Of a stretch of 64,000 bases of DNA, positions 1-64,000 are shown piece after piece. Source of the stretch: Chryseobacterium sp. JV274 (GTDB taxonomy: Bacteria > Bacteroidota > Bacteroidia > Flavobacteriales > Weeksellaceae). Position 1 is the first letter of the stretch, and each line of letters begins with the position of its first letter. Both the position numbers and the translations under genes were made by a program. The stretch covers positions 868,001 through 932,000 of the forward strand of contig NZ_LR824569.1 of NCBI RefSeq assembly GCF_903969135.1, read 5' to 3'. The notes under the pieces were generated by a model. That model was not told where the DNA came from and ran no database searches. It saw only the letters and a list, made by a program, of their open reading frames with translations.

Positions 1-2255
1 ACGTTTACCGTATTTTCCAGTAAGAATCTCTTGATGAAGTAAATATCTTTTTCTCCATCATAATAAATACAGGTAATAGGTTGTGCAGGTCTCCATTTTT
101 CCAAAACCAGATATTCATCATCAAAACGGTTACCCAAATCAAAAGAAACAAGCTTTACTTCACCGTTTGTATTGATAGTCAGAATTTTGTCATCCCCTTT
201 GAAACTTCCAAGTAATGTTCCTCTTACATCAGCGTTCAGTCTTCTTACCGTATCATCAAACCAGATTTTTCTAGGTGCCAGAGTAGAAACTCCTTCTTCC
301 TTCATATCTACTTTCTTTACCGCATATTTTGTCACCAGGTTTCCTTTGGAATCACGTCCTTTGATGGCAAGTTCGGAGAAATTGATCTCCATTTTGTTCT
401 TTCTGATTCTTGGATTTGGCTTTAAAAGCACTGTTACTGTTTCTGCTTCACCATTAGGATTTGCCGAAAAATACAGTGTTTCGGAACCTTTTTTATCTGA
501 AGCTAACGGATAATCTGTATTTCTTGTCACTCCGGTTACCGAGAAACGTTTCATATAATATGGTCCTTCTCTTCCCTCCCGGTAGATCATATTATACACT
601 GTTCTTTTATCATTTTTCTTCCAGATGGCAACGTGCAGGATATCTTTTCCAACAAACGTTTTCGCCTCTACTTTTACCACTTTCATGCTTCCGTCTTTTC
701 TGAAAATAATGATATCATCAATGTCAGAGCAATCGAACAGATACTGGTCTTTCCTCAGGGATGTTCCGATAAAGCCTTCTTCAAAATTGGCATAGAACTT
801 TTCATTAGCCACCGCTACTTTTGTAGCATCAATGGTATCAAAAATTCTAAGCTCTGTCTTTCTCTGTTTCTCTTTACCGTACTTTTTCTGAATATTTAAA
901 TAATAATCGATGGCATAAGCGATCAGGTTGGCCAGGTGATATTTCACCTGTTCTATTTTACCTTCCAGTGATGCAATATTTTCTTTAAATTTATCTAAAT
1001 CGAATCTTGAAATTCTCTTGATTCTGATTTCAGTCAGTTTTAAGATATCCTCTTCAGTAACCGCTCTTAAAAGATGTTTGGTATGTGGTTTTAATCCGGC
1101 ATCAATCGTCTTTAACACATCTTCCCAGGTTTTCACCTCTTCAATATCGTGATAGATTCTATTTTCAATAAAAATTCTTTCCAGTGAAGAGAAATGCCAG
1201 CTTTCCTGAAGTTCGTGAAGTTCAATTTCAAGTTCCTTCTTCAATAATGACACCGTATGGTCCGTATTCATTTTCAGGATATCGGAAACATTCATGAACA
1301 TAGGTTTGTCACCTACAATCACACAGGCGTTCGGAGAGATTGTCACCTGACAGTCCGTGAATGCATACAGGGCATCAATTGTTTTATCCGGTGAAACATC
1401 ATTATGGATATGAATCAGGATTTCTACTTTATCTGAAGTATTATCCTCAATCTTTTTAATTTTGATTTTCCCTTTCTCATTGGCCTTTAAGATAGAATCA
1501 ATAAGGTCAGTTGTCGTTTTCGAGTAAGGAAGTTCGGAAATCACCAATGTATGTTTATCCGTTTGGGTAATTTTGGCTCTGGCTCTTACTTTTCCTCCTC
1601 TGTGCCCGTCATTATATTCTGAAACATCCAGATAACCGGCTGTTAAAAAGTCCGGATACAGCTCAAATCTCTTTCCTTTCAGATAAGCTACTGATGCGTT
1701 GATAAGCTCATTGAAGTTATGCGGAAGTATTTTTGTGGAAAGCCCTACTCCAATACCTTCTACTCCCTGTGCAAGAAGCAAGGGAAATTTTACCGGCAGG
1801 TCTACAGGTTCATTATTTCTTCCGTCGTAAGATTTGGTCCATTCTGTAGTTTTAGGATTAAAGACTACTTCCAGCGCAAAAGGAGTCAGCCTTGCTTCAA
1901 TATATCTTGCCGCAGCCGCAGAGTCTCCTGTATAAATATTCCCCCAGTTTCCCTGAGTATCTATCAGCAGTTCTTTCTGCCCTACCTGCACCATGGCATC
2001 TGTAATGGAAGCATCTCCGTGTGGGTGGTATTTCATGGTATTTCCCACGATGTTCGCCACTTTATTGTAACGGCCGTCTTCCAGTTCCCGCATAGAATGC
2101 ATAATTCTTCGCTGAACGGGTTTTAAACCGTCATACACCGAAGGGATAGCTCTGTCCAAAATTACATAGGAAGCATAATCCAGAAACCAGTCTTTATACA
2201 GACCGGAAACCTTCTTTAAACTTTCACCCTCATGCGAATATTCTTCTGTCGTCAT
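1..2255 (-). CDS. parC: DNA topoisomerase IV subunit A (ParC), 3' part outside window
   Basis: ParC is the DNA-cleaving and rejoining subunit of topoisomerase IV, which unlinks daughter chromosomes and relaxes supercoils. Translation from the ATG at 2255 gives the family N-terminus. The winged-helix quinolone-resistance region HPHGDASITDAM lies near residues 77-88, and the catalytic tyrosine is in the motif ARYIEARLT (Tyr about 118). About 751 codons are open to the left edge, so the C-terminal part is missing. The start overlaps the end of the preceding membrane-protein gene by 26 bases, and parE lies just upstream on the same strand, giving the order parE-orf-parC. ParC rather than GyrA is inferred from the ParE partner; the C-terminal GyrA box that would separate them is not visible. 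Confidence 0.93.
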   Translation of the reverse strand, partial: MTTEEYSHEGESLKKVSGLYKDWFLDYASYVILDRAIPSVYDGLKPVQRRIMHSMRELEDGRYNKVANIVGNTMKYHPHGDASITDAMVQVGQKELLIDTQGNWGNIYTGDSAAAARYIEARLTPFALEVVFNPKTTEWTKSYDGRNNEPVDLPVKFPLLLAQGVEGIGVGLSTKILPHNFNELINASVAYLKGKRFELYPDFLTAGYLDVSEYNDGHRGGKVRARAKITQTDKHTLVISELPYSKTTTDLIDSILKANEKGKIKIKKIEDNTSDKVEILIHIHNDVSPDKTIDALYAFTDCQVTISPNACVIVGDKPMFMNVSDILKMNTDHTVSLLKKELEIELHELQESWHFSSLERIFIENRIYHDIEEVKTWEDVLKTIDAGLKPHTKHLLRAVTEEDILKLTEIRIKRISRFDLDKFKENIASLEGKIEQVKYHLANLIAYAIDYYLNIQKKYGKEKQRKTELRIFDTIDATKVAVANEKFYANFEEGFIGTSLRKDQYLFDCSDIDDIIIFRKDGSMKVVKVEAKTFVGKDILHVAIWKKNDKRTVYNMIYREGREGPYYMKRFSVTGVTRNTDYPLASDKKGSETLYFSANPNGEAETVTVLLKPNPRIRKNKMEINFSELAIKGRDSKGNLVTKYAVKKVDMKEEGVSTLAPRKIWFDDTVRRLNADVRGTLLGSFKGDDKILTINTNGEVKLVSFDLGNRFDDEYLVLEKWRPAQPITCIYYDGEKDIYFIKRFLLENTVN

Positions 2256-2739
2256 CTGTTTTTTTGTCTTTATTCTCTTTATTAGCTTTTACTACTTTGT
2301 TTAAAGAGAGTTTTAAATCGTTTACTTCTTTTCTGTTCAAATAAGAGATCTGATATTTCAGTATAGTAGATCCATTATTCTTACTTGAAACGGTGATGTA
2401 TAATCTTTTGATAAATAAAATACTGACTACATCATATTTTATCAGCTTATATTTTGGAAATTCATCATGAAGAGGCTTGTTTAAAAAAGGAATAATATTC
2501 CTGTTTTTAAAGTTCAGAGCTTCTCCATCGCTGTCATATTCAAAAATCTGCCGTCCACAAATATAAAAGATAATCAGCATCATAATAGGAACAATAATCA
2601 GTAAATAACTTTCATCATCCAGCGCATTAAACCTATATTTATTAGCTATAAATACAATTACTCCAAGTACCATTATCATAAGAAGAAGGGTGCTTAAAAA
2701 GTTATAAACTGATGCTTTATTACGGTTACTTAGTCTCAT
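2230..2739 (-). CDS. Two-TM membrane protein between parE and parC
   Basis: I do not recognise this 169-residue protein. It has two clear hydrophobic segments, about residues 16-36 (LLLMIMVLGVIVFIANKY) and 46-63 (LLIIVPIMMLIIFYICG), followed by a soluble tail that ends in a strongly charged stretch rich in Lys and Asp. The pattern of two N-terminal helices and a PH-like cytosolic domain is reminiscent of small bacterial PH-domain membrane proteins, but this is only an impression. It lies between parE and parC on the same strand, 91 bp after parE, and overlaps the parC start by 26 bp, so it is probably co-transcribed with both. Nothing indicates a role in topology control. Confidence 0.75.
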   Translation of the reverse strand: MRLSNRNKASVYNFLSTLLLMIMVLGVIVFIANKYRFNALDDESYLLIIVPIMMLIIFYICGRQIFEYDSDGEALNFKNRNIIPFLNKPLHDEFPKYKLIKYDVVSILFIKRLYITVSSKNNGSTILKYQISYLNRKEVNDLKLSLNKVVKANKENKDKKTDDDRRIFA

Positions 2740-2830
2740 TTGATTTTTTTTGTTGTAAGTTTCCTAATCTCTTACTTCAAAATGTGTTTTTTTTGCCCTT
2801 CTGCATTGTTCTCAAGGAGAGTTTTAATAT

Positions 2831-4726
2831 TTAATTTTTCTGATTTTCTACTTCATCCAGAATTTCTTTTTTAGCGATATCAGTATCATCTTCCACAACA
2901 AGGTTTTCAAGAATGAAAGCTTGTCTGTCCGGAGTGTTTTTTCCCATATAAAACTCCAGAAGCTGTTCAATGGTTTGGTCTTTCCCCAATACCACAGGTT
3001 CCAATCTGATATCCTGACCTATAAAATTCTTGAATTCATCCGGAGAAATTTCTCCTAATCCCTTAAATCGTGTGATTTCAGGATTTTTCCCAAGATCATT
3101 TAATGCTTTTACTCTTTCAGCTTCTGAATAACAATATCTTGTTTCTTTCTTATTTCTTACCCTGAATAAAGGAGTCTGAAGAATATAAAGGTGTCCGTTT
3201 TTAATCAGATCCGGGAAGAACTGCAGGAAGAAAGTAATCATCAGCAAACGAATGTGCATCCCATCAACATCGGCATCGGTTGCAATAATCACCTGATTGT
3301 ATCTCAGGTCTTCCAGACTTTCTTCAATATTTAAAGCAGCCTGAAGAAGGTTAAATTCTTCATTTTCGTATACCACCTTCTTGGTAAGGCCATAGCAGTT
3401 CAATGGTTTACCTTTCAGTGAGAATACAGCCTGTGTTTCCACATCTCTGGATTTTGTGATAGATCCTGATGCAGAATCTCCCTCGGTAATGAAGATCTGA
3501 GTATCACCTTTTCTTTCGGCTTTCTGATCGTTATAATGCTGTCTGCAGTCACGAAGTTTTTTGTTGTGAAGAGAAACTTTCTTAGCTCTTTCTCTAGCCA
3601 GTTTCTGAATTCCGGAAAGTTCTTTTCTTTCTCTCTCAGAAATCAATATTTTTCTTTGGATGGCTTCCGCAATTTCCGGGTTCTTATGTAAGAAATTATC
3701 CAGTTTACTTTTTAGAAAATCAATGATAAATGTTCTTACGGTAGGTCCGTTCGGCCCCATATCATTAGATCCTAATTTTGTTTTGGTCTGGGATTCAAAA
3801 ACAGGTTCTTCTACATTGATGGAGATAGCGGCAATGATAGACTTTCTGATATCAGAAGCTTCAAAACTTTTATTAAAAAACTCACGGATTGTCTTCACAT
3901 AAGCTTCACGGAATGCATTAAGGTGGGTACCGCCCTGCGTGGTATTCTGTCCGTTTACGAATGAGAAATAGGTTTCCATCTGAGATTTGTCAGTATGGGT
4001 GATTGCCACTTCAATATCATCATCTTTTAAATGAACAATAGGATAAAGGGTTTCACTTTCCAGTTCTTCTTCAAGGAGATCTTTAAGACCATTTTCAGAG
4101 AAATAGGTCTCTCCGTTGAAAAGAATTTTAAGCCCTGGATTCAGGTATGCATAATTTCGGAGCATTCTTTCGATATACTCTTTTCTGTATTTGAAATGCA
4201 GGAATATATCACCATCCGGAATGAAAGAAATTTCAGTACCGTTTCTGTCTGAAGTCTCTTTTTCTTCAAAGTTCTCTTTGATAAGTCCCTGGGAGAATTC
4301 TGCGGCTTTCATTTTCCCGTCACGGAAAGAACGTACTCTGAAATACTCAGAGAGCGCATTTACCGCTTTAGTACCTACCCCATTTAATCCTACAGATTTT
4401 TTAAATGCTTTACTGTCGTATTTACCTCCGGTATTCATTTTGGAAACAGCATCTACTACTTTTCCCAATGGGATTCCACGTCCAAAGTCACGAATTGTAA
4501 CTTTTCCGTCATCCACTTTTATTTCGATTCTTTTACCTGATCTCATCCTGAACTCATCAATGGAGTTATCCAGGATTTCTTTAAGCAGAATATAAATACC
4601 GTCATCCGCGGAAGATCCGTCACCAAGCTTCCCAATGTACATGCCGGGACGCAGACGGATATGTTCCTGCCAATCGAGGGTTCTAATATTATCTTCTGAA
4701 TAGGTTGGATTTATTTCTTGTGACAT
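2831..4726 (-). CDS. parE: DNA topoisomerase IV subunit B (ParE)
   Basis: ParE is the ATPase subunit of topoisomerase IV. The 631-residue product has the GHKL ATPase fold: [10 protein letters not shown] (N box), GRGIPLG, and the lid region around [14 protein letters not shown]. The C-terminal TOPRIM metal-binding motifs follow: [10 protein letters not shown] and [12 protein letters not shown]. The short B-subunit length and the lack of a long TOPRIM insertion fit flavobacterial ParE/GyrB-like proteins. The frame stays open 36 codons further upstream, but those residues are hydrophobic and unlike the family, so [10 protein letters not shown] at 4726 is taken as the start. It heads the parE-orf-parC operon and is divergent from the sensor kinase gene, with 140 bp between the starts. 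Confidence 0.95.
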
Positions 4727-4866
4727 ATATGATTTCAGCAAACATACAAAAGTACAAAATTGTATAAAATTATCCGAATTTTTCAGTTTGTTTTTTAAAG
4801 ATTTCCCCAAAAAAATTGCAGTATTATCAATCAAATTATATAATTTTCACAATTATTCTACTAAAT

Positions 4867-7803
4867 GTGAAAAAAATTATAATCTCTTGTTTATTTTTCT
4901 TCATTTTACTGGCTGTTTCATTATGTAATGCTCAAATTCCCGGGATGGTACATTATAATGAAGGAGACGGTCTCAACAGCTCATATACCTATGGATTGAA
5001 TCAGGATGAAAATGGATTCATCTACCTGGGAAGCGACACTGGCTTTTTCAGGTTTGACGGAGCAGAATTTAAGCAGTTCGGAAGTAAAAACGGGCTCAAG
5101 AACATTGAGATCCTGGACTGTTTTCCAATTCCGGACAACGAAATGTTTATTATTTCTTTCCTGAATGATTTTGCATATCTGAAGAAAGGCAAAATCATCA
5201 ACTCAGACCGCAATCCGGAGTTGAAAAAAATAAAGTTTACTTATACTACACTCAGCCATATCAACGGAAATACGGTCTATCTGTATGAGGGAGACAATCC
5301 CAAAAACATATTAGTTTACAAGAACGAAAAAATCACGACAATACCTATTTTTATCCATCAGAATGCTTCGGATAATTATTTTACTTTCGGATTGAATATG
5401 GCAAACGGAAACCTTTATATTTCTGATAGATATAAAAAAAAGAATCTCGAAGTCTATAATGTTTTCACCCGAAAAAAAACAGTCTGCAATATTTCTATCG
5501 AAAAAAATACAATGGTAACAAGGAAGGGAGATTTTTTTATTTTAAAAAACGGAAGAAAGATTGATATATACAGAGTTTATCATCAGTTCCATTTCAAAAA
5601 AATTGCTTCCTATACAGCTCCCGAAAACATACACCGTCTGGCCATTGATAAAAACTCCCGGATCTGGGCCTGTCTTGAAAATGGTGGTGTTTTATATTTC
5701 AAAAATCCTTTCATGGAAACAGAAGGCTTATCAAATCCTATCCGATTGATGGATGGCTACATTATCCATGATGTACTGACAGATAAAGATAACAATCTTT
5801 GGTTTTCTACCAGAAACAATGGCCTTTTCTTTATTTCGGACCTGTTTTTCAGAAATTATATTCATTTTCCTGTGAAGAACAATTCATCTCATATCACGGC
5901 TATTGCAAAAAACGGAAACAGGATCTATCTCGGTTATAATGAAGCCAAAGGCGGTATTTATCATAACGGAGTCATCACGGACCTTCATTTGGGAGAAAAC
6001 TCTCAAATGGAGAACAAAGCCATTTTGTCTGATGGAAATACAATCATCTTCGGACTTTCCAGAAATCCGGTACGGTATAATACAGTAACAGGAGAAAAAC
6101 AGGTCCTGAAGGAAAATGTCATTAAAAACATGGTTCCCTATACTTCGGGATCTGCACTTTTCTGTACTCTGGAAGGTCTTATTGCCTATAATCACCATAA
6201 AGGATCCTACGAAAAGCTGATGATGGGCAACCGGATTTATACTGCACTACCTTATACCCAGGACAGCATCTTTGCCGGAACATTTAAAGACCTCTATAAG
6301 CTGAATACCGCTACAAAAAAGAAAAGGCTGTTTCTGGAGGGATATTATTTTACAGACATTAAAAAGCTCAGTGATAATCTGTATGCAGGTGCAACCAATC
6401 TTAACGGAATTATTTTGTTTAATAATTCCAGAGTGATCAAAAAAATTATGGAAAGCGACGGTCTTCCGACAAGACAGATCAAAAAAATAGAAATAGAGAA
6501 TGAAAAGGTTTTCTGGGCAAGTACCAATTACGGTCTCAGCAGAATTGAATTTAAAGATAAAAAATTAAAAATCAATAATTTCACCCATACAGATGGTCTT
6601 CCCTCAAATGTTGTTGCAGGATGTATTATTTCCGGAGATACCGTTTATGCAGGTACATCAAAAGGTATGGGTATTCTCTCTATTAAAAACCTTTTGAGCC
6701 AGCAGAAATCTGTTCATAAAAAAGTAATCATTAATTCTGTAAAGATCGGGAATAATCTCTTTTATGATCCTGGCCAGCCACTGGAAGGCAAGACTCCGGA
6801 TAACAGCCTGACTTTTAATGTAAGTTTTCCGGATTTTGCTTCACAAGGGCAAATCAGCTACCAGTATAAAGTTGAAGGACTAAGTGAAGACTGGCAAACC
6901 GGCAGTTCCCCGAATATTACTTTCAACTCTATTCCACCAGGGGATTATACTTTTAAAGTTTTCGGATTGGGTTACAACGGGAGAAAGTCGTATGTCTCTA
7001 CCGATCTTCATTTTGAAATCAAACCTGCATTCTGGCAAACGTGGTGGTTTAAACTGCTTCTTGTCTTCATTGGAGCTGCTGCATTATCTATGCTGATCAC
7101 ATTTTATTTTCAGAAAAAGAGAAATAAAAAACTGGAGACTTTATATTATGAAAAGAAAATTGCAGAGCTGGAACTTCAGGCCATTAAAGCACAGATTAAC
7201 CCGCATTTTATTTATAACTGTCTCAATTCCATTCATTTTTTACTGTATAAAAAAGATTATTATGAAGCGGAGAACTACCTTAATACCTTTTCTGTAATGA
7301 TCCGGAAAACGCTTCATTATTCCGAAAAAACCTTCATGCCCATAAAAGAAGAAGCAGAATACCTGTCTTTATACCTGAATATGGAAAAACTGCGCCTGAA
7401 AGATCTTTTTGATTATAAAATTACCGTTTCTGAAAATGTAAATGAAAGCTGGACTGTTCCTTCACTCCTCATTCAGCCTTTTGTAGAAAATGCCATAAAA
7501 CACGGTATAGCGAATCTTCAGGACAGAAAAGGAAACATTGAAGTGTTGTTTCAATATACAGGAACAGCTCTCTGTGTGATTGTTGAAGACAACGGTGTGG
7601 GCATTGGAAAGAAGCTTCATTCTAATGCAAATTCTTTTGGAGTAAAATTATCTGAAAAGAGAATTGAAACATTCAGACAGCTTTTTGATACTAATATCAT
7701 ATTAGAAATAACCGATCTTCAGGAGAAAGAGAAAAGACCGGGAACTCAAATCACACTTTATATTACACCTTATGAAAACCAAAATACAGGCATACATCAT
7801 TGA
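4867..7803 (+). CDS. LytS-type sensor histidine kinase with beta-propeller sensor
   Basis: A membrane sensor kinase of about 978 residues. An N-terminal signal sequence (IIISCLFFFILLAVSLCNAQ) precedes a large periplasmic two-component-regulator propeller region with repeats such as GFIYLGSDTGFFRFDG and NNLWFSTRNNGLFFI. A Y_Y_Y-type beta-sandwich (YQYKVEGLSEDW, PPGDYTFKVFGLG) and one transmembrane helix (WWFKLLLVFIGAAALSMLIT, about residues 726-746) follow. The cytoplasmic His_kinase domain has the phosphoacceptor motif QINPHFIYNCLNS (His about 780), and the ATP-binding motifs ENAIKHGI and EDNGVGIG come last. The GTG at 4867, giving (M)KKIIISCLFF, puts the signal peptide at the N-terminus; an ATG-initiated form 17 codons upstream is possible. 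The stop codon overlaps the response regulator gene by 32 bp, so the two form an operon. The ligand is unknown. Confidence 0.92.
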   Translation: MKKIIISCLFFFILLAVSLCNAQIPGMVHYNEGDGLNSSYTYGLNQDENGFIYLGSDTGFFRFDGAEFKQFGSKNGLKNIEILDCFPIPDNEMFIISFLNDFAYLKKGKIINSDRNPELKKIKFTYTTLSHINGNTVYLYEGDNPKNILVYKNEKITTIPIFIHQNASDNYFTFGLNMANGNLYISDRYKKKNLEVYNVFTRKKTVCNISIEKNTMVTRKGDFFILKNGRKIDIYRVYHQFHFKKIASYTAPENIHRLAIDKNSRIWACLENGGVLYFKNPFMETEGLSNPIRLMDGYIIHDVLTDKDNNLWFSTRNNGLFFISDLFFRNYIHFPVKNNSSHITAIAKNGNRIYLGYNEAKGGIYHNGVITDLHLGENSQMENKAILSDGNTIIFGLSRNPVRYNTVTGEKQVLKENVIKNMVPYTSGSALFCTLEGLIAYNHHKGSYEKLMMGNRIYTALPYTQDSIFAGTFKDLYKLNTATKKKRLFLEGYYFTDIKKLSDNLYAGATNLNGIILFNNSRVIKKIMESDGLPTRQIKKIEIENEKVFWASTNYGLSRIEFKDKKLKINNFTHTDGLPSNVVAGCIISGDTVYAGTSKGMGILSIKNLLSQQKSVHKKVIINSVKIGNNLFYDPGQPLEGKTPDNSLTFNVSFPDFASQGQISYQYKVEGLSEDWQTGSSPNITFNSIPPGDYTFKVFGLGYNGRKSYVSTDLHFEIKPAFWQTWWFKLLLVFIGAAALSMLITFYFQKKRNKKLETLYYEKKIAELELQAIKAQINPHFIYNCLNSIHFLLYKKDYYEAENYLNTFSVMIRKTLHYSEKTFMPIKEEAEYLSLYLNMEKLRLKDLFDYKITVSENVNESWTVPSLLIQPFVENAIKHGIANLQDRKGNIEVLFQYTGTALCVIVEDNGVGIGKKLHSNANSFGVKLSEKRIETFRQLFDTNIILEITDLQEKEKRPGTQITLYITPYENQNTGIHH

Positions 7804-8497
7804 TGACGAGCAGGATGGAAGAGATTATATCTCCCTGCTGCTGGAGAATGAATTTCCAGAAATAGAGAACACCCACCAGGCAGCCAGTGTAGAGGAAGCC
7901 TATATTTATCTTTCCAAAAACTCACCAGACATTCTTTTTCTGGATGTTCAGCTGAAAGACGGAACTGCATTTGATCTTCTTTCAAAGTTCAGAGAAGTTG
8001 ATTCAAAGATTATTTTCATTACAGCTTTTGAAAATTTTGCGATTCAGGCCATTAAAAACGGAGCTGCCGATTACCTTTTGAAACCCATCAAAAAAATGGA
8101 GTTCATCATTGCCGTGAATAAAGTACTGGAAAGCATCAGAAAAAGTAAAAATACAGTAAGTCTTCAAAATAATAAGATCAGCCTTCCAACACTGCAGGGA
8201 TTTAAACTCACAGATATCAGTGAAATTATTCGCTGTGAGGCAGATTCCAGCTATACCACATTTTATTTCACAGATAAGAGCAAGATCATTGTTTCCAAAA
8301 CACTCCACGAGTTTGAAGAACAGCTTTCAAAATATAGTTTTTTCAGGATCCATCATAAACATCTGATCAATCTGTCTCATCTTAAAGAATACATCAAAGG
8401 AAAAGGCGGCCAGGTAGTGATGGCAGATCATTCTGTATTGGATGTTTCTGTCCGCAAAAAAAATGATTTCCTTCACCGGATAGGATATCTTGATTAA
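7772..8497 (+). CDS. LytTR-family response regulator
   Basis: The cognate response regulator of the upstream kinase, 241 residues. The receiver domain carries the acidic pocket IIDDE (Asp11/Asp12), phosphoacceptor Asp58 in DILFLDVQL, a conserved Thr in IFITAF, and the Lys in DYLLKP. The C-terminal half is a LytTR DNA-binding domain, with EIIRCEADSSYTTFYF and FFRIHHKHLINLSHLKEY as typical motifs. The first 32 bases are inside the kinase gene, which suggests translational coupling. The neighbouring downstream gene on the same strand encodes a T9SS cargo protein 208 bp away. It could be a target but nothing in the sequence proves this. Confidence 0.94.
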   Translation: MKTKIQAYIIDDEQDGRDYISLLLENEFPEIENTHQAASVEEAYIYLSKNSPDILFLDVQLKDGTAFDLLSKFREVDSKIIFITAFENFAIQAIKNGAADYLLKPIKKMEFIIAVNKVLESIRKSKNTVSLQNNKISLPTLQGFKLTDISEIIRCEADSSYTTFYFTDKSKIIVSKTLHEFEEQLSKYSFFRIHHKHLINLSHLKEYIKGKGGQVVMADHSVLDVSVRKKNDFLHRIGYLD

Positions 8498-8705
8498 AAA
8501 ATAACTCAAGGCCCATCGAAAACTAAAATTACTATTCAACTACAATTAAATACAACTTACTGACACTTACTAGGATAACAAATACACTTATCAACCGGTA
8601 TTACCGAACGCCTTAATATCATAATACCTTTACCAGAAGTCAATACACAAAATTTAATTCTAAAGTTTTTTGTTGATTTTTGATCTATAAAATCAATGCT
8701 GTATT

Positions 8706-9929
8706 ATGATAAAAGCTTACATTTTTACCATCTGCATTTTTCTGGGCGGTCTGCTTTTCAAAGCACAGGCACCCTGCTCAGATTTTAATTCATCTACCTT
8801 GCCTGCCGGAAACTGGGTTCATGCTCCTTATCCTAATGGCAATGTAACCGTTTCAAGCGGCACTCCCAATGCTCTGGATGGTTCTCAGTTTCTAAAACTA
8901 ATTGATGACTCCGGAGGTTCAAGACTTGTCAATACCGTAGATTTTAAAAATCTGGGGCAACGGTTTCCGGGGCAATGTTTATTTTTTGATTTCTATCTTG
9001 AAAATGATGGAACTTTTAATGGGTCTCCGCCCATACATCCAGCCATTCACATTATGTCCGGCAGCAAAATAATCACGTTTGTCGCCAATATCACCGTAAC
9101 TGAAGGAAGCGGATGGGTACGGGTACGGGCTCCCATTGCCAATTGCAGCGGCTCTGTTCTGCCTTCCAATTCTGAAGGAACCTGGACAATGGATCCCAGC
9201 AGCGGTACAACCTGTATAGACTTCAACAACATCATCAATAATTCAACTGCTGTAATGATTACTCCCGATTATACATCAAATCCCTCTGAAATAGTATGGT
9301 ATGACAACATCTGTGTAAAACCATGTGCTGACTGTGACCCGAATTTCAAACTTGAAACCTCATTCAGTTCTACAAGCAATACTGCAACAGCCAAGGTATT
9401 TTTAGACAGCTATAATCCTCCTAACAATTATTCTGTAAACTGGGGAGATGGAACACCGCTTACTGATCATATGACTTCACACACTTATAATACCCCCGGT
9501 TCATACACGGTATGTGTCATTCAATCTGATAGCAAAGGTTTAAAAAAATGCAGCACCTGCATTACATTTTGTTATTCAAGAAAAGTAATTTTAAAAGAAA
9601 CTGACAACACAGGTCTCCGCAGTGAACATCCTGATCTGGAAGCCATTTCGAAAGAGGAGCTTCAGGCGGCCAGAAAAAGAGATATTTCTTTGGTTCCGAA
9701 TCCTGCCAAAAATTATGTGGATGTACAGACATCTCTTTCAAAGAAGGAAAAAGCAGCCGTAAGAATTATTGACAGCTCAGGAAAAACAGTATTAGAAAAG
9801 TCTGAAAATCTCAATAGTGGAAACCAAAACATCAGATTGAATACTGAAAAGCTGATCCAGGGAACTTATATTGTTGAACTCACATCTGAAGGAAAAACCG
9901 GTTCACAAAAACTAATAATCTCCAAATAA
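8706..9929 (+). CDS. Secreted PKD-domain protein with T9SS type-A sorting domain
   Basis: A 407-residue exported protein. The signal peptide is about residues 1-22 (AYIFTICIFLGGLLFKAQA). A Cys-containing lectin/carbohydrate-binding-like beta domain follows: CSDFNSSTLPAGNW opens it and VWYDNICVKPC closes it. A PKD domain comes next (VNWGDGTPLTDH, HTYNTPGSYTVCV). The last about 75 residues are a T9SS type-A sorting domain, with SLVPNPAKNYVDV, a central GKTVLEKSE strand and the terminal QKLIISK. It is therefore predicted to cross the outer membrane by the type IX system and be surface-anchored or released. The natural ligand cannot be read from the sequence. It stands alone and ends in its own intrinsic terminator. 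Confidence 0.88.
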   Translation: MIKAYIFTICIFLGGLLFKAQAPCSDFNSSTLPAGNWVHAPYPNGNVTVSSGTPNALDGSQFLKLIDDSGGSRLVNTVDFKNLGQRFPGQCLFFDFYLENDGTFNGSPPIHPAIHIMSGSKIITFVANITVTEGSGWVRVRAPIANCSGSVLPSNSEGTWTMDPSSGTTCIDFNNIINNSTAVMITPDYTSNPSEIVWYDNICVKPCADCDPNFKLETSFSSTSNTATAKVFLDSYNPPNNYSVNWGDGTPLTDHMTSHTYNTPGSYTVCVIQSDSKGLKKCSTCITFCYSRKVILKETDNTGLRSEHPDLEAISKEELQAARKRDISLVPNPAKNYVDVQTSLSKKEKAAVRIIDSSGKTVLEKSENLNSGNQNIRLNTEKLIQGTYIVELTSEGKTGSQKLIISK

Positions 9930-9958
9930 ATAGCCAAGAAAACAATAACCAAAATACG

Positions 9959-9996
9959 GTCTCAAAAGTCAAACAATTTAACTTTTGAGACTGTCT
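9959..9996 (+). terminator. Intrinsic terminator after the PKD/T9SS gene
   Basis: Perfect 11-bp inverted repeat GTCTCAAAAGT / ACTTTTGAGAC (9959-9969 and 9981-9991) with an 11-nt loop, 30 bp after the stop codon. The downstream T tract is weak. Confidence 0.6.
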
Positions 9997-10032
9997 CTTT
10001 CCATCCCTCAATCATTTGTAAGGGGTAAATAT

Positions 10033-10566
10033 TTATCTTTTTTCTAATTGTTCTATCATATTTTTCAGCATAGCAGGTACAATCAGCTTATGAAAAGGGT
10101 GAACAGGAAGAAAATATAATACACCCAGCCAGTTATGAAACTTTACTGTAGTTGATATGGTAAGTGATTTTTCGTCAAGATGTTCTTTATTTTCATCAAA
10201 TAAAAGTGAAACTCTGAAATCCAGATGTTTATCATCTTCCCCAATAACAATTTCATTATTTGTTTTATCAAACACTTTAAAAATACCCATGCGCTCTCCC
10301 ACTTCACATTTAAAATCCCTTTTCTGCTGACTTTCTGTTTCATATCCGGTCTTCAGCCCCAATAATCTTACTGCTTTATTTCTGAAACCAAACATTTTCT
10401 TTCCCCATTTAGGTCCGCTTGTAAAGAATATTTTTCCGATTTCTGAAATATCAATATTCCGGCTCCCATGGGTCAATTCTCCTTCAAAACTATCACTATA
10501 ATCAAAATCTTTTTCCCCTTGGGATAAAACTGATTTTTCAGGAAACTCTGTCTTCTTAATCTTCAT
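10033..10566 (-). CDS. DUF2867-family protein
   Basis: A 177-residue soluble protein. The C-terminal pattern LGVLYFLPVHPFHKLIVPAM is the hallmark of DUF2867, a START/SRPBCC-like family whose members are often fused to NAD-binding epimerase-like domains. Here the domain stands alone. Conserved-looking internal motifs are GELTHGSRNIDISEIGKIFF and EVGERMGIFKVF. The frame begins 11 codons earlier, but MKIKKTEFPEKS at 10566 gives a soluble, family-like N-terminus. There is no signal peptide. No operon partner: the neighbours on both sides are transcribed towards or away from it. Biochemical role unknown. Confidence 0.7.
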   Translation of the reverse strand: MKIKKTEFPEKSVLSQGEKDFDYSDSFEGELTHGSRNIDISEIGKIFFTSGPKWGKKMFGFRNKAVRLLGLKTGYETESQQKRDFKCEVGERMGIFKVFDKTNNEIVIGEDDKHLDFRVSLLFDENKEHLDEKSLTISTTVKFHNWLGVLYFLPVHPFHKLIVPAMLKNMIEQLEKR

Positions 10567-10794
10567 TGTCATTGTTTTTAATAGCTGTGTGTCTAACAAA
10601 TGTAGGCATCTTTCTGTAAATTAAAAAGAGAAAAACCAAACATATGTTTAAAATCATATTTATTCATAAACTTTATCATTTAAACCATTAAACAGTTCAA
10701 CATCAGCCTTAAACCTCTCTCTATTTAATTTTTATTTTTATAAATAGAGTCTGTTTTAAATATTTCATTAAATTCGATCAACAAAACTGTTTTT

Positions 10795-11949
10795 ATGATA
10801 CAACTTCCTTTATCAAAACTTTCCAATGTAGGAACTACTATTTTCAGTCAGATGACTCAGCTTGCCAACGAAAATGAAGCGATCAATCTTTCTCAGGGAT
10901 TTCCGGATTTCATGCCTGATCCTGAATTGTTGAATCATGTAGATCACTTTATTAAAAAAGGCTTTAACCAGTATGCTCCGCTGGGAGGAATGATTGGACT
11001 GAAGGAAGAAATTGCCAGAAAAATTGAGAACAGCCATCATGCAATTTATCATCCTGACTCCGAAATAACAATTACAGCAGGCGGAACACAGGCTATTTTC
11101 ACAGCCATTGCTTCTTTTATCAAAAAGGATGATGAAGTGATTATTTTTGAACCGGCCTATGATTGTTATGAACCTACTGTAGAACTTTTCGGAGGTATTG
11201 TAAAACGTTTTGAAATGAAAGCTCCGGATTATAAAATCGACTGGGCTGCCGTAAAAAATCTTGTCAGTGACAAAACCAGAATGATTATTCTCAATAATCC
11301 CAACAACCCATCCGGAAAAATCCTGACAGAAAATGATATACAAGAGCTTATTAAGCTGGTAAAAGGGACTTCCATTCTTATTTTAAGTGATGAAGTGTAT
11401 GAAAATATTGTTTTTGACGGAAAACAGCATTTAAGCATTTGTAAATATCCGGAATTGAAAGAAAGGAGTCTTCTTGTTGCTTCTTTCGGGAAACTTTTTC
11501 ACGTTACCGGATGGAAAGTAGGCTACTGCGCTGCTCCCAAAATCTTAACGGATGAATTCAGAAAAGTACACCAGTTCAACGTTTTCTGTGTGAATACTCC
11601 TATCCAGCTTGCACTGGGTGAGTACATGAAACATGATGAACATTATACCCAACTGAATCAGTTTTTCCAGGAGAAAAGAGATTTTCTGAGAAAAGGTCTT
11701 GCAGGAACATCTTTTGAACTGCTGGATTGTGAAGGAACTTATTTTCAGGCAGTAAAGTATGATAAGATTTCGGATAAAAACGATTTTGATTTTGCATCTG
11801 AGCTTACCATTAATCATAAGGTTGCCAGTGTTCCTTTCTCTTCATTTTATAAGAATAAACTGAATGAAAATGTGATAAGATTATGTTTTGCCAAGAAGCA
11901 GGAAACTTTGGAAAGGGCAATTGAGAATTTATCAAGAGTATCATCATAG
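10795..11949 (+). CDS. PLP-dependent methionine-type aminotransferase
   Basis: A 384-residue class I/II aminotransferase of the YbdL / kynurenine aminotransferase-like group, which transaminates methionine and aromatic or branched amino acids with 2-oxo acids. Visible features are the substrate-side motif NLSQGFPDF near residue 31, the glycine-rich GGTQAIFTAI, the PLP-phenol ring and pyridine-binding motifs NNPNNPSG and LSDEVYENIVFDG, the Schiff-base lysine in SFGKLFHVTGWKVGY (Lys233), and the C-terminal arginine motif NVIRLCFAK. Length and order match the family. It is preceded by about 195 bp without genes and is monocistronic. The substrate is inferred from family similarity, not from diagnostic residues. 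Confidence 0.88.
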   Translation: MIQLPLSKLSNVGTTIFSQMTQLANENEAINLSQGFPDFMPDPELLNHVDHFIKKGFNQYAPLGGMIGLKEEIARKIENSHHAIYHPDSEITITAGGTQAIFTAIASFIKKDDEVIIFEPAYDCYEPTVELFGGIVKRFEMKAPDYKIDWAAVKNLVSDKTRMIILNNPNNPSGKILTENDIQELIKLVKGTSILILSDEVYENIVFDGKQHLSICKYPELKERSLLVASFGKLFHVTGWKVGYCAAPKILTDEFRKVHQFNVFCVNTPIQLALGEYMKHDEHYTQLNQFFQEKRDFLRKGLAGTSFELLDCEGTYFQAVKYDKISDKNDFDFASELTINHKVASVPFSSFYKNKLNENVIRLCFAKKQETLERAIENLSRVSS

Positions 11950-12253
11950 TTTTTGCGTGCTTTTGTGGGAGCTTAGAGACAAAGATCTTTACTCCAATTA
12001 CCATTGCGAGCAAAGCAATCTCATTGAAATTTATGGATTTAGTATTGAAAACGCTAAGACGCAAAGGAACTTTAAAAGTAAACGTTTTAAGGCGCAATGA
12101 TTTTATCTCCGATAAAATTGTACTGTTCTAAAAATGAGGTAGATATTTCAAGGTCATTTCAGATGACGAGTTTATTTTTTTCTTTAATAAGTGACTTATT
12201 GTTCATGATTTTCATATATTTATAAAATAACTAATCCATTAAATATCAAAATC
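11950..12253. other. Intergenic stretch with flavobacterial repeat-like text
   Basis: No gene seen. Bases 12002-12110 contain phrases such as TTGCGAGCAAAGCAATCTC and GCTAAGACGCAAAGG. These resemble short dispersed intergenic repeats that I associate with Chryseobacterium genomes. I cannot verify copy number from one window. The last 100 bases probably hold the promoter of the small peptide gene at 12254. Confidence 0.35.
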
Positions 12254-12430
12254 ATGAAAAAGGGAATCATCTCACAAGGAAAAAAATTAAACAAAAAAGA
12301 ATTAAGTACAATCAATGGAGGTTTAGGTAACGTAAGATGTACCAATTCTTCTGGGTACTGTGTATACATCGGGCCTGGATGCAGAGAGCTTAAATGCCAG
12401 CTACCTGAACCCCTTGAAGCTGTTGAGTAA
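12254..12430 (+). CDS. Gly-Gly-leader Cys-rich small peptide (bacteriocin-like), 58 aa
   Basis: A 58-residue peptide. The N-terminus is a double-glycine-type leader (KKLNKKELSTINGG, GG at residues 22-23), as in peptides exported by peptidase-containing ABC transporters. The core has four cysteines at 29, 36, 43 and 48, spacing C-x6-C-x6-C-x4-C, ending near RELKCQLPEP. The same spacing and leader occur in the peptide gene at 14555, which supports both as real members of one family. No transporter, maturase or immunity gene is nearby, so it would depend on a PCAT-type exporter elsewhere. A strong GC-rich hairpin follows 22 bp after the stop. Function (bacteriocin, signal or other) is unknown. 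Confidence 0.75.
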   Translation: MKKGIISQGKKLNKKELSTINGGLGNVRCTNSSGYCVYIGPGCRELKCQLPEPLEAVE

Positions 12431-12452
12431 TAATACTCCAAAAAAATGACAA

Positions 12453-12494
12453 ATAATAATTCGGCCGGCTCATTTGAGCCGGCCGAATTATTAT
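12453..12494. terminator. Strong bidirectional terminator hairpin
   Basis: A perfect 19-bp inverted repeat containing AATTCGGCCGGCTC, with a 4-nt loop (arms 12453-12471 and 12476-12494). It lies between the converging peptide gene and SDR gene and can serve both. It is the most GC-rich hairpin in the region. Confidence 0.8.
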
Positions 12495-12513
12495 AAAGAT
12501 GATTCTTCAAATG

Positions 12514-13278
12514 TTATAAAAACATTCCTCCTGAAACTTCAATTCTTTGTCCATTGATCCATCTTGCATCTTCCGTACACAGAAATGCCACTACACCGCC
12601 GATATCATCAGGAAGTCCTACTCTTCCTAAGGCCGTAGCACCCGCCACTACAGCGTTGATCTCTTCATTATCTCTTACTCTTCCTCCTCCGAAATCTGTT
12701 TCAATAGCTCCAGGAGCCACAACATTAGCTTTGATTTTTCTTGATCCTAATTCTTTGGCCATATATTTTGTGAGCATTTCTACCCCAGCTTTTATAGATC
12801 CATAAATAGAAGATCCCGGAGTTGCAAATCTTGCCAATCCTGAAGATATATTGATAATTCCTCCCCCATCATTCATGAATGGCAAAAATTTTTGAGTCAG
12901 GAAAAACACTCCTTTGAAATGAATGTCTACAACATCATCCAGCTGTTCTTCCGTTACTTCCGTAATGGGTGAATATAAAGCTGTTCCTGCATTATTGATC
13001 AGGTAATCAATATGAGTACTTCCTGTATTTTCCTGCAGATGATCCGTAACTTCTTTTACAAAGGCATCAAAACTTTTAATGTCTTTTGTATCCAGTTGGA
13101 AAGCAACAGCATTTCGGCCCATTGATTTTATTTCATTCACAACAGCTTCAGCCTCTTCCTTATTACTTCTGTAGGTAATAATAACGTCTAATCCTTTTTG
13201 AGCGATCTTTAGAGCTGAGTTCTTGCCCAATCCACGGCTTCCTCCGGTTACCAGTGCGATATTTGCTTTTGTGTTCAT
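12514..13278 (-). CDS. SDR-family oxidoreductase
   Basis: A classical short-chain dehydrogenase/reductase of 254 residues, NAD(P)-dependent. Cofactor motif TGGSRGLGK sits at the N-terminus and NNAG in IDYLINNAGTALYS. The catalytic Ser is in INISSGLARF and the Tyr/Lys pair is in YGSIKAG. The C-terminal GQRIEVSGGMFL is usual for the family. MNTKANIALVTGG at 13278 was chosen as start because the nine residues upstream (MYHQNNQNT) are not family-like. The gene lies 89 bp downstream of an AraC regulator on the same strand, so the regulator probably controls it or is co-transcribed. Substrate unknown. Confidence 0.9.
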   Translation of the reverse strand: MNTKANIALVTGGSRGLGKNSALKIAQKGLDVIITYRSNKEEAEAVVNEIKSMGRNAVAFQLDTKDIKSFDAFVKEVTDHLQENTGSTHIDYLINNAGTALYSPITEVTEEQLDDVVDIHFKGVFFLTQKFLPFMNDGGGIINISSGLARFATPGSSIYGSIKAGVEMLTKYMAKELGSRKIKANVVAPGAIETDFGGGRVRDNEEINAVVAGATALGRVGLPDDIGGVVAFLCTEDARWINGQRIEVSGGMFL

Positions 13279-13367
13279 TGTATTTTGATTATTTTGATGG
13301 TACAAAGTTGGGACATTTTCAGACTGAAGTGTTTGCTTGAATCAATCTGAAATTTGCAAAATTCAAA

Positions 13368-14306
13368 TCAGGAACGAAATTCTAACGGGGTAAAGGAAGT
13401 TTTCCTTTTAAAAAAATTAGAAAAGTGGGCAATTTCTTCGAACCCCAGAGCATAGGATATCTCTGAGACGTTCCATTTGGTCTGTTTTAAGAGTATTTTT
13501 GCTTCCTGAGTGATTCGGTCAGAGATAAATTCTGTAGTCGTTTTTCCGGTGCTTTCTTTTAATCTTTTGTTTAAATAATTGACATGAACCGCCAGTCGGT
13601 CTGCATAATCTTTGGCGGTCTTCAGCTGCAGTCTCTGATCCCAGGATTCAATAGGAAATTGTCTTTCTAACAGCTCTATAAACAGAGAAACCACTCTCAT
13701 AGATGCATCATTTGATGCGGATATTTTGGTAGCTGGCTGTAGTTTCTGCCCATAATGAATGAGTTCCAGAACATAGTTTCTGATCAGATCATATTTAAAA
13801 ACATAATCTGAATCTATCTCTTTTTTTATTTTTTTAAAGAGGCTCTCTATCTCTTCTGCAAGCTCATTGTCAATTTCAAATACAGGTACTCCTCCAGGTT
13901 GAAAAATAGGGAGATCTTCGAGATTATAATAGGATTTATCTTTAATGAAAAAGTCTTCTGTAAATACACAGAAACTCCCCGACTGATCAGCATCTTCAGG
14001 TATCCAATGGTACGGAACTTTTGGAGTGGCGAATAATAAAGCGTTCTGTTTTATTGATATTACTTTGTCAGCATATTCTGCCCTGTTTCGCCCTCGTATA
14101 AAACTTATTTTATAGTATTTCCTTCTGTTATAAGGCATTTCGGAAGTAGTCTTTGCTCTTTCGAGTGTCTGGGCAATATCAAAAACATTAAAGTGTCCGA
14201 TATCTTTATGAAGTCCTTTTGGAAAAATACTTTCGAGATCTTTACCTAATTTGGCGGCCATCTCTTTATAAAAATCTTCCAGTGAGGTATTTGCTACTTT
14301 TTCCAT
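13368..14306 (-). CDS. AraC-family transcriptional regulator
   Basis: A 312-residue regulator with an N-terminal cupin-like sensing domain (YNRRKYYKISFIRGRNRAEY, FCVFTEDFF) and a C-terminal AraC HTH. The HTH has KTAKDYADRLAVHVNYLNKR, then EISYALGFEEIAHFSNFFKR and FTPLEFR. It is a paralogue of the AraC protein at 31946, with the same domain layout and shared motifs YNRR-YYKISFI and LGF-x3-AHF-NFFK. It precedes the SDR gene on the same strand, the usual arrangement for a local activator. The inducer is not evident. Confidence 0.92.
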   Translation of the reverse strand: MEKVANTSLEDFYKEMAAKLGKDLESIFPKGLHKDIGHFNVFDIAQTLERAKTTSEMPYNRRKYYKISFIRGRNRAEYADKVISIKQNALLFATPKVPYHWIPEDADQSGSFCVFTEDFFIKDKSYYNLEDLPIFQPGGVPVFEIDNELAEEIESLFKKIKKEIDSDYVFKYDLIRNYVLELIHYGQKLQPATKISASNDASMRVVSLFIELLERQFPIESWDQRLQLKTAKDYADRLAVHVNYLNKRLKESTGKTTTEFISDRITQEAKILLKQTKWNVSEISYALGFEEIAHFSNFFKRKTSFTPLEFRS

Positions 14307-14554
14307 GGCAGATGATTTGTAAAATTCAAATATACGAACTTATGAAACAGCCTGTTTCAAATTGATTACATTTTCAAAATAAAACATCTTATTCATATAT
14401 TGAAAAACTCTGCAGACTTATTGATTTAATGTAAAATCAATAACCAATATTAAAATATTTCATTAAAAAATTATTCTTTTTTTCTAAACACAGTGATATA
14501 CTTCATTTATTTTTCTTACATTCGCTAGCACTAACTCACTAAAAATCAAAACTA

Positions 14555-14713
14555 ATGAAAAATCAAAATTTAACTAACGGAAAAAAATTGAACAAAAAAC
14601 AATTAAGAGTAATTACCGGAGGAAAAGAAATGTGTCTTCTTCCAGATCTGACTTGTAAGAAATTTTCTTTTGCCTGTGCAGAATTACAATGCCAGCCTGG
14701 TATTGAAATTTAA
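14555..14713 (+). CDS. Gly-Gly-leader Cys-rich small peptide (bacteriocin-like), 52 aa
   Basis: A 52-residue peptide with leader GKKLNKKQLRVITGG (GG at 22-23) and core cysteines at 27, 34, 41 and 46. This is the same C-x6-C-x6-C-x4-C spacing as the peptide at 12254, ending AELQCQPG. The agreement of leader, spacing and the final (R/A)EL(K/Q)CQ(L/P) block argues strongly against a chance ORF. It has its own terminator 43 bp downstream. No export or modification genes adjoin it. Probable family: bacteriocin-like / class II leader peptides of flavobacteria. Activity unknown. Confidence 0.75.
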   Translation: MKNQNLTNGKKLNKKQLRVITGGKEMCLLPDLTCKKFSFACAELQCQPGIEI

Positions 14714-14755
14714 TAAACCAACAACACGAAAAAGCTGAAAAGCTTTTATCATTAT

Positions 14756-14790
14756 AAAAAGTCGCTTCCCAGCAAGGGAGTGACTTTTTT
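14756..14790. terminator. Intrinsic terminator, bidirectional
   Basis: AAAAAGTCGCTTCC pairs with GGGAGTGACTTTTT (14-bp stem including two G-U pairs), with T runs on both strands. It serves the peptide gene (+) and the lipoprotein gene (-). Confidence 0.8.
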
Positions 14791-14809
14791 AATTTTATTT
14801 CCGCATTTA

Positions 14810-15889
14810 TTAGATAACAATACCTCCAATATTCTTTAGAACCCATTTACCTTCTACATATTCTGCTGCATAATCATTTGTAAAACTGCTGCCTGATTCA
14901 TAGATATAAAATACATTTGGATCCCGATCATTGGTTTGAATTTTGGAAATATCTTCCTCAATGACATCGGTTATTCTGGTATAATAGGTTTGATTGTTTT
15001 TTTCTTCAGGTATAAATAATACTCTGATTTCAGGATTGATCTGGTGGAAGTAATCGCAATCATTCTTATAAATATGGAATGTATAATGTAATTTTTTCAT
15101 ATTTGTCATTCCATAATTTGGCAGCAACAATTCATAGAGCTGGGTAAATTTATTCTTTTCAGATGTAAACATAGGATTCATATCATCAAAATCGTTGATT
15201 CCGTCACCATCTGTATCCTTACTATCAGGGTTTAAACCAAAACTTTTTTCAAAAATATCATTGTAACCATCGTTATCTGAGTCTTTCATCAGGTCTTTTA
15301 AATTTATTTTAAATAATTTTCCATCTTCCATCGCTGAATAATCATCATAACCCGGAAGTCCCGCTATCTTTATGATTTTCACAAGACTTCCTTCAAATTG
15401 AAGAAACCCGTCTTTGATGATGGGCATTTCCAGCATTTCATTTATATAATAATGGCTAAAGCTCAATCCTATAAAATAAGCCTTAGGTATATTATTTTCA
15501 ATTTTCAGCAGCCAGAATCCCATGCTATTTCGTCCTAAAGCGTACAGAATATTTCCTGCCTGCTGCTGAGAATAATATAAAAACTGATCTGAAAATTTAT
15601 CCCTTACTATTTTAAATTCTTTGTCCTGTCTATTAAATATATTTTCAGACTCATCAGAACTGATATTGGCATGACTTACTATACTGTCTTCCTTAAAACT
15701 CCTGTATTCTTTAAGATTTATAATTTCAAGATAATCAGGTTTCTCGTTCAATATCTGTTGAATGGTATAAGGCTTCTGCTCTTTATAATCTTCAAATACC
15801 TGATCTCTGTGATTGACAAAGCACTTTTTTTCTATGGATTGGGAGCAGGAGAAAAATAAGATAGGAATAGCTAAATAAAAGATTCTCAT
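14810..15889 (-). CDS. Lipoprotein with thrombospondin type-3-like Ca-binding repeats
   Basis: A 359-residue predicted lipoprotein: the signal sequence MRIFYLAIPILFFSCS places the lipobox Cys at residue 15. The central part has TSP3-type calcium-binding repeats, DSDNDGYNDIFEKSFGLNP and DTDGDGINDFDDMNP (about residues 200-235), as in OmpA-like and T9SS-associated proteins. The flanking regions are not recognised. No T9SS sorting tail is present, so it is expected to remain a membrane-anchored lipoprotein. It lies downstream of ychF on the same strand, but a clear terminator separates the two. Confidence 0.8.
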   Translation of the reverse strand: MRIFYLAIPILFFSCSQSIEKKCFVNHRDQVFEDYKEQKPYTIQQILNEKPDYLEIINLKEYRSFKEDSIVSHANISSDESENIFNRQDKEFKIVRDKFSDQFLYYSQQQAGNILYALGRNSMGFWLLKIENNIPKAYFIGLSFSHYYINEMLEMPIIKDGFLQFEGSLVKIIKIAGLPGYDDYSAMEDGKLFKINLKDLMKDSDNDGYNDIFEKSFGLNPDSKDTDGDGINDFDDMNPMFTSEKNKFTQLYELLLPNYGMTNMKKLHYTFHIYKNDCDYFHQINPEIRVLFIPEEKNNQTYYTRITDVIEEDISKIQTNDRDPNVFYIYESGSSFTNDYAAEYVEGKWVLKNIGGIVI

Positions 15890-15913
15890 AGTAAAAGTTT
15901 AGATCATGAATGC

Positions 15914-15947
15914 AAAAAACGCTCCCAAATACATGGAAGCGTTTTTT
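15914..15947 (-). terminator. Terminator of ychF
   Basis: AAAAAACGCT (15914-15923) pairs with AGCGTTTTTT (15938-15947), with a T run on the minus strand, 26 bp after the ychF stop. Confidence 0.75.
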
Positions 15948-15972
15948 ATTATAAACGAACTTTAATATTTTC

Positions 15973-17064
15973 TTATACATTGAATCTAAAGTGCATGATG
16001 TCTCCATCCTGTACTATATATTCTTTACCTTCTACAGAAAGTTTTCCGGCTTCTTTAATCTTTACTTCAGAACCGTAATGGATATAATCATTATACTTGA
16101 TTACTTCTGCACGGATAAATCCTTTTTCAAAATCTGTATGGATTACTCCTGCAGCCTGTGGAGCGGTCCATCCCTGTCCAATAGTCCAGGCTCTTACTTC
16201 TTTCACTCCGGCTGTAAAATAAGTCTGAAGTTTCAAAAGATCATAAGCTTTTCTAATCAAACGGTTAACTCCCGGCTCAGTAAGACCCAACTCATCAAGG
16301 AAGATTTCTCTTTCTTCAAAAGTTTCAAGCTCGTTGATATCAGCCTCGATCTGTGCTGCCAATACTACTACTTCAGCACCTTCACCTTTAGCCATTTCTT
16401 CAATCTTAGCAATCCAGTCATTTCCGTTTTTGATAGAATTTTCATCTACGTTACAAACGTAAAGTACAGGCTTATTGGTTAGCAACTGAACTTCTCCGAT
16501 AATTGATTTTGCAAAATCATCAGTCGCAAATTCTCTTGCATTTTTACCATCCTCAAGGAATTTCTGTAAGTTCTGAAGGATTTCGTAAGTAAGAATATCC
16601 TCTTTCTTTCCTGACTTGATGAATTTCTTAGCTTTTTCAACTGCTTTTCCTACTGTTTCAAGGTCTTTCAGCTGAAGCTCTATATCAATAATTTCTTTAT
16701 CTCTTAAAGGATCTACTGAACCTTCAACGTGGATGATATTTCCGTTATCAAAACATCTTAAAACGTGAATGATTGCTTCACACTCGCGGATATTAGCCAA
16801 GAACTGGTTCCCCAATCCTTCTCCTTTGCTGGCTCCTTTTACAAGACCTGCAATATCAACAATCTCAACTACCGCTGGTAAAACTCTTTCAGGTTTTACG
16901 ATTTTCTCCAGTTCAAAAAGTCTCTGATCCGGTACAGAAACCGTCCCAAGGTTCGGCTCAATAGTACAGAAAGGATAGTTTGCTGATTGAGCTTTTGCAT
17001 TACTCAAACAGTTAAAAAGAGTTGATTTACCTACATTCGGCAGGCCTACGATTCCACATTTCAT
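15973..17064 (-). CDS. ychF: Redox-regulated ribosome-binding ATPase YchF
   Basis: YchF (OLA1 family) is a conserved P-loop ATPase that binds ribosomes and modulates translation and stress responses. The 363-residue product is full length. It has the Walker A motif GLPNVGKSTLFN at the N-terminus, the DIAGLVKGASKGEGLGNQFL switch region, a coiled-coil insertion (KDLETVGKAVEKAKKF) and a C-terminal TGS domain with AGVIHTDFEKGFIRAEVIKY and DGDIMHFRFNV. The N-terminal MKCGIVGLPNVGKS begins directly at the G domain as usual. It is monocistronic, with a terminator after it and a repeat-like spacer before it. Confidence 0.97.
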   Translation of the reverse strand: MKCGIVGLPNVGKSTLFNCLSNAKAQSANYPFCTIEPNLGTVSVPDQRLFELEKIVKPERVLPAVVEIVDIAGLVKGASKGEGLGNQFLANIRECEAIIHVLRCFDNGNIIHVEGSVDPLRDKEIIDIELQLKDLETVGKAVEKAKKFIKSGKKEDILTYEILQNLQKFLEDGKNAREFATDDFAKSIIGEVQLLTNKPVLYVCNVDENSIKNGNDWIAKIEEMAKGEGAEVVVLAAQIEADINELETFEEREIFLDELGLTEPGVNRLIRKAYDLLKLQTYFTAGVKEVRAWTIGQGWTAPQAAGVIHTDFEKGFIRAEVIKYNDYIHYGSEVKIKEAGKLSVEGKEYIVQDGDIMHFRFNV

Positions 17065-17071
17065 ATTGTAA

Positions 17072-17143
17072 AATTCAAAGTTTAAGGTTTAGGGCAACCC
17101 AAGGTTTCTCCAACTTTAAACATTGAACTCTGAACCTTGAATT
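17072..17143. repeat. Imperfect inverted repeat upstream of ychF
   Basis: AATTCAAAGTTTAAGGTT at 17072 is imperfectly complementary to the end of the stretch at 17112-17143 (CTTTAAACATTGAACTC then TGAACCTTGAATT). This kind of AATTCAAGGTTCA/GTTTAAAG text resembles dispersed intergenic repeats of Chryseobacterium. It lies between ychF and ferritin. I cannot confirm copy number here. Confidence 0.4.
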
Positions 17144-17183
17144 ACGAGTGTGCAAAGATAGTGATTTTTGAGGGAGTTTCATA

Positions 17184-17215
17184 ATAAAAAAATCTGTCAA
17201 TATTCTGACAGATTT
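17184..17215 (-). terminator. Terminator of the ferritin gene
   Basis: AATCTGTCA and TGACAGATT flank a short loop. On the minus strand the hairpin is followed by a run of seven or more T, 28 bp after the ferritin stop. Confidence 0.8.
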
Positions 17216-17242
17216 CCTAAAGGTTCGGATTCACCGGCTGTT

Positions 17243-17794
17243 TTATGGATTATTTCCCGTAGCATTCTGAGCCAGCGGGACATCATTCGGTGCTTCCTGT
17301 AAAGTTTTATCTAAAGTAAATAAAGATTCATCGGTAGCTCTGTCACCACCAGCGATTTTTAATTTATCAATTAAGTTTTGAGCTAATGTTTCTTCTTCAA
17401 TCTGTTCCTGTACAAACCACTGCATAAAATTCCAGGTTGCCCAGTCTTTTTCTTCCATGGAAAGATCTACAATTCTGTAAATAGCGGTTGTATTGTCAAC
17501 TTCATGTTTAAAAACGCCATCAAAACAAGCTGTAAGAGATTTCGGATCTGCAGGAGGAGCAGGAATAGCGTTTACTTTTGGTTTTCCACCTCTGTTTAAA
17601 ATGTATTCCATGAATTTGATTGAGTGATTTCGTTCTTCCTGGGCATGACGGTAAAGAAAGTTGGCAATCCCCTGATAACCTTTATCATCGGCCCAAATTC
17701 CATAGGATAAAAAAATGTGTGATGCATGAATCTCCTTATTCATCTGGTCACTAAGTGCTTTTTCCATATTGGTGGAAAGTCTTTTAGTATTCAT
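17243..17794 (-). CDS. ftnA: Non-heme ferritin
   Basis: A 183-residue ferritin that oxidises and stores iron as a 24-mer in the cytoplasm. The four-helix diiron ligands are visible: a first-helix Glu in MNKEIHASHIFLSYGIW and the helix-B motif HAQEERNHSIKFMEY (Glu-Glu-x2-His). The third-helix Glu/Gln region is FVQEQIEEETLAQNLI. The C-terminal extension of about 15 residues (PNDVPLAQNATGNNP) is longer than in E. coli FtnA. Monocistronic with its own terminator. No Fur box was identified with confidence in the 270-bp upstream gap. Confidence 0.93.
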   Translation of the reverse strand: MNTKRLSTNMEKALSDQMNKEIHASHIFLSYGIWADDKGYQGIANFLYRHAQEERNHSIKFMEYILNRGGKPKVNAIPAPPADPKSLTACFDGVFKHEVDNTTAIYRIVDLSMEEKDWATWNFMQWFVQEQIEEETLAQNLIDKLKIAGGDRATDESLFTLDKTLQEAPNDVPLAQNATGNNP

Positions 17795-17937
17795 AATGTT
17801 ATATTTTGGTGATTATGGGATGAATCATGCAAAAATGATTCCGATGCAATTTATATTTTAAACATAATTATTTATTTAAATTTTTATTTAATTGAAAATC
17901 ATTATTTTAAATTAATAATTTATAGTTATTCTAAAAT

Positions 17938-17968
17938 AAAAACCAGTTTTCAAGTAGAACTGGTTTTT
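17938..17968. terminator. Bidirectional hairpin terminator
   Basis: AAAAACCAGTT and AACTGGTTTTT (17938-17948 / 17958-17968) around a 9-nt loop, with A/T tracts on both sides. It probably ends the GH10-like gene at 18065 on the minus strand, though about 97 bp past its stop. Confidence 0.65.
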
Positions 17969-18064
17969 AAATTTATAACTGAGATTGCTTCCTCTTACGG
18001 TTCGTAATGACTAATAGTAGATAGAAGTTTTCAAATTAACTTTTTTGCCTTTTATCAAAAAATA

Positions 18065-19672
18065 CTATTTAATTTTTCTGGCGATATAGTCACTTTCATT
18101 TCCTAATCTGTCAATGGCTTTTATAGCAACTGCACTCAGCTTTTTACCGTCTTTAAATTTAGGAATGTCTTTTGAAAGGGTATCTAACGTCAAAATTTCC
18201 GTTTGCCATACTCCATTGTATTGTGTAAAAAGAACCCACTGGAAAACATCAGCAGCATTTTTCGTACTCCAGCTTGTCTGTGCGAAGCTTCCGTTGTCTG
18301 CAATAAACAATGTAGGAGTTTGCAATGGAACCGCTTTTATCCATGGCGATTTTGGTACTAATGCTTTTTCACTGTACGGTCCGCTTTTCAAAGCAGGCAG
18401 CATATTTGGATTTTTCGTAAGCCCAGCAATACTCCAGTGAATTTCTCCGGCATCATTTTTCAGAATATTTCGGGAAATTGCAATCTGATTTTTGATTTCC
18501 GTAGGACGGTCTGATACTTTGATCTCAACAGTATTTAATCCCGGCCATAAGTGACGGTTCATAGTATTTTCAGACTGCCACCAGCTTAACAGGGCTTCAA
18601 AACTCTGTCCTTTGGAATCGATGGGCCAGTAAAGTTGTGGTGAAAAATAATCTACCCAGCCTTTATTTAACCATAATTTAGCATCTGCATACAGCTCGTC
18701 ATACTGTGAAGATCCTACAACTCCAGCAGGATATCCAGGTTTCCATATTCCGAACGGGCTGATCCCGAATCTTACATTATTTTTTTCTGCATGAATTTCT
18801 TTGTAAATACGTTCTACAAATTTATTCACATTATCTCTTCTCCAATCTGCTCTGGATAAGGTACCGCCACTGCTTACATAAGCGTTCCAGGTAGCATTAT
18901 CGGGAAAATCAGCACCTCTGTTATAGGTGGCATAAGGATAGAAATAATCATCAAAGTGAACGGCATCAATATCGTATCTTTTTACAATATCTTTCACCAC
19001 ATTGGATACGTGCCCTTGTGTTTTTGGATTAGCAGGATCAAACCAGTACATCCCGTTTTTTAATCTTAAAACAATATCGGACAGTTTATTGGCCATTGAC
19101 AGACTATTCACGGCACCACCATTGGCATGGTGTGCACGATAAGGATTTAACCAGACATGCAGTTCCAAGCCTCTTTTATGAGCTTCTTCTATCCAAAACT
19201 GAAGTGGGTCATAGTTCGGAGAAGGTGCCTTTCCTGTTTCGCCGGTCAGAAAGTAAGACCAAGGTTCAATATTACTTGTATAGAGGGCATCTGCAGAAGG
19301 TCTGATCTGAAAAATAGCAGCATTGAAATTGTTATCTTTCAAGATATCAAGCATACTGATTGCTTCTGCTTTTTGCTGTTCCACCGTAAGATCATTTCTT
19401 GACGGCCAGTTGATATTGGCTACACTCGCGATCCATGCTCCACGGAATTCTCTTTTGATTTCCGGAAGATTGGTTCTGAAATTTTCTTCAGTTGGAGTTG
19501 TTGTCCCTGTAGTTGGTTTTGTTATTACAACAGGCGCTTTTGGTGGAGTTGTATTGTTAGTGGGTTTTGTTGGATTCTTCGTGGAAGGTGTTTTTACAAC
19601 ATTGTTCTGTACGGAACATGAGGTGTAAGATGCAAAAACGCCCAATAAAACGATAAGTTTTAATTTATTCAT
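18065..19672 (-). CDS. GH10-like (DUF187 / YngK-type) lipoprotein
   Basis: A 535-residue lipoprotein whose signal MNKLKLIVLLGVFASYTSCS puts the lipobox Cys near residue 19. A Pro/Thr-rich linker (NPTKPTNNTTPPKAPVV) follows. The remainder is a glycosyl-hydrolase-like TIM barrel: WIASVANINWPSRNDLTVEQ, NFNAAIFQIRPSADALY, LHVWLNPYRAHH, DAVHFDDYFYPY, RFGISPFGIW, DYFSPQLYWPI. This is the YngK/GHL10 family, thought to act on cell-surface or peptidoglycan-type glycans. The catalytic acid is not assigned here. The residue before MNKLK was rejected as start because it adds only MTMR. Monocistronic. Confidence 0.9.
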   Translation of the reverse strand: MNKLKLIVLLGVFASYTSCSVQNNVVKTPSTKNPTKPTNNTTPPKAPVVITKPTTGTTTPTEENFRTNLPEIKREFRGAWIASVANINWPSRNDLTVEQQKAEAISMLDILKDNNFNAAIFQIRPSADALYTSNIEPWSYFLTGETGKAPSPNYDPLQFWIEEAHKRGLELHVWLNPYRAHHANGGAVNSLSMANKLSDIVLRLKNGMYWFDPANPKTQGHVSNVVKDIVKRYDIDAVHFDDYFYPYATYNRGADFPDNATWNAYVSSGGTLSRADWRRDNVNKFVERIYKEIHAEKNNVRFGISPFGIWKPGYPAGVVGSSQYDELYADAKLWLNKGWVDYFSPQLYWPIDSKGQSFEALLSWWQSENTMNRHLWPGLNTVEIKVSDRPTEIKNQIAISRNILKNDAGEIHWSIAGLTKNPNMLPALKSGPYSEKALVPKSPWIKAVPLQTPTLFIADNGSFAQTSWSTKNAADVFQWVLFTQYNGVWQTEILTLDTLSKDIPKFKDGKKLSAVAIKAIDRLGNESDYIARKIK

Positions 19673-19758
19673 TCTCATAGTCACAACACTACTTTAAAAT
19701 TTATTTTTTATTTGTCAGAGATTATTATGCCAAAATAAGCATTTTAATGGGTTTATAT

Positions 19759-19785
19759 AGAAAAAGCCTCGAAAATCGAGGCTTT
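19759..19785 (-). terminator. Terminator of typA
   Basis: AAAGCCTCG / CGAGGCTTT stem around AAAAT, with five A on the plus-strand left side giving a T run for minus-strand transcription, 23 bp past the typA stop. Confidence 0.85.
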
Positions 19786-19807
19786 GATTTTATGTATAAG
19801 ATTTTTA

Positions 19808-21613
19808 TTATGCTTTTGCAGATCTTTCTACTCTTTTTCTTTCTTCTTCAGAAAGTAATTTCTTTCTCATTCTGATAAAGTTTGGAGTTACCTCAATTGC
19901 TTCATCAGCCTGGATGTATTCCATACATTCTTCAAGAGAGAATAATATTTTTGGTGCAACACCTGTATCTTTATCTTTTCCAGAAGCTCTCATGTTATTC
20001 AACTGTTTTGCTTCAACGATGTTTACTACCAAGTCACCTGGCTTATTTTGCTCACCGATAACCATACCTGCATAGATCTCCTCACCTGGATCAACATAGA
20101 ACTTACCTCTATCCTGTAATTTAGCGATAGAATATTCTGTAGCTGGACCTTGAGTTTTGCTGATCAATACACCATTACTTCTTCCAGGAATAGCTCCTTT
20201 GAAAGGCTTATATTCTGTGAAACGGTGTGCCATAATAGCTTCACCTGCAGTAGCTGTCAACATTTGAGAACGCAATCCAATCAAACCTCTTGAAGGAATT
20301 TCGAATTCCATGTGCTGCATTTCACCTTTAGTTTCCATAATGTGAAGGTCTCCTTTTCTCTGGGTCGCCAAGTCGATAACTCTTGAAGCATATTCTTCAG
20401 GAACGTCAACAACCAAAGATTCATAAGGCTCACATTTTTCTCCGTCGATTTCTCTCAAGATAACCTGTGGCTGACCAATTGTCATTTCGTAACCTTCTCT
20501 TCTCATTGTTTCAATTAAAACTGACAAGTGAAGAATACCTCTACCAAAAACCAAGAAAGTGTTTGCATCATCCGTCTGCTGAACTCTTAATGCTAAGTTT
20601 TTCTCTAATTCTTTGTATAATCTTTCTTTAAGGTGATTTGAAGTAACATATTTACCGTCTTTACCGAAGAAAGGTGAATTGTTGATAGAGAACGTCATGT
20701 TCAACGTAGGCTCATCAATTGCAGTTCTTTCCAATGGTTCAGGATTTTCAAGATCTACGAAAGAGTCTCCAATCTGGAAAGCATCAAAACCTACTACAGC
20801 ACAGATATCTCCTGCTTGTACTTCAGTTACTTTTTTCTTCCCTAATCCTTCGAAAACGTATAGTTCTTTTACTTTTCCTTTTACAATTTTTCCATCTGCC
20901 TGAGCAAGACCGATCCATTGAGATTCTTTAAGTTCACCTCTTGTTACTTTTCCAATTGCAATTCTTCCTAAGAAAGAAGAGAAATCTAATGAAGTAATCT
21001 GCATCTGAAGGCTTCCTTCCGTTACTTTCGGTTCAGGAACATATTGTAAAATACCATCTAATAATGGCATAATATCTTCAGTTTGCTCTAAAGAAGTGTT
21101 GAACCAACCTTGTTTTGAAGATCCATAGAATGTAGGGAAATCCAATTGCTCTTCTGTAGCTTCAAGATTGAAGAATAAGTCAAATACCTTATCGTGAACT
21201 TCGTCAGGACGGCAGTTTGGTTTATCTACTTTATTGATTACCACTAATGGTCTCAATCCTAGTTCCAATGCTTTCTGTAGTACGAATCTTGTTTGTGGCA
21301 TTGGTCCTTCGAACGCATCTACCAACAAAATAACTCCATCAGCCATTTTCAATACTCTTTCTACTTCTCCACCAAAATCGGCGTGACCAGGAGTATCAAT
21401 TACGTTAATTTTTGTGTCTTTATAAGTAACAGAAATATTCTTGGATAAGATTGTGATCCCTCTTTCTCTTTCAAGATCGTTGTTATCCATAATTAACTCC
21501 CCACTCTCCTGATTTTCTCTGAAAATGTTGGTAGCGTGAATGATCTTGTCAACCAAAGTCGTCTTCCCGTGGTCAACGTGTGCGATAATCGCAATATTTC
21601 TAATGTTTTGCAT
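19808..21613 (-). CDS. typA: Translational GTPase TypA/BipA
   Basis: TypA/BipA is an EF-G-like GTPase that binds 70S ribosomes and helps 50S assembly and stress adaptation. The 601-residue product is complete. The G1 motif is AHVDHGKTTLVD, the switch region is ERERGITILSKN, and G3/G4 motifs are DTPGHADFGGEVERVL and INKVDKP. The BipA-specific C-terminal part has FEIPSRGLIGLRSQMLTATAGEAIM and NNMRASGKD. Start MQNIRNIAIIAHVDHGK is standard. Monocistronic. Confidence 0.97.
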   Translation of the reverse strand: MQNIRNIAIIAHVDHGKTTLVDKIIHATNIFRENQESGELIMDNNDLERERGITILSKNISVTYKDTKINVIDTPGHADFGGEVERVLKMADGVILLVDAFEGPMPQTRFVLQKALELGLRPLVVINKVDKPNCRPDEVHDKVFDLFFNLEATEEQLDFPTFYGSSKQGWFNTSLEQTEDIMPLLDGILQYVPEPKVTEGSLQMQITSLDFSSFLGRIAIGKVTRGELKESQWIGLAQADGKIVKGKVKELYVFEGLGKKKVTEVQAGDICAVVGFDAFQIGDSFVDLENPEPLERTAIDEPTLNMTFSINNSPFFGKDGKYVTSNHLKERLYKELEKNLALRVQQTDDANTFLVFGRGILHLSVLIETMRREGYEMTIGQPQVILREIDGEKCEPYESLVVDVPEEYASRVIDLATQRKGDLHIMETKGEMQHMEFEIPSRGLIGLRSQMLTATAGEAIMAHRFTEYKPFKGAIPGRSNGVLISKTQGPATEYSIAKLQDRGKFYVDPGEEIYAGMVIGEQNKPGDLVVNIVEAKQLNNMRASGKDKDTGVAPKILFSLEECMEYIQADEAIEVTPNFIRMRKKLLSEEERKRVERSAKA

Positions 21614-21714
21614 AAAAGATTTTTACGGGTGCAAAAGTAGTGATTTTTAATGAAAAAATATTTACTTATACAAATATTTAATATTATGTTTAAAATACTT
21701 ATTTACAAGACAAT

Positions 21715-21740
21715 AAAAAAAGAGTGTTCCAAAAACACCC
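21715..21740 (-). terminator. Terminator of the interrupted peptide gene
   Basis: On the minus strand GGGTGTT, a 5-nt loop, then AACACTC followed by seven T. It lies just downstream of the 21751 stop, showing that the now-interrupted peptide gene was a genuine transcription unit. Confidence 0.75.
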
Positions 21741-21750
21741 TTTAGTCTAT

Positions 21751-21957
21751 CTATATACAGATTTGTACTTCACATGGATCTACTGCAGGCGGTTCTCCAC
21801 AAATAATGTCAAATTCACCACAATTGCTGGAAAATCCGGTTCCCCAACCCCATCTTACAGCACATGTATCTGCATCTTTACATCTCACCATTCCTTTAAT
21901 GATTCCTCCCTGAACTGAAATGAAATCAGTTCAGGAAATTTTTCTAAGATTTCTCAT
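21751..21957 (-). pseudogene. Gly-Gly-leader Cys-rich peptide gene with in-frame TGA at codon 9
   Basis: From the ATG at 21957 the frame reads MRNLRKIS, then TGA (21931-21933), then TDFISVQGG and a 51-residue Cys-rich core (IIKGMVRCKDADTC..., six cysteines) to TAG at 21751. It matches the common flavobacterial leader pattern MKNLKKLSREELKSVQGG position by position, with the stop where Arg is expected. A CGA-to-TGA transition explains it with one base change. No alternative start lies between the stop and the GG site. It may be a recently inactivated gene, a recoded stop or a sequencing error. Confidence 0.6.
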
Positions 21958-22066
21958 GTTGTTTTATTTATTTGTTATTAGCCTGATAAAATTATTAAAA
22001 AAAACGTAACAACAATTATTTATTACAATATTTAACATTAAAAAAAACAGCATAGCTTACTTTATA

Positions 22067-22318
22067 TCAATATCTTATCAATCTGTAAAAAAGTACCAGG
22101 TCAATTAAAACCACAATAAAAAATTTCACAAGAAATGATTTTTTGGAAACTTTATGATTGAAAATAATCATTCCAGAGGCTGCTCCTACAACACCTATAA
22201 GAGATATTCCTAAAAGCATATTTTCTGAAATTCTCCATTGCTGTTTTTTGGCTTGCCATTTATCAAAACCGAAGACACCAAATGTAATAAGATTAGCTAT
22301 GAATAGAAAAGGAATCAT
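22067..22318 (-). CDS. DUF1294 membrane protein
   Basis: An 83-residue integral membrane protein of the DUF1294 family. The hallmark FGFDKWQAKKQQWRISE follows the first helix (PFLFIANLITFGVFGF). LLGISLIGVVGAASGMIIFNHK and the terminal helix VKFFIVVLIDLVLFY complete the three-helix pattern, and the motif HKVSKKSFL is typical. Function of the family is unknown; full-length members may carry an N-terminal cold-shock domain, which is absent here. No operon partner is seen. Confidence 0.85.
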   Translation of the reverse strand: MIPFLFIANLITFGVFGFDKWQAKKQQWRISENMLLGISLIGVVGAASGMIIFNHKVSKKSFLVKFFIVVLIDLVLFYRLIRY

Positions 22319-22405
22319 TTTAAAATTAATTTAAAACAAAAATAAAGTTTAATTTATATATAGGAAAATCCCGGAATTTAAATCAAGATACAGAATAAGA
22401 TTATT

Positions 22406-22413
22406 TAAATTTG
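22406..22413 (+). promoter_or_regulatory. Bacteroidota -7 promoter box
   Basis: TAAATTTG fits the TAnnTTTG -7 consensus and lies 24 bp before the ATG at 22437. No clear TTTG-type -33 box was found. Confidence 0.45.
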
Positions 22414-22424
22414 CCCTCCGTTAA

Positions 22425-22793
<369 letters not shown>

Positions 22794-22833
22794 TTTCTTT
22801 TTAAAAAGGGTAAAGAATGGTTTTAAAAATAAA

Positions 22834-22862
22834 AAGAGCTGCCTTAATCAAGACAGCTCATT
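22834..22862 (-). terminator. Terminator of the YceI gene
   Basis: GAGCTG-C-CTT / AAG-A-CAGCTC stem. The minus-strand RNA ends in a T-rich run (CTCTTTTTATTTTT), 22 bp after the YceI stop. Confidence 0.8.
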
Positions 22863-22883
22863 AGTTATTAAAGTTTAAATAAC

Positions 22884-23561
22884 TTATTTTTTAGCTTTTA
22901 CATCGATAGCAATTTCGATATCTTTGCTGATCATCCATTCTGCCGGATCTGCTTCTGAAGTACCAAACTTAAGTCCCCAATCAGCTCTGTTTACAGTAAA
23001 TTTAGCCTGAATAGCCGCTGAATTTTCTGCTACATCTACTTTAGCAGGGAAAGTAACATTCAATGTCTTTCCTGATAATGTAAGGTTTCCGCTTACTGTC
23101 TTATTAGCTCCTGCTACTGCATCTTTCGGTGCTTCTTTCAAATCTACAACACTTGTAATTTTGAAATCTGAGGTAGGGTTTTTCGCTGTATCAAAGAAAT
23201 CAGGAGTTTTCAAGTGAGTTTCAAGGTCTGCAGGTTTTTTATCTTTTTCTGTTACTGAAGCCGGATCTACCTTAATAGAGTTCATATCGATTACGAAGTT
23301 TCCTGCAGAAACCTGACCTCCGTCAACACTGATATCTCCAGATTTTACAGTAAGTGTTCCCCAACGAGGTGCCATACCTCCTTTATGGAAAGCTTTCCAG
23401 TTTACTACTGAACCTACTGTATCTACTGCAAGTGTTTCACCTTTGCTCTCTGCTACGGTTTGTTCCTGAGCTGTAGCAGCAGTATCTGCAGTTTTTCCTT
23501 TATTACATGATGCCAAAAGCAATCCTACTCCTACTAATGCAATTACGCTAATTTTTTTCAT
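22884..23561 (-). CDS. YceI-family lipoprotein
   Basis: A 225-residue lipoprotein (VIALVGVGLLLASCNKG, lipobox Cys about 19) followed by a YceI-like beta-barrel that in homologues binds polyisoprenoid or other amphiphilic lipids. Family features are the opening strand ETLAVDTVGSVVNWKAFHKG, GGMAPRWGTLTVKSGDI, and VTEKDKKPADLETHLKTPDF. SDFKITSVVDLK, VSGNLTLSGKTLNVTFPAKV and the C-terminal RADWGLKFGTSE follow. The Thr/Ala-rich linker TADTAATAQEQ is a typical lipoprotein tether. Monocistronic. Confidence 0.92.
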   Translation of the reverse strand: MKKISVIALVGVGLLLASCNKGKTADTAATAQEQTVAESKGETLAVDTVGSVVNWKAFHKGGMAPRWGTLTVKSGDISVDGGQVSAGNFVIDMNSIKVDPASVTEKDKKPADLETHLKTPDFFDTAKNPTSDFKITSVVDLKEAPKDAVAGANKTVSGNLTLSGKTLNVTFPAKVDVAENSAAIQAKFTVNRADWGLKFGTSEADPAEWMISKDIEIAIDVKAKK

Positions 23562-23671
23562 ATTGAACTGTTTTAAAAAAGTTTATTGAAATTTTGTTGT
23601 TTTCGGGTACAAAAATAGAAAAACCTATTCGGAGGCACCTTATCATACATCAAGAAATACAAAATTATATA

Positions 23672-23983
23672 TTATTTGCAATTGTAAACCCATTTACGAG
23701 ACACCTCTCTTCTGTATTGTGAGTCATAGCTGCTAAAGAATTCCTGATTCTTTACCGTTTCATTTCTAAAGCAATCTTCAGCATTGTCTTCCTGAAGATC
23801 ACCTTTAGCAATCCATCCTGTATCGGAATAATCTGTATAACTGCCATCATGTTCATTTTTTAATACAACAATCCGTTCATACTCCTGTACCTTACACTTG
23901 CATATTTTAGGCTCTTCAGGCTCTCTTTGATAACAAGACGCTAAAAAAGAACAGCAAATGAATAATGTAAATATTTTTTTCAT
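23672..23983 (-). CDS. Small lipoprotein, 103 aa
   Basis: Predicted lipoprotein: MKKIFTLFICCSFLASCYQ places the lipobox Cys at residue 17. The mature part begins REPEEPKICKCKVQEYERI and contains several cysteines (CKCK, AEDCFRN, terminal YNCK) plus aromatic residues. I do not recognise a domain. The frame is open 20 codons further upstream but that part is not signal-like, so the start at 23983 is chosen. Single gene, divergent from the region ahead of tex. Confidence 0.7.
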   Translation of the reverse strand: MKKIFTLFICCSFLASCYQREPEEPKICKCKVQEYERIVVLKNEHDGSYTDYSDTGWIAKGDLQEDNAEDCFRNETVKNQEFFSSYDSQYRREVSRKWVYNCK

Positions 23984-24198
23984 GTTATTAGTTTTGATAT
24001 TATAAAAACATAAACTAAGTAAAATATTTAAATACAAAACCACAGTAAATAGAAATTTAAAAATTAATTTTCAATCACTTAAGATTACATTCATAAAGGC
24101 CGAAGATAGATTTTTAATTTATTTAATACAGGAAACCATAAACTTACACCAACGATTTGTCTAAACTTAAATCTTTATATAATCTTCATTGTTTATAA

Positions 24199-24303
24199 GT
24201 ACAGTTTTACAACAATGATGATGCAAAGAAGTATAAAGTTATTATAATAGGATATGATAAAAACAATGATACTCCGCTTTATTATAATGAAGTACTGCCT
24301 TAA
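24199..24303 (+). pseudogene. Possible 3' remnant of a gene
   Basis: A 34-codon open stretch without a start codon (VQFYNNDDAKKYKVIIIGYD, then KNNDTPLYYNEVLP) ends at TAA 24303, 22 bp before a strong plus-strand terminator. The composition is protein-like, which suggests the surviving tail of a lost small gene. It is too short for assignment and could be fortuitous in AT-rich DNA. Confidence 0.25.
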
Positions 24304-24325
24304 TTAATTTTAAGTTTTTTATTAC

Positions 24326-24360
24326 AGCCTGATTGCATTTTGTTGTAATCAGGCTTTTTT
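24326..24360 (+). terminator. Orphan plus-strand intrinsic terminator
   Basis: AGCCTGATT (24326-24334) pairs with AATCAGGCT (24347-24355), followed by TTTTTT. It lies 63 bp upstream of tex with no intact gene before it on the plus strand, so it ends either the remnant at 24199-24303 or an unannotated small RNA. Confidence 0.75.
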
Positions 24361-24422
24361 ATAGCTGTATTTTATTTTTTTCTCATTCCAAAACGCTATT
24401 TTAGCTATCCGAAAACAGAACA

Positions 24423-26546
24423 ATGACGACCGTAGAATTTATACAAAAACAGCTCAATATTTCTGAGAAGAGCATCAACAATACTTTACAATTATTAGCA
24501 GAAGACTGCACTATTCCTTTTATTTCGCGTTACCGAAAAGACAAAACCGGAAATCTTGATGAAATACAGATCGAACAGATCTCAAAGATCAGTAAGCAGT
24601 TTGAAGACATTGTCAAGAGAAAAGAGTCTATCTTAAAATCTATAGAAGAGCAGAATGCTTTAGCCCCTGAGCTTCAACAGAGAATTGAAGACAGCTTTGA
24701 TATTCAGGAGCTGGAAGACCTTTATCTGCCTTTCAAAAAACGTAAAAAAACAAAAGCTGATACCGCCAAGGAAAAAGGATTGGAACCTTTGGCAAGGATC
24801 ATTATGAGTCAGAAAAATAATGACATTCAGTTTCTGGCTTCAAAATATCTGAATGATGAAGTTTCCTCTGAAGAAGAAGCGCTTCAGGGGGCAAGAGACA
24901 TCATGGCAGAATGGATCAACGAAAATATGTATGTCCGCAAGAATCTCCGCAGACTCTTTCAGCGTAAGGCGGTTGTTACCTCCAAAGTTGTAAAAGCTAA
25001 AAAAGAGGAGGAAGACGCCCAAAAATTCTCCCAATATTTCGAATGGGAAGAAAGTCTCAGCAGAACACCTTCTCACAGACTTCTGGCGATGTTAAGAGCA
25101 GAAGCTGAAGGTTTTGTAAAAACGAATGTAGGGATAGATAAGGAAGAAGCCATCGATTTTATTGAGAAAGCTATTATCAAATCCAATAATGAAAGTTCAG
25201 AACAAATTGCTATAGCGATAAAAGACAGCTATAAAAGACTTCTGGAACCTGCTATCTCCAATGAAGCTCTACAGGAAGCCAAAGAAAAAGCAGATAAAAA
25301 AGCGATTGAGATTTTCTCTGAAAACTTAAGCCAACTTCTACTGGCTCCTCCTTTGGGGGAGAAAAGAATTCTGGCAATAGATCCGGGATACCGAAGCGGA
25401 TGCAAAGTAGTGTGCCTGGATGAAAAAGGAGACTTACTGCACAATGAAACTCTTTACCCTCACGCTCCACAGAATGAAAGCGGGATGGCTATGAAAAAGA
25501 TCCGTTCTATGGTGAATGCTTATAATATTGAAGCGATCTCCATTGGTAACGGAACGGCAAGCCGGGAAACAGAATTTTTCATTAAAAAGATTGCTTTCGA
25601 TAAGCCGTTGCAGGTTTTTGTAGTTTCAGAAGCCGGAGCATCAGTGTATTCTGCCAGTAAAATTGCAAGGGAAGAGTTTCCAACATATGATGTAACAGTG
25701 CGTGGAGCCGTTTCCATCGGAAGAAGACTTTCTGATCCGCTGGCTGAATTGGTAAAGATTGATGCCAAATCTATTGGGGTTGGACAATACCAACACGATG
25801 TAGATCAGACTCAACTGAAAAATGAACTGGATTCTACAGTGATGAAATGTGTAAATTCTGTGGGAATTAATTTAAATACAGCAAGTAAATCGCTTTTAAG
25901 CTATGTTTCCGGAATTGGAGAAAAAATGGCTGAAAACATTGTCAATTATCGTGCTGAAAACGGAGCATTTGAAGACAGAAAACAGCTTAAAAAAGTTCCT
26001 AGACTTGGAGAAAAAGCCTTCCAGCAAGCAGCCGCATTTGTAAGAATTGCGAATGCCAAAAACCCACTGGATAATTCCGCTGTACATCCTGAAGCTTATG
26101 GGATTGTAGAAAAAATAGCCAAAGACTTAGGCATTAAAACTGATGAGCTGATTGCCAATAAAGAAAAAATAGCTCTGGTAAAACCGGAAAGCTATATCAC
26201 AGGAGAAATCGGGATCTTAGGAATCAAGGATATTTTAAAAGAGCTTGAAAAGCCGGGTCTGGATCCAAGAAAAGCTGCCAAAGTATTTGAGTTTGATCCT
26301 ACAGTTAAAAGCATTAAAGACTTAAAAACAGGCATGATTCTCCCCGGAATTGTCAATAATATTACGGCTTTTGGATGTTTTGTGGATCTTGGAATAAAAG
26401 AAAGCGGATTGGTTCATATTTCCCAGTTGAAAGACGGCTTTGTATCGGATGTCAATGAAGTAGTAAAACTTCACCAGCATGTACGTGTAAAGGTAACAGA
26501 AGTAGATGAGGCGAGAAAAAGAGTGCAGCTGAGCATGATTTTGTAA
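24423..26546 (+). CDS. tex: Tex-family RNA-binding transcription accessory protein
   Basis: Tex is a conserved cytoplasmic nucleic-acid-binding protein of the Spt6-like family, linked to transcription and RNA turnover. The 707-residue product follows the usual order: an N-terminal helical region (MTTVEFIQKQLNISEKSI, FISRYRKDKTGNLDEIQIEQ) and a YqgF/RNase-H-like domain (ILAIDPGYRSGCKVVCLDEKG, ISIGNGTASRETE). A helix-hairpin-helix motif (LLSYVSGIGEKMAENIVNYR) and a C-terminal S1 RNA-binding domain (LKTGMILPGIVNNITAFGCF, LVHISQLKDGFV) complete it. Length is slightly under the about 770 residues of E. coli YhgF. Monocistronic or read with the HAD gene 42 bp downstream. Confidence 0.96.
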   Translation: MTTVEFIQKQLNISEKSINNTLQLLAEDCTIPFISRYRKDKTGNLDEIQIEQISKISKQFEDIVKRKESILKSIEEQNALAPELQQRIEDSFDIQELEDLYLPFKKRKKTKADTAKEKGLEPLARIIMSQKNNDIQFLASKYLNDEVSSEEEALQGARDIMAEWINENMYVRKNLRRLFQRKAVVTSKVVKAKKEEEDAQKFSQYFEWEESLSRTPSHRLLAMLRAEAEGFVKTNVGIDKEEAIDFIEKAIIKSNNESSEQIAIAIKDSYKRLLEPAISNEALQEAKEKADKKAIEIFSENLSQLLLAPPLGEKRILAIDPGYRSGCKVVCLDEKGDLLHNETLYPHAPQNESGMAMKKIRSMVNAYNIEAISIGNGTASRETEFFIKKIAFDKPLQVFVVSEAGASVYSASKIAREEFPTYDVTVRGAVSIGRRLSDPLAELVKIDAKSIGVGQYQHDVDQTQLKNELDSTVMKCVNSVGINLNTASKSLLSYVSGIGEKMAENIVNYRAENGAFEDRKQLKKVPRLGEKAFQQAAAFVRIANAKNPLDNSAVHPEAYGIVEKIAKDLGIKTDELIANKEKIALVKPESYITGEIGILGIKDILKELEKPGLDPRKAAKVFEFDPTVKSIKDLKTGMILPGIVNNITAFGCFVDLGIKESGLVHISQLKDGFVSDVNEVVKLHQHVRVKVTEVDEARKRVQLSMIL

Positions 26547-26564
26547 TTTTCGGCTGTAAATTAA

Positions 26565-27239
<675 letters not shown>

Positions 27240-27255
27240 TGAAATTTCATACAAT

Positions 27256-27285
27256 TAAAAAGGCTGCCCATTGAGGCAGCCTTTA
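27256..27285. terminator. Bidirectional terminator
   Basis: AAAAAGGCTGCC and GGCAGCCTTT around CATTGA, between the convergent HAD and M28 genes, with T-rich flanks on both strands. Confidence 0.85.
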
Positions 27286-27307
27286 CTTTTTATATAGTAG
27301 AAAATTT

Positions 27308-28879
27308 TTATTTATAATCCTTAGAACTTCTTCTAGGCTCTTTTACTTCCGGCCATTTTACCGTTTCCCCTTTATCATCCTGAGGCATTACCCTCTTTTC
27401 CCTGTTGCTGAATTCAGGATCTTCGGAAGCCATATAAGCTAATGCTGCAGTTAAAATCACATTATTTTTCACCTCATCGAAAACAATTTTGTCATACGTA
27501 TCTTTCGTTGTATGCCAGGTGTACCCGAAGTAACCCCAGTTCAGAGAGCCCAAGGAAATACCGGGAACTCCTGCTGCTACAAATGAAGCATGATCAGAAC
27601 CTCCTCCACCAGGCATTCCAGGAAAATCCGTTTTAATATGATTTCTTACCGCTTTTGGAACCCCATCCAGCCATCTTCCTACATAGTCATAAGCTTTTAC
27701 AAACCCCTGACCGCTGATATTGACAACACGTCCGGTCCCGTTATCCTGATTAAACGCAGCCTGCACTCCTTTAATAATCTGAGGATTATCCGCCACAAAA
27801 CCTCTTGAACCGTTTAATCCCTGCTCTTCGCTTCCCCAAAGTCCGATGACGATAGTTCTCTTGTTATTAGGATAATATTTTTTCAGAATTCTCATGGTTT
27901 CCAGCATGGTGATTGTTCCTGTTCCATTATCTGTAGCGCCCTGAGCTCCATCCCACGAATCAAGGTGAGCAGAAAGAATAATGTATTCATCAGGTTTTTC
28001 TTTTCCTTTGATCATTCCGATTGTATTAAAGCTTTTGGCTTCAGGAAGTATTTTAGACTGGGCATCAATTTTTATTTTAGGCTGAGTGCCCTTTTCTGCC
28101 ATCCTGTAAAGCATTCCGTAATCTTCCACATCAATATCAATCATTGGAATTTTGGATGTTTTGGCACCAAAAATTCTGTTAGCCCCCATGATTCCTGTCC
28201 AGTTTGAAATAGCAATTCCTGCCGCCCCTGCTTTCTCCAACGCTTCTGGAAGGCTGTTATTGTCATATCCGATATTCTTCACATAAGCAGTAAAATCTTT
28301 AGCCACCTGTTCTTTCTCTGCTTTAAGTTTTTCATACAATTCCGGTGTAGCAAATTCTTTGATCTGCTCATCAGAACGTCCGATTTTCTGGTATTGTGCC
28401 ATCAGTACTATTTTTCCTTTTGCAGAAGGAAGCCATTGCTCAAATTCTGCTTTGGAAGATACTTTTGGAAGAATAATAACTTCTGCCTCAATTGCTTTTT
28501 TAGTAGCCGGGCTCCATGCAAGCTGTGTAGCAGCCAGAGATTTTACACGCGGATATGTCATATCAACATGAGTAGTACCTCTCTGCCATCCTTTCCATGT
28601 TCCAAACTGCTGAAGATTGGCATCTACTCCCCATGAACGAAGCTTATTGGCACTCCACTCATTTGCTGCCAGCATTTCGGGAGTTCCTACAAGACGCGGT
28701 CCGATCCCGTCAAGCAGTTCAGATGCCAGGTTTTCCAGCTGGGAATTATTATTTACTTCATCTACAAAACTTTTTACGATAGGGTTTAGCCTTTCTTTTG
28801 GGTCCACCTTTACCTGAGCCCAGGAAAACTGGGCAGCCAGCACTACTGCAGGCACTGCAAAAAATCTATTTATCCTCAT
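27308..28879 (-). CDS. Exported M28-family zinc aminopeptidase/carboxypeptidase
   Basis: A 523-residue secreted metallopeptidase. Signal peptide is about residues 1-21 (FFAVPAVVLAAQFSWAQ). A PA-type insertion lies in the middle (EKAGAAGIAISNWTGIMG). The M28 catalytic core follows: ILSAHLDSWDGAQGATDNGTG supplies the zinc His and bridging Asp, and IGLWGSEEQGLNGSRGF supplies the catalytic Glu pair. QAAFNQDNGTGRV supplies another Asp, and PGGGGSDHASFVAAGVP supplies the last His. The layout resembles plasma glutamate carboxypeptidase (CPQ). There is no T9SS tail, so it is probably periplasmic. Monocistronic. Confidence 0.93.
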   Translation of the reverse strand: MRINRFFAVPAVVLAAQFSWAQVKVDPKERLNPIVKSFVDEVNNNSQLENLASELLDGIGPRLVGTPEMLAANEWSANKLRSWGVDANLQQFGTWKGWQRGTTHVDMTYPRVKSLAATQLAWSPATKKAIEAEVIILPKVSSKAEFEQWLPSAKGKIVLMAQYQKIGRSDEQIKEFATPELYEKLKAEKEQVAKDFTAYVKNIGYDNNSLPEALEKAGAAGIAISNWTGIMGANRIFGAKTSKIPMIDIDVEDYGMLYRMAEKGTQPKIKIDAQSKILPEAKSFNTIGMIKGKEKPDEYIILSAHLDSWDGAQGATDNGTGTITMLETMRILKKYYPNNKRTIVIGLWGSEEQGLNGSRGFVADNPQIIKGVQAAFNQDNGTGRVVNISGQGFVKAYDYVGRWLDGVPKAVRNHIKTDFPGMPGGGGSDHASFVAAGVPGISLGSLNWGYFGYTWHTTKDTYDKIVFDEVKNNVILTAALAYMASEDPEFSNREKRVMPQDDKGETVKWPEVKEPRRSSKDYK

Positions 28880-29217
28880 AATATATATTGATTGGTTTAA
28901 AGATAAAGGAAATTAGGGAGATGATGAAAAAATAAGCCTAAAAAAGAGGTTTTCTAATGATATTATCTATATTTTCACATGAAAATAATAACAAAAATCC
29001 ACTGAAAATTATAATTTATAAAAAACTATCAATATGACAGCTTTAATGATGTTTGGATTAAAATTAGTTAGTCGCGTAAATATATATATTCAGAAGTGTA
29101 AGGAAAGCAAGAGTTATGCTTAAAATATTTAATGGTGAATATTGAATAACAGCAAAACCTCATAAACTGGGAGTTTTAACCCTATTTCAAATTCAAAACG
29201 TATTGTATTGAGGGGAT
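28880..29217. other. Gene-free AT-rich spacer
   Basis: I see no gene, RNA hairpin or operator here. The first part should hold the promoter of the M28 gene on the minus strand. Confidence 0.5.
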
Positions 29218-29244
29218 AAAAAAAGCCGGCTTCAAAAGCCGGCT
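29218..29244 (-). terminator. Terminator of the histone-like gene
   Basis: AGCCGGC and GCCGGCT around a 7-nt loop, with seven A on the left giving a minus-strand T run, 10 bp past the stop codon. Confidence 0.88.
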
Positions 29245-29253
29245 AAAAGTAAA

Positions 29254-29430
29254 TTATTTTTTAGCTTCTTCTACAGAAACTTTTCTGAAGTCTTTGAACA
29301 GTTTGCTTAGTTCTAAAGCTGCTTTACGAGCTCTTGTACCAGCTGCTTTGTTACCTTTTTCTGCTTGTTGGTTTGCCTCAGTTGTGAACGCTTCAAATTC
29401 TGCGTTGATTTTTTCAATTAGTTCTTTCAT
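29254..29430 (-). CDS. Histone H1-like small basic protein, 58 aa
   Basis: A 58-residue Lys/Ala-rich helical protein: MKELIEKINAEFEAFTTEAN, then GNKAAGTRARKAALELSKLF, KDFRKVSVEEAKK. This is the pattern of the Bacteroidota histone-H1/Hc1-like family, thought to bind DNA non-specifically in the nucleoid. The basic segment GTRARKAALELSKLFKDFRK is especially conserved in my recollection of that family. The gene is compact, with a perfect GC-rich terminator immediately behind it, which supports a highly expressed independent unit. Confidence 0.88.
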   Translation of the reverse strand: MKELIEKINAEFEAFTTEANQQAEKGNKAAGTRARKAALELSKLFKDFRKVSVEEAKK

Positions 29431-29695
29431 TTATTTAAAAATTTAGGCTGCAAATATAGGTTTTATGGCGATTCCAGCCTAGCTGGAGTGAAAAAAGTTT
29501 AAGCTAAATGGCTAAAATATTCACTTCCACCTCTATAAAAGTGCATTTTTGGATGGTTTAACACCTGAAAACGATCATAGAACACGATTACAACCCTTAT
29601 CTGAGGACTTCTGAAAGGAATTTTATTTCGCTTATTTTTTCATTATTTGGGTTTCTAAATCTTCATTTTTAGATCTTTTACTTTGAATAAAGTTC

Positions 29696-31117
29696 TTATG
29701 TTGCAAGAAACAATTCCCGAGCCTTTTCACCTGCTTTCTGTAATAAAATAATACTTTCAGAAGTAATCCGCTCTGCAAAAACAATCCGGAAATGAAATTG
29801 ATATTTATCTGTAAAAGAAAAAGTGTTCCCGGGAGTAAATAAAATCTGGTGCTTTTCACAGTATTCATAGAACTTTTCCATATCTGTGTTCTCCGGAAGC
29901 CGCCCCCAAATAGTGTATCCGCCCTGAGGTCTGTGAAAATAAGAACCTTCGGGGAAGGAATTTCTTAAAGCATCCAACACCTGAATAGCCTGCTGGTTGA
30001 GCTTTTTCCGGAATGAACGCAAATGTCTTTCATAACTGCTTCCTTGCAGCAGTTTTAAAACCAGTTCCTGATAAATGGGTGAAACCGTCCGCCCTAATGT
30101 AAACCTGACTCTTTCGGATTTTGCATAAAAATTTCCAGCATAAAGCCAGCCTAAACGTATTCCCGGTGCCAATGTTTTTGAAAATGATGAATAGGTCATC
30201 ACGCTTCCGTTTTTATCCAAGCTTTTTATAGAGTGGGGTCTTTGTTCATCGAAATAAAGATCGGAATACATATCATTTTCAATGATACACAACTGATGAG
30301 TTTTTGCAATACCAAGAATTTCTTTTTTTGTTTCGTCATCCATCATCATTCCTGTTGGATTATGAAAATTCGGAGTTATAACAAGAGCGCGGATGTTATT
30401 TTCCTGACAGACTGTTCTAAAATATTCCGTATCAAAACCGCTTCTGTAGTGTATGGGAATCTCTATCACTTTCAGTTCCAGATGAGCAATTACTTCCAGT
30501 ACGGAAAACAGACACGGACTGTCAACAGCGACCACATCTCCAGCTTTGGTGACCGATTTCAAAGCGATTGTGAGTGCCTGTAGTGCACCGTCTGTAATGA
30601 TTATTTCATCAGGATTTAAAGTACTGCCGTAAGTTCCCATTTGTTTTGCAATCTGTTTCCTTAATGTTTCCAGGCCATTTGACGGGTAATACCTGAGCAA
30701 CGATGCTCCTTTTTCACGAATCACTTCCTGCATCGTTCTGAGGATGAGTTTCTGCGGAATCAGCAAATCTCCGGGAACAGCTGTGTTGAAAGAACTGGAT
30801 TCCGAGGTCCTTTTGGAAGTCAGCATCATACTTTTCATAAATTCTGCATCTCTTACTACAACAGGCAGTTTTGTTCTGATTTCCGGAATATTCTCTTCCT
30901 GAATTTCTGCAACAAAATATCCTGACCTTGGATAGCTCCTGATTAAACCTTTAATCATAAGGTATTCAAAACCACTTTGTACAGAGCTTGTACTAAGCTT
31001 ATATTTTTCTTTAATTTCCCGAACAGAAGGAAGCCTGTCTTTTTCCTGCAAAATCCCACTGTGGATTTGCTTCTCAATGACTGCTGTAAAAATTTCGTAC
31101 TTATAAGATTTCGCCAT
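29696..31117 (-). CDS. MocR/PdxR-type regulator (GntR HTH fused to aminotransferase)
   Basis: A 473-residue MocR-family regulator. The N-terminal GntR winged helix (about residues 1-70) has KDRLPSVREIKEKYKLSTSS and VQSGFEYLMIKGLIRSYPRS. The remainder is a class I aminotransferase fold: NPDEIIITDGALQALTIALK, ITPNFHNPTGMMMDDETKK, IENDMYSDLYFD, and the PLP lysine in TYSSFSKTLAPGIRLGW. Such proteins use PLP or an aldimine as effector rather than catalysing transamination. It is divergent from a GNAT gene. The shared 117-bp spacer holds three CTGTA-type repeats resembling known PdxR/MocR operators, so it probably regulates itself and the GNAT gene. Confidence 0.93.
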   Translation of the reverse strand: MAKSYKYEIFTAVIEKQIHSGILQEKDRLPSVREIKEKYKLSTSSVQSGFEYLMIKGLIRSYPRSGYFVAEIQEENIPEIRTKLPVVVRDAEFMKSMMLTSKRTSESSSFNTAVPGDLLIPQKLILRTMQEVIREKGASLLRYYPSNGLETLRKQIAKQMGTYGSTLNPDEIIITDGALQALTIALKSVTKAGDVVAVDSPCLFSVLEVIAHLELKVIEIPIHYRSGFDTEYFRTVCQENNIRALVITPNFHNPTGMMMDDETKKEILGIAKTHQLCIIENDMYSDLYFDEQRPHSIKSLDKNGSVMTYSSFSKTLAPGIRLGWLYAGNFYAKSERVRFTLGRTVSPIYQELVLKLLQGSSYERHLRSFRKKLNQQAIQVLDALRNSFPEGSYFHRPQGGYTIWGRLPENTDMEKFYEYCEKHQILFTPGNTFSFTDKYQFHFRIVFAERITSESIILLQKAGEKARELFLAT

Positions 31118-31127
31118 AACACATCAA

Positions 31128-31219
31128 CTGTACTGAACAAATTTACAAAAATACATTTCTGTACCGATGATATTTTAGCGAACTGTATCCTTTTTGAACA
31201 GATTAATCTTATAATTTTG
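31128..31219. promoter_or_regulatory. MocR/GNAT divergent control region with CTGTA repeats
   Basis: CTGTACTG at 31128, CTGTACCG at 31159 and CTGTATCC at 31183 form direct repeats in the spacer. CTGTAC is the core recognised by several PdxR/MocR regulators. A TAATTTTG box (31212-31219) fits the TAnnTTTG promoter element and lies 16 bp before the GNAT ATG. Confidence 0.55.
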
Positions 31220-31234
31220 AATAAAAAAGATCCC

Positions 31235-31750
31235 ATGGATATCATTTCAAAATTTACAGTAGGTTCTGAAGAGGGAATTTCTGATCTTATAACCATTATT
31301 GATTCTTCCGTTTATACACTGCATAAAGACTTTGTAAGTGAGGAAAACATTAAAAAATATATTCACAATGAAATAGATCCGAGAAAGATGATCAACGACC
31401 TGAATGATCTTTCCAATCAGCTGATCATGACGTATGCAGATCAAAAACCTGTCGGATACAGCATTATAAAAAGTGGTTCTCTGCATCCTGGCATACCGGA
31501 TGGCAAAAGAGCAACAGAAATCAGTTTTGTGATTCTTTCAGCGTTTGATTTTCCTGAAACAAGGCAGTCACTTTGGAAAAAATGCAGATCAGCTGTGAGC
31601 TTCACAGATATCCTTTGGATTAATATGCTTGATCATAATCCGCTTTCGGAATTTTTAAAAGAGTCTGGGTTTGTACCTACTATCAGTTCGAAAGCTGGTC
31701 CATTTCAGCTTCCATCACATATTTTGGAACTGGAGATTAATAAAGGCTAG
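31235..31750 (+). CDS. GNAT-family N-acetyltransferase
   Basis: A 171-residue protein with the GNAT fold pattern: NQLIMTYADQKPVGYSIIKS is the strand 3-4 region, ATEISFVILSAF is the strand before the acetyl-CoA loop, and ILWINMLDHNPLSEFLKESG is the late strand plus the N-x3-A-type helix. The Q/RxxGxG/A loop is degenerate (FPETRQSLWKK), so catalytic activity is uncertain. The longer frame beginning at 30977 runs antisense through the MocR gene and was not used; MDIISKFTVG at 31235 sits just after a promoter box. It is probably controlled by the divergent MocR regulator, hence possibly linked to PLP or amino-group metabolism. Confidence 0.75.
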   Translation: MDIISKFTVGSEEGISDLITIIDSSVYTLHKDFVSEENIKKYIHNEIDPRKMINDLNDLSNQLIMTYADQKPVGYSIIKSGSLHPGIPDGKRATEISFVILSAFDFPETRQSLWKKCRSAVSFTDILWINMLDHNPLSEFLKESGFVPTISSKAGPFQLPSHILELEINKG

Positions 31751-31945
31751 TACAATCTTTTTTAACCACTGATTTTACAGATTTTGCGTATATTTTATAG
31801 CGCTTACGTATATCTCATCATCAATAGATCTTTTTTATATTGATGATATTGAGGAAGGCTATTATTCTTATTTTTATTATCTCACTTAAAATAATTTTAA
31901 ATGAGTAATAGTTTGCCTATCTTTGATTTTTATAATTTTTTACTT

Positions 31946-32860
31946 ATGAGTGATCAGCTGGAAACCATAGAGGATTATTACAAACGTATCCGTAAGAACC
32001 AGATCAAGATGTTTGATTCTGAGGATTTTGAAATGGGTAAATCCCACTTCAACATTTCGATGCGGAAGTACTGCAGTTTTAAGAGTCCTTACAACCGCCG
32101 TGATTATTATAAAATCAGCTTTATCATTGGAAAAGGAACCATTCATTATGGCACCCATCAGCTGTATATTGACCGTCCGGCACTATTCTTTCCTTCTCCA
32201 AGCATTCCCTACTCCTGGGAGTGTGACAGCGATCTCCAAGAAGGGTATTTCTGTCTGTTCAATCAAGAATTTTTTAATGGAAATTCAGAATTTAATCTGT
32301 TCAAAAAGACTTCAATGTTCAAAGAATGGAGCAAGCCGGTAGTTTTTCTGACCGAAGAGCAGACCCAGCTGGCCACCCTCTATTTTGATCAGATTTACAA
32401 AATGAATAATTCGGCCTATCCTTTCCGTTGCAGCAGTATCAAAAGCAACCTGGCTTCTGTTATGCATTTGGCATTGGAAAACCGCATGGAAGACATCAAT
32501 CCTAATGAACTTCCTGCAAACGTGCGTTTATACAGATTATTTGATGAACTCCTCAACAAGCAGTTTCCTTTGGACTCCCCTGCTTATCCGCTTGCGTTAA
32601 AAACTCCTTCGGACTTCGCTGATCATCTTAATGTGCATGTCAATCATCTGAATTCCTCGGTGAAATCTGTAACTCATCTTACTACAACACAGATTATTAA
32701 AGAAAAGATGTTTGAAGAGTCTAAAAACCTGCTGAAGTATACCAATTGGGATATCGCTCAAATTGGCTATACATTAGGTTTTGATCAGCCTGCTCATTTT
32801 AATAACTTTTTTAAAAAACATGCCCGGACTTCACCATTAAAATTTAAGAATTTATCCTAA
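31946..32860 (+). CDS. AraC-family transcriptional regulator (paralogue)
   Basis: A regulator of about 304 residues in the same subfamily as the protein at 13368. The N-terminal sensing domain has YNRRDYYKISFIIGKG and EGYFCLFNQEFF. The C-terminal HTH has KTPSDFADHLNVHVNHLNSS, IAQIGYTLGFDQPAHFNNFF and SPLKFKN. Start MSDQLETIEDYYKRI at 31946 matches the N-terminus of the paralogue (SLEDFYKE). The longer form from 31901 would place its first codons over a TATCTTTG promoter box at 31918-31925. The downstream MFS transporter, 82 bp away on the same strand, is the likely target. Confidence 0.9.
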   Translation: MSDQLETIEDYYKRIRKNQIKMFDSEDFEMGKSHFNISMRKYCSFKSPYNRRDYYKISFIIGKGTIHYGTHQLYIDRPALFFPSPSIPYSWECDSDLQEGYFCLFNQEFFNGNSEFNLFKKTSMFKEWSKPVVFLTEEQTQLATLYFDQIYKMNNSAYPFRCSSIKSNLASVMHLALENRMEDINPNELPANVRLYRLFDELLNKQFPLDSPAYPLALKTPSDFADHLNVHVNHLNSSVKSVTHLTTTQIIKEKMFEESKNLLKYTNWDIAQIGYTLGFDQPAHFNNFFKKHARTSPLKFKNLS

Positions 32861-32942
32861 TATTTGATTTTTGTAATTTTTACTTTGTCTTTTAAAATTC
32901 ACTTTCATATTTCTTGACTTATTTTTGCATAGTAAAAAATGA

Positions 32943-34154
32943 ATGAACATGTTGAGAGAAGCATCTGAAAAAAGAATCAGATTAATTACCATTATGGCTT
33001 TCGTGTCTATACCGCTTTCGGGGTTTGTCACGGATATATATTTACCATCGTTCCCTTCTATGGCCAAAGAAATGATGGTTTCAGAAAAAGATATCCAGAT
33101 CACTCTGACCTCATATCTGCTGAGCTACGGAATTTCTCAATTGTTTGTAGGAGGAATTCTGGACAGTATCGGCCGTTACCGTCCGAAATTGATTGCATTG
33201 TTCTTATTGATCCTGACGAGTATTTTAATTACGATGACCAACAGTATTTTACTGATCTGTCTGCTTCGTATTCTTCAGGGTGCGGCAGTTTCGGTTCTTG
33301 TTGTGGCAACGCGTGCTATTTTTGTAGATATTTATGATGCAGAGAGGGTAAAACATTATTTGAGTTACTTTACGATTGTCTGGTCATGCGGTCCTATTCT
33401 GGCTCCGTTCCTCGGAGGTTATCTTGAGAAAATTTTTAACTGGCATGCTAACTTTTATTTTCTGGCTGCCTATGCCGGATTTTTGTTCTTGTTTGAGTGG
33501 TTCTTTAGTGAAGAAAGCCTTCCTCAGAAAAAGAAACTGGATCTTTCGGAGAATATCAGTCTTTACAAAATGATGCTTAAAAACAGGATTTTCATGCTGG
33601 GAATTTTCATTTTGGGATTGAGCTACTCTATTGTTATGTTATTTAATATTACCGGACCGTTTATTATTGAAAATACCTTCCATTTTACACCCGTAGTTAT
33701 CGGATACTGTACATTAATCCTGGGGTTCTCATGGATGATTGGAGGTTTTATCGGGAAGCGTAGACTGACCCTTGATTTCAAACCAAGAATACTACAGCCT
33801 ATCCTGCTTCAGCTTATCCTGATTGCAGGGCTGATTATCACGAGCTATTTTGCAGAAAGCCTTTTCATTATGATTCCTTTTGCCTTTTTTATTCACATCT
33901 GTTCCGGAATTTTATTTACCTCCTTTTTTACGACAAGTATGCTTTACTTTCCTAAAAATGCAGGAACAGCTGGCGGATTGATGGGTGGATTGGTATATGT
34001 AATCACTTCAATAACGAGTTTTATCATTTCGGTAAGTGGAACTGTTAATGAACAAAAAGACCTTTCCTGGCGTTATCTGATCATCGCATGTTTCCTTTTC
34101 GGAATCATCATTATCATGAATAAAGCCGTAAAAAAAGAAAAAGCAGGGATTTAA
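32943..34154 (+). CDS. MFS drug/metabolite efflux transporter (Bcr/CflA type)
   Basis: A 403-residue inner-membrane transporter with twelve hydrophobic segments. The MFS signature between helices 2 and 3 is GGILDSIGRYRPKLIALFLL, and helix 4 has LRILQGAAVSVLVVATRAIF. The opening IPLSGFVTDIYLPSFPSMAK is characteristic of the Bcr/CflA multidrug subfamily, a proton antiporter family. A TATTTTTG box at 32920-32927 could serve as a promoter. It follows an AraC regulator, which may control it. A terminator overlaps the stop codon. Confidence 0.92.
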   Translation: MNMLREASEKRIRLITIMAFVSIPLSGFVTDIYLPSFPSMAKEMMVSEKDIQITLTSYLLSYGISQLFVGGILDSIGRYRPKLIALFLLILTSILITMTNSILLICLLRILQGAAVSVLVVATRAIFVDIYDAERVKHYLSYFTIVWSCGPILAPFLGGYLEKIFNWHANFYFLAAYAGFLFLFEWFFSEESLPQKKKLDLSENISLYKMMLKNRIFMLGIFILGLSYSIVMLFNITGPFIIENTFHFTPVVIGYCTLILGFSWMIGGFIGKRRLTLDFKPRILQPILLQLILIAGLIITSYFAESLFIMIPFAFFIHICSGILFTSFFTTSMLYFPKNAGTAGGLMGGLVYVITSITSFIISVSGTVNEQKDLSWRYLIIACFLFGIIIIMNKAVKKEKAGI

Positions 34155-34167
34155 TCTCTGCTTTTTT
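34137..34167 (+). terminator. Terminator overlapping the MFS stop codon
   Basis: AAAAAGCAG-GGATT / AATC-T-CTGCTTTTTT forms a stem across the TAA at 34152-34154, followed by a T run. Confidence 0.7.
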
Positions 34168-34171
34168 ACTT

Positions 34172-34525
34172 CTATTTTATACTTTCCAGATATTCTTTTA
34201 ATATAATTGCATGGCAATGTTCTTCATCTTTTGCGGCATACAGAAGTGTAATTTTTTCCTGATCTTTATGGCGTTTCAGAAAGTCTTTGCCAAGATCAGC
34301 TTCATGGAGTTCTTTCCTATATTTTTCCGAAAATTTTGTCCATAATTCAACTGAATGATGAAACCATAGTCTTAACTCTGTTGATGGTGCCAGATCTTTC
34401 TCCCACTCATTGAGATCGGCATTTTCTTTAGAAAGTCCTCTTGGCCACAAACGGTCTACCAATACACGATAGTCATCGTTTGGAGATGGAATTTCATATA
34501 CTCTTTTTAACGCAATTACAGACAT
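34172..34525 (-). CDS. DUF488-family protein
   Basis: A 117-residue soluble protein with the DUF488 hallmarks: KRVYEIPSPNDDYRVLVDRL, WPRGLSKENADLNEWEKDLA, PSTELRLWFHH and the C-terminal ITLLYAAKDEEHCHAIILKE. Family members are small, uncharacterised cytosolic proteins often found near stress or transport genes. Length matches the short, YeaO-like form. It faces the MFS gene end and is divergent from the MarR operon. Role unknown. Confidence 0.9.
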   Translation of the reverse strand: MSVIALKRVYEIPSPNDDYRVLVDRLWPRGLSKENADLNEWEKDLAPSTELRLWFHHSVELWTKFSEKYRKELHEADLGKDFLKRHKDQEKITLLYAAKDEEHCHAIILKEYLESIK

Positions 34526-34627
34526 TATTCTTGTTTTTAAAAACTTCTAAGTTATCAGACTACAAAATTTGTTCCTGCGCGCCTGTTTTCCTATTTCTTA
34601 TCTCTTGCTGTAGAATACTTTATTTTC

Positions 34628-34664
34628 AATTAGTTTTAATTAAAACTAATTTTTCGTATATTTG
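34628..34664 (+). promoter_or_regulatory. 24-bp perfect palindrome over the marR promoter
   Basis: The half-site AATTAGTTTTAA and its exact complement form a 24-bp perfect palindrome (34628-34651). It is followed 5 bp later by TATATTTG (34657-34664), a TAnnTTTG promoter box. The palindrome covers the expected -33 region, the position of an autorepressor operator. It sits directly upstream of the MarR gene. Confidence 0.75.
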
Positions 34665-34730
34665 TTAGGGTAAGCAGTGATGAAATTCTTTCAGACCACC
34701 TCTTACCTTGCCATATCATTATTATACAAC

Positions 34731-35207
34731 ATGCCTGAAAAACAAAACAATATATCAGAACTGGCTCTGGAGCTTGGCCTGGCAATGAGTGAAATGAAAA
34801 GCCGGCTTCGACAGAAGATTCAGACCACGATTAATGAATATGATCCGGATCTTTCTTTTGAACTTATTGAAATTCTGGGCCTGCTTTCACGTAATAATGG
34901 TATCAACCAGCAGGAAATAGGAAATAAAGTAAGCAAAGACAAATCAAGCATTACTTATCTCATCAACAGCCTTGTAAAACGTGATCTTGTTGAGCGGATT
35001 GCTGATAAAAATGACAGAAGAAATAAACAGGTCTTTTTGACTCCGAAAGGTCAACAGATTATAGAAACCGTTTATCCGTGGGCATTGGATCTTTACAAAA
35101 AAGCGGCTGGAGATATTGATACGGAAGAGATTTACAAAGCGCTGCTTCTTGTAAAAAAAATGACAGCAAACCTGGAAGAATCAGGACCAAAACATAATAC
35201 AATATGA
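34731..35207 (+). CDS. MarR-family transcriptional regulator
   Basis: A 158-residue winged-helix repressor. The dimerisation helix ALELGLAMSEMKSRLRQKIQ is followed by the HTH (ELIEILGLLSRNNGINQQEI, SKDKSSITYLINSLVKRDLV) and the wing (RIADKNDRRNKQVFLTPKG). MPEKQNNISELA at 34731 is preferred. The frame is open from GTG 34677, but the extra 18 residues are hydrophobic and would start only about 12 bp past the promoter box. The stop codon overlaps the next gene by 4 bp (ATGA), so the two are co-translated. The palindrome at 34628 is the likely autoregulatory site. Confidence 0.9.
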   Translation: MPEKQNNISELALELGLAMSEMKSRLRQKIQTTINEYDPDLSFELIEILGLLSRNNGINQQEIGNKVSKDKSSITYLINSLVKRDLVERIADKNDRRNKQVFLTPKGQQIIETVYPWALDLYKKAAGDIDTEEIYKALLLVKKMTANLEESGPKHNTI

Positions 35208-36046
35208 GAACAATCCTTGTACCCGTTGATTTTACATCAACTACGGAAAATGCAGTAAGAGTTGCCGCAGATTGGGCAAAAACCTACGAATATCAAAACA
35301 TTATCTTACTCAAAACAGCAGGAGAATCTGAGTTTGATTATCTGCATATTGCAGAAGGACATTCATTTGTGAATGAAGAAAATGTCAATAATTTACTGCA
35401 AAGGACAGAATCACTATTTGATCAGTTAAGCAGTATTATTACAGAAAAGTCACCTGAAATTAAAGTTTCCAGGATATTAAGCGACTGGGCTCTTACCAGA
35501 AGCATCAATGAACTTTTAAAAAACCAGCCTTCTGTAGAGCTGATTATCCTGGGAAGTGACGACCAGACTTCTTCTACTGAGAGCTTTGTTTCCGAGAATA
35601 TTATCAGCATTGCAAGAACGAGTCCTGTGAAGACCTTAATTGTTCCCAACAGCTATCACTACACTCCTATCAAAAATATATTTATTCCTTGTGATATAAA
35701 GGGAATTAAAAGATTAGAAAGATTGTTTCATCACAAATCTGTTATCCACAAACAGGATGTACGTCTGATGTTTTTGAATATCAATACCAATGAGAAAGAG
35801 GATGAGGACAAAAAAAGAGAGCTGGAAGAGTATATTCGTGAACGTTTAACGGAGATTCCAAGCAGTATTCATTATTCTCATGATGAAAATGTTATTAAGG
35901 GAATTCTGTCCTTTGCAGCCTCTAATGAAGCGGATCTTATTATAGCTTTGCCAGGTCAGCATAGCTTTCTGTATTATCTGGCAAGCAGAAGTATTTCTGA
36001 GGGAATCTACCAGAACACCCATCAGCCCGTACTTATTTTAAAATAA
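35204..36046 (+). CDS. Universal stress protein, tandem UspA domains
   Basis: A 280-residue protein with two Usp folds. The first begins MRTILVPVDFTSTTENAVRV and includes SVELIILGSDDQTSS. The second starts at IKNIFIPCDIKGIKRLERL and ends with ADLIIALPGQHSFLYY and the tail ISEGIYQNTHQPVLILK. The ATP-binding glycine pattern G-x2-G-x9-G is not clearly present, so it may belong to the non-ATP-binding class. ATGA overlap with marR shows a two-gene operon, so its expression is probably released when MarR leaves the upstream palindrome. Confidence 0.88.
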   Translation: MRTILVPVDFTSTTENAVRVAADWAKTYEYQNIILLKTAGESEFDYLHIAEGHSFVNEENVNNLLQRTESLFDQLSSIITEKSPEIKVSRILSDWALTRSINELLKNQPSVELIILGSDDQTSSTESFVSENIISIARTSPVKTLIVPNSYHYTPIKNIFIPCDIKGIKRLERLFHHKSVIHKQDVRLMFLNINTNEKEDEDKKRELEEYIRERLTEIPSSIHYSHDENVIKGILSFAASNEADLIIALPGQHSFLYYLASRSISEGIYQNTHQPVLILK

Positions 36047-36075
36047 TAAGGTTTTTAAAAATGAATGCGTAAAAG

Positions 36076-36672
36076 CTAATAATAAATTTTAGTACTTTCA
36101 ATTTTAACAAGTTCCTGTTCCTGCATTTTCTTGACATACCTGATCACCGTTTCTACCCGAAGACCGGTTAAGGTAGCTATTTGCTGTCTGGTATAAGGAA
36201 TCAGAAAGGAATAGGTTTCTTCGAATCCGAAATAATTTTTAATATGATCAAAAAGCTTTGTAAGCTTCACAATAGGATCTGAAATAGCAAGAAAGCTGGA
36301 AATCATAAATCTGAAATGCATTCTGGCAGCCATATATTTATTAATCTCCAGCATTAAATCCGGTTTTTCCAACAGTATCTGCAGAAATTTTGCTTTGGAA
36401 ATCTTAATAATCTCACACTCAGTAATGGCAATAGCATTGATTGCATAATAATGATCTGTAAATAAATAGCTTTCACCAATGCAGTGTCCATCAAAAGGGA
36501 ATCCATGAACAAATTCTTTTCCGTCTTCTAAAAAAGTATTCAGTTTCACAGTACCATACCTGATCTGGAAATAATATTTAGCTACAGTTCCTTCTTTAAA
36601 AATAATATCTGCCGCATCATATTTTTCCAGAATGGCTCCCCGGGAAAATAATAAGTCTTCATATATAATCAT
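36076..36672 (-). CDS. Crp/Fnr-family transcriptional regulator
   Basis: A 198-residue regulator. The cyclic-nucleotide-binding-like beta roll has YDAADIIFKEGTVAKYYFQI, RYGTVKLNTFLEDGKEFVHG and CIGESYLFTDHYY. The C-terminal HTH is FLIPYTRQQIATLTGLRVET, VIRYVKKMQEQELVKI. No Cys cluster for an Fe-S centre is present, so it is not FNR proper. MIIYEDLLFSRG at 36672 was chosen; the 20 upstream residues are not family-like. It stands between the universal stress gene and the HxlR gene with no obvious target. Confidence 0.88.
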   Translation of the reverse strand: MIIYEDLLFSRGAILEKYDAADIIFKEGTVAKYYFQIRYGTVKLNTFLEDGKEFVHGFPFDGHCIGESYLFTDHYYAINAIAITECEIIKISKAKFLQILLEKPDLMLEINKYMAARMHFRFMISSFLAISDPIVKLTKLFDHIKNYFGFEETYSFLIPYTRQQIATLTGLRVETVIRYVKKMQEQELVKIESTKIYY

Positions 36673-36778
36673 CTTGCCATTATTAATTTGAGTAAAAATA
36701 CTTAAAGTATAAGCAATGTTGCAACTGATCAAATACCAAAGAAAAAATGATTTTTGACATCAACACTACTCTTTTTTA

Positions 36779-37135
36779 TTATGCTGTAATTTTCTTTTTA
36801 TGTTTTGTACCCCAGTCTGCCAGAGCAGCAATCACATCTTTCAGGGACTCACTGTATTCTGTAGGAACATATTCTACCAACACCGGTTTCTGATCGGTAA
36901 GAACAGTTCTTTCAACTAAATGATTCACTTCCAGCTTTTTCAATTCGCTGGACAAGACTCTTGCCGAGATTCCATTGATGGTTCGCTGTAATTCATTGAA
37001 GCGGGTATGTCCGCCTAAAATAGCAATCATTACTCTAATGGTCCACCTGCCCCCCAAAACATATAAAGCATCCTCAGTAGCAGCCAGATGCGTACTGCAT
37101 TGCGGCCTTGAATACACTATTTTTTCTTCTTCCAT
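36779..37135 (-). CDS. HxlR-family transcriptional regulator
   Basis: A 118-residue winged-helix regulator with the HxlR pattern: a single Cys near the N-terminus (YSRPQCSTHLAATEDAL), LGGRWTIRVMIAILGGHTRF, NELQRTINGISARVLSSELK, KLEVNHLVERTVL and the terminal LAADWGTKHKK-type helix. Many HxlR proteins sense quinones or reactive electrophiles through that Cys. It is divergent from the azoreductase gene, 117 bp away, the classic layout for YodB/HypR-like control of quinone detoxification. Confidence 0.93.
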   Translation of the reverse strand: MEEEKIVYSRPQCSTHLAATEDALYVLGGRWTIRVMIAILGGHTRFNELQRTINGISARVLSSELKKLEVNHLVERTVLTDQKPVLVEYVPTEYSESLKDVIAALADWGTKHKKKITA

Positions 37136-37151
37136 TGTCTCTGTTTTATCT

Positions 37152-37225
37152 GGTTACTAACCTAAATGTTATTACTAACCTTTTGGTAACTACTATATTT
37201 TTATTAGTAAATATAGATAATTTTG
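37152..37225. promoter_or_regulatory. hxlR/azoR divergent operator region
   Basis: TTACTAACC occurs as a direct repeat (37154-37162 and 37172-37180). The first copy is part of GGTTACTAACC, a near-perfect palindrome. Related inverted forms GGTAACTA (37185) and TTAGTAA (37204) follow. A TAATTTTG promoter box (37218-37225) precedes azoR. These are candidate HxlR sites. Confidence 0.55.
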
Positions 37226-37252
37226 AAACATCAATTTTAAAAAAAAATAAAA

Positions 37253-37855
37253 ATGAAACGAGTACTTCATATTATCTCTAGCCCAAGAAGCGAGTCTTCC
37301 ATCAGTAAAAAACTGGGAAATGCTGTTGTAGAAAAAATCACGGCAAAATATCCTGACAGTGTTTTTAAAAAACGTGATCTGGCCAACCCGCTTTTTCCTC
37401 ATTTAGAAGAAAGCCATATCAATGCATTTTTCACTCCGGCCGAAAACCGTACTTCTGAGCAGTTGGAAACGGTAAAGCTTTCTGATACAGTAATTGATGA
37501 ACTTCATGAAGCAGACATCATCATCATTGAAGCTCCACTATACAATTTCAGTATCACATCCACTCTTAAATCATGGCTTGATCACATTGCGAGAGCAGGA
37601 AAGACGTTCAGCTACAGTGAAAATGGTCCCGAAGGTCTGGTAAAGAATAAGAAAGTATACCTTGCTTTTTCAAGTGGCGGAGTATATTCAGAAGGAGAAA
37701 GACAGGCCTACGATTTTGTAGTTCCTTACTTAAAGCAAACTCTTGGATTTATGGGAATGACTGATATTTCTGTTGTTCGTGCAGAAGGTCTTTCTGTTCC
37801 GGTTATTCAGGATACGGCGCTGCAAAAAGGGATTGAAAGTATTGTTGTAGAGTAA
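37253..37855 (+). CDS. azoR: FMN-dependent NADH:quinone/azo oxidoreductase (AzoR type)
   Basis: A 200-residue flavodoxin-fold reductase that reduces quinones and azo compounds with NADH. Motifs are the FMN-phosphate loop SSPRSESSISKKLGNAVVEK, the mid-protein IIIEAPLYNFSITSTLKSWL, DHIARAGKTFSYSENGPEGL, and FSSGGVYSEG. Length fits the AzoR family (about 200). The start ATG at 37253 follows a TAnnTTTG box by 27 bp. It is divergent from an HxlR regulator, which supports inducible defence against quinones or electrophiles. A long nested inverted repeat lies directly behind it. Confidence 0.92.
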   Translation: MKRVLHIISSPRSESSISKKLGNAVVEKITAKYPDSVFKKRDLANPLFPHLEESHINAFFTPAENRTSEQLETVKLSDTVIDELHEADIIIIEAPLYNFSITSTLKSWLDHIARAGKTFSYSENGPEGLVKNKKVYLAFSSGGVYSEGERQAYDFVVPYLKQTLGFMGMTDISVVRAEGLSVPVIQDTALQKGIESIVVE

Positions 37856-37861
37856 AAAATT

Positions 37862-37997
37862 AAAAATGCTGTCTCAAACTGTCATTCTGAATGATATAAA
37901 ATATAATGAAGAATCTCATCTGAGCGAGTGTCAAAAAGATTCTTCTTTCGTCAGAATGACAAAAACTAAATTATTTGGTTTTTGAGACAGCATTTTT
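37862..37997. repeat. 136-bp nested inverted repeat (MITE/REP-like, probable terminator)
   Basis: The outer arms AAAAATGCTGTCTCAAA (37862-37878) and TTTGAGACAGCATTTTT (37981-37997) are a perfect 17-bp inverted repeat. Inside are GTCATTCTGA / TCAGAATGAC (37881-37890 / 37951-37960) and GAAGAATCT / AGATTCTTC (37908-37916 / 37937-37945). The whole unit can fold into one long cruciform, followed by T7. It lies 6 bp after azoR and probably ends its transcript. The TCATTCTGA core resembles palindromic dispersed elements of flavobacteria. Confidence 0.75.
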
Positions 37998-38118
37998 TTA
38001 CTAAGCCTTCATTATCATTGAAAAAGTAATCTATACAATTAAAAGAATATTTTCCTCAACATATGTAAAGACTTTCCTTGTTTTTATCTCTCATTTTTAC
38101 TGGATTAAAATAAAAATT

Positions 38119-38535
38119 ATGGAAAATAATAAACAACCTCAGCTGATCAATCCTGCAGAACTGTTTAATCCTGGGCCTTATGGTTTTTCACACAGTATTT
38201 CTGTGAAATCTCCTTTCCAGATGTGTTTTATATCCGGACAGAGCGGCGGTACAGGAGAAAATCATCTGTTGGCTGATGATTTTAAAATACAGGTTCAGAA
38301 TGCTTTGAAAAATTTAAAAATCGTTTTACAGAGCCATTCTATGACGTTTGATAATGTTGTAAAAATCACTCTTCTTATCGTTGATCACAACCAGGAAAAA
38401 CTTAAGATATGGGCGGAAGAAGCTAAGAAAGTATGGAAAGAATCATTCTTGCCTACAAGCACACTTATTCCTGTGAACCAACTGGCTTTACCTGGGATGT
38501 TGTTCGAGATAGACGCCATTGCGGTGAAAAATTAA
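38119..38535 (+). CDS. RidA/YjgF-family protein
   Basis: A 138-residue chorismate-mutase-like trimeric protein. RidA members hydrolyse reactive enamine/imine intermediates. Motifs are PYGFSHSISVKSPFQMCFIS, GQSGGTGENHLLADDFKIQV, NALKNLKIVLQSHSMTFDNV, VKITLLIVDHNQEKL and the C-terminal NQLALPGMLFEIDAIAV. The conserved catalytic Arg of archetypal RidA (the R-x-E motif) is not evident near the C-terminus, where NQLALPGMLFEIDA is found. It may therefore belong to another subgroup with an unknown role. It converges with the M20 gene, sharing 4 bp at the ends. Confidence 0.85.
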   Translation: MENNKQPQLINPAELFNPGPYGFSHSISVKSPFQMCFISGQSGGTGENHLLADDFKIQVQNALKNLKIVLQSHSMTFDNVVKITLLIVDHNQEKLKIWAEEAKKVWKESFLPTSTLIPVNQLALPGMLFEIDAIAVKN

Positions 38536-39836
38536 TTCCTGTTAAGACGTTCAATAAGTAACGATGAAAAGCTTCTTACTCCGGTTCTGATACTTTCTTC
38601 ATCTACCTGAAAGTTAGGAGAATGATTCATGGCAATCACTCCTTTTTCAAAATTGGAACCTCCTAGAAAAAAGTAAACGCCTGCTATTTTCTGTTGAAAA
38701 TAAGAGAAATCATCATTAAAAAATGGAACCTGTCCATAATCTATAGCAATTGTATTTTTTCCATAGAGATTCTGAAGAATTTCCGTGGCTGATTTTGTAA
38801 GCTTTTCATCATTGATAACCGTTGGATTTCCCTGTACAAATGAAACAGAAAGAAGCTTGTCTTTATATCCGTTATCTTCTATAATTTTCTGAACTCCAGG
38901 AATTATTTTATCTAAATTAGAAGAATTCGTCTCATACAGATAGGTTTCAAAAAAGGACTCATTATTCTTAGAATAGGCCGTAAATTTTCCATCCATGAAC
39001 AGATAGTCTTTAAAAATAGTATCAGGATTTGCCAAGCCAATTTTAGAATCAATAATAGATTGTAGTTCCCAGGGCTTAGCTTCAGGCTGAATACGGTAGA
39101 GAAAATTACTGATCTTTTTCGTTAACCCTTTTGTTTCATCTTCGGATAATCCATTTTTTAACTGAATCCTTATTTTCTTCTGATAGGCAAACATTTCATT
39201 TGGTTTCACCATTATCTGTCCTACAGGTATGGCCGTTACATGCAATCCATATATTTCGTCAGGATTTATTATAGAAAGCAAGCCTTTATCCAACATTTCT
39301 TTAGCTCCCTTGAAAGTTTCTTCTTCAGGTTGAAATATAAAATAGACGGTTCCTTTTAAGGATTTTTTATTTTTTGAAAGAACTTCAGCAATTCCTAATC
39401 CAACCGCCATATGTATATCATGACCGCAGCCATGCTGAATACCTTTTATTTTCGATTTGAAAACTTCAGGATCAGGATAATCATTGGGTAGTGCATCCAT
39501 ATCTGATCTCCAGACTATTTTTTTGCCTTTTTGATCTCCTTTCAGAATCCCTACAACGCTGTAACCATATCCACCGGTCTTAACTTCCAACCCCAGATCA
39601 AGTAAATATTGTTTAATTCTTTCCTGAGTTTGCTTTTCATAACCTGCCAATTCTGGATTTTCATGAAATTCTCTTCTGATATTAACCAATTTATCAAATA
39701 TCCTGTCTGTTTCAATCTGAACAGATTGATGGATATTGTTGGTAGATTGAGCAACTGCCTCCTCCTTTTTGTTTGATCCTTGTGCAGACAATGTCAGAGA
39801 AATGAAACACAGTACACTAAAAGTAAGTTTTTTCAT
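38532..39836 (-). CDS. Exported M20-family amidohydrolase
   Basis: A 434-residue metal-dependent amidohydrolase of the M20D (IAA-amino-acid hydrolase / N-acyl-amino-acid) type. Signal peptide: MKKLTFSVLCFISLTLSAQG. Metal-binding motifs: IVWRSDMDALP, IQHGCGHDIHMAVGLG (Cys/His pair), FIFQPEEETFKGAKEMLDKG (Glu pair) and the final FNDDFSYFQQ and NHSPNFQVDEESI with the last His. The signal peptide suggests periplasmic action on acyl-amino acids or peptides. The gene is isolated, with its upstream side facing a 515-bp gap. Confidence 0.9.
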   Translation of the reverse strand: MKKLTFSVLCFISLTLSAQGSNKKEEAVAQSTNNIHQSVQIETDRIFDKLVNIRREFHENPELAGYEKQTQERIKQYLLDLGLEVKTGGYGYSVVGILKGDQKGKKIVWRSDMDALPNDYPDPEVFKSKIKGIQHGCGHDIHMAVGLGIAEVLSKNKKSLKGTVYFIFQPEEETFKGAKEMLDKGLLSIINPDEIYGLHVTAIPVGQIMVKPNEMFAYQKKIRIQLKNGLSEDETKGLTKKISNFLYRIQPEAKPWELQSIIDSKIGLANPDTIFKDYLFMDGKFTAYSKNNESFFETYLYETNSSNLDKIIPGVQKIIEDNGYKDKLLSVSFVQGNPTVINDEKLTKSATEILQNLYGKNTIAIDYGQVPFFNDDFSYFQQKIAGVYFFLGGSNFEKGVIAMNHSPNFQVDEESIRTGVRSFSSLLIERLNRN

Positions 39837-40352
39837 GGTTATAATTTATACGTTTATCAGGGTTTATTTCAACAGATAAGTACAGAATAACTTTTATTAT
39901 TACACTTTACAGCAATATATTCCCTGATGTCTAAAGGTAAGATTATTTCATTTTTAATTAAAAAAAATAATTACATCTCACACAATTTCAATATTTTATT
40001 TTCACAAATGAGACTTCTAATACTCTTTTTAAGGGTAATAAATCCTACCCTATTATTTAAAATAATTCTAAACTAGGTGAAAACACAGCGCTTTAAAAAC
40101 ACCATGAATAAAGGATTTGTTACAAAAAATTAAAATTACACCATTGTAAATTACGTAGAAATACTGAATCTAATCTGAGAGGATCTGATTAATTTCGGAT
40201 AAACAAAAACTGATAACTATGGATAGCTTGAAAAGTATGCATTCATTTCTGGAAGAGAAATGGTATCTGAAAATCCGGCAGCTATAGATCAATCGGTATG
40301 ATAACTTCCTGTTGAAAGGAGTTGAAGATATCTAACCCAAATTTTTAACGAA
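39837..40352. other. Gene-free region upstream of the redox operon
   Basis: No convincing gene. A 23-codon ORF (40219-40287, MDSLKSMHSFLEEKWYLKIR) is probably fortuitous. AGGGTA-N8-TACCCT (40032-40051) is the only clear dyad and is a candidate regulator site. The promoter of the redox operon must lie here, but no perfect TAnnTTTG box was found near 40353. Confidence 0.45.
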
Positions 40353-40799
40353 ATGAATATTATTAACAAAATCCTCAACGTCGACGATTATTATTTCGAC
40401 GTGTTTATGTCTATCTCGGAAGCGCTTGCCGGGTTTACTGTAAACGAGTTACAGTCTACAGGTTTGGCAGAAACCTATTACACCTACATTCTCAAAAGCT
40501 TAGATGCCGCTACTTTCGTAGAATTCCTTACTGTATCTAAAAACATTCTTGAAAAACATTCCGGTAAAGATGAATTGAATAAGGCTATTCAATCCGAAAT
40601 TATCTCCAATCCCGGAATGAATGATATTTCCGGAAAAGTGATCACCATGTGGTATCTGGGAACCTGGGAAGGCGCTTATATCAATGATCTTTCTTACAAA
40701 GAAGGTCTTGTCTGGAACCTGATGCATTCTCATCCGCCCGGAGCAAAACAGCCTGGCTACAAATCGTGGAATATAAAACCTGTAAACAGCAACTCATGA
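40353..40799 (+). CDS. FAD-SLDH-type sugar dehydrogenase small subunit
   Basis: A 148-residue protein of the family of small subunits of FAD-dependent sorbitol/fructose dehydrogenases (PF12318). The C-terminal block is diagnostic: VITMWYLGTWEGAYI, SYKEGLVWNLMHSHPPGAKQ, PGYKSWNIKPV. Known family members carry a Tat signal and help export the flavoprotein partner. This one has no signal peptide (MNIINKILNVDDYYFDVFMS), so the complex is predicted to be cytoplasmic. Its stop overlaps the GMC gene by 4 bp, so the two are translationally coupled. Function: probably folding or stability of the GMC partner. Confidence 0.8.
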   Translation: MNIINKILNVDDYYFDVFMSISEALAGFTVNELQSTGLAETYYTYILKSLDAATFVEFLTVSKNILEKHSGKDELNKAIQSEIISNPGMNDISGKVITMWYLGTWEGAYINDLSYKEGLVWNLMHSHPPGAKQPGYKSWNIKPVNSNS

Positions 40800-42874
40800 A
40801 TCCAACAAATAACAAAAAAGATGTGATCATCGTAGGAACCGGGATCGCAGGATCATTAATCGCAAAACTGCTGACTGATCATGTATTTGACGTAACAAAA
40901 GGTAAAATGATCCACCGTGCAGATGCAGGAAAATCGGATAATATCAGGGAAATATCAATCCTTATGTATGAAGCGGGTCTGGAAGCTGGTATTGAACTGG
41001 ATTCCGTATCCTCAATGACCACTTACAATGAGTATATCCGTACTTTTTACAGAGAAGAAGCCAAAGTTCCCAACTCTCCTTATCCGAATTTGAAGCAGGC
41101 ACCTTCTCCAAATGTTCTGGATATGGAGCACATTGTTCAGCCCTTTCCAGATAAAAAAGGATATCTGGTACAATTCGGACCAATGCCGTTCGCAAGTGAT
41201 GCCATCAGAGTGGGAGGCGGAACGACCCTTCACTGGCTGGGAACGACTCCAAGAATGCTTCCGAATGATTTCAAACTTACCGAGAAATATGGTATTACCA
41301 TTCCCCAGCCGAATTCCGATAAGCCAAGTCCGGTTAATTGGCCGATAGATTATGAAGAATTAAGGCCTTATTACGAAATGGCAGAATTTGAAATCGGGGT
41401 TTCCGGAGATGTTTCAAAACAGGAATATCCAATTTTGGAGAATAGGGAACAATATTATGGAGATTATGTATTCCCGATGGAAGAAATTCCGCAAAGTTAT
41501 ATGGATCATAAGATCATTGATGGGCTTAAAGGTACGAGTGTAAAGCTAAGCTCCGGAGAGATTCCTTTGATGATGGTACCATCTCCTCAGGGAAGAAATT
41601 CTATTCCGAATCCAAAATACGGGAAAACAAAGATCATCAAAGCCGAACCAAAAGAATCGGGTTACAAACTGGTTTTGGACAGCTCTGAAAAAGAAGAATA
41701 TAAGGCTCTCGGTTCTGTCTGGAATCCTTATATGGGCGAGCGCTGTGAAGGAAATGCGTCCTGCGTTCCCATCTGTCCGGTTCAGGCTAAATATAATGCT
41801 TTAAAGACCTTGAAAAAGGCATTGTATAAGCTTAATGATAATGAAAACCTTAAGCGTAATCCATACATGCAGATTCAGGCTCAGAGTGTTGTGTACAGAT
41901 TAAGTGTTGACCAGAATGATAAAGAGAAAATTTCCAAAGTTCATCTGAGAAGGTATACTTCAAAGGAAAAAACAGATTTTGTTGAAGAATCTATTGACAC
42001 CTCAGACGCTATTGTGATTCTGGCTGCCAATGCTTTTGAGAATCCAAAAATCCTGCTGAATTCCAAATATACCGTTAATAATGTTGTAAAAACGGCTGCC
42101 AACAGCAGTGACCAGGTGGGAAGAAACCTGATGGATCATATGGTAATGCTTACCTGGGGACTTTTCCCCGAACCGGTTTATCCATACAGAGGTCCTGGTT
42201 CCACCACCAATATCTCGTCTTTCCGTGACGGAAACTTCAGAGGTGAATTTTCTGCATGGATCTCTCCTCTTGACAACTGGGGCTGGGGCTGGCCGGCATT
42301 TTCTCCGGGATCAGATGTTGCCTATTTTATCACCAAGGAGAAGCTTTTCGGAGCAAAATTAAGAGAAGCACTTACGAACAGACTTTCAAAACAGGTTTTA
42401 TTCCACTTCGAGATTGAACAGCTGCCGAATCCAAATAACAGAGTAACCATTGATGATCAGTATCTGGATGTACTTGGAATTCCGCGTCCTGTAATTCATT
42501 ATGAATTAACAGAATATGAAATGAAAGCTATGGAACAGGCAAAAAACGCTTCTGATCAGATGTTCAAAAGATTACATATTAAAGATTTCACATCATACAC
42601 CGCCGAAGACAAAAACTCTGTCATCTACAATGGAGTAAGATATTCCTATAACGGAGCAGGTCATATAGTAGGAACTCACAGAATGGGTTCTACAGCAGAG
42701 GATTCTGTCACCAACAGCTACTGTAAGGCTTGGGACCACCCGAATTTATATATTGTAGGAGCAGGAAACATGACCACTTTGGGAACTTCAAATCCTACTT
42801 TAACATTATCAGCATTCACAATCCGTTCAGTAGAATCTATCCTTGCTGATCTTGAAACTCAACTTAAAAAATAA
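40796..42874 (+). CDS. GMC-family FAD oxidoreductase
   Basis: A 692-residue glucose-methanol-choline oxidoreductase. The N-terminal Rossmann motif is DVIIVGTGIAGSLIAKLL. The FAD/substrate region has AIRVGGGTTLHWLGTTPRM and NWPIDYEELRPYYEMAE. A Cys cluster lies in GERCEGNASCVPICPVQAKY, as in GMC sugar dehydrogenases. The C-terminal catalytic region has GAGHIVGTHRMGSTAEDS, where the catalytic His pair is expected, and AGNMTTLGTSNPTLTLSAF. ATG at 40796 overlaps the small-subunit stop (ATGA). No Tat or Sec signal is present. Second gene of a four-gene operon. Substrate unknown: the partner subunit points to polyols or sugars, while the downstream VioB-like gene points to an unusual oxidative pathway. 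Confidence 0.92.
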   Translation: MNPTNNKKDVIIVGTGIAGSLIAKLLTDHVFDVTKGKMIHRADAGKSDNIREISILMYEAGLEAGIELDSVSSMTTYNEYIRTFYREEAKVPNSPYPNLKQAPSPNVLDMEHIVQPFPDKKGYLVQFGPMPFASDAIRVGGGTTLHWLGTTPRMLPNDFKLTEKYGITIPQPNSDKPSPVNWPIDYEELRPYYEMAEFEIGVSGDVSKQEYPILENREQYYGDYVFPMEEIPQSYMDHKIIDGLKGTSVKLSSGEIPLMMVPSPQGRNSIPNPKYGKTKIIKAEPKESGYKLVLDSSEKEEYKALGSVWNPYMGERCEGNASCVPICPVQAKYNALKTLKKALYKLNDNENLKRNPYMQIQAQSVVYRLSVDQNDKEKISKVHLRRYTSKEKTDFVEESIDTSDAIVILAANAFENPKILLNSKYTVNNVVKTAANSSDQVGRNLMDHMVMLTWGLFPEPVYPYRGPGSTTNISSFRDGNFRGEFSAWISPLDNWGWGWPAFSPGSDVAYFITKEKLFGAKLREALTNRLSKQVLFHFEIEQLPNPNNRVTIDDQYLDVLGIPRPVIHYELTEYEMKAMEQAKNASDQMFKRLHIKDFTSYTAEDKNSVIYNGVRYSYNGAGHIVGTHRMGSTAEDSVTNSYCKAWDHPNLYIVGAGNMTTLGTSNPTLTLSAFTIRSVESILADLETQLKK

Positions 42875-42878
42875 CAAC

Positions 42879-44330
42879 ATGAGACAAAGACTTATCAATA
42901 AAACAGCACAGCCACAGGAAACATTAACAGCAGGAAGAATGGCCGCAAGAAACGCGGTCGCTACAGAAGCCGTTTCATTGCCTTCTCTATTATTTGATTC
43001 AACACTTAGCAAAGAAGACTGGACTGAAGGATTAAAACACCACAGCAAAATATTAACTCATCTTTTACTGAATGATCAGATTGATGATTTTAATGCTTAT
43101 TTAGGTTCTCAGTTCGGTTCAGAAGTGTCTGAATTAAAAAAAGGAGTAAACGAAATTGATTATAAACCCATTTTACAGGACCTTTTACAGACAGCCATTC
43201 TCATTGAGCATTCTACCATTCCGCCTTATCTTACAGCTTTGTATTCTATCAAGGATGGAACTAATGCTTTAGCTTCACAAATCATCCGAAGTGTTGCCGT
43301 AGAAGAAATGCTTCACCTGATCATGGTTTGCAATGTCCTGAATGCAATTGACATTCAACCCTCTGTAAACAAACAGGAGAACTACCCTACTTATCCGATG
43401 AAATTACCCATGAATGTTGATTTCTATATAGGTCTGGAAACATTCTCGAGTAACAGTATTGCCACTTTTATTGCCATTGAAAGCCCAACCAAACCTTTGG
43501 TAAAAGCTCCGAAATATGACCATGTAACAGATTCTTCGGCATTATATTCTCAAAGAGCTTCCGTACAGAATACCAACTTGTGGACTCTTGAAAACATGAA
43601 AGGTTTCATCATGGAAAATGTTCATACTATTGGTGAATATTATGATGTTTTATTCTTCTATATTGTTATTTTCCAAATCATTGCTTATTACAAAGAACAC
43701 GGAACTCTTCCGAAGAATTTCGAAGAATTAAATACGGGAGGAATTTTTACAGGAAAGCCATCCAAACAAATCCGTCCTGAGCAATACTATGGAAGTGGCG
43801 GAAAATTACATTTCGTAGAAGCTCTAGATGGAGTAATTGCTGTTTTTCAGGAAATTAAAGGACAGGGAGAAGGCGCTGACGATTCTATTTTCGATGTTGA
43901 TCCGTCACAATTTGAAGAAGGGATGGAGCTGGCTCATTATTTCAGATTTAAAGAAGTATTCCATGAGCATTTCTATCTCGGTGGAAACTATGAGCCTTTT
44001 ATGGATGAAAACGGAATGATGCCTGTTACTACACCACCAACCGGAAAAGCCCTACCTGTAGAATGGGATGAAGCCTATCCTATGAAGCCTAATCCAAAAG
44101 TGGAAGATTATATTAAGAATAAAGAATTACATGCACAGGGCGTTGAGTTTAATAAAACTTACAGACGTTTATTAGATGCTATACAAAGTGCTGTGGAAGG
44201 AAACCAAAGAGAATTGGAAAAATCCATTATGTACATGTATGCCTTGAAAGAACAGGCTGTCAATCTGATGAAACAACCATTGGATTCACAAAATAATGCA
44301 GGTCCGACTTTCGAATACACTGATTTATAA
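42879..44330 (+). CDS. VioB-type ferritin-like protein (iminophenylpyruvate dimer synthase family)
   Basis: A 483-residue protein with a long ferritin-like domain (PF12902 type) as found in VioB/RebD/StaD. Metal-ligand helices are visible in DLLQTAILIEHSTIPPYLTA and IIRSVAVEEMLHLIMVCNVL (Glu, Glu-x2-His), then YPTYPMKLPMNVDFYIGLET and later YYGSGGKLHFVEALDG and YFRFKEVFHEHFYLGGNYEP. MRQRLINKTAQP at 42879 starts 5 bp after the GMC stop. In violacein and rebeccamycin synthesis these enzymes couple imine intermediates; here no indole-pathway genes are present, so the reaction is unknown. Co-transcribed with GMC and the 508-residue gene. Confidence 0.8.
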   Translation: MRQRLINKTAQPQETLTAGRMAARNAVATEAVSLPSLLFDSTLSKEDWTEGLKHHSKILTHLLLNDQIDDFNAYLGSQFGSEVSELKKGVNEIDYKPILQDLLQTAILIEHSTIPPYLTALYSIKDGTNALASQIIRSVAVEEMLHLIMVCNVLNAIDIQPSVNKQENYPTYPMKLPMNVDFYIGLETFSSNSIATFIAIESPTKPLVKAPKYDHVTDSSALYSQRASVQNTNLWTLENMKGFIMENVHTIGEYYDVLFFYIVIFQIIAYYKEHGTLPKNFEELNTGGIFTGKPSKQIRPEQYYGSGGKLHFVEALDGVIAVFQEIKGQGEGADDSIFDVDPSQFEEGMELAHYFRFKEVFHEHFYLGGNYEPFMDENGMMPVTTPPTGKALPVEWDEAYPMKPNPKVEDYIKNKELHAQGVEFNKTYRRLLDAIQSAVEGNQRELEKSIMYMYALKEQAVNLMKQPLDSQNNAGPTFEYTDL

Positions 44331-44348
44331 CCATAAAAACGATATATC

Positions 44349-45875
44349 ATGCTTAAAAGAAAAAAAGAAAGTCCCAAAGCGGGAGAAGAACTGTTGCTCC
44401 GTAAAATGCCAGGCCAAAATGAAATTAATCTGGCTGAGCTAATGGATGGATATTCAAAACTTCTTATTGATGATCCGGTGAGACCATTCAGAGAAGATAA
44501 CCTTCAAGCCATCGAAAATAGTGTAGATTATGGAATCCTTGCAGCTTTGGATGGTACGTGGGTAAGCTATAATGTTAATTACAATAAAGATATTACAAAA
44601 CCCTCATTAGCAAGCGGTGTGCATACTACCATTATGCCTTCTCCAGGAACCAATTCAGGAACAATTCCCGGAAAATTCGCTTTTGATAGTGAAGAATATA
44701 TTGAGAAACTAACATTTTCAATCGTTCCCGGTGGAGTTCGTAACCGTGGTGGTGCGAGTGAACTTTTCTGTGGAGCTGTTAAATATGAGCAAAGCATAAA
44801 GAGCGTTAACACTGTACAGGGACAAGATGCTTTGAAATACACCCCTATCCACGAAGAAAACGGAATGTATCTATGGCTGAGTGATGTTTATAATCATGCA
44901 GCAACCAAAGAGTCTATTGAAAGAGATCGTGGTATTCATGCTGTTTCAACAGAAGATGCAAAATATGGATATACCGGCGAATACAGAGATGAGCCTTTGC
45001 TAAGGATAACACCAGACGGAGAAGCCAACCCCAAATATATTCTTCAAAGCCAGCTGCAGCCGGGACAGCCTTATTACGAGATTATTCCGGCACAGGAACT
45101 CAAGCCGGGAGCAGGACTTGATGGTCCTTATTTCATCCCGGACTACTCTATTTCCCGAAGTGGCGTTATTCCTCATGGAAGTACCATTACATTATTGGGA
45201 GATATTATTCCTCAAAATAAAGATAATACAACCTTCTATTTAGTGGAAGGTTCTCCTCAATTTCCTTATGGTAAAGAAGCCTGGGAAACGAATCACCTTT
45301 CCATTTCACGTACGATGGGGAATGCAGGAGTAACACCTGAAGACATCATTGATCTTGACAAACCTGCACCGGATTGGGTTCATGAAACCCTTAATGATGA
45401 TAATGATCCGGGGTCAAATAAAATCTACACCCAGAGAATACTCGCAGATGATTTATATCCTTATTCTGTACGACCTGATCTAAGGCTCAGGGATACATTA
45501 AGAGGCCAGAAGGTCAGCAATTATGTACATGTGAGAATGTCTTCCAAAATGAAAACCGGCGCACAGGGAGGTATTTTAAATGTTCCTTTTGTAAACCGTT
45601 TTGTTCCTACTGTTGAAGTGGATATGGATATGTGGATTGAAACCATTATTGAAGATGGGAAAGAGGTTCTTCAGCTGCAATATGAGCAAATTGTATTCTT
45701 CGAATTTGATTTCGGGAATGATGGAGGTACCACAAGCTGGCCTCATATCCAGGTCAATACACTTCGTAAGTTAGCAGACATCCCTGAAGATCAGAGAAAA
45801 GTGATTGAAGAACAGTTCTTCAATACTGGTGAAAATTCCAGTGCAACTTCAGGATGTCCATATCATAAAGGATAG
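44349..45875 (+). CDS. Conserved protein of unknown function in the redox operon, 508 aa
   Basis: I do not recognise the family with confidence. The N-terminal half reads like a beta-barrel with a lipid- or heme-binding look: ILAALDGTWVSYNVNYNKD, TIPGKFAFDSEEYIEKLTFS, NRGGASELFCGAVKYEQSIK, ENGMYLWLSDVYNHAA. The C-terminal half has FLVEG-like strands, AWETNHLSISRTMGNAGV, VPFVNRFVPTVEVDMDMWIE and ends in TSGCPYHKG, a Cys-Pro tail that could bind heme or metal. No signal peptide or membrane helix. It lies 18 bp after the ferritin-like gene and ends at a strong terminator. The lengths of this and the ferritin-like protein add up to about that of VioB/RebD (about 1000), but homology is not shown. 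Confidence 0.75.
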   Translation: MLKRKKESPKAGEELLLRKMPGQNEINLAELMDGYSKLLIDDPVRPFREDNLQAIENSVDYGILAALDGTWVSYNVNYNKDITKPSLASGVHTTIMPSPGTNSGTIPGKFAFDSEEYIEKLTFSIVPGGVRNRGGASELFCGAVKYEQSIKSVNTVQGQDALKYTPIHEENGMYLWLSDVYNHAATKESIERDRGIHAVSTEDAKYGYTGEYRDEPLLRITPDGEANPKYILQSQLQPGQPYYEIIPAQELKPGAGLDGPYFIPDYSISRSGVIPHGSTITLLGDIIPQNKDNTTFYLVEGSPQFPYGKEAWETNHLSISRTMGNAGVTPEDIIDLDKPAPDWVHETLNDDNDPGSNKIYTQRILADDLYPYSVRPDLRLRDTLRGQKVSNYVHVRMSSKMKTGAQGGILNVPFVNRFVPTVEVDMDMWIETIIEDGKEVLQLQYEQIVFFEFDFGNDGGTTSWPHIQVNTLRKLADIPEDQRKVIEEQFFNTGENSSATSGCPYHKG

Positions 45876-45894
45876 AATATCATCAATATTATAC

Positions 45895-45925
45895 AAAAAA
45901 GAGGCAGATTATTGCCTCTTTTTTT
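45895..45925. terminator. Terminator of the redox operon and of tetR1
   Basis: AAAAAAGAGGCA and TGCCTCTTTTTT around a 6-nt loop, with T runs on both strands, 20 bp after the 508-residue gene and 18 bp beyond the tetR1 stop. Confidence 0.9.
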
Positions 45926-45942
45926 ATGTTTTCTAAGATATA

Positions 45943-46581
45943 TTAAAGATTCTCGTAGGTTTGGTCCACCATGAAGGATACTGCTTTTTTGATCTTTTCA
46001 CGTCCTTCAGGTGTATTGGTGTCTATCCCACAGAAAATACTGCCATTCAGAGAGGCAAACATATTGAGGTAATAAAGCCCTGAAACCATAATCGCCATGA
46101 TAGAGCGATAGGTATCCATTTTATCTTTGAAACGGGATTCCATCAATAATTTGAAGATATATTCTCCGTTTTCCTCCTGGGTATCAATTAGTTTTTTTAA
46201 TGATTTTCTGGGTTCAGAAATAGTCCACAACAATAGTTTTTGCGCCTCCTTGTTGGTGTATACGTGATCAAATTGTGAAAGCAGCATGTGCTCGATAAAT
46301 TCTCTTCCTCCATCTTCCAGGTTCGGTTTCATCTTTTCTACTTCCTCACTCGTTACTTTCACCCAAAAGTCCTGTGTACGGACATATTCGTCCATCAGAC
46401 CATCCATACCGCCAAAATAAGTATAGATCATTTTCTTATCTACCCCGGCAGTTGCAGCGATATCGTTGATCTTCAATCCTGCATGTCCTTTCGTTTTCAG
46501 AATTTTTCCAACTGCATCTAAAAATTTTTTCTTACTGCGTTCTTTGTTTCTAATACTCCCTGATGCTGACTTTCTTTCCAT
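45943..46581 (-). CDS. TetR-family regulator 1 of the small-RNA array
   Basis: A 212-residue TetR repressor-type protein. The N-terminal HTH is GHAGLKINDIAATAGVDKKM followed by IYTYFGGMDGLMDEY. The ligand domain includes EAQKLLLWTISEPRKSLKKL and VSGLYYLNMFASLNGSIFCG. It is a close paralogue of the protein at 47304: same length, no gaps, roughly three quarters identical by eye, and an identical AATAGVDKKMIYTYFGG recognition-helix segment. MERKSASGSIRN at 46581 is the start, preceded by a noncanonical TATATTG stretch. The operator dyad 46626-46647 lies 45 bp upstream and is shared with small RNA A, so autoregulation is likely. Confidence 0.92.
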   Translation of the reverse strand: MERKSASGSIRNKERSKKKFLDAVGKILKTKGHAGLKINDIAATAGVDKKMIYTYFGGMDGLMDEYVRTQDFWVKVTSEEVEKMKPNLEDGGREFIEHMLLSQFDHVYTNKEAQKLLLWTISEPRKSLKKLIDTQEENGEYIFKLLMESRFKDKMDTYRSIMAIMVSGLYYLNMFASLNGSIFCGIDTNTPEGREKIKKAVSFMVDQTYENL

Positions 46582-46625
46582 GACTAAACATTCAATATAC
46601 AAGTTTAAGAAAATTTTTTATTATT

Positions 46626-46670
46626 TTAGACACCTTCGAGTGTCTAATTTCAACTATTTATATATATTTG
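46626..46670 (+). promoter_or_regulatory. Operator and promoter of RNA A
   Basis: The dyad AGACACC-TTCG-AGTGTCT (46628-46645, flanked by TTA and TAA) is followed after 17 bp by the promoter box TATATTTG (46663-46670). The other three copies have a 7-bp gap; the extra 10 bp equals one DNA turn, keeping the operator on the same face. It also lies in the tetR1 upstream region. Confidence 0.8.
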
Positions 46671-46675
46671 CAAAA

Positions 46676-46832
46676 ACTAAAACCATCCATTATATAAAAA
46701 CACTATCGAGATTGAAAAATAAAACTATTCAGATTGTATCGTTAGTTCCCTCAGTTTAAAATGTTTCGAACATAAACGACTGGGGTAAAACACAACCCAA
46801 CAGCATCATTTTATTTAATGGTGCTGTTTTAT
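46676..46832 (+). ncRNA. TetR-controlled small RNA A
   Basis: Predicted transcript of about 157 nt. It starts a few bases after the promoter box with ACTAAAACCATC. The body shares TTGAAAAATAA, CAGATTGTATCGTTAGTTCC and GTTTCGAACA-type blocks with the other copies, and the conserved GGGGTAAAACAC precedes the terminator. An internal hairpin is possible: CCTCAGT (46749-46755) with ACTGGGG (46779-46785), capped by ATGTT-TCG-AACAT. The terminator is AACAGCATCATT / AATGGTGCTGTT (46799-46810 / 46817-46828) plus T tract. The longest ATG ORF is four codons (MFRT). A 15-codon TTG ORF (46712-46759) is possible. Boundaries are predicted, not measured. Confidence 0.75.
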
Positions 46833-47058
46833 TCTCAGAAAGCTGATATGATATTAAATAAAATACTTTTCAATAGAAATTTTAACTTATTCTCTTCAAT
46901 TACTGAAATGTAAATCTTATTTTAAAAAGATTTTCTGTCTTTTCTTATATGATCAAATTGGAATATCAGCATCATTCAAAAGAATAACTTCTTATTATTA
47001 TAAAATTAAAATACTGCAATTCAGCACATTAAATAAAATAAAGAAAATTTTCACTATT

Positions 47059-47093
47059 TTAAACACTTTATAGTGTCTTATTTTATATATTTG
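47059..47093 (+). promoter_or_regulatory. Operator and promoter of RNA B
   Basis: AAACACT-TTAT-AGTGTCT (47061-47078), then a 7-bp gap and TATATTTG (47086-47093). The left half-site has one change (G to A) from the consensus. The dyad covers the place of the -33 element. Confidence 0.8.
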
Positions 47094-47098
47094 TACAA

Positions 47099-47266
47099 AC
47101 TAAAACCATCTATATATTTTAAAACACTTTTAGGTTGAAAAATAAGACAATTCAGACTGTTTTATTTAGGTTCCCTTACTTTAAGACAATTTCGAACACG
47201 AAACACTAAGGTAGAAACACAACAACACAATTGACCATTAGAAATTTCTAATGGTTTTGTTTTTTA
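47099..47266 (+). ncRNA. TetR-controlled small RNA B
   Basis: Predicted transcript of about 168 nt. It begins ACTAAAACCATC like A, shares TTGAAAAATAAGACAATTCAG, TTTCGAACACGAAACACTAA and GGTAGAAACAC, and ends at a 22-bp perfect palindromic terminator (47234-47255, half ACCATTAGAAA) with a T-rich run to 47265. Internal pairing CCTTA (47074-47078) with TAAGG (47207-47211) replaces the A-copy pair at the equivalent place. No ATG ORF. A 24-codon TTG frame (47135-47209) exists whose first codons match copy A with mostly third-position changes. It lies between A and the 3' end of tetR2. Confidence 0.75.
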
Positions 47267-47303
47267 CCGGAATTTAATTCCTGAGATTATAACACACCGA
47301 ATA

Positions 47304-47942
47304 TTACAGATTCTCATAAGTCTGATTCAATAAAAAGGAGATTGCTTTTTTGATTTTTTCCCGTCCGCTGGAAGTATCCACGTCTATTCCACAGAAGATA
47401 CTGCCATTTATGGCAGAGTACATATTCAGATAATAAAGTCCGGAAACCAGGATAGCCATTATCGAACGTAATTCTTCACTATTTTCTTTAAAATAAGGAT
47501 CCATCAGCAGTTTAAAAATATATTCACCATTTTCTTCTTGGGTGTCGGTCAGTTTTCTTAGTGATTTTCTGGATTCCGAGATGCGCCATAGAAGTAATTT
47601 CTGCGCTTCTTTGCTTTTGTAAACATAATCAAATTGTGACAGAAGCATTTCTTCCATGAAAGATTTTCCCCCGTCATCCAATTTTGGTTTTATCTTTTCT
47701 ATTTCATCAATGGTTACTTTACTCCAGTAGTCCTGAGACCGGATATATTCATCTATAAGCCCATCTACCCCGCCAAAATAAGTATAGATCATCTTTTTGT
47801 CTACCCCGGCGGTAGCAGCAATATCAGTCACTTTCAAAGCAGTATGTCCTTTTGTTCTCAGTATCTTTCCTACTGCGTCCAAAAACTTTTTTTTACTGCG
47901 TTCCTTGTTCCGGATACTACCTGCTGCTGACTTTCTTTCCAT
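47304..47942 (-). CDS. TetR-family regulator 2 of the small-RNA array
   Basis: Paralogue of the regulator at 45943, also 212 residues, with start MERKSAAGSIRN at 47942. The HTH is GHTALKVTDIAATAGVDKKM, IYTYFGGVDGLIDEY; the recognition helix is identical to TetR1, so both should bind the same dyad. The ligand domain differs most around residues 150-165 (DPYFKENSEELRS), which may separate ligand preference. Upstream, AAACTTGTATGATTG resembles the corresponding part of tetR1 (AAACTTGTATATTG), showing that the promoter was duplicated too. The operator of RNA C lies 43 bp upstream, head to head. Confidence 0.92.
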   Translation of the reverse strand: MERKSAAGSIRNKERSKKKFLDAVGKILRTKGHTALKVTDIAATAGVDKKMIYTYFGGVDGLIDEYIRSQDYWSKVTIDEIEKIKPKLDDGGKSFMEEMLLSQFDYVYKSKEAQKLLLWRISESRKSLRKLTDTQEENGEYIFKLLMDPYFKENSEELRSIMAILVSGLYYLNMYSAINGSIFCGIDVDTSSGREKIKKAISFLLNQTYENL

Positions 47943-47984
47943 GGTAAACTTTTCAATCATACAAGTTTATGAATTTTTTTTTAC

Positions 47985-48020
47985 TTTAGACACTTTTTAG
48001 TGTCTAAATGTGTATATTTG
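47985..48020 (+). promoter_or_regulatory. Operator and promoter of RNA C
   Basis: The best-preserved copy: TTTAGACACT-TTTT-AGTGTCTAAA, perfect 10-bp arms (47985-48008; core 47988-48005), a 7-bp gap from the core, then TATATTTG (48013-48020). It lies between tetR2 and RNA C. Confidence 0.85.
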
Positions 48021-48025
48021 CATAA

Positions 48026-48178
48026 ACTAATAACCATTTTATATAAACGAACGATCAAAGTTGTGAGGTTGAGTGAGATCAGATTGTACCGTTAGTTCTC
48101 TCAGTTTAAATGTTTTTAACATTTCATGGCTGAGGTAAAACATTACTCGCAGCACCATTTTTATGGTGCTGTTTTTAT
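48026..48178 (+). ncRNA. TetR-controlled small RNA C
   Basis: Predicted transcript of about 152 nt starting near AACTAATAACCATTTTATAT. The body shares CAGATTGTACCGTTAGTTC and CTCAGTTTAAATGTTT with copy A, then GAGGTAAAACAT. A two-part hairpin forms from CTCAG (48100-48104) with CTGAG (48130-48134), and AAATGTT with AACATTT. The terminator is CAGCACCAT / ATGGTGCTG (48150-48158 / 48163-48171) plus T5. The largest ATG ORF is MFLTFHG. The TTG frame found in A, B and D is only eight codons here. Boundaries are predicted. Confidence 0.75.
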
Positions 48179-48316
48179 TTAACAGACGTATTTTCTTTCA
48201 TTTAAAAGTTATAAATACTCATTCTGTTGATTTTTTTAATTTTATTTTCACCTTAAAACACCCTATATCACAGGCTTTTATCAATTTAATTAAAATAATT
48301 TTATTTTTTTGAAATT

Positions 48317-48351
48317 TTAGACACTTAGAAGTGTCTTATTTTGTATATTTG
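48317..48351 (+). promoter_or_regulatory. Operator and promoter of RNA D
   Basis: AGACACT-TAGA-AGTGTCT (48319-48336, perfect 7-bp arms), a 7-bp gap, then TATATTTG (48344-48351). Confidence 0.82.
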
Positions 48352-48356
48352 CTTCA

Positions 48357-48483
48357 AACTAATAACCATTTTACATAGAAGCACTATTGAGTTGAGAAAA
48401 ATTAAAAAGTTTCGAAAACAAGCAACTAAGGTAAAAACACTAAATGCAACAGTATCATTAGCTCTTTAATGATACTGTTTTTA
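48357..48483 (+). ncRNA. TetR-controlled small RNA D
   Basis: Predicted transcript of about 126 nt, the shortest copy. It begins AACTAATAACCATTTTACAT like C, lacks the about 40-nt middle block of A-C, and retains CACTATTGAGTTGAGAAAAA, GTTTCGAAAACAAGC and CTAAGGTAAAAACAC. Internal pair AGTTG (48390-48394) with CAACT (48423-48427). The terminator is a perfect 13-bp stem, AACAGTATCATTA / TAATGATACTGTT (48448-48460 / 48467-48479) and T5. A 25-codon TTG frame (48392-48469) runs into the terminator stem, which makes it a doubtful coding region. Confidence 0.72.
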
Positions 48484-48555
48484 AAATTTAGATTTTGATT
48501 TTGAAATACAGAAAATTGTATATACCGGTTTCGGTATAGAGTAGTTGATATGAAG

Positions 48556-48586
48556 AGAGACTGTCCCAGGACAGTCTCTTATTTTT
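48556..48586. terminator. Hairpin downstream of pgl
   Basis: AGAGACTGTCC / GGACAGTCTCT (11 bp, 48556-48566 and 48569-48579), followed on the plus strand by TTATTTTT. It lies 21 bp past the pgl stop. Orientation is uncertain because the T-rich side is on the plus strand. Confidence 0.65.
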
Positions 48587-48606
48587 AAAGGTCAAAGTTT
48601 AGTTTA

Positions 48607-49317
48607 TTATCCTTTTGCTTTTTCGTCTGTAAAAAAATGATATCCTTCCTTTTTTTCAATAAGCTGTAATGGATATAACGATGGATTATACTCACCGTTC
48701 AGCACTTCATTCAATGCATGCTTTTTCGATTCACCAAATGCAATAACCAGGATATTTTCAGCATTATTGATCACAGGTGCAGTCAAAGTAATTCTGAACA
48801 TTTCCTGAGGCTTCAGATAATAAGCAGAAGCCCACTTTTCTTTTTCATTTAAAACCTCCTCGCCAGGAAATAAAGAGGCAGTATGACCGTCATCTCCCAT
48901 TCCTAAAAGGATAAAATCAAAAATACCCTCGTTCCCAAGCACACTTCTAATCTGTTCTTCATAAGTCTTTGCATAGTCTTCAGGAGTTACTCCTTCAGCA
49001 TACATAGGAAAAATATGGTTTTTATCAACGGGAACCTGGCTGAGAAGAGCCTCATCCGTCATTCTGAAATTGCTTTTATCATCTTGTAAAGGAACCCAAC
49101 GTTCATCAACCCAGAAAAAGTATACCTTATTCCATTCAATCTGTTCTTTATATTCCGGAGTTGCCAATAGTTTGAAAATGGCTTTTGGGGAAGAACCGCC
49201 ACTGAGTGCCACCACAAAACGCCCGCTTTTTTGAATAGATTTTTTTGAAAGGTCAACAAATGCATCTGCTGCCTCTGTGTACAGTTTTTCCAGATCGTCA
49301 AATACTGTAATATTCAT
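48607..49317 (-). CDS. pgl: 6-phosphogluconolactonase
   Basis: Hydrolyses 6-phosphogluconolactone to 6-phosphogluconate, the second step of the oxidative pentose phosphate pathway. The 236-residue SugarP isomerase-like protein has FVVALSGGSSPKAIFKLLA, VYFFWVDERWVPLQDDKSNF, RMTDEALLSQVPV, the active-site loop FILLGMGDDGHTASLFPG (His as general base) and ITLTAPVINNAENILVIAFG. It is the last gene of gnd-zwf-pgl, 27 bp after zwf. Confidence 0.95.
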   Translation of the reverse strand: MNITVFDDLEKLYTEAADAFVDLSKKSIQKSGRFVVALSGGSSPKAIFKLLATPEYKEQIEWNKVYFFWVDERWVPLQDDKSNFRMTDEALLSQVPVDKNHIFPMYAEGVTPEDYAKTYEEQIRSVLGNEGIFDFILLGMGDDGHTASLFPGEEVLNEKEKWASAYYLKPQEMFRITLTAPVINNAENILVIAFGESKKHALNEVLNGEYNPSLYPLQLIEKKEGYHFFTDEKAKG

Positions 49318-49344
49318 TTTTTGTCTGTTTAAATTTATATTGTT

Positions 49345-50826
49345 TTATACCCAGCTATGTCCCTGTCTCTCCACCAAAGCATTGCAATCTTCCGGTCCCC
49401 AGCTTCCTGCTTTATAATTCGGGAAGGATAAATCTTTATTATTTTCCCATGCTTCCTGTATTGTTGTCACAACATCCCAAGCCTCTTCTACCTGATCCGA
49501 ACGCATAAATAAGGTAAGATCTCCTAAAAGAGCGTCCTGCAGCAAAGTTTCATAAGCTTCCGGAGTATCATCCTGACAGGCAAAATTATCAAAAATCATT
49601 TCTGCTGGTTTCAAATCCAAAGTCAGTCCCGGTTTTTTCGTCATAAACTGTAATCTGATATCCATCATCGGCTGAATATTAATAATCAATCTGTTAGCTG
49701 ATAAAAGATGTGGGCTGTCTGAAAATGTGGAATGAGGAAGCGGCTTAAACTGAATGGTAATATAAGAATGCTTTTCTTTCATTTTCTTTCCTGTACGAAC
49801 ATAAAAAGGAACATCCTTCCATCTTTCGTTATCCAGATAAAATTTTATTGCAGCAAAAGTTTCTGTATTGGAGTCTGAAGCAATTCCGTTTTCCTGACGA
49901 TAACCTTTCACTTCTACCCCGTTTATGGTACCTTTTCCATATTGACCTCGTACAGCATAATGATCTACCTGATCAGGAGAAATTCTGCGGATACATTTTA
50001 AAACATCTACTTTACGGTCTCTGATCTCGCCAGACTGCAATGAAGCCGGCGGTTCCATAGCCACCATACACAAGATTTGCAACAGGTGATTCTGAATCAT
50101 ATCCCTTAATGCTCCCGTCTGTTCATAGAAAGCACCTCTTGTCTCCACTCCTACTTCTTCCGCTACGGTAATTTGCACGGATTCTATATATTTATGCTTC
50201 CATAAAGGTTCAAAAATAGAATTCCCAAATCTGAATGCCAATATATTCTGTACTGTTTCTTTCCCTAAGTAATGATCAATACGATAAATCTGTTCTTCTT
50301 CAAATGTTTTTGCCAGAAGACTGTTCAGCTCAATCGCCGACTGTTTATTATGTCCAAAAGGTTTTTCAATAATAATTCGGTCTTTCTTCGGATCGGAAGC
50401 TAATGATGTTGTTTTGATATGATTGGAAATAGTGGTAATGAAATTAGGCCCTATTGACAGGTAAAACAACCTGTTGGCTCTCATCCCGTAAACAGCATCA
50501 AAATCCAATAATTTCTGCTGTAGATTCTGGTAAGAAGTTTCCTCATCCAGCTGATGTTGAAAATAAGTAATATGAGCCTGAAAGCCTGCCCAATCTTCAG
50601 AAGTTACTTTTTTTCTAGAGAAGCTTTCAAGGTTTTCCTTGATATAATTTCTGAAATTCTCATCAGTATTTTCGGCTCTCCCCAATGCTACAATATTGAA
50701 GCCTTTGGGCATTCTGCCGTCGATATATAAGTTATAAAATGCCGGAAAAAGTTTTCTTTTTGCCAGATCTCCCGTTGCACCAAAAATAACGATAGATGTT
50801 GGCTGCAAGATTTTATTTTGATTCAT
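49345..50826 (-). CDS. zwf: Glucose-6-phosphate 1-dehydrogenase
   Basis: Oxidises glucose 6-phosphate to 6-phosphogluconolactone with NADP+. The 493-residue product has the N-terminal dinucleotide motif IVIFGATGDLAKRKLFPAFY, the active-site signature RIDHYLGKETVQNILAFRFG, and IIEKPFGHNKQSA with the substrate Lys. The C-terminal region has VRTGKKMKEKHSYITIQFK and NFACQDDTPEAYETLLQDAL. The start is MNQNKILQPTS at 50826; the 32-codon extension overlaps the end of gnd and is not family-like. Middle gene of the pentose phosphate operon, 13 bp after gnd. Confidence 0.97.
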   Translation of the reverse strand: MNQNKILQPTSIVIFGATGDLAKRKLFPAFYNLYIDGRMPKGFNIVALGRAENTDENFRNYIKENLESFSRKKVTSEDWAGFQAHITYFQHQLDEETSYQNLQQKLLDFDAVYGMRANRLFYLSIGPNFITTISNHIKTTSLASDPKKDRIIIEKPFGHNKQSAIELNSLLAKTFEEEQIYRIDHYLGKETVQNILAFRFGNSIFEPLWKHKYIESVQITVAEEVGVETRGAFYEQTGALRDMIQNHLLQILCMVAMEPPASLQSGEIRDRKVDVLKCIRRISPDQVDHYAVRGQYGKGTINGVEVKGYRQENGIASDSNTETFAAIKFYLDNERWKDVPFYVRTGKKMKEKHSYITIQFKPLPHSTFSDSPHLLSANRLIINIQPMMDIRLQFMTKKPGLTLDLKPAEMIFDNFACQDDTPEAYETLLQDALLGDLTLFMRSDQVEEAWDVVTTIQEAWENNKDLSFPNYKAGSWGPEDCNALVERQGHSWV

Positions 50827-50839
50827 TTTTTTTCCGAAT

Positions 50840-52258
50840 TTAATTGTTTGCACTTTGCCAAGAAGTATGGAAAACACCATCTCTGTCAATACGCTGATAA
50901 GTATGAGCTCCGAAATAATCACGTTGAGCCTGGATCAGATTTACGGGCAGAGATTCTGTAGTATAGGCATCAAAATATCCCAAAGCTGTCTGAATTCCCA
51001 AACTTGAAATACCGTTTGCAGCAGCATATCCGGCAGTTTTTCTTAGAGCTTTGATTTTCAATTTTACCAATTCAGAAATATCATGATCAAGCAGAATATT
51101 AGAAAGATCAGGGTTTTGAGTATAGGCAGAATAGAATTTTTCCAGCAATACGGAACGAATGATACATCCTCCTCTCCAGATTTTCACAACATCTTTCAAT
51201 GGAATTTCAAAACCGTATTCCGCAGATGCTTTTACCAGCAAAGACAAGCCTTGTGCATAACTGATTAATGTTGAAAGAAAAAGAGCATCCCCTACTTCCC
51301 TGATAAACAATTCTGTATTTTCCGGCTTTGTGATTTCTTTTTCAGCATATATTTTGGAAGCCTTAACTCTCTCATCTTTATAGGCAGATAAAATTCTTGA
51401 AGTTACCGCAATATCAATGGTAGGAATAGAAACACCAATTTCCATGGCCTGCTCAGAAGTCCATTTTCCGGTTCCTTTTGCTCCTGCTTTATCTAAAATC
51501 TGATCAACAAGATAATTTTCTGTGAATGAATCTTTCTGAATAAAAATATCTCTGGTAATCTCAATAAGGAATGAATTCATTTCTCCGTTATTCCAATCTC
51601 TGAAAACCTCGTAAAGCTGTTCGTTATTCAGCCCGGCACCTCTTTTAAGCAGATCATAAGCTTCACTGATAAGCTGCATTATGGCATATTCAATACCGTT
51701 GTGCACCATTTTCACGTAGTTCCCGGCAGATCCTTTCCCCATATATGCTGTACATGCTTCGTTGTCTACTTTTGCAGCAATAGCTTCAAGCATTGGTTTA
51801 AGAAGTTTGAACGCCTCCAGATCACCTCCAGGCATTATACTAGGACCTCTTCTGGCTCCTTTTTCTCCACCTGACACTCCCATTCCCATAAAATGCAGTT
51901 TTTTAGATGCCAGATCAGCAACACGTCTGTTGGTATCTTCAAAATAAGAATTCCCTGCATCAATTACGATATCACCTTCATTCAAAAGCGGGGTAATGTT
52001 TTCCAGGACTGCGTCTACAGGTTTTCCTGCAGGAACCATAAGAATAATTTTCCTTGGGACTTCTAATGCAGATACAAAATCTTCTAAAGAGCCTGTACCT
52101 TTTACTTTCATTTCTGAAGCAGCACCATTCTCTAATTCTTTTACTTTCTCCTGATCAAGGTCAAATCCTGCGATTGAAAACCCGTTGTCAGCGATATTAT
52201 AAAGAAGATTCCGCCCCATTACTCCAAGGCCAACTATTCCATAACTATATCTTTCCAT
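50840..52258 (-). CDS. gnd: 6-phosphogluconate dehydrogenase (decarboxylating)
   Basis: Converts 6-phosphogluconate to ribulose 5-phosphate, CO2 and NADPH. The 472-residue protein is the long dimeric type. Its motifs are the N-terminal GIVGLGVMGRNLLYNIADNG, GVSGGEKGARRGPSIMPGG, the catalytic Lys in GNYVKMVHNGIEYAIMQLI, DKAGAKGTGKWTSEQAMEIG, and the C-terminal LIQAQRDYFGAHTYQRIDRD, which completes the partner active site. First gene of gnd-zwf-pgl, so the whole oxidative branch is read as one unit. Confidence 0.97.
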   Translation of the reverse strand: MERYSYGIVGLGVMGRNLLYNIADNGFSIAGFDLDQEKVKELENGAASEMKVKGTGSLEDFVSALEVPRKIILMVPAGKPVDAVLENITPLLNEGDIVIDAGNSYFEDTNRRVADLASKKLHFMGMGVSGGEKGARRGPSIMPGGDLEAFKLLKPMLEAIAAKVDNEACTAYMGKGSAGNYVKMVHNGIEYAIMQLISEAYDLLKRGAGLNNEQLYEVFRDWNNGEMNSFLIEITRDIFIQKDSFTENYLVDQILDKAGAKGTGKWTSEQAMEIGVSIPTIDIAVTSRILSAYKDERVKASKIYAEKEITKPENTELFIREVGDALFLSTLISYAQGLSLLVKASAEYGFEIPLKDVVKIWRGGCIIRSVLLEKFYSAYTQNPDLSNILLDHDISELVKLKIKALRKTAGYAAANGISSLGIQTALGYFDAYTTESLPVNLIQAQRDYFGAHTYQRIDRDGVFHTSWQSANN

Positions 52259-52507
52259 TATATTGGTATTAATATGAATTTAATTACAGAGAATAAAATT
52301 ACGTAAATGCCTATAAGGAAAAAAATAAAGGAAGAAAAAAATTCGCCAGACTTTCGTTTTGCCCTCATTTATAAGCTACTAATATTCACATTTTCACAGG
52401 TTTTTCTTTTTATAGAAAAAAATTCAATCATTATTATGGTAATGATCTATTAAAACAGTCTGTTTTTTGGCATAATTAAACTTATATTTGCCAAAATTTA
52501 TAAAGTA

Positions 52508-52867
52508 ATGAACTATAAACTTGAACTCAACACTCAGGAACCTAATTCTAAAATTGTTTTTAATACCATCAAATTTGATTCGTTCAAGATTAATATAGTT
52601 GAAAGATATATCGGGTCAATGAAGGCTCGTCCTGCATTATGTGAAGTTTTATTTAAAGTAAGAACTTTGGATGATGTACTCATCAACAGAAGAGATGGTA
52701 ATATAAGAGTAAAGATTAAAGGTGATGATTTTGAAACATATCAAAAATTATCCAGAGACCTGAATTCTTATGAGTATAAAAACAAGTTGATCAACAGAAA
52801 AGAGGTAGAAGAGAATTATGTTCATTTCATCCTGAGTTTAGTGATCACAAATTATCAGCTTAATTAA
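52508..52867 (+). CDS. Hypothetical protein, 119 aa
   Basis: I do not recognise this soluble 119-residue protein. Readable parts are MNYKLELNTQEPNSKIVFNT, INIVERYIGSMKARPALCEV, LFKVRTLDDVLINRRDGNIR and FILSLVITNYQLN. The alternating strands and a single Cys give no family signal. A good TATATTTG box lies at 52493-52500, only 7 bp before the ATG, which would give a nearly leaderless transcript, and a terminator follows. It therefore appears to be a real, independently expressed gene. Confidence 0.65.
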   Translation: MNYKLELNTQEPNSKIVFNTIKFDSFKINIVERYIGSMKARPALCEVLFKVRTLDDVLINRRDGNIRVKIKGDDFETYQKLSRDLNSYEYKNKLINRKEVEENYVHFILSLVITNYQLN

Positions 52868-52877
52868 GCTGTTCCGG

Positions 52878-52913
52878 GAATTGTCCCCCTACAAAAATAT
52901 AGAGGGACAATTC
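52878..52913 (+). terminator. Hairpin after the 52508 gene
   Basis: GAATTGTCCC / GGGACAATTC (52878-52887 and 52904-52913) with a 16-nt loop, 10 bp after the stop. The T tract is poor. Confidence 0.6.
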
Positions 52914-53029
52914 TCAAAACATATGTATAAGAAACAGACAGTTCTTAGTATTTAAAAACTGTAAACTACCCGAAAAGATATTTGTTTTTCAGCATTTTCA
53001 ATCTTAAAAACATTTAGAAAAAATAAAGT

Positions 53030-53479
53030 TTAAATCAAATTATTTGTTATTACGTAGGATATTGCTTCGATAATATTTTTTACACCAATTCTTTCAAACA
53101 ATTTGCTTCTGTGAAACTTTATGGTACTGGGTGACACAAATAATTGCTCTGCAATTTCTTTTATTTTTAATCCCTGAAAATAGAGTCTTATAATTTCAAT
53201 TTCCTTTATTTTTAGGGTAACTTTACATTCTTCCGTCCATTTTCCCGTAAAGAAATTATATTTCCAATAACTTTCTGAGGTATTGGATATAATCCGGATA
53301 TTTCCTGCAGTCCGATTAAGGGAATAGGACACGACACAGACTATTTTAGAGATTTCTCCATCACCATAAAGCTCTATAAGTGTAATCCTGTGATTAACAA
53401 GCACATATACACTATTGGTATATTTAAGATGGAAATCATAGGTAATGGTGTGTACTTTTTTCTCTTCCGGTGAAAGACA
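53030..53479 (-). pseudogene. 5'-truncated PAS/LuxR-type regulator
   Basis: The minus-strand frame is open from a stop at 53480-53482 to 53030. It encodes the end of a PAS-like domain (EEKKVHTITYDFHLKYTNSV, ITLIELYGDGEISKIVCVVS) and a complete LuxR HTH (TLKIKEIEIIRLYFQGLKIK, EIAEQLFVSPSTIKFHRSKL). There is no start codon ahead of the PAS remnant. A GTG at 53404 could initiate a 124-residue HTH-containing fragment, but full members of this group are about twice as long. The 5' end is cut at about 53470-53485, the same place where the opposite-strand pseudogene begins. Confidence 0.75.
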
Positions 53480-54703
53480 TTATGTTATCCGATGGAGACA
53501 GGGAACTACAGGAACATGGCTTCCCAATGCAGCAGGTCAGACTCTTACGGCAGGACAAAGTTTTTACACGATTACCTGACTTACTGAACAGACTGCATCA
53601 GGTACAAATCGCAACAATATGTAATGGAAACCAGGGAGCTTTCTCACCAAAATACAAGTTTTACCACTCCGCCGTTAACTTATTGTAACATGACCGGAAC
53701 AGGAACAAACGATTATATCTCTAATGTGAAAGTTACTCCTGTCAACTTTCCGGTAGTGGATAATACTTCGGTTCAAACAAACTATATCAGCTACATTACA
53801 CCGGTGACACTTATCTATTGAAATACAGAAAAGTAGAAATTCCAAGCTGGACTGATGTTACAGTATCCACCAATACTTACACAATCACGGGTTTACTGGA
53901 GCTTACAAAATATGAAATGCAGGTTTCCAATATCTGTAACGGAATACCGGGAAATTTCACAAAACTGTATTATTTCACCACTCCTACAGTAATCTACTGT
54001 CCGATATCAGCAGCTAATTCTACAGCGGAATTCATTTCAAAAGTTACGGTAAAGCCTAATGTAATAAGGAAATGATCATGAATCTATGGCATCTACCTAT
54101 TCCGATTTCACAGGAAATCCTTTAAAGTTTATTGACTTGATTCAAGGTTCCACAGAAAACCATATTATACTTGATAAGACTTTAAGTTCTGGTATCAATG
54201 CAGGTGTTGCGATCTGGATTTATTTCAACAGGAACGGAGAATTTGATATCAATGAAAGAATTCTCGCAGACGGACCTAATGGAAATCCAACAGCAAGTAC
54301 TACCTTTTCTGTTCCTCATGATGCTTTCATAAGCCTGACTGATCATAAGTATGTAGTCATGAGAGTCGCATTACAGAAAGACGGAATTCCTGTAAACTGC
54401 ATGAATTTCAAGGATGGTGAAGTGGAAGACTACACTGTCAGAATCTCAAAACTGGCGGTTTCTAATTCTCTTAACCAGGCGGATATTCACATTTATCCTA
54501 ATCCGGTAAGTTCGGTATTGTATGTAAAAAACATAAGTACAAAAGCTAAATATAAAATCTACAGTGCCGTTGGAAGACTCATATCTACCGGAATAATTCT
54601 GAACAATACTATTGATCTCAGCAATCTTATCAACGGAATATATATGATAGAAATAGAAGATGGAAATACAAACGTTCATAAAAAATTAATAAAAGAATCA
54701 TAA
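53472..54703 (+). pseudogene. Degraded FN3/GEVED/T9SS secreted-protein gene
   Basis: Five consecutive pieces of one T9SS cargo protein are read in changing frames: ERHYVIRWRQGTTGTWLPNA (FN3), then VQIATICNGNQGAFSP, then PPLTYCNMTGTGTNDYISNV (start of a GEVED domain). TGDTYLLKYRKVEIPSWTDV (second FN3) follows up to 54075. The last piece, from 54086, is a GEVED domain (AIWIYFNRNGEFDINER, NFKDGEVEDYTVRI) and a type-A sorting tail (IHIYPNPVSSVLYVKN, NVHKKLIKES). At least four frameshifts are needed and the first GEVED domain is internally deleted. The 5' end with signal peptide and any catalytic domain is missing. A non-functional remnant. Confidence 0.88.
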
Positions 54704-54754
54704 TTGATTTTTAAAAAAGAATTCGTAATTTTTAAGATCAAAATTCAGCAATGC

Positions 54755-57577
54755 ATGAAAAGCTTTATATTTAGTTTATTGTTCCTGATATTAGGCATTC
54801 CTATTTGTGCTCAGAGAGATACAGATCACTGGTTTGCACCTTATTACGCCTCTGTAAATTATACGCAGGCATTATATCTTTCTACCGATTCTGCAACTCC
54901 TTTTGTTGTTACGATTAACAGCAACAACGTTCCGATTGGTAATGTAACTATTAGTAAAGGCGCTCCTCAGACGTTTGTGGTACCCATTGGTAATATAGCC
55001 GCCAATGTTACGACAGATGCTTTCACAACCATCAATAAAGGTTTATATGTACAAGGGACCAAGCCATTCTACTGTTCATTAAGGATGGTAAGCAGTACTA
55101 CACACGCTGAAATCATAACAAGTAAAGGAAAAGCCGGGATTGGCAAAGAATTTTATGTAGCCGGAACTCCTACTACCGCATCACTTACGTTGTATAACTT
55201 CACGGCAGGTATATTGGCAACAGAAAACAATACGGTTGTAACCGCTACATGGAACGGAAATGTAACATTTTTTGGAGGAACACCAACAAATCATTCGCAG
55301 ACAATTACTCTTAATAAAGGACAATCTTTTATTTTTGCCGGAGGTCCGGGAGCAAATGGTCAAAACCTATCTGCTTTTATTGGAGCTAAAATTGTTTCTG
55401 ATAAACCCATTACCCTTACCAATGGAAATGTAAATGGAAATTTTGGAAGCAACACCAGTACGGGCTCGGATGCAATTCTTGATCAGTCTGTACCTACGGA
55501 TAGACTTGGAAGTACTTTTGCCATGGTAAGAACCAGATCTACCAATGCTGACCTGGAAGGAGGTATCGTTGTAGGAACAGAAAACAATACCCAAATATTC
55601 ATCAATGGTTCCAGCACTCCTATTGCGACCATCAACAGTGGGGAATTTTACAGAATTTCAGGAAGCAACTATGTTCAGCAGGGAAATTCCGGGCATTTTA
55701 ATATGTTTATTACGACTTCAAAAAATGTCTATTTATATCAGATGGTTTCTGTAAACAACAGCAGTGCAACCTGTGGTTTCAATTACATACCACCATTAAA
55801 CTGTTTTCTACCCCGAAAAATTGAAGAAATCGGGAAGATCAATGAAATGCCAACAGGACCGGGAGTAACAAGTACTGTCCCAACCGGAGCTATTGTAAAA
55901 CTGAATATTTTAACAGAAGTTGGAGCCAATGTAATGGTAAATGGAAATACTCCTACAGCTGCAGAAGGACCTTTTGCATTGACGGGGAATAGCGGCTGGG
56001 TGACCTATGCTATCCCATCTATCACCGGAAATGTAACAGTTGTTTCTGATAAGGCCGTAACCGCAGGTATTAACGGTGGATACAGTACATCCGGATATGG
56101 TGGATACTTCGCAGGTTTCTCTTCTATTCCATTGATTTCCAAAAAGACAGGAGAATGCATCCCGGGTATTGTACTGGAAGTAAGTGACAGCTATGACACC
56201 TACCAATGGTTCCTGAACGGAAACCCTATTACCGGAGCCAATGCCAATACTTATACTCCACTGATTGCAGGAAATTATACGGTAAAAATTGCAGTAGGCA
56301 ATTGTAATCCGGCAACTACTCCGGTTTATAAGGTCTATACCTGTCTTGAAGAATCTACCAAAGCGGTAACGGTTTGTGAAGGACACCAGACTATAGTACC
56401 GGAGTTTACCAATTCTACCCAAACTTATGTCCCAAGTACAGTAACTATTATTACACCTCCGACAAATGGTACAGTTACTATTGATGCATCAGGAGTACTT
56501 AATTATGTTCCCAATTTCGGTTATCTGGGTACGGATACTATTGTTTATAAGTTTTGTGGAAACAATCCGGATTTTACAGATTGTGAGCAGGTAACTTTAA
56601 CTTTAACGGTTTCTGAAACTCCAATCGTTAAAGATGCTGCCTTACGATCATGCTTTGAGCCTTCCAATCACGCACTTGGGGTATTTGATTTAACTTCAGC
56701 AGGGGTTAATATACAACCAGGAACTATTAAACATTATTATCCGTCTCCAACAGATGCACACAATGGGACAAACCAAATTCTGAATCCAGCCAATTACATT
56801 GCTCCTACTGGTGTAGTTTATGTTAAAGTAAGTAATGCCAACGGATGTTATAGAATTGCAGAAGTCACCCTTACAGTTATCGCTCCTATGTACTCAGATG
56901 TATTAAAGGATAAAATTATCTGTATGGAAAATACAACCACATTAGATGCAGGGCCAGGTTTTACTTCTTATGAATGGAGTACGGGAGCGACAACACCGTC
57001 CATCAAAAATGTAGGAGTTGGAACCTATTGGGTAGATCTGAAAAACAGAGAATGTACCACCAGACAAACGGTGAAGGTGTATGCTTCTGAAAACCCTGTC
57101 ATTTCGGAGATTACGATTAACAATAATTCGGTTACATTAAATGTGATTGCAGGAACAGCGCCTTATCAATATTCCATGGATAATATCAACTGGCAGAATG
57201 AAAATATATTTACCAATATACCCCGCGGAAGCAAAACTTTCTACGTAAAGGATTCATACAATTGTATTCCTCTGCAGGTAGAAATCACAGTTCCTAATCT
57301 GATCAACATCATCACTCCGAATGGTGACGGAATAAATGATATCCTTGATTATTCTGCTTTAGCAAATAAACCTAATTTTATATTCAGTATCTATGACAGA
57401 TACGGAAGTAAGATTCATGAAGGAAGTAAACTGAACGGATTCAAATGGGACGGAGCCGTTGACGGCAAAAAAGTATCTACCGGAACCTATTGGTTTGATA
57501 TGGGCTGGAATGAGACCAACAAAAAACAGACTCCAATAAAATACACCGGATGGATTACAGTAAAAAACAGAAATTAA
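54755..57577 (+). CDS. T9SS type-B secreted protein with IgGFc-binding-like region
   Basis: A 940-residue exported protein. Signal peptide: MKSFIFSLLFLILGIPICAQ, so the start is the ATG at 54755 rather than the TTG at 54704. The first about 460 residues (RDTDHWFAPYYASVNYTQAL, TKPFYCSLRMVSSTTHAEII, FIFAGGPGANGQNLSAFIGA) resemble the IgGFc-binding/adhesin N-terminal fold. Ig-like or PKD-like segments follow (VSDSYDTYQWFLNGNPITGA, YEWSTGATTPSIKNVGVGTY), then a cadherin-like stretch. The C-terminus is a gliding-motility-associated type-B sorting domain: NIITPNGDGINDILDYSALA, FSIYDRYGSKIHEG and GTYWFDMGW. Predicted surface adhesin exported by T9SS. Confidence 0.9.
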   Translation: MKSFIFSLLFLILGIPICAQRDTDHWFAPYYASVNYTQALYLSTDSATPFVVTINSNNVPIGNVTISKGAPQTFVVPIGNIAANVTTDAFTTINKGLYVQGTKPFYCSLRMVSSTTHAEIITSKGKAGIGKEFYVAGTPTTASLTLYNFTAGILATENNTVVTATWNGNVTFFGGTPTNHSQTITLNKGQSFIFAGGPGANGQNLSAFIGAKIVSDKPITLTNGNVNGNFGSNTSTGSDAILDQSVPTDRLGSTFAMVRTRSTNADLEGGIVVGTENNTQIFINGSSTPIATINSGEFYRISGSNYVQQGNSGHFNMFITTSKNVYLYQMVSVNNSSATCGFNYIPPLNCFLPRKIEEIGKINEMPTGPGVTSTVPTGAIVKLNILTEVGANVMVNGNTPTAAEGPFALTGNSGWVTYAIPSITGNVTVVSDKAVTAGINGGYSTSGYGGYFAGFSSIPLISKKTGECIPGIVLEVSDSYDTYQWFLNGNPITGANANTYTPLIAGNYTVKIAVGNCNPATTPVYKVYTCLEESTKAVTVCEGHQTIVPEFTNSTQTYVPSTVTIITPPTNGTVTIDASGVLNYVPNFGYLGTDTIVYKFCGNNPDFTDCEQVTLTLTVSETPIVKDAALRSCFEPSNHALGVFDLTSAGVNIQPGTIKHYYPSPTDAHNGTNQILNPANYIAPTGVVYVKVSNANGCYRIAEVTLTVIAPMYSDVLKDKIICMENTTTLDAGPGFTSYEWSTGATTPSIKNVGVGTYWVDLKNRECTTRQTVKVYASENPVISEITINNNSVTLNVIAGTAPYQYSMDNINWQNENIFTNIPRGSKTFYVKDSYNCIPLQVEITVPNLINIITPNGDGINDILDYSALANKPNFIFSIYDRYGSKIHEGSKLNGFKWDGAVDGKKVSTGTYWFDMGWNETNKKQTPIKYTGWITVKNRN

Positions 57578-57624
57578 TCCCAACCTTCCACAGTAAATCA
57601 TTGGCATTTAAACATCTATTTATT

Positions 57625-58062
57625 ATGAAAAAGTTATTATATATATTCCTCATTATTTCTTCAGGTCTACTTTGGGCTCAGAAAAACAGCAACGTACAAT
57701 TTGCTGTTTACAATGATGCCATTGGAACTGCCAGCATGTTTGATCTTTACAAAAACAGTATTGAGAAAGTAAACGTTTATAAAACCAAGGCCGCTCTGCC
57801 TTCTCATTTAAAGAAATTTGATTATCTCGCTGGCAACGGCTTAATAGAGATTAAGTTTAAAAAAAATGAAGGTTATCCTGATAGTTTATCACTGGAAATG
57901 CTCAATGAGCAGAGCAATCTTCCAAAGGACAGACCTGTGTTTATTGAAGGATATCAGTTTAATGATACCACTACCCGGGTCTATAATGAAATGATTGGCA
58001 ACATTGAACTGGCAGATTTTAACGGTCAAAAATGTATCCATATTTCCACCATAAAAAATTAA
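57625..58062 (+). CDS. Small exported protein, 145 aa
   Basis: A 145-residue protein with a clear signal peptide (LLYIFLIISSGLLWAQ). The mature part, beginning KNSNVQFAVYNDAIGTASMF and ending IELADFNGQKCIHISTIKN, is not recognised. Predicted beta-rich. It lies 47 bp after the T9SS type-B gene on the same strand and ends at a terminator, so it is probably the second gene of that operon and may act with the adhesin. ATG at 57625 was chosen because it begins the signal peptide. Confidence 0.75.
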   Translation: MKKLLYIFLIISSGLLWAQKNSNVQFAVYNDAIGTASMFDLYKNSIEKVNVYKTKAALPSHLKKFDYLAGNGLIEIKFKKNEGYPDSLSLEMLNEQSNLPKDRPVFIEGYQFNDTTTRVYNEMIGNIELADFNGQKCIHISTIKN

Positions 58063-58091
58063 TGACCTGCATTAACAGGATATTGATTAAA

Positions 58092-58132
58092 AAAACAGAG
58101 GCTATTTCATGAATGAGATAGTCTCTGTTTTT
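58092..58132 (+). terminator. Terminator of the adhesin operon
   Basis: AAAACAGAG-G-CTAT / ATAG-T-CTCTGTTTT around a 12-nt loop, with T6 following, 30 bp past the 57625 gene. Confidence 0.85.
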
Positions 58133-58299
58133 TCATTGAAGCTTTTAATTTTATTTTAAAAATCTGGATTTCTTGTGATAGAAAAATTCAGGTATATGTA
58201 AGTATAGAATCTTATTTCTGATATTTCTAAAGGATAAACTTTAAGCGATTATGATATCTTTTTAAATAAACTGGTGTATTATTTTTAATACACAACACA

Positions 58300-58629
58300 T
58301 TACACCAAAAAATGTTTCTTCCATTTCGCAACAGTATTCCGGCTCAATTTAAAATATCTTGCCAATTCAGAGTTACTCAATTTATTGTTTTTCTGATAAT
58401 CAAGGATTTCAAGAATCGCCGATTGATCATAAGAACGATGTCTTTGATTATCAAACTGGGTCTTCTTATCAGCTTTAGGAAAAATAATATCATTGATGGT
58501 AATAACATCTTTTACCGAAAATCTACTTTTGGATAATATGGATTCACATTGTTCTTTTTTGGTGGGATGCTGCAATCGTAAGATATCTTCGTATATTCTT
58601 TTATAATCAGGTGATTCACTTTTTTGCAT
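58300..58629 (-). CDS. Orphan HTH protein, transposase-like DNA-binding domain
   Basis: A 109-residue protein whose C-terminus is a helix-turn-helix of the homeodomain/transposase type: SAILEILDYQKNNKLSNSEL, ARYFKLSRNTVAKWKKHF. The N-terminal half (SPDYKRIYEDILRLQHPTKK, VITINDIIFPKADKK) is family-specific. I recall such stand-alone HTH proteins as frequent in Chryseobacterium. The frame is open 23 codons upstream, but MQKSESPDYKRI at 58629 gives the family-like start. No transposase catalytic domain or terminal repeats are visible. Probably a small regulator. Confidence 0.7.
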   Translation of the reverse strand: MQKSESPDYKRIYEDILRLQHPTKKEQCESILSKSRFSVKDVITINDIIFPKADKKTQFDNQRHRSYDQSAILEILDYQKNNKLSNSELARYFKLSRNTVAKWKKHFLV

Positions 58630-58891
58630 AAATTCTTTATATGTTTTAATCAAATAATACCCCAAAAGGGGGCCGAAGCGTGGCTGATCTCCGGCCAATA
58701 ATAACTAAACTCTTAGCCACAAAGAATAATTTATCTTTGAAAAGTTCACTTACAACAATTTATCTTTTCTTTGAATACAAATTTGATTAATCCTCATTGT
58801 TTTTCCAAAAAAACACCTATCACATAGGTGTTACAATACATTGAAATACTAAATTATAAATAGTAAAATAGCGATGTGATATAATAAGCTT

Positions 58892-60316
58892 CTATTTATT
58901 TTTTTTCATCCACAGATAAATATCCTCATCCGATGGAATCCCTAATCTTTTACGCAAACGGTTTTTTCTGGTCTGTACAGATTGGGGCTGAACAAAAGTA
59001 TAGGCAGCGATATCCTTGGTAGAAAAATTAAGAAATAACAGAGCACAAAATTTTAATTCTGTACTTTGCAGTTCTGGTTCTATTTTCAATAACTTTGATA
59101 TAAACTCAGGATATACTTCCTGAAATCGGGCAAGAAATTCCGGGTCATTATTTTTAGCCAACTGGGAGACTTCCTCAAATGCAAAATTCAATTTTTGATT
59201 AAGTTCCTGAGTTTCCTTTTCTTTTATATTTAGCACTCTATTTTTCTTTTTCATCCTGTTATGTACAAAAAAGATGATAATAATTGCACCCACAAATCCT
59301 ATAAGTATAACGTATAATAAAATGTGGGTTCGGTGCTCCAAAGGCTTCTTTTTTTCTTCTACAAGAAGACCTACTGTATCTTCCAGATTCTCTTCATCTA
59401 TCCTCTTTAAGCTATCATTAAGACTATTATATTTGAGCTCATATCTCTTTCCATTATCTATCTGACCGGTTTTTTCGTATGACTTGGCTATTAAATGGTA
59501 TAACTCTGATAATTTTTTTAAATTCTTTGCTTTTGTGGCAAGCTTTATTGCTTTTTCATAATCTACAATTGCGGAATCATATTGCTTTCTCACGTCATGA
59601 ATTTGTCCAAAAAGCTTCAATGTTGCAAAATCATTATTCCCCCAATCAACAGGCACAGACCGAGCTAAATTCATATAAAACTCTGCAGAATCAATTTTAT
59701 TTTCATTCAGCTTTGCTTCAGATAAAAGCAGCAATGCTGCTTTTAAGCTTGTATTCATTCCGACGTCCATTTTTTTTGATTTCTTCAATTCATCAACAAT
59801 CTTCTTTCCATAGTACGTAACAGAGTCATACTTTTTTTTCTCAAGATAATTTTTCCCAACCTGAACCAGAATCATTCCTTTTATGGCATGTCTGGTAGAA
59901 TCATTTTTTAAATCATTTGCCATCAACAAATTCTTTCTTAATTTTTTTAGTGCTTCATCATACATTTTAATTCCTCTGTAATTAATACTGTATAATATAT
60001 TCATGGAAATTTCCTGATCTTCAGCATCCGAATTTTTAAATTCAGGTTCCATCATCTTTAAGAAGTAATTGCTTTTATTATACTTGTGCTGCATAGAAAA
60101 AGCAAGCGCTAAATTATAATAGGCAGACAATTTACCTTCTGCATAATTAATATGCTTAGCGTCATCCAGTATCGAAAGATTCAATGTAACCATTTCATCT
60201 GTCTGCCCTTCAATAAGAAGTGCATTAGATTTCTCCAGTCTCTTTTCAATAGTTCTTGTGGTAATTTTAGACTGTGCAAAAAGCAAAAATGGAAAAAACA
60301 AAAAGATAAATTTCAT
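58892..60316 (-). CDS. TPR membrane protein with C-terminal LuxR-like HTH
   Basis: A 474-residue regulator: signal-like N-terminus (KFIFLFFPFLLFAQSK), then tetratricopeptide-type repeats (EGKLSAYYNLALAFSMQHKY, AEFYMNLARSVPVDWGNNDF, AIVDYEKAIKLATKAKNLKK). One transmembrane helix follows (ILLYVILIGFVGAIIIIFF, about residue 335), then a coiled coil (NIKEKETQELNQKLNFAFEE) and a C-terminal HTH (FLNFSTKDIAAYTFVQPQSV, TRKNRLRKRLGIPSDED). This TPR-TM-HTH layout is a known Bacteroidota one-component type in which the DNA-binding domain is membrane-tethered. It is divergent from the gene at 60984 across a 660-bp region with spaced repeats that could be its sites. Confidence 0.9.
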   Translation of the reverse strand: MKFIFLFFPFLLFAQSKITTRTIEKRLEKSNALLIEGQTDEMVTLNLSILDDAKHINYAEGKLSAYYNLALAFSMQHKYNKSNYFLKMMEPEFKNSDAEDQEISMNILYSINYRGIKMYDEALKKLRKNLLMANDLKNDSTRHAIKGMILVQVGKNYLEKKKYDSVTYYGKKIVDELKKSKKMDVGMNTSLKAALLLLSEAKLNENKIDSAEFYMNLARSVPVDWGNNDFATLKLFGQIHDVRKQYDSAIVDYEKAIKLATKAKNLKKLSELYHLIAKSYEKTGQIDNGKRYELKYNSLNDSLKRIDEENLEDTVGLLVEEKKKPLEHRTHILLYVILIGFVGAIIIIFFVHNRMKKKNRVLNIKEKETQELNQKLNFAFEEVSQLAKNNDPEFLARFQEVYPEFISKLLKIEPELQSTELKFCALLFLNFSTKDIAAYTFVQPQSVQTRKNRLRKRLGIPSDEDIYLWMKKNK

Positions 60317-60520
60317 CATATAGTAAGCACGTGTAACAATTTATATACATAACAAATATAACAGTAAAATCAAATCAAATTAAAACCAAACAAATGATTT
60401 AATTATTAAAAAATCAATAATAATAAGAAAATACAATATCCAATTAATCATTATACGAGAACTACTGCTATTTCAGGAGCAATTATAAAATATTTAAAGA
60501 AAAAAGGAATCAATATGGAC

Positions 60521-60549
60521 ATGACATAGGTATGACACAGATATGACAT
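60521..60549 (+). repeat. Three helically phased ATGACAT motifs
   Basis: ATGACAT (60521), ATGACAC (60532) and ATGACAT (60543) repeat at exactly 11 bp, so they lie on one face of the DNA. Likely a multimeric regulator site. Confidence 0.6.
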
Positions 60550-60828
60550 AAGAATTATTACTGTTTCTAGCTTATTTTTCAGGAATATAATTTTATCGTC
60601 ACAAAAACCATCATAACATTATTAAAATTTCAAACATAATTACGAAGACAATAAATTATTGTACAAAGTAAGCATTTACCCCACCATCCATATTTCAATA
60701 ATCATTCAAGAGCCTTTTACTTAAAACCAAAATTAAACACACATTTTACATACGATGAGAGAGCGGATCATAAAACATAAAATAATACATGATCAAAAAT
60801 ATCATCTGATTATCAGAAATTTAACATC

Positions 60829-60846
60829 ATGTCATAGCTATGTCAT
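60829..60846 (-). repeat. Two phased ATGTCAT motifs, opposite orientation
   Basis: ATGTCAT at 60829 and 60840, again 11 bp apart. They are the reverse complement of the cluster at 60521 and lie about 140 bp before the gene at 60984. Confidence 0.6.
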
Positions 60847-60983
60847 AGATAAAATTTTGCACCACATTAAGTCACGAATGTAATATTGCAACAACAAAAT
60901 GTACCCTCTTGATTTACAGCACATGCAACTTACATATCTGTGAGTCTAAGTGAAAAAAAACAAAATAAAAAATCTTTACATCT

Positions 60984-61682
60984 ATGAAAAAATTATTATT
61001 ACCCGCTGTTCTCCTTACTTCATTGAATGTGTATTCACAGGTTGGGATGAATACTTCAACACCCAGCGCTACGCTTGATGTAATTAGTAAAGGGACCACA
61101 AGCACTACAAAAGCCTTAGAGATTAATGACAGCACCAATAAGGAGTTGCTTAGTGTATCTGATGATGGCTCTGTACGGCTGGAAAATTACAAGAATTTCA
61201 ATTTATTGGGAACTGATGCTAATGGCAACCTGAAAGATGGAACAACACTAAGCATACCTTCTATCGTAGGAATTGCCACAGGAATTACCTCAACCAGTGA
61301 TCTTCCTGCCAATACAGAGGCTAAGTACACTTTTACTACTGACAAAATCAATGCTGTAAACTTATCATACAGCTCAGGGAATTTTACAGTATTGAAAGCA
61401 GGATATTATGGTATTTTGCTTTACACAAAAAAAAATGTTGGTATGAACTTTCCTACAACTGGAGGAACAGTACAAACCTTTATAAAGAAAACTGCTTCTA
61501 GTACTACAACTGAACTTTCTGTAAATCAAAGTAGTTTGACTGACAATCTTACTTTCGAAGCAAATACTATAGGAGTAACTACATATTTTAATGTCGGTGA
61601 AATAATAAGTTGTAGAGGTAACTACACAAGACCTCACAGATTAACTACAGCTTCATTGAGTATTGTATATTATGGTACTTAA
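60984..61682 (+). CDS. Exported beta-rich protein of unknown function, 232 aa
   Basis: A 232-residue exported protein: signal peptide MKKLLLPAVLLTSLNVYSQ, then VGMNTSTPSATLDVISKGTT, a pattern common at the N-terminus of flavobacterial surface proteins with tail-fibre-like or C1q/TNF-like C-termini. The C-terminal half (NLSYSSGNFTVLKAGYYGIL, FNVGEIISCRGNYTRPHRLT, SLSIVYYGT) has the jelly-roll strand pattern of C1q-like heads. No T9SS sorting tail is visible. Upstream phased repeats suggest specific regulation. Function unknown, possibly a trimeric surface or matrix protein. Confidence 0.72.
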   Translation: MKKLLLPAVLLTSLNVYSQVGMNTSTPSATLDVISKGTTSTTKALEINDSTNKELLSVSDDGSVRLENYKNFNLLGTDANGNLKDGTTLSIPSIVGIATGITSTSDLPANTEAKYTFTTDKINAVNLSYSSGNFTVLKAGYYGILLYTKKNVGMNFPTTGGTVQTFIKKTASSTTTELSVNQSSLTDNLTFEANTIGVTTYFNVGEIISCRGNYTRPHRLTTASLSIVYYGT

Positions 61683-61722
61683 TATCTATACTGAATAATA
61701 AAATATCTATTTTCAAATTATA

Positions 61723-61757
61723 AAAACCACTTTTGGTCTATCACAAAAGTGGTTTTA
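61723..61757 (+). terminator. Terminator of the 60984 gene
   Basis: AAAACCACTTTTG / CAAAAGTGGTTTT (13 bp, 61723-61735 and 61744-61756) around an 8-nt loop. It lies 18 bp upstream of the next start. Confidence 0.85.
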
Positions 61758-61774
61758 TTCAATTTTTCTTCATT

Positions 61775-62197
61775 ATGCTTTTTAAAGATATCCATATCGG
61801 TGAATTGATACAAAAACGGGTGAAAGAAACCGGCTTTTCTTCAGACAGACTCCTGAACTTTATGCAATGCAGCCATAAGGAACTTGCAGAGATGTACAAA
61901 AGCAAATCTCTGGATGCAGAGATTCTTCTTAAATGGAGCAAGCTTTTAACTTATGATTTTTTCAGGATCTATTCTCAACATCTTTTGCTGTATTCACCTC
62001 CTTTGTCATCAGATTATTATCAAAAATTAAAACAAAAAAAAACACAGCTTCCAGAGTTCAGGAAAAATATTTATACCGTTGAAATAATTGATTTTATTCT
62101 AAATCTTTTAAAAACAAATGAGAAAACCAAACAACAGATAATAGAAGATTACAGAATCCCCAAAACCACTTTATACAAATGGATAAAAAAATACTGA
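61775..62197 (+). CDS. Orphan HTH-containing protein, 140 aa
   Basis: A 140-residue soluble protein. The N-terminal part (FKDIHIGELIQKRVKETGFS, LNFMQCSHKELAEMYKSKSL, KLLTYDFFRIYSQHLLLYSP) reads as an HTH_XRE-like or similar helical domain. The C-terminus (VEIIDFILNLLKTNEKTKQQ, YRIPKTTLYKWIKKY) is a second HTH of transposase type, similar in layout to the end of the protein at 58300. The ATG at 61775 was chosen, since the track upstream runs through the preceding terminator. I recall such proteins as common, often alone, in Chryseobacterium. Role unknown. Confidence 0.72.
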   Translation: MLFKDIHIGELIQKRVKETGFSSDRLLNFMQCSHKELAEMYKSKSLDAEILLKWSKLLTYDFFRIYSQHLLLYSPPLSSDYYQKLKQKKTQLPEFRKNIYTVEIIDFILNLLKTNEKTKQQIIEDYRIPKTTLYKWIKKY

Positions 62198-62237
62198 TTG
62201 AGCTTTGAACTCCTATAAATCAAGATTTTTAGTTGCT

Positions 62238-62280
62238 GCATACATTCCAATATCCCTCTATTGAATGTATGCTTTCCTTT
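62238..62280 (+). terminator. Terminator after the 61775 gene
   Basis: GCATACATTC / GAATGTATGC (62238-62247 and 62263-62272), followed by TTTCCTTTTAATTTTTT, 40 bp past the stop. Confidence 0.75.
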
Positions 62281-62314
62281 TAATTTTTTATAAACTTACG
62301 ATTCTATAACACAA

Positions 62315-62377
62315 ATGAAAAGTGTATCACTGCGGGATTTCGGTCCTGCAGCATGATACGAAGATGTATCAAAATAA
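62315..62377 (+). pseudogene. Possible 5' remnant of a zinc-type oxidoreductase gene
   Basis: ATG at 62315 reads MKSVSLRDFGPAA, then TGA, then YEDVSK and TAA. This resembles the MKAV-x-L-x-x-FGGPEAL-x-YEDV start of quinone-oxidoreductase/zinc alcohol dehydrogenases, with a stop in the middle. The same bases form a 14-bp hairpin (62324-62359, GTATCA-CTGCGGGA / TCCTGCAG-CA-TGATAC). The rest of 62378-62550 holds no readable continuation, except a 20-bp-spaced direct repeat GGGGAATTTTATTTT (62510, 62530). Confidence 0.3.
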
Positions 62378-62550
62378 CGGTCAAAAAAATAAGGATTGGT
62401 TTGTCTCCAAAACAAAGTAATAATGATTGAATTCTATGAATATAGTTTAGTATTACATTTCTATTTTTTATCCCCAACCTTTTTTTAAGAATTTATTCAT
62501 TAATTCTCAGGGGAATTTTATTTTTGGTTGGGGAATTTTATTTTAAATAC

Positions 62551-62576
62551 AAAAACCTCTGAAACAGAGGTTTTTT
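62551..62576. terminator. Bidirectional terminator
   Basis: AAAAACCTCTG / CAGAGGTTTTT around AAA, with A/T tracts on both sides. It faces the SDR operon on the minus strand, about 50 bp beyond the short ORF at 62628. Confidence 0.8.
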
Positions 62577-62627
62577 ATGATCATAAACTTACGAGCTTAT
62601 CCAAGCTTTTCATATTAATCCAGCTTA

Positions 62628-62705
62628 TCAGCCAATAGGAAGTCCACAGGCATTCAGAGTGCAGATCATTACCAGTACAATACTGGATAATTTCATAGTT
62701 TTCAT
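62628..62705 (-). CDS. Possible 25-aa lipopeptide
   Basis: MKTMKLSSIVLVMICTLNAC, then GLPIG and a stop. The sequence is a complete lipoprotein signal with the lipobox LNAC at residues 17-20 but almost no mature part, as in entericidin-like or truncated lipoproteins. It starts 9 bp after the SDR stop on the same strand and is followed by a terminator. It could be a real small lipopeptide, the start of a lost lipoprotein gene, or chance. Confidence 0.35.
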   Translation of the reverse strand: MKTMKLSSIVLVMICTLNACGLPIG

Positions 62706-62714
62706 CATTCCATC

Positions 62715-63467
62715 TTATTGATTAGCTCCTCCATTCACCAGTAAATGCTGTCCGTTCACAAATGAAGAAAGATCACTTGCAAAAAATTCCGCAATATTGG
62801 CTACATCTTCCACTTCTGCCAATCTCCCCATCGGGCAACTTTCAATCAATGATTTTCTCAGTTCAGGATAGCTTCTTTCTTCTGCAAAAATTCCTGAATG
62901 GTCTACAGCGAAAGGAATAATGGTATTCACCGTTACCCCACGGTGTCCTATTTCTTTTGAAAGTACATCCACAAGATATCTGGGGGTTGTTTTACTTCCA
63001 CCATATACTGCCATACCCTGCACAGGAAAAGCTGTAGTAGACGATGCCACATAGATAATCCGTCCGTTGTTCTCTACATTCAGAGCGGCTTGCTGCATGG
63101 TGAAATAAGCTCCTTTGGTATTGATTGAAAACAGTCTGTCAAACTGCTCTTCAGTAAACGCTGTTACAGGAGTTTCTACCATTTCAATACCGGCATTGGC
63201 AACCACGATGTCTATTTTCCCGAATGCTTTTCTGGCTTCCTCAAAAAGATACGTAATTTCAGTCACTTTACTTACATCTGCCTGTACAGAAATCACATTG
63301 CTTCCCATTGCTTTGATGGTGCTTTCCACCTCATCTGCAGAAGCTTTATCCCGTGAATAGTTTAATACGATATCAGCGCCCAAAGCAGCATAACGTTCTG
63401 CGATAGCTTTTCCTAAACCTCTTCCTGAGCCTGTAATAATGGCTACTTTATTTTGTAATGAATTCAT
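62715..63467 (-). CDS. SDR-family oxidoreductase
   Basis: A 250-residue classical SDR, NAD(P)-dependent. Cofactor motif TGSGRGLGKAIAERYAALGA, NAG motif in IVVANAGIEMVETP, catalytic Ser in IIYVASSTTAFPVQG, Tyr/Lys in YGGSK, and the C-terminal NGQHLLVNGGANQ. It differs from the SDR at 12514 in its substrate-pocket sequences, so it is not a recent duplicate. It is separated from the DUF1097 gene by 48 bp, probably in one operon. Substrate unknown. Confidence 0.9.
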   Translation of the reverse strand: MNSLQNKVAIITGSGRGLGKAIAERYAALGADIVLNYSRDKASADEVESTIKAMGSNVISVQADVSKVTEITYLFEEARKAFGKIDIVVANAGIEMVETPVTAFTEEQFDRLFSINTKGAYFTMQQAALNVENNGRIIYVASSTTAFPVQGMAVYGGSKTTPRYLVDVLSKEIGHRGVTVNTIIPFAVDHSGIFAEERSYPELRKSLIESCPMGRLAEVEDVANIAEFFASDLSSFVNGQHLLVNGGANQ

Positions 63468-63515
63468 TATTTTTGATTTTTTAATTTGAATAATAATTGT
63501 GTTTAAAAATAAATT

Positions 63516-64000
63516 TTATTGAGTGGATGATTCCGGCACCTGTTTTTCATGGATAGTTTCAACGACCTTGTTATTCAGCCAGGCAAAGAAAAATCCGGCA
63601 ATGATGGGTATCAGTAATTTTAATATCGGGAGCGGTTCCAATGGCGGGTGAACTCCAAACAAAATAATCAATCCTAAAAACCATGCGGGTATGTTATTCA
63701 GCTTTTGGGTTCCTGCGAAATACGCTAATGATCCTATGTAAAAAAATACAGACACCGGAAACCCAAATGCCCCGATAAATTGTCCCAAAAACCCGGATGT
63801 CAACTGAATCAGTACCGCCATTCCCATTCCCAGAATAATCTGTAAAAATGCCCATAGAGAACTGTGCCACTTTTTACCGAAAATATAGAAACTCACCCAG
63901 GCTATGAACATCACCCACGTAGGCCATTGCTGTGAAAAAGAAACAGTGACGGCAATGGCCCCGAAAAGGCCGAATGCGGCTGCAATTGGTAAAGTTTTCA
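63516..64000 (-). CDS. DUF1097 membrane protein, start codon one base beyond the window
   Basis: An integral membrane protein of about 161 residues. The visible reading begins with the last two bases of an ATG (TG at 64000-63999) followed by KTLPIAAAFGLFGAIAVTVS, so only the A is missing. It has several hydrophobic helices (WVMFIAWVSFYIFG, ALGMGMAVLIQLTSG-like, FFYIGSLAYFAG, IPAWFLGLIILFGVHPPLEP, KLLIPIIAGFFFAWL), typical of DUF1097. Family members are probable small transporters or channels of unknown specificity. It precedes the SDR gene on the same strand. Confidence 0.82.
   Translation of the reverse strand, partial: KTLPIAAAFGLFGAIAVTVSFSQQWPTWVMFIAWVSFYIFGKKWHSSLWAFLQIILGMGMAVLIQLTSGFLGQFIGAFGFPVSVFFYIGSLAYFAGTQKLNNIPAWFLGLIILFGVHPPLEPLPILKLLIPIIAGFFFAWLNNKVVETIHEKQVPESSTQ

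Follow-up and report, generated by a model that had tools for sequence, protein, structure and literature searches.

A TetR-linked array of putative non-coding RNA genes in Chryseobacterium with complementarity to an apparently undescribed, conserved small RNA

The Qrr sRNAs of Vibrio are multicopy, and their promoters are controlled by sigma54 and phosphorylated LuxO (LuxO-P). The LhrC family of Listeria consists of homologous sRNAs within one genome and resembles in this respect the units described below; LhrC sRNAs are not known to be TetR-controlled or to act as sponges of an sRNA. Of the five Qrr of V. harveyi, the TetR-family protein LuxT represses qrr1 alone (PMC8043402). RosA from Bacillus subtilis is a sponge of RoxS, its transcription is repressed by CcpA, and both pairing and titration were experimentally shown (PMC8216469). 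FopS, an sRNA from Bacteroides, has been deposited in Rfam (PMC11697453).

We here describe a locus within a 64-kb stretch of a Chryseobacterium genome (the window), where four units are interleaved with two tetR genes. Judged from their sequences, these units resemble genes for non-coding RNAs under TetR control, and their proposed partner is an unannotated element which we refer to as S. Like RosA, a unit would be an independent RNA, repressed by a transcription factor, with a conserved sRNA as its pairing partner, the pairing being predicted by computation in our case. The repressor of RosA is a global regulator encoded elsewhere, whereas the units have their own adjacent TetR genes, occur in Bacteroidota, and concern another sRNA. 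The Qrr are also multicopy sRNAs, one of which has a TetR-family repressor (LuxT on qrr1), but TetR is here encoded next to the units in divergent orientation and is linked to each of them, while LuxT represses qrr1 only; a sigma54-like promoter belongs to the partner S here and to the Qrr themselves in Vibrio; and the accessible part of PMC8043402 does not describe the Qrr as sponges. FopS and GibS of Bacteroides are multicopy, paralogous sRNAs of Bacteroidota whose 5′ part is single-stranded, which carry a terminator, and which pair near start codons (PMC11697453); the layout of S is similar. In contrast, units and S are below every Rfam threshold, and the accessible sections of that paper describe neither a TetR nor a decoy array.

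The preliminary description of this locus had proposed TetR-controlled small RNAs unlike anything known. Comparison with relatives supports the non-coding character and the link of the dyad to both units and tetR. The partner S and a longer form of the unit in other species were absent from that description. The claim of uniqueness is narrower than proposed, as a TetR-family repressor of an sRNA (LuxT/qrr1, PMC8043402) and a sponge repressed by a transcription factor (RosA, PMC8216469) were already known. If our reading is right, the system joins a genus-wide sRNA family outside Rfam to a decoy-RNA array which is amplified and has a repressor of its own; neither this link nor the units themselves were found described in open-licence PMC papers.

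Four plus-strand units had been proposed at 46626–46832, 47059–47266, 47985–48178, and 48317–48483, and all four hold at these positions. Each is ordered as operator dyad, promoter box, body of 130–170 nt, and terminator, with a mean column identity of 70% in an alignment of the four units with their flanks. The TATATTTG boxes (46663..46670, 47086..47093, 48013..48020, and 48344..48351, all on the plus strand) are presumably promoter elements of the Bacteroidota −7 type. The putative RNAs of units 1 to 4 (plus strand, 46671..46831, 47094..47264, 48021..48176, and 48353..48482) score 142.6, 131.7, 115.1, and 116.3 bits, respectively, with RNA model R1, which has only 8 base pairs and in which these same units are included. 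The terminators of units 1–3 (46799..46828, 47233..47256, and 48149..48172, plus strand) are among 10 terminator-like hairpins found on both strands of 4 kb, compared to 1.7 expected; that of unit 2 scored on both strands and, when read on the minus strand, faces the tetR2 3′ end. The terminator of unit 4 (48448..48480, plus strand) is missing from the hairpin list and is visible in the RNA fold.

Both TetR genes are on the minus strand (tetR1, TetR/AcrR family, 45943..46581; tetR2, 47304..47942), code for 212 aa when translated from the conserved ATG, and carry the Pfam domain TetR_N (31.2 bits for tetR1 and 26.0 bits for tetR2; cut-off 24). The start of tetR1 is most likely ATG 46581 and not TTG 46602, because MERKS is the conserved start in the protein alignment, which was used for start choice and identity with loci L068 and L095 left out. 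The genes are indeed interleaved with the units, but at 75–76% identity (76% for tetR2 with tetR1) they are not near-identical as had been stated, and the array lies between them for units 1 and 2 only, units 3 and 4 being located beyond tetR2.

The operator dyad AGACAC-N6-GTGTCT is found between the divergent tetR1 and unit 1 (46628..46645), ahead of unit 2 with one mismatch (47061..47078), between the divergent tetR2 and unit 3 (47988..48005), and ahead of unit 4 (48319..48336). These four are the dyads with up to two mismatches in the window (1.12 expected; 2 of 100 shuffles reach four). Across 44 TetR-bearing stretches (43 loci fetched by TetR and 13 kb of the window), a dyad is located within 130 nt of the start in 73 of 74 TetR genes, so that these carry a palindromic putative operator in the divergent promoter of their own gene. 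In the same loci, all 99 distinct unit promoters, counted by box plus ACTAA..CCA with no dyad demanded, have a dyad within 50 nt, compared to 29 of 5000 random windows. The spacing between dyad and box is 10 nt longer in unit 1 than in units 2–4, about one helical turn; among the 99 promoters, the dyad offset is 25 in 73 cases and 35 in 14. Orthologous TetR genes of Chishuiella (L093) and Paenimyroides (L096) also have the dyad beside them, followed there by protein genes.

A promoter box, a terminator, and no common ORF were seen in the units, which may be transcribed as separate terminated RNAs. An ATG within the first 28 nt is found in 1 of 85 distinct units (loci L093 and L096 and one spurious antisense match were left out of this count and of that for the 3′ block). 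A CCU..AGG hairpin is present in units 1–3 and absent from unit 4, which represents a minimal form. Over 33 distinct units, the hairpin arms pair with −5.25 kcal/mol, compared to −3.31 (sd 0.33) for swapped arms, with 0 of 500 swaps as good; of 121 units, 80 contain the 3′ motif and 45 contain both motifs, and these 45 yielded the 33 distinct arm pairs; the search pattern left out the final G of the helix and mis-anchored at least two of the pairs (those of L080 and L086). Where a locus has a single TetR gene and a single unit, the unit is longer in 12 of 14 cases (294–591 nt from dyad to terminator) with unchanged ends, which suggests a role of the RNA beyond pairing. A 3′ block, GGUAAAAACAC, is conserved equally with the 5′ block and occurs as GGTAAAAACAC in unit 4 (48430..48440, plus strand). 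Its role as a second S site is only suggestive, since 12 of 300 shuffled linkers perform equally. Apart from units 2 and 4, the 3′ block matches 19 sites of this genome at up to two mismatches, compared to 47 for the reversed control. Two sites with one mismatch are in sense orientation inside apparent open frames.

Among the matches listed, the RNA model and the TetR subfamily (64–100% identity) occur in the same 50 of 148 Chryseobacterium genomes and on the same contigs, as compared by hand; the 64% boundary was set after viewing the matches, and genome G166, which is devoid of an RNA match, has a 56% relative. There are 1–7 unit matches per genome. The other 98 genomes have no RNA match at E ≤ 0.01, and none was found away from a TetR contig; because 19 first-look candidates per genome were scored under stricter filters, weak orphan copies could be missed. 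The arrangement exceeds chance, as the relatives that we examined show it again next to this TetR. One ground for refutation set beforehand was that units would be lacking next to tetR orthologs in relatives; the units were looked for and found there. A match to an already described element, Rfam included, was another, and none was obtained at threshold: no Rfam family reaches its gathering threshold in the window, none is above threshold at E ≤ 5 on the array, and the sub-threshold match over unit 1 (SNORA16, E 0.16) is chance-like.

The element S came from a genome search with the complement of the 5′ block of the units, which returned 11 matches outside the units, compared to 7 in the reversed control, so that the search by itself shows no enrichment; four of the 11 are copies of S. 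This unannotated multicopy element has a terminator and is apparently an undescribed, very conserved small RNA with an estimated length of roughly 70–80 nt. Its core is present at up to three mismatches in 148 of 148 Chryseobacterium genomes (among the matches listed; 0 for the reversed pattern), and this core of 27 nt is unchanged in genomes of five genera. Within S is a linker of 22 nt, UUUUCAUGGUUAUUAGUUUUUA. The terminator stems vary in sequence between copies and keep their pairing. Copies classed as type A have ndk or rsgA adjacent in 17 of 21 loci, although one of them (L120) reads more like type B; stems and neighbors were compared in 30 loci, one per genome and the same as in the promoter count below, and in four others. 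A −24/−12-like promoter, TGGCA[CT]..TT, is located −42 to −45 from GAGTTTT in 27 of 34 S copies (one per genome for 30 genomes and four from this genome), compared to 23 of 5000 random sequences; its −12 half is an imperfect match, and in this genome it is found in only two of the four copies (L151, L152). This motif resembles the sigma54 type (−24/−12, GG/GC), and S is probably a sigma54-dependent sRNA. No Rfam threshold is reached by S; a chance-like match of anti-hemB over one copy has 20.1 bits, compared to 49.5 required.

The most constant block of the units, 5′ ACUAA-(N)-CCA, is complementary to the linker of S, which we infer to be the seed of this sRNA. The predicted pairing block is AACTAAAACCAT in units 1 (46675..46686) and 2 (47098..47109) and AACTAATAACCAT in units 3 (48025..48037) and 4 (48357..48369), all on the plus strand; in units 3 and 4, it is the exact complement of part of the linker over 13 nt. 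ACTAA-N0-5-CCA is kept in 102 of 110 distinct units, which are not 102 independent cases since the units are mutually related; the eight units devoid of the block include degenerate ones. The first 24 nt of the 110 distinct units (from 111, with L093, L096, and one spurious antisense match excluded) pair with the linker at a mean of −12.6 kcal/mol, compared to −3.7 to −6.1 kcal/mol for windows from nt 12 onward. None of 300 mononucleotide shuffles of the linker is as good (−4.6, sd 1.5; 60 of the 110 units scored). When compared to 246 sequences after other TAnnTTTG boxes of this genome, from which those holding ACTAATAACCAT were left out, units 3 and 4 pair better than all of them and units 1 and 2 rank 3 and 9; 17 of the 246 also reach −10 kcal/mol, and the 31 located after TATATTTG average −6.95. 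The first 25 nt have a predicted probability of being unpaired of 0.98, 0.72, 0.44, and 0.57 in units 1–4, respectively; in two copies of S, the linker has values of 0.72 and 0.56. Because S hardly varies, the pairing rests on complementarity rather than covariation.

This complementarity makes it probable that the array is an RNA sponge which can be switched, and S as trans partner gives the units a probable function. We consider it fairly likely that TetR represses arrays of target-mimic sponge RNAs, which titrate S upon release of TetR by a ligand. TetR dimers would bind the dyads just upstream of the promoter boxes and repress their own genes together with the units. A ligand would free TetR from the dyads, and the units would then be transcribed as short, terminated, non-coding RNAs. 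Their 5′ end, ACUAA-(N)-ACCAU, would be a copy of an mRNA start site minus the AUG and would base-pair with the linker; S would be titrated, and mRNAs with start regions blocked by S would be freed. Sequence comparison supports that dyad and TetR are linked, that the units are non-coding, that S exists and is conserved, and that units and S are complementary. We infer the remaining components, which are TetR binding, the ligand, transcription, the mRNA targets, and a direction in which the units act as sponges and not as targets. For a more extensive version, we see the case as evenly balanced: a dedicated, ligand-inducible sponge system in which TetR and mimic RNA genes multiply together, arrays set the decoy dose for S as a single, highly conserved sRNA family of the sigma54 type in this bacterial family, and S guards the start codons of genes for secreted peptides and for surface or polysaccharide functions. 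If true, this would be a sponge system of Bacteroidota with its own repressor, with sponge dosage evolving through tandem amplification. It would represent a natural case of copy-number tuning of an RNA sponge, provide a testable post-transcriptional circuit for Chryseobacterium and, via S, for at least four sibling genera, and offer a handle on the timing of bacteriocin-like leader peptides. S merits study by itself, whatever the units do.

The direction might be reversed, the units being effector RNAs with their own targets which are silenced by the core sRNA S via a 5′ control site. S occurs in 148 of 148 genomes and the units in only 50 (among the matches listed), so that S must act without units elsewhere, and the conserved 3′ block and long forms have no partner identified; both points fit this reading. 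We nevertheless consider it unlikely, since titration of a multicopy sRNA is the better fit to a dedicated repressor and 1–7 unit matches per genome, the 5′ block stands out as most constant in an otherwise variable RNA, and, by reading, the units have no frame for S to block. Rather improbable is that the units are TetR-repressed sRNAs acting on other mRNAs, the match to S being a by-product of a common 5′ leader in Chryseobacterium. The modest ranks of units 1 and 2 (3rd and 9th of 247), the AAAACTAAAACCAT leader common to the units and two GG-leader mRNAs, and the small excess of the block complement over its reversed control (11 vs. 7) point that way. They are countered by the shuffled linkers, none of which matches the units as well, by units 3 and 4 exceeding all background sequences, by the avoidance of AUG in the units, and by the scarcity of mRNA-like CTAA-N0-3-ACCATGAAA, of which this genome has just seven occurrences apart from S.

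Two other readings question whether the units are RNA genes at all. A 42-codon frame with TTG start in unit 4 might be taken as a sign that the units encode very small proteins. This is very improbable, as the frame is not kept in orthologs or paralogs: by reading of the alignments, there are 1- and 2-nt indels and no common frame or start, in agreement with the initial statement that no unit has a convincing ORF, and ATG is nearly absent close to the 5′ end. Mobile or repeat DNA, for example a miniature inverted-repeat element, would account for tandem copies that vary in number (1–7 matches per genome). It is hardly credible here, because no copy was found off TetR contigs at E ≤ 0.01 in 148 genomes and the aligned units keep promoter, operator, and terminator in order.

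With the units as sponges, mRNAs starting with CUAA-(N)-ACCAUGAAA would be candidate targets of S; three of these code for GG-leader bacteriocin-like peptides (L157, L163, and L200), and a further candidate site follows a pectate-lyase-like gene in L193. From 57 GG-leader matches (35 over the cut-off), 30 were fetched. Their mRNAs pair better with S than all starts (p = 5e-5; 24 of 30 leaders used) and, for 29 of the 30, better than 40 other genes with an ATGAAA start (p = 0.0016), a difference that is lost (p = 0.09) when only sequence upstream of the ATG is used.

The 5′ block of the units resembles the complement of the tetR1 leader. Feedback of the units on tetR mRNA, as in a Qrr-like circuit, was considered and found no support, the tetR leaders ranking only 13–47 of 53 start regions by a crude energy measure. 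An extended TetR regulon is not indicated by the dyad at up to one mismatch, which has 7 sites genome-wide, compared to 9 in the control. Of the sites not belonging to the array, two are within coding sequence, and one precedes small ORFs that include two with a match to lanthipeptide leaders.

The four putative plus-strand RNAs of the array (units 1–4; positions 46671-46831, 47094-47264, 48021-48176, and 48353-48482) had been described as interleaved with two minus-strand TetR genes, tetR1 (45943-46581) and tetR2 (47304-47942), and this is borne out by the window sequence. The common architecture proposed for them was recovered in each of the four: a dyad AGACAC-N6-GTGTCT, which is the candidate TetR operator, a TATATTTG box, a body of 130-170 nt, and a terminator. 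The genome consists of a single contig of 5.2 Mb, on which the window is G000:C1:868001-932000. One side of the array is flanked by genes for a GMC oxidoreductase, a ferritin-like protein, and an FMP-type peroxidase, the other by pgl-zwf-gnd (names by reading translations). The former genes (40353-45875) converge on the TetR array, as they do in many of the named loci.

The array recurs in nine relatives, with 1-6 dyad-box units and 1-3 TetR genes. Named loci number 43 (40 Chryseobacterium records and three from other genera); the closest TetR among those from Chryseobacterium is that of C. panacisoli (99% identity). The preliminary description had made its case dependent on units lying next to tetR orthologues, and each of the 40 named Chryseobacterium loci carries one dyad-box unit or more. 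An RNA model built from 36 short units matched 50 of 148 Chryseobacterium genomes (E<=0.01; 1 to 7 matches each), and the TetR subfamily (64-100% identity) is present in the same 50 genomes (lists compared by hand), with every RNA match on the TetR contig. The model had no match at this threshold in the other 98 genomes, where 19 candidates were scored per genome so that weak orphan RNA copies could escape; their best TetR relative reaches at most 56% identity (G166). In the two loci read (L006 and L047), the commonest other TetR paralogue (about 41-52% identity) has an alpha-oxoamine-synthase-like gene directly upstream and a DNA polymerase III gamma/tau-like gene downstream (names by reading); its fetched loci yielded no dyad-box unit.

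The dyad is present at all 99 distinct unit promoters, which were searched without requiring it, and upstream of 73 of 74 TetR genes, the sole exception being on a Pedobacter contig. Its inner spacer is variable (55 different N6 among the 99 promoters) while the outer spacer bases are complementary in 84/99, as would be expected for a symmetric DNA operator. From dyad start to box, 83 cases measure 24-27 nt, and the remaining 16 are longer by about one helical turn, at 33-35 nt. Reading of the relatives' loci revealed a conserved TAAACTTG on the tetR side, ~37 nt from the dyad; with the unit box on the other side, one bound TetR could thus shut both promoters. In Paenimyroides and Chishuiella, the orthologous TetR retains the dyad, but the genes it faces are protein-coding (an aspartyl-protease-like and serine-hydrolase-like pair, and an MFS-like gene; names by reading), which argues that the operator goes with the TetR and not with the RNA. 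At another locus (L099:1609-2821), a one-mismatch TetR dyad lies upstream of a TATATTTG box before four consecutive small ORFs, and the two that were tested are class I lanthipeptide leaders (NF038158).

The units had been considered devoid of a convincing ORF, and by reading, the orthologue alignments agree: they contain indels of 1 and 2 nt and share no reading frame. Compared with dinucleotide shuffles, the four RNAs have more stable folds (z -3.9, -2.8, -2.7, and -2.3, terminator included). Both arm swaps between units and compensatory base pairs in the orthologues of unit 3 support a CCU...AGG hairpin ahead of the 3' block. A second conserved block, GGUAAAAACAC, is found shortly before the terminator (48430-48440 in unit 4, with equivalents in the other units). 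Of 14 loci that have a single TetR and a single unit, 12 carry a long RNA (294-591 nt from dyad to terminator) and two (L085, L089) one of about 196-198 nt; one long unit also occurs in each of four multi-TetR loci (L071, L072, L073, L095). Long units carry the same start and end blocks as short ones, and the minimal form of some units has little beyond the 5' block, UUUCGAAC, CUAAGGUAAAAACAC, and the terminator. Judged by these forms rather than by a tree, the short units look like internally shortened copies. Extra internal blocks of the long units (L079-L084, L086, L071, L095; up to 591 nt from the dyad) are common to several species, for example GAAAATGTGGTTGTACCCGTAACATAAAGACAATTTCGA in L079-L084.

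When the complement of the 5' block was searched in this genome, it was found in the four units and in 11 other places (reversed control: 7). Of the latter, four are copies of a putative small RNA, termed S, and a fifth is a partial copy; two more are mRNA starts and four are unclassified. The S copies are at G000:C1:948440 (L110/L149), 1574441 (L111/L150), 2183446 (L114/L151), and 5172011 (L118/L152); those fetched from other genomes are L119-L148. The S core, TTGAGTTTTCATGGTTATTAGTTTTTA, occurs with <=3 mismatches in 148/148 Chryseobacterium genomes (reversed pattern: 0). In an order-wide sample it was detected in 30/196 genomes. Of these, 16 belong to Chryseobacterium and 12 to four sibling genera within its family, all of which have a 0-mismatch copy; the other two, from elsewhere, are weak matches with 3 mismatches. 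By reading, S comprises a small hairpin, a linker, and a GC-rich terminator whose stem varies in sequence while remaining paired. Type A copies adjoin ndk or rsgA in 17/21 loci (type B: 0/12), a distribution more suggestive of stable gene loci than of an insertion element. A TGGCA[CT]..TT element, which we take to resemble a sigma54 -24/-12 promoter, lies 42-45 nt upstream of the core in 27/34 S copies (random windows: 23/5000); this genome has two copies with it and two without. Rfam returned no family above threshold over S, and S is putatively an unannotated sRNA-like family.

Across 110 distinct units, pairing of the first 24 nt with the S linker averages -12.6 kcal/mol, compared to -3.7 to -6.1 kcal/mol for unit windows from nt 12 on. 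None of 300 shuffled linkers was as good (mean -4.6, sd 1.5; 60 units). The motif ACUAA-N0-5-CCA, with a middle of one to five nt, is kept in 102/110 distinct units, which are related and hence not independent cases. Units 3 and 4 are exactly complementary to the linker over 13 nt; units 1 and 2 require one bulged base. In a ranking against 246 sequences located after other TAnnTTTG boxes of this genome, units 3 and 4 take first place, with unit 1 in third and unit 2 in ninth. Read as its reverse complement, the linker resembles a translation start (UAAAAACUAAUAACCAUGAAAA). UG follows the 5' block in only 1/77 distinct 5' ends, and thus the start codon that would complete mRNA mimicry is missing in the units.

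TetR bound at the dyads would keep the array and its own genes silent, and its release would yield decoy RNAs that titrate S. Because S is multicopy, the number of decoys (up to seven matches per genome) would matter; this direction of the interaction is inferred from the presence of S in all genomes examined, the units being confined to some of them. Parallels are known for parts of this scheme: RosA, a sponge of RoxS, is repressed by CcpA (PMC8216469) and is likewise an sRNA sponge under a transcriptional repressor; LuxT is a TetR-family repressor acting on an sRNA gene, qrr1 (PMC8043402); and Bacteroidota employ multicopy sRNAs near start codons, as reported for FopS (PMC11697453). In the open-licence PMC literature, no system was found that joins a tandem decoy array to a repressor of its own.

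Candidate mRNA targets of S were searched in this genome as CTAA-N0-3-ACCATGAAA outside S, which gave seven places, against 1 in the backwards control. They comprise three genes for GG-leader peptides, one for an RHS-like secreted protein, one that is lipoprotein-like, an intercistronic site, and one unclear case (names by reading except leaders). The intercistronic site (L193:1500-1518) separates a pectate-lyase-like gene from the one that follows and is exactly complementary to S over 19 nt. Two of the three leader genes exceed the cut-off of NCBIfam leader_Chryseo and the third is below it (22.0 vs 23.5 bits). Taken as a class, GG-leaders show stronger pairing with S than do other ATGAAA genes; this advantage is gone when the upstream part alone is used, and the target set is therefore a lead, not a result. 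The GG-leader bacteriocin-like peptide genes (NF047798) form a large family, with 35 over cut-off in this genome (30 fetched, L156-L185). Several of them have a CCGAAAAGCATATAGAGTAGGA-like upstream stretch in common, which overlaps an Rfam DUF805b match in L115.
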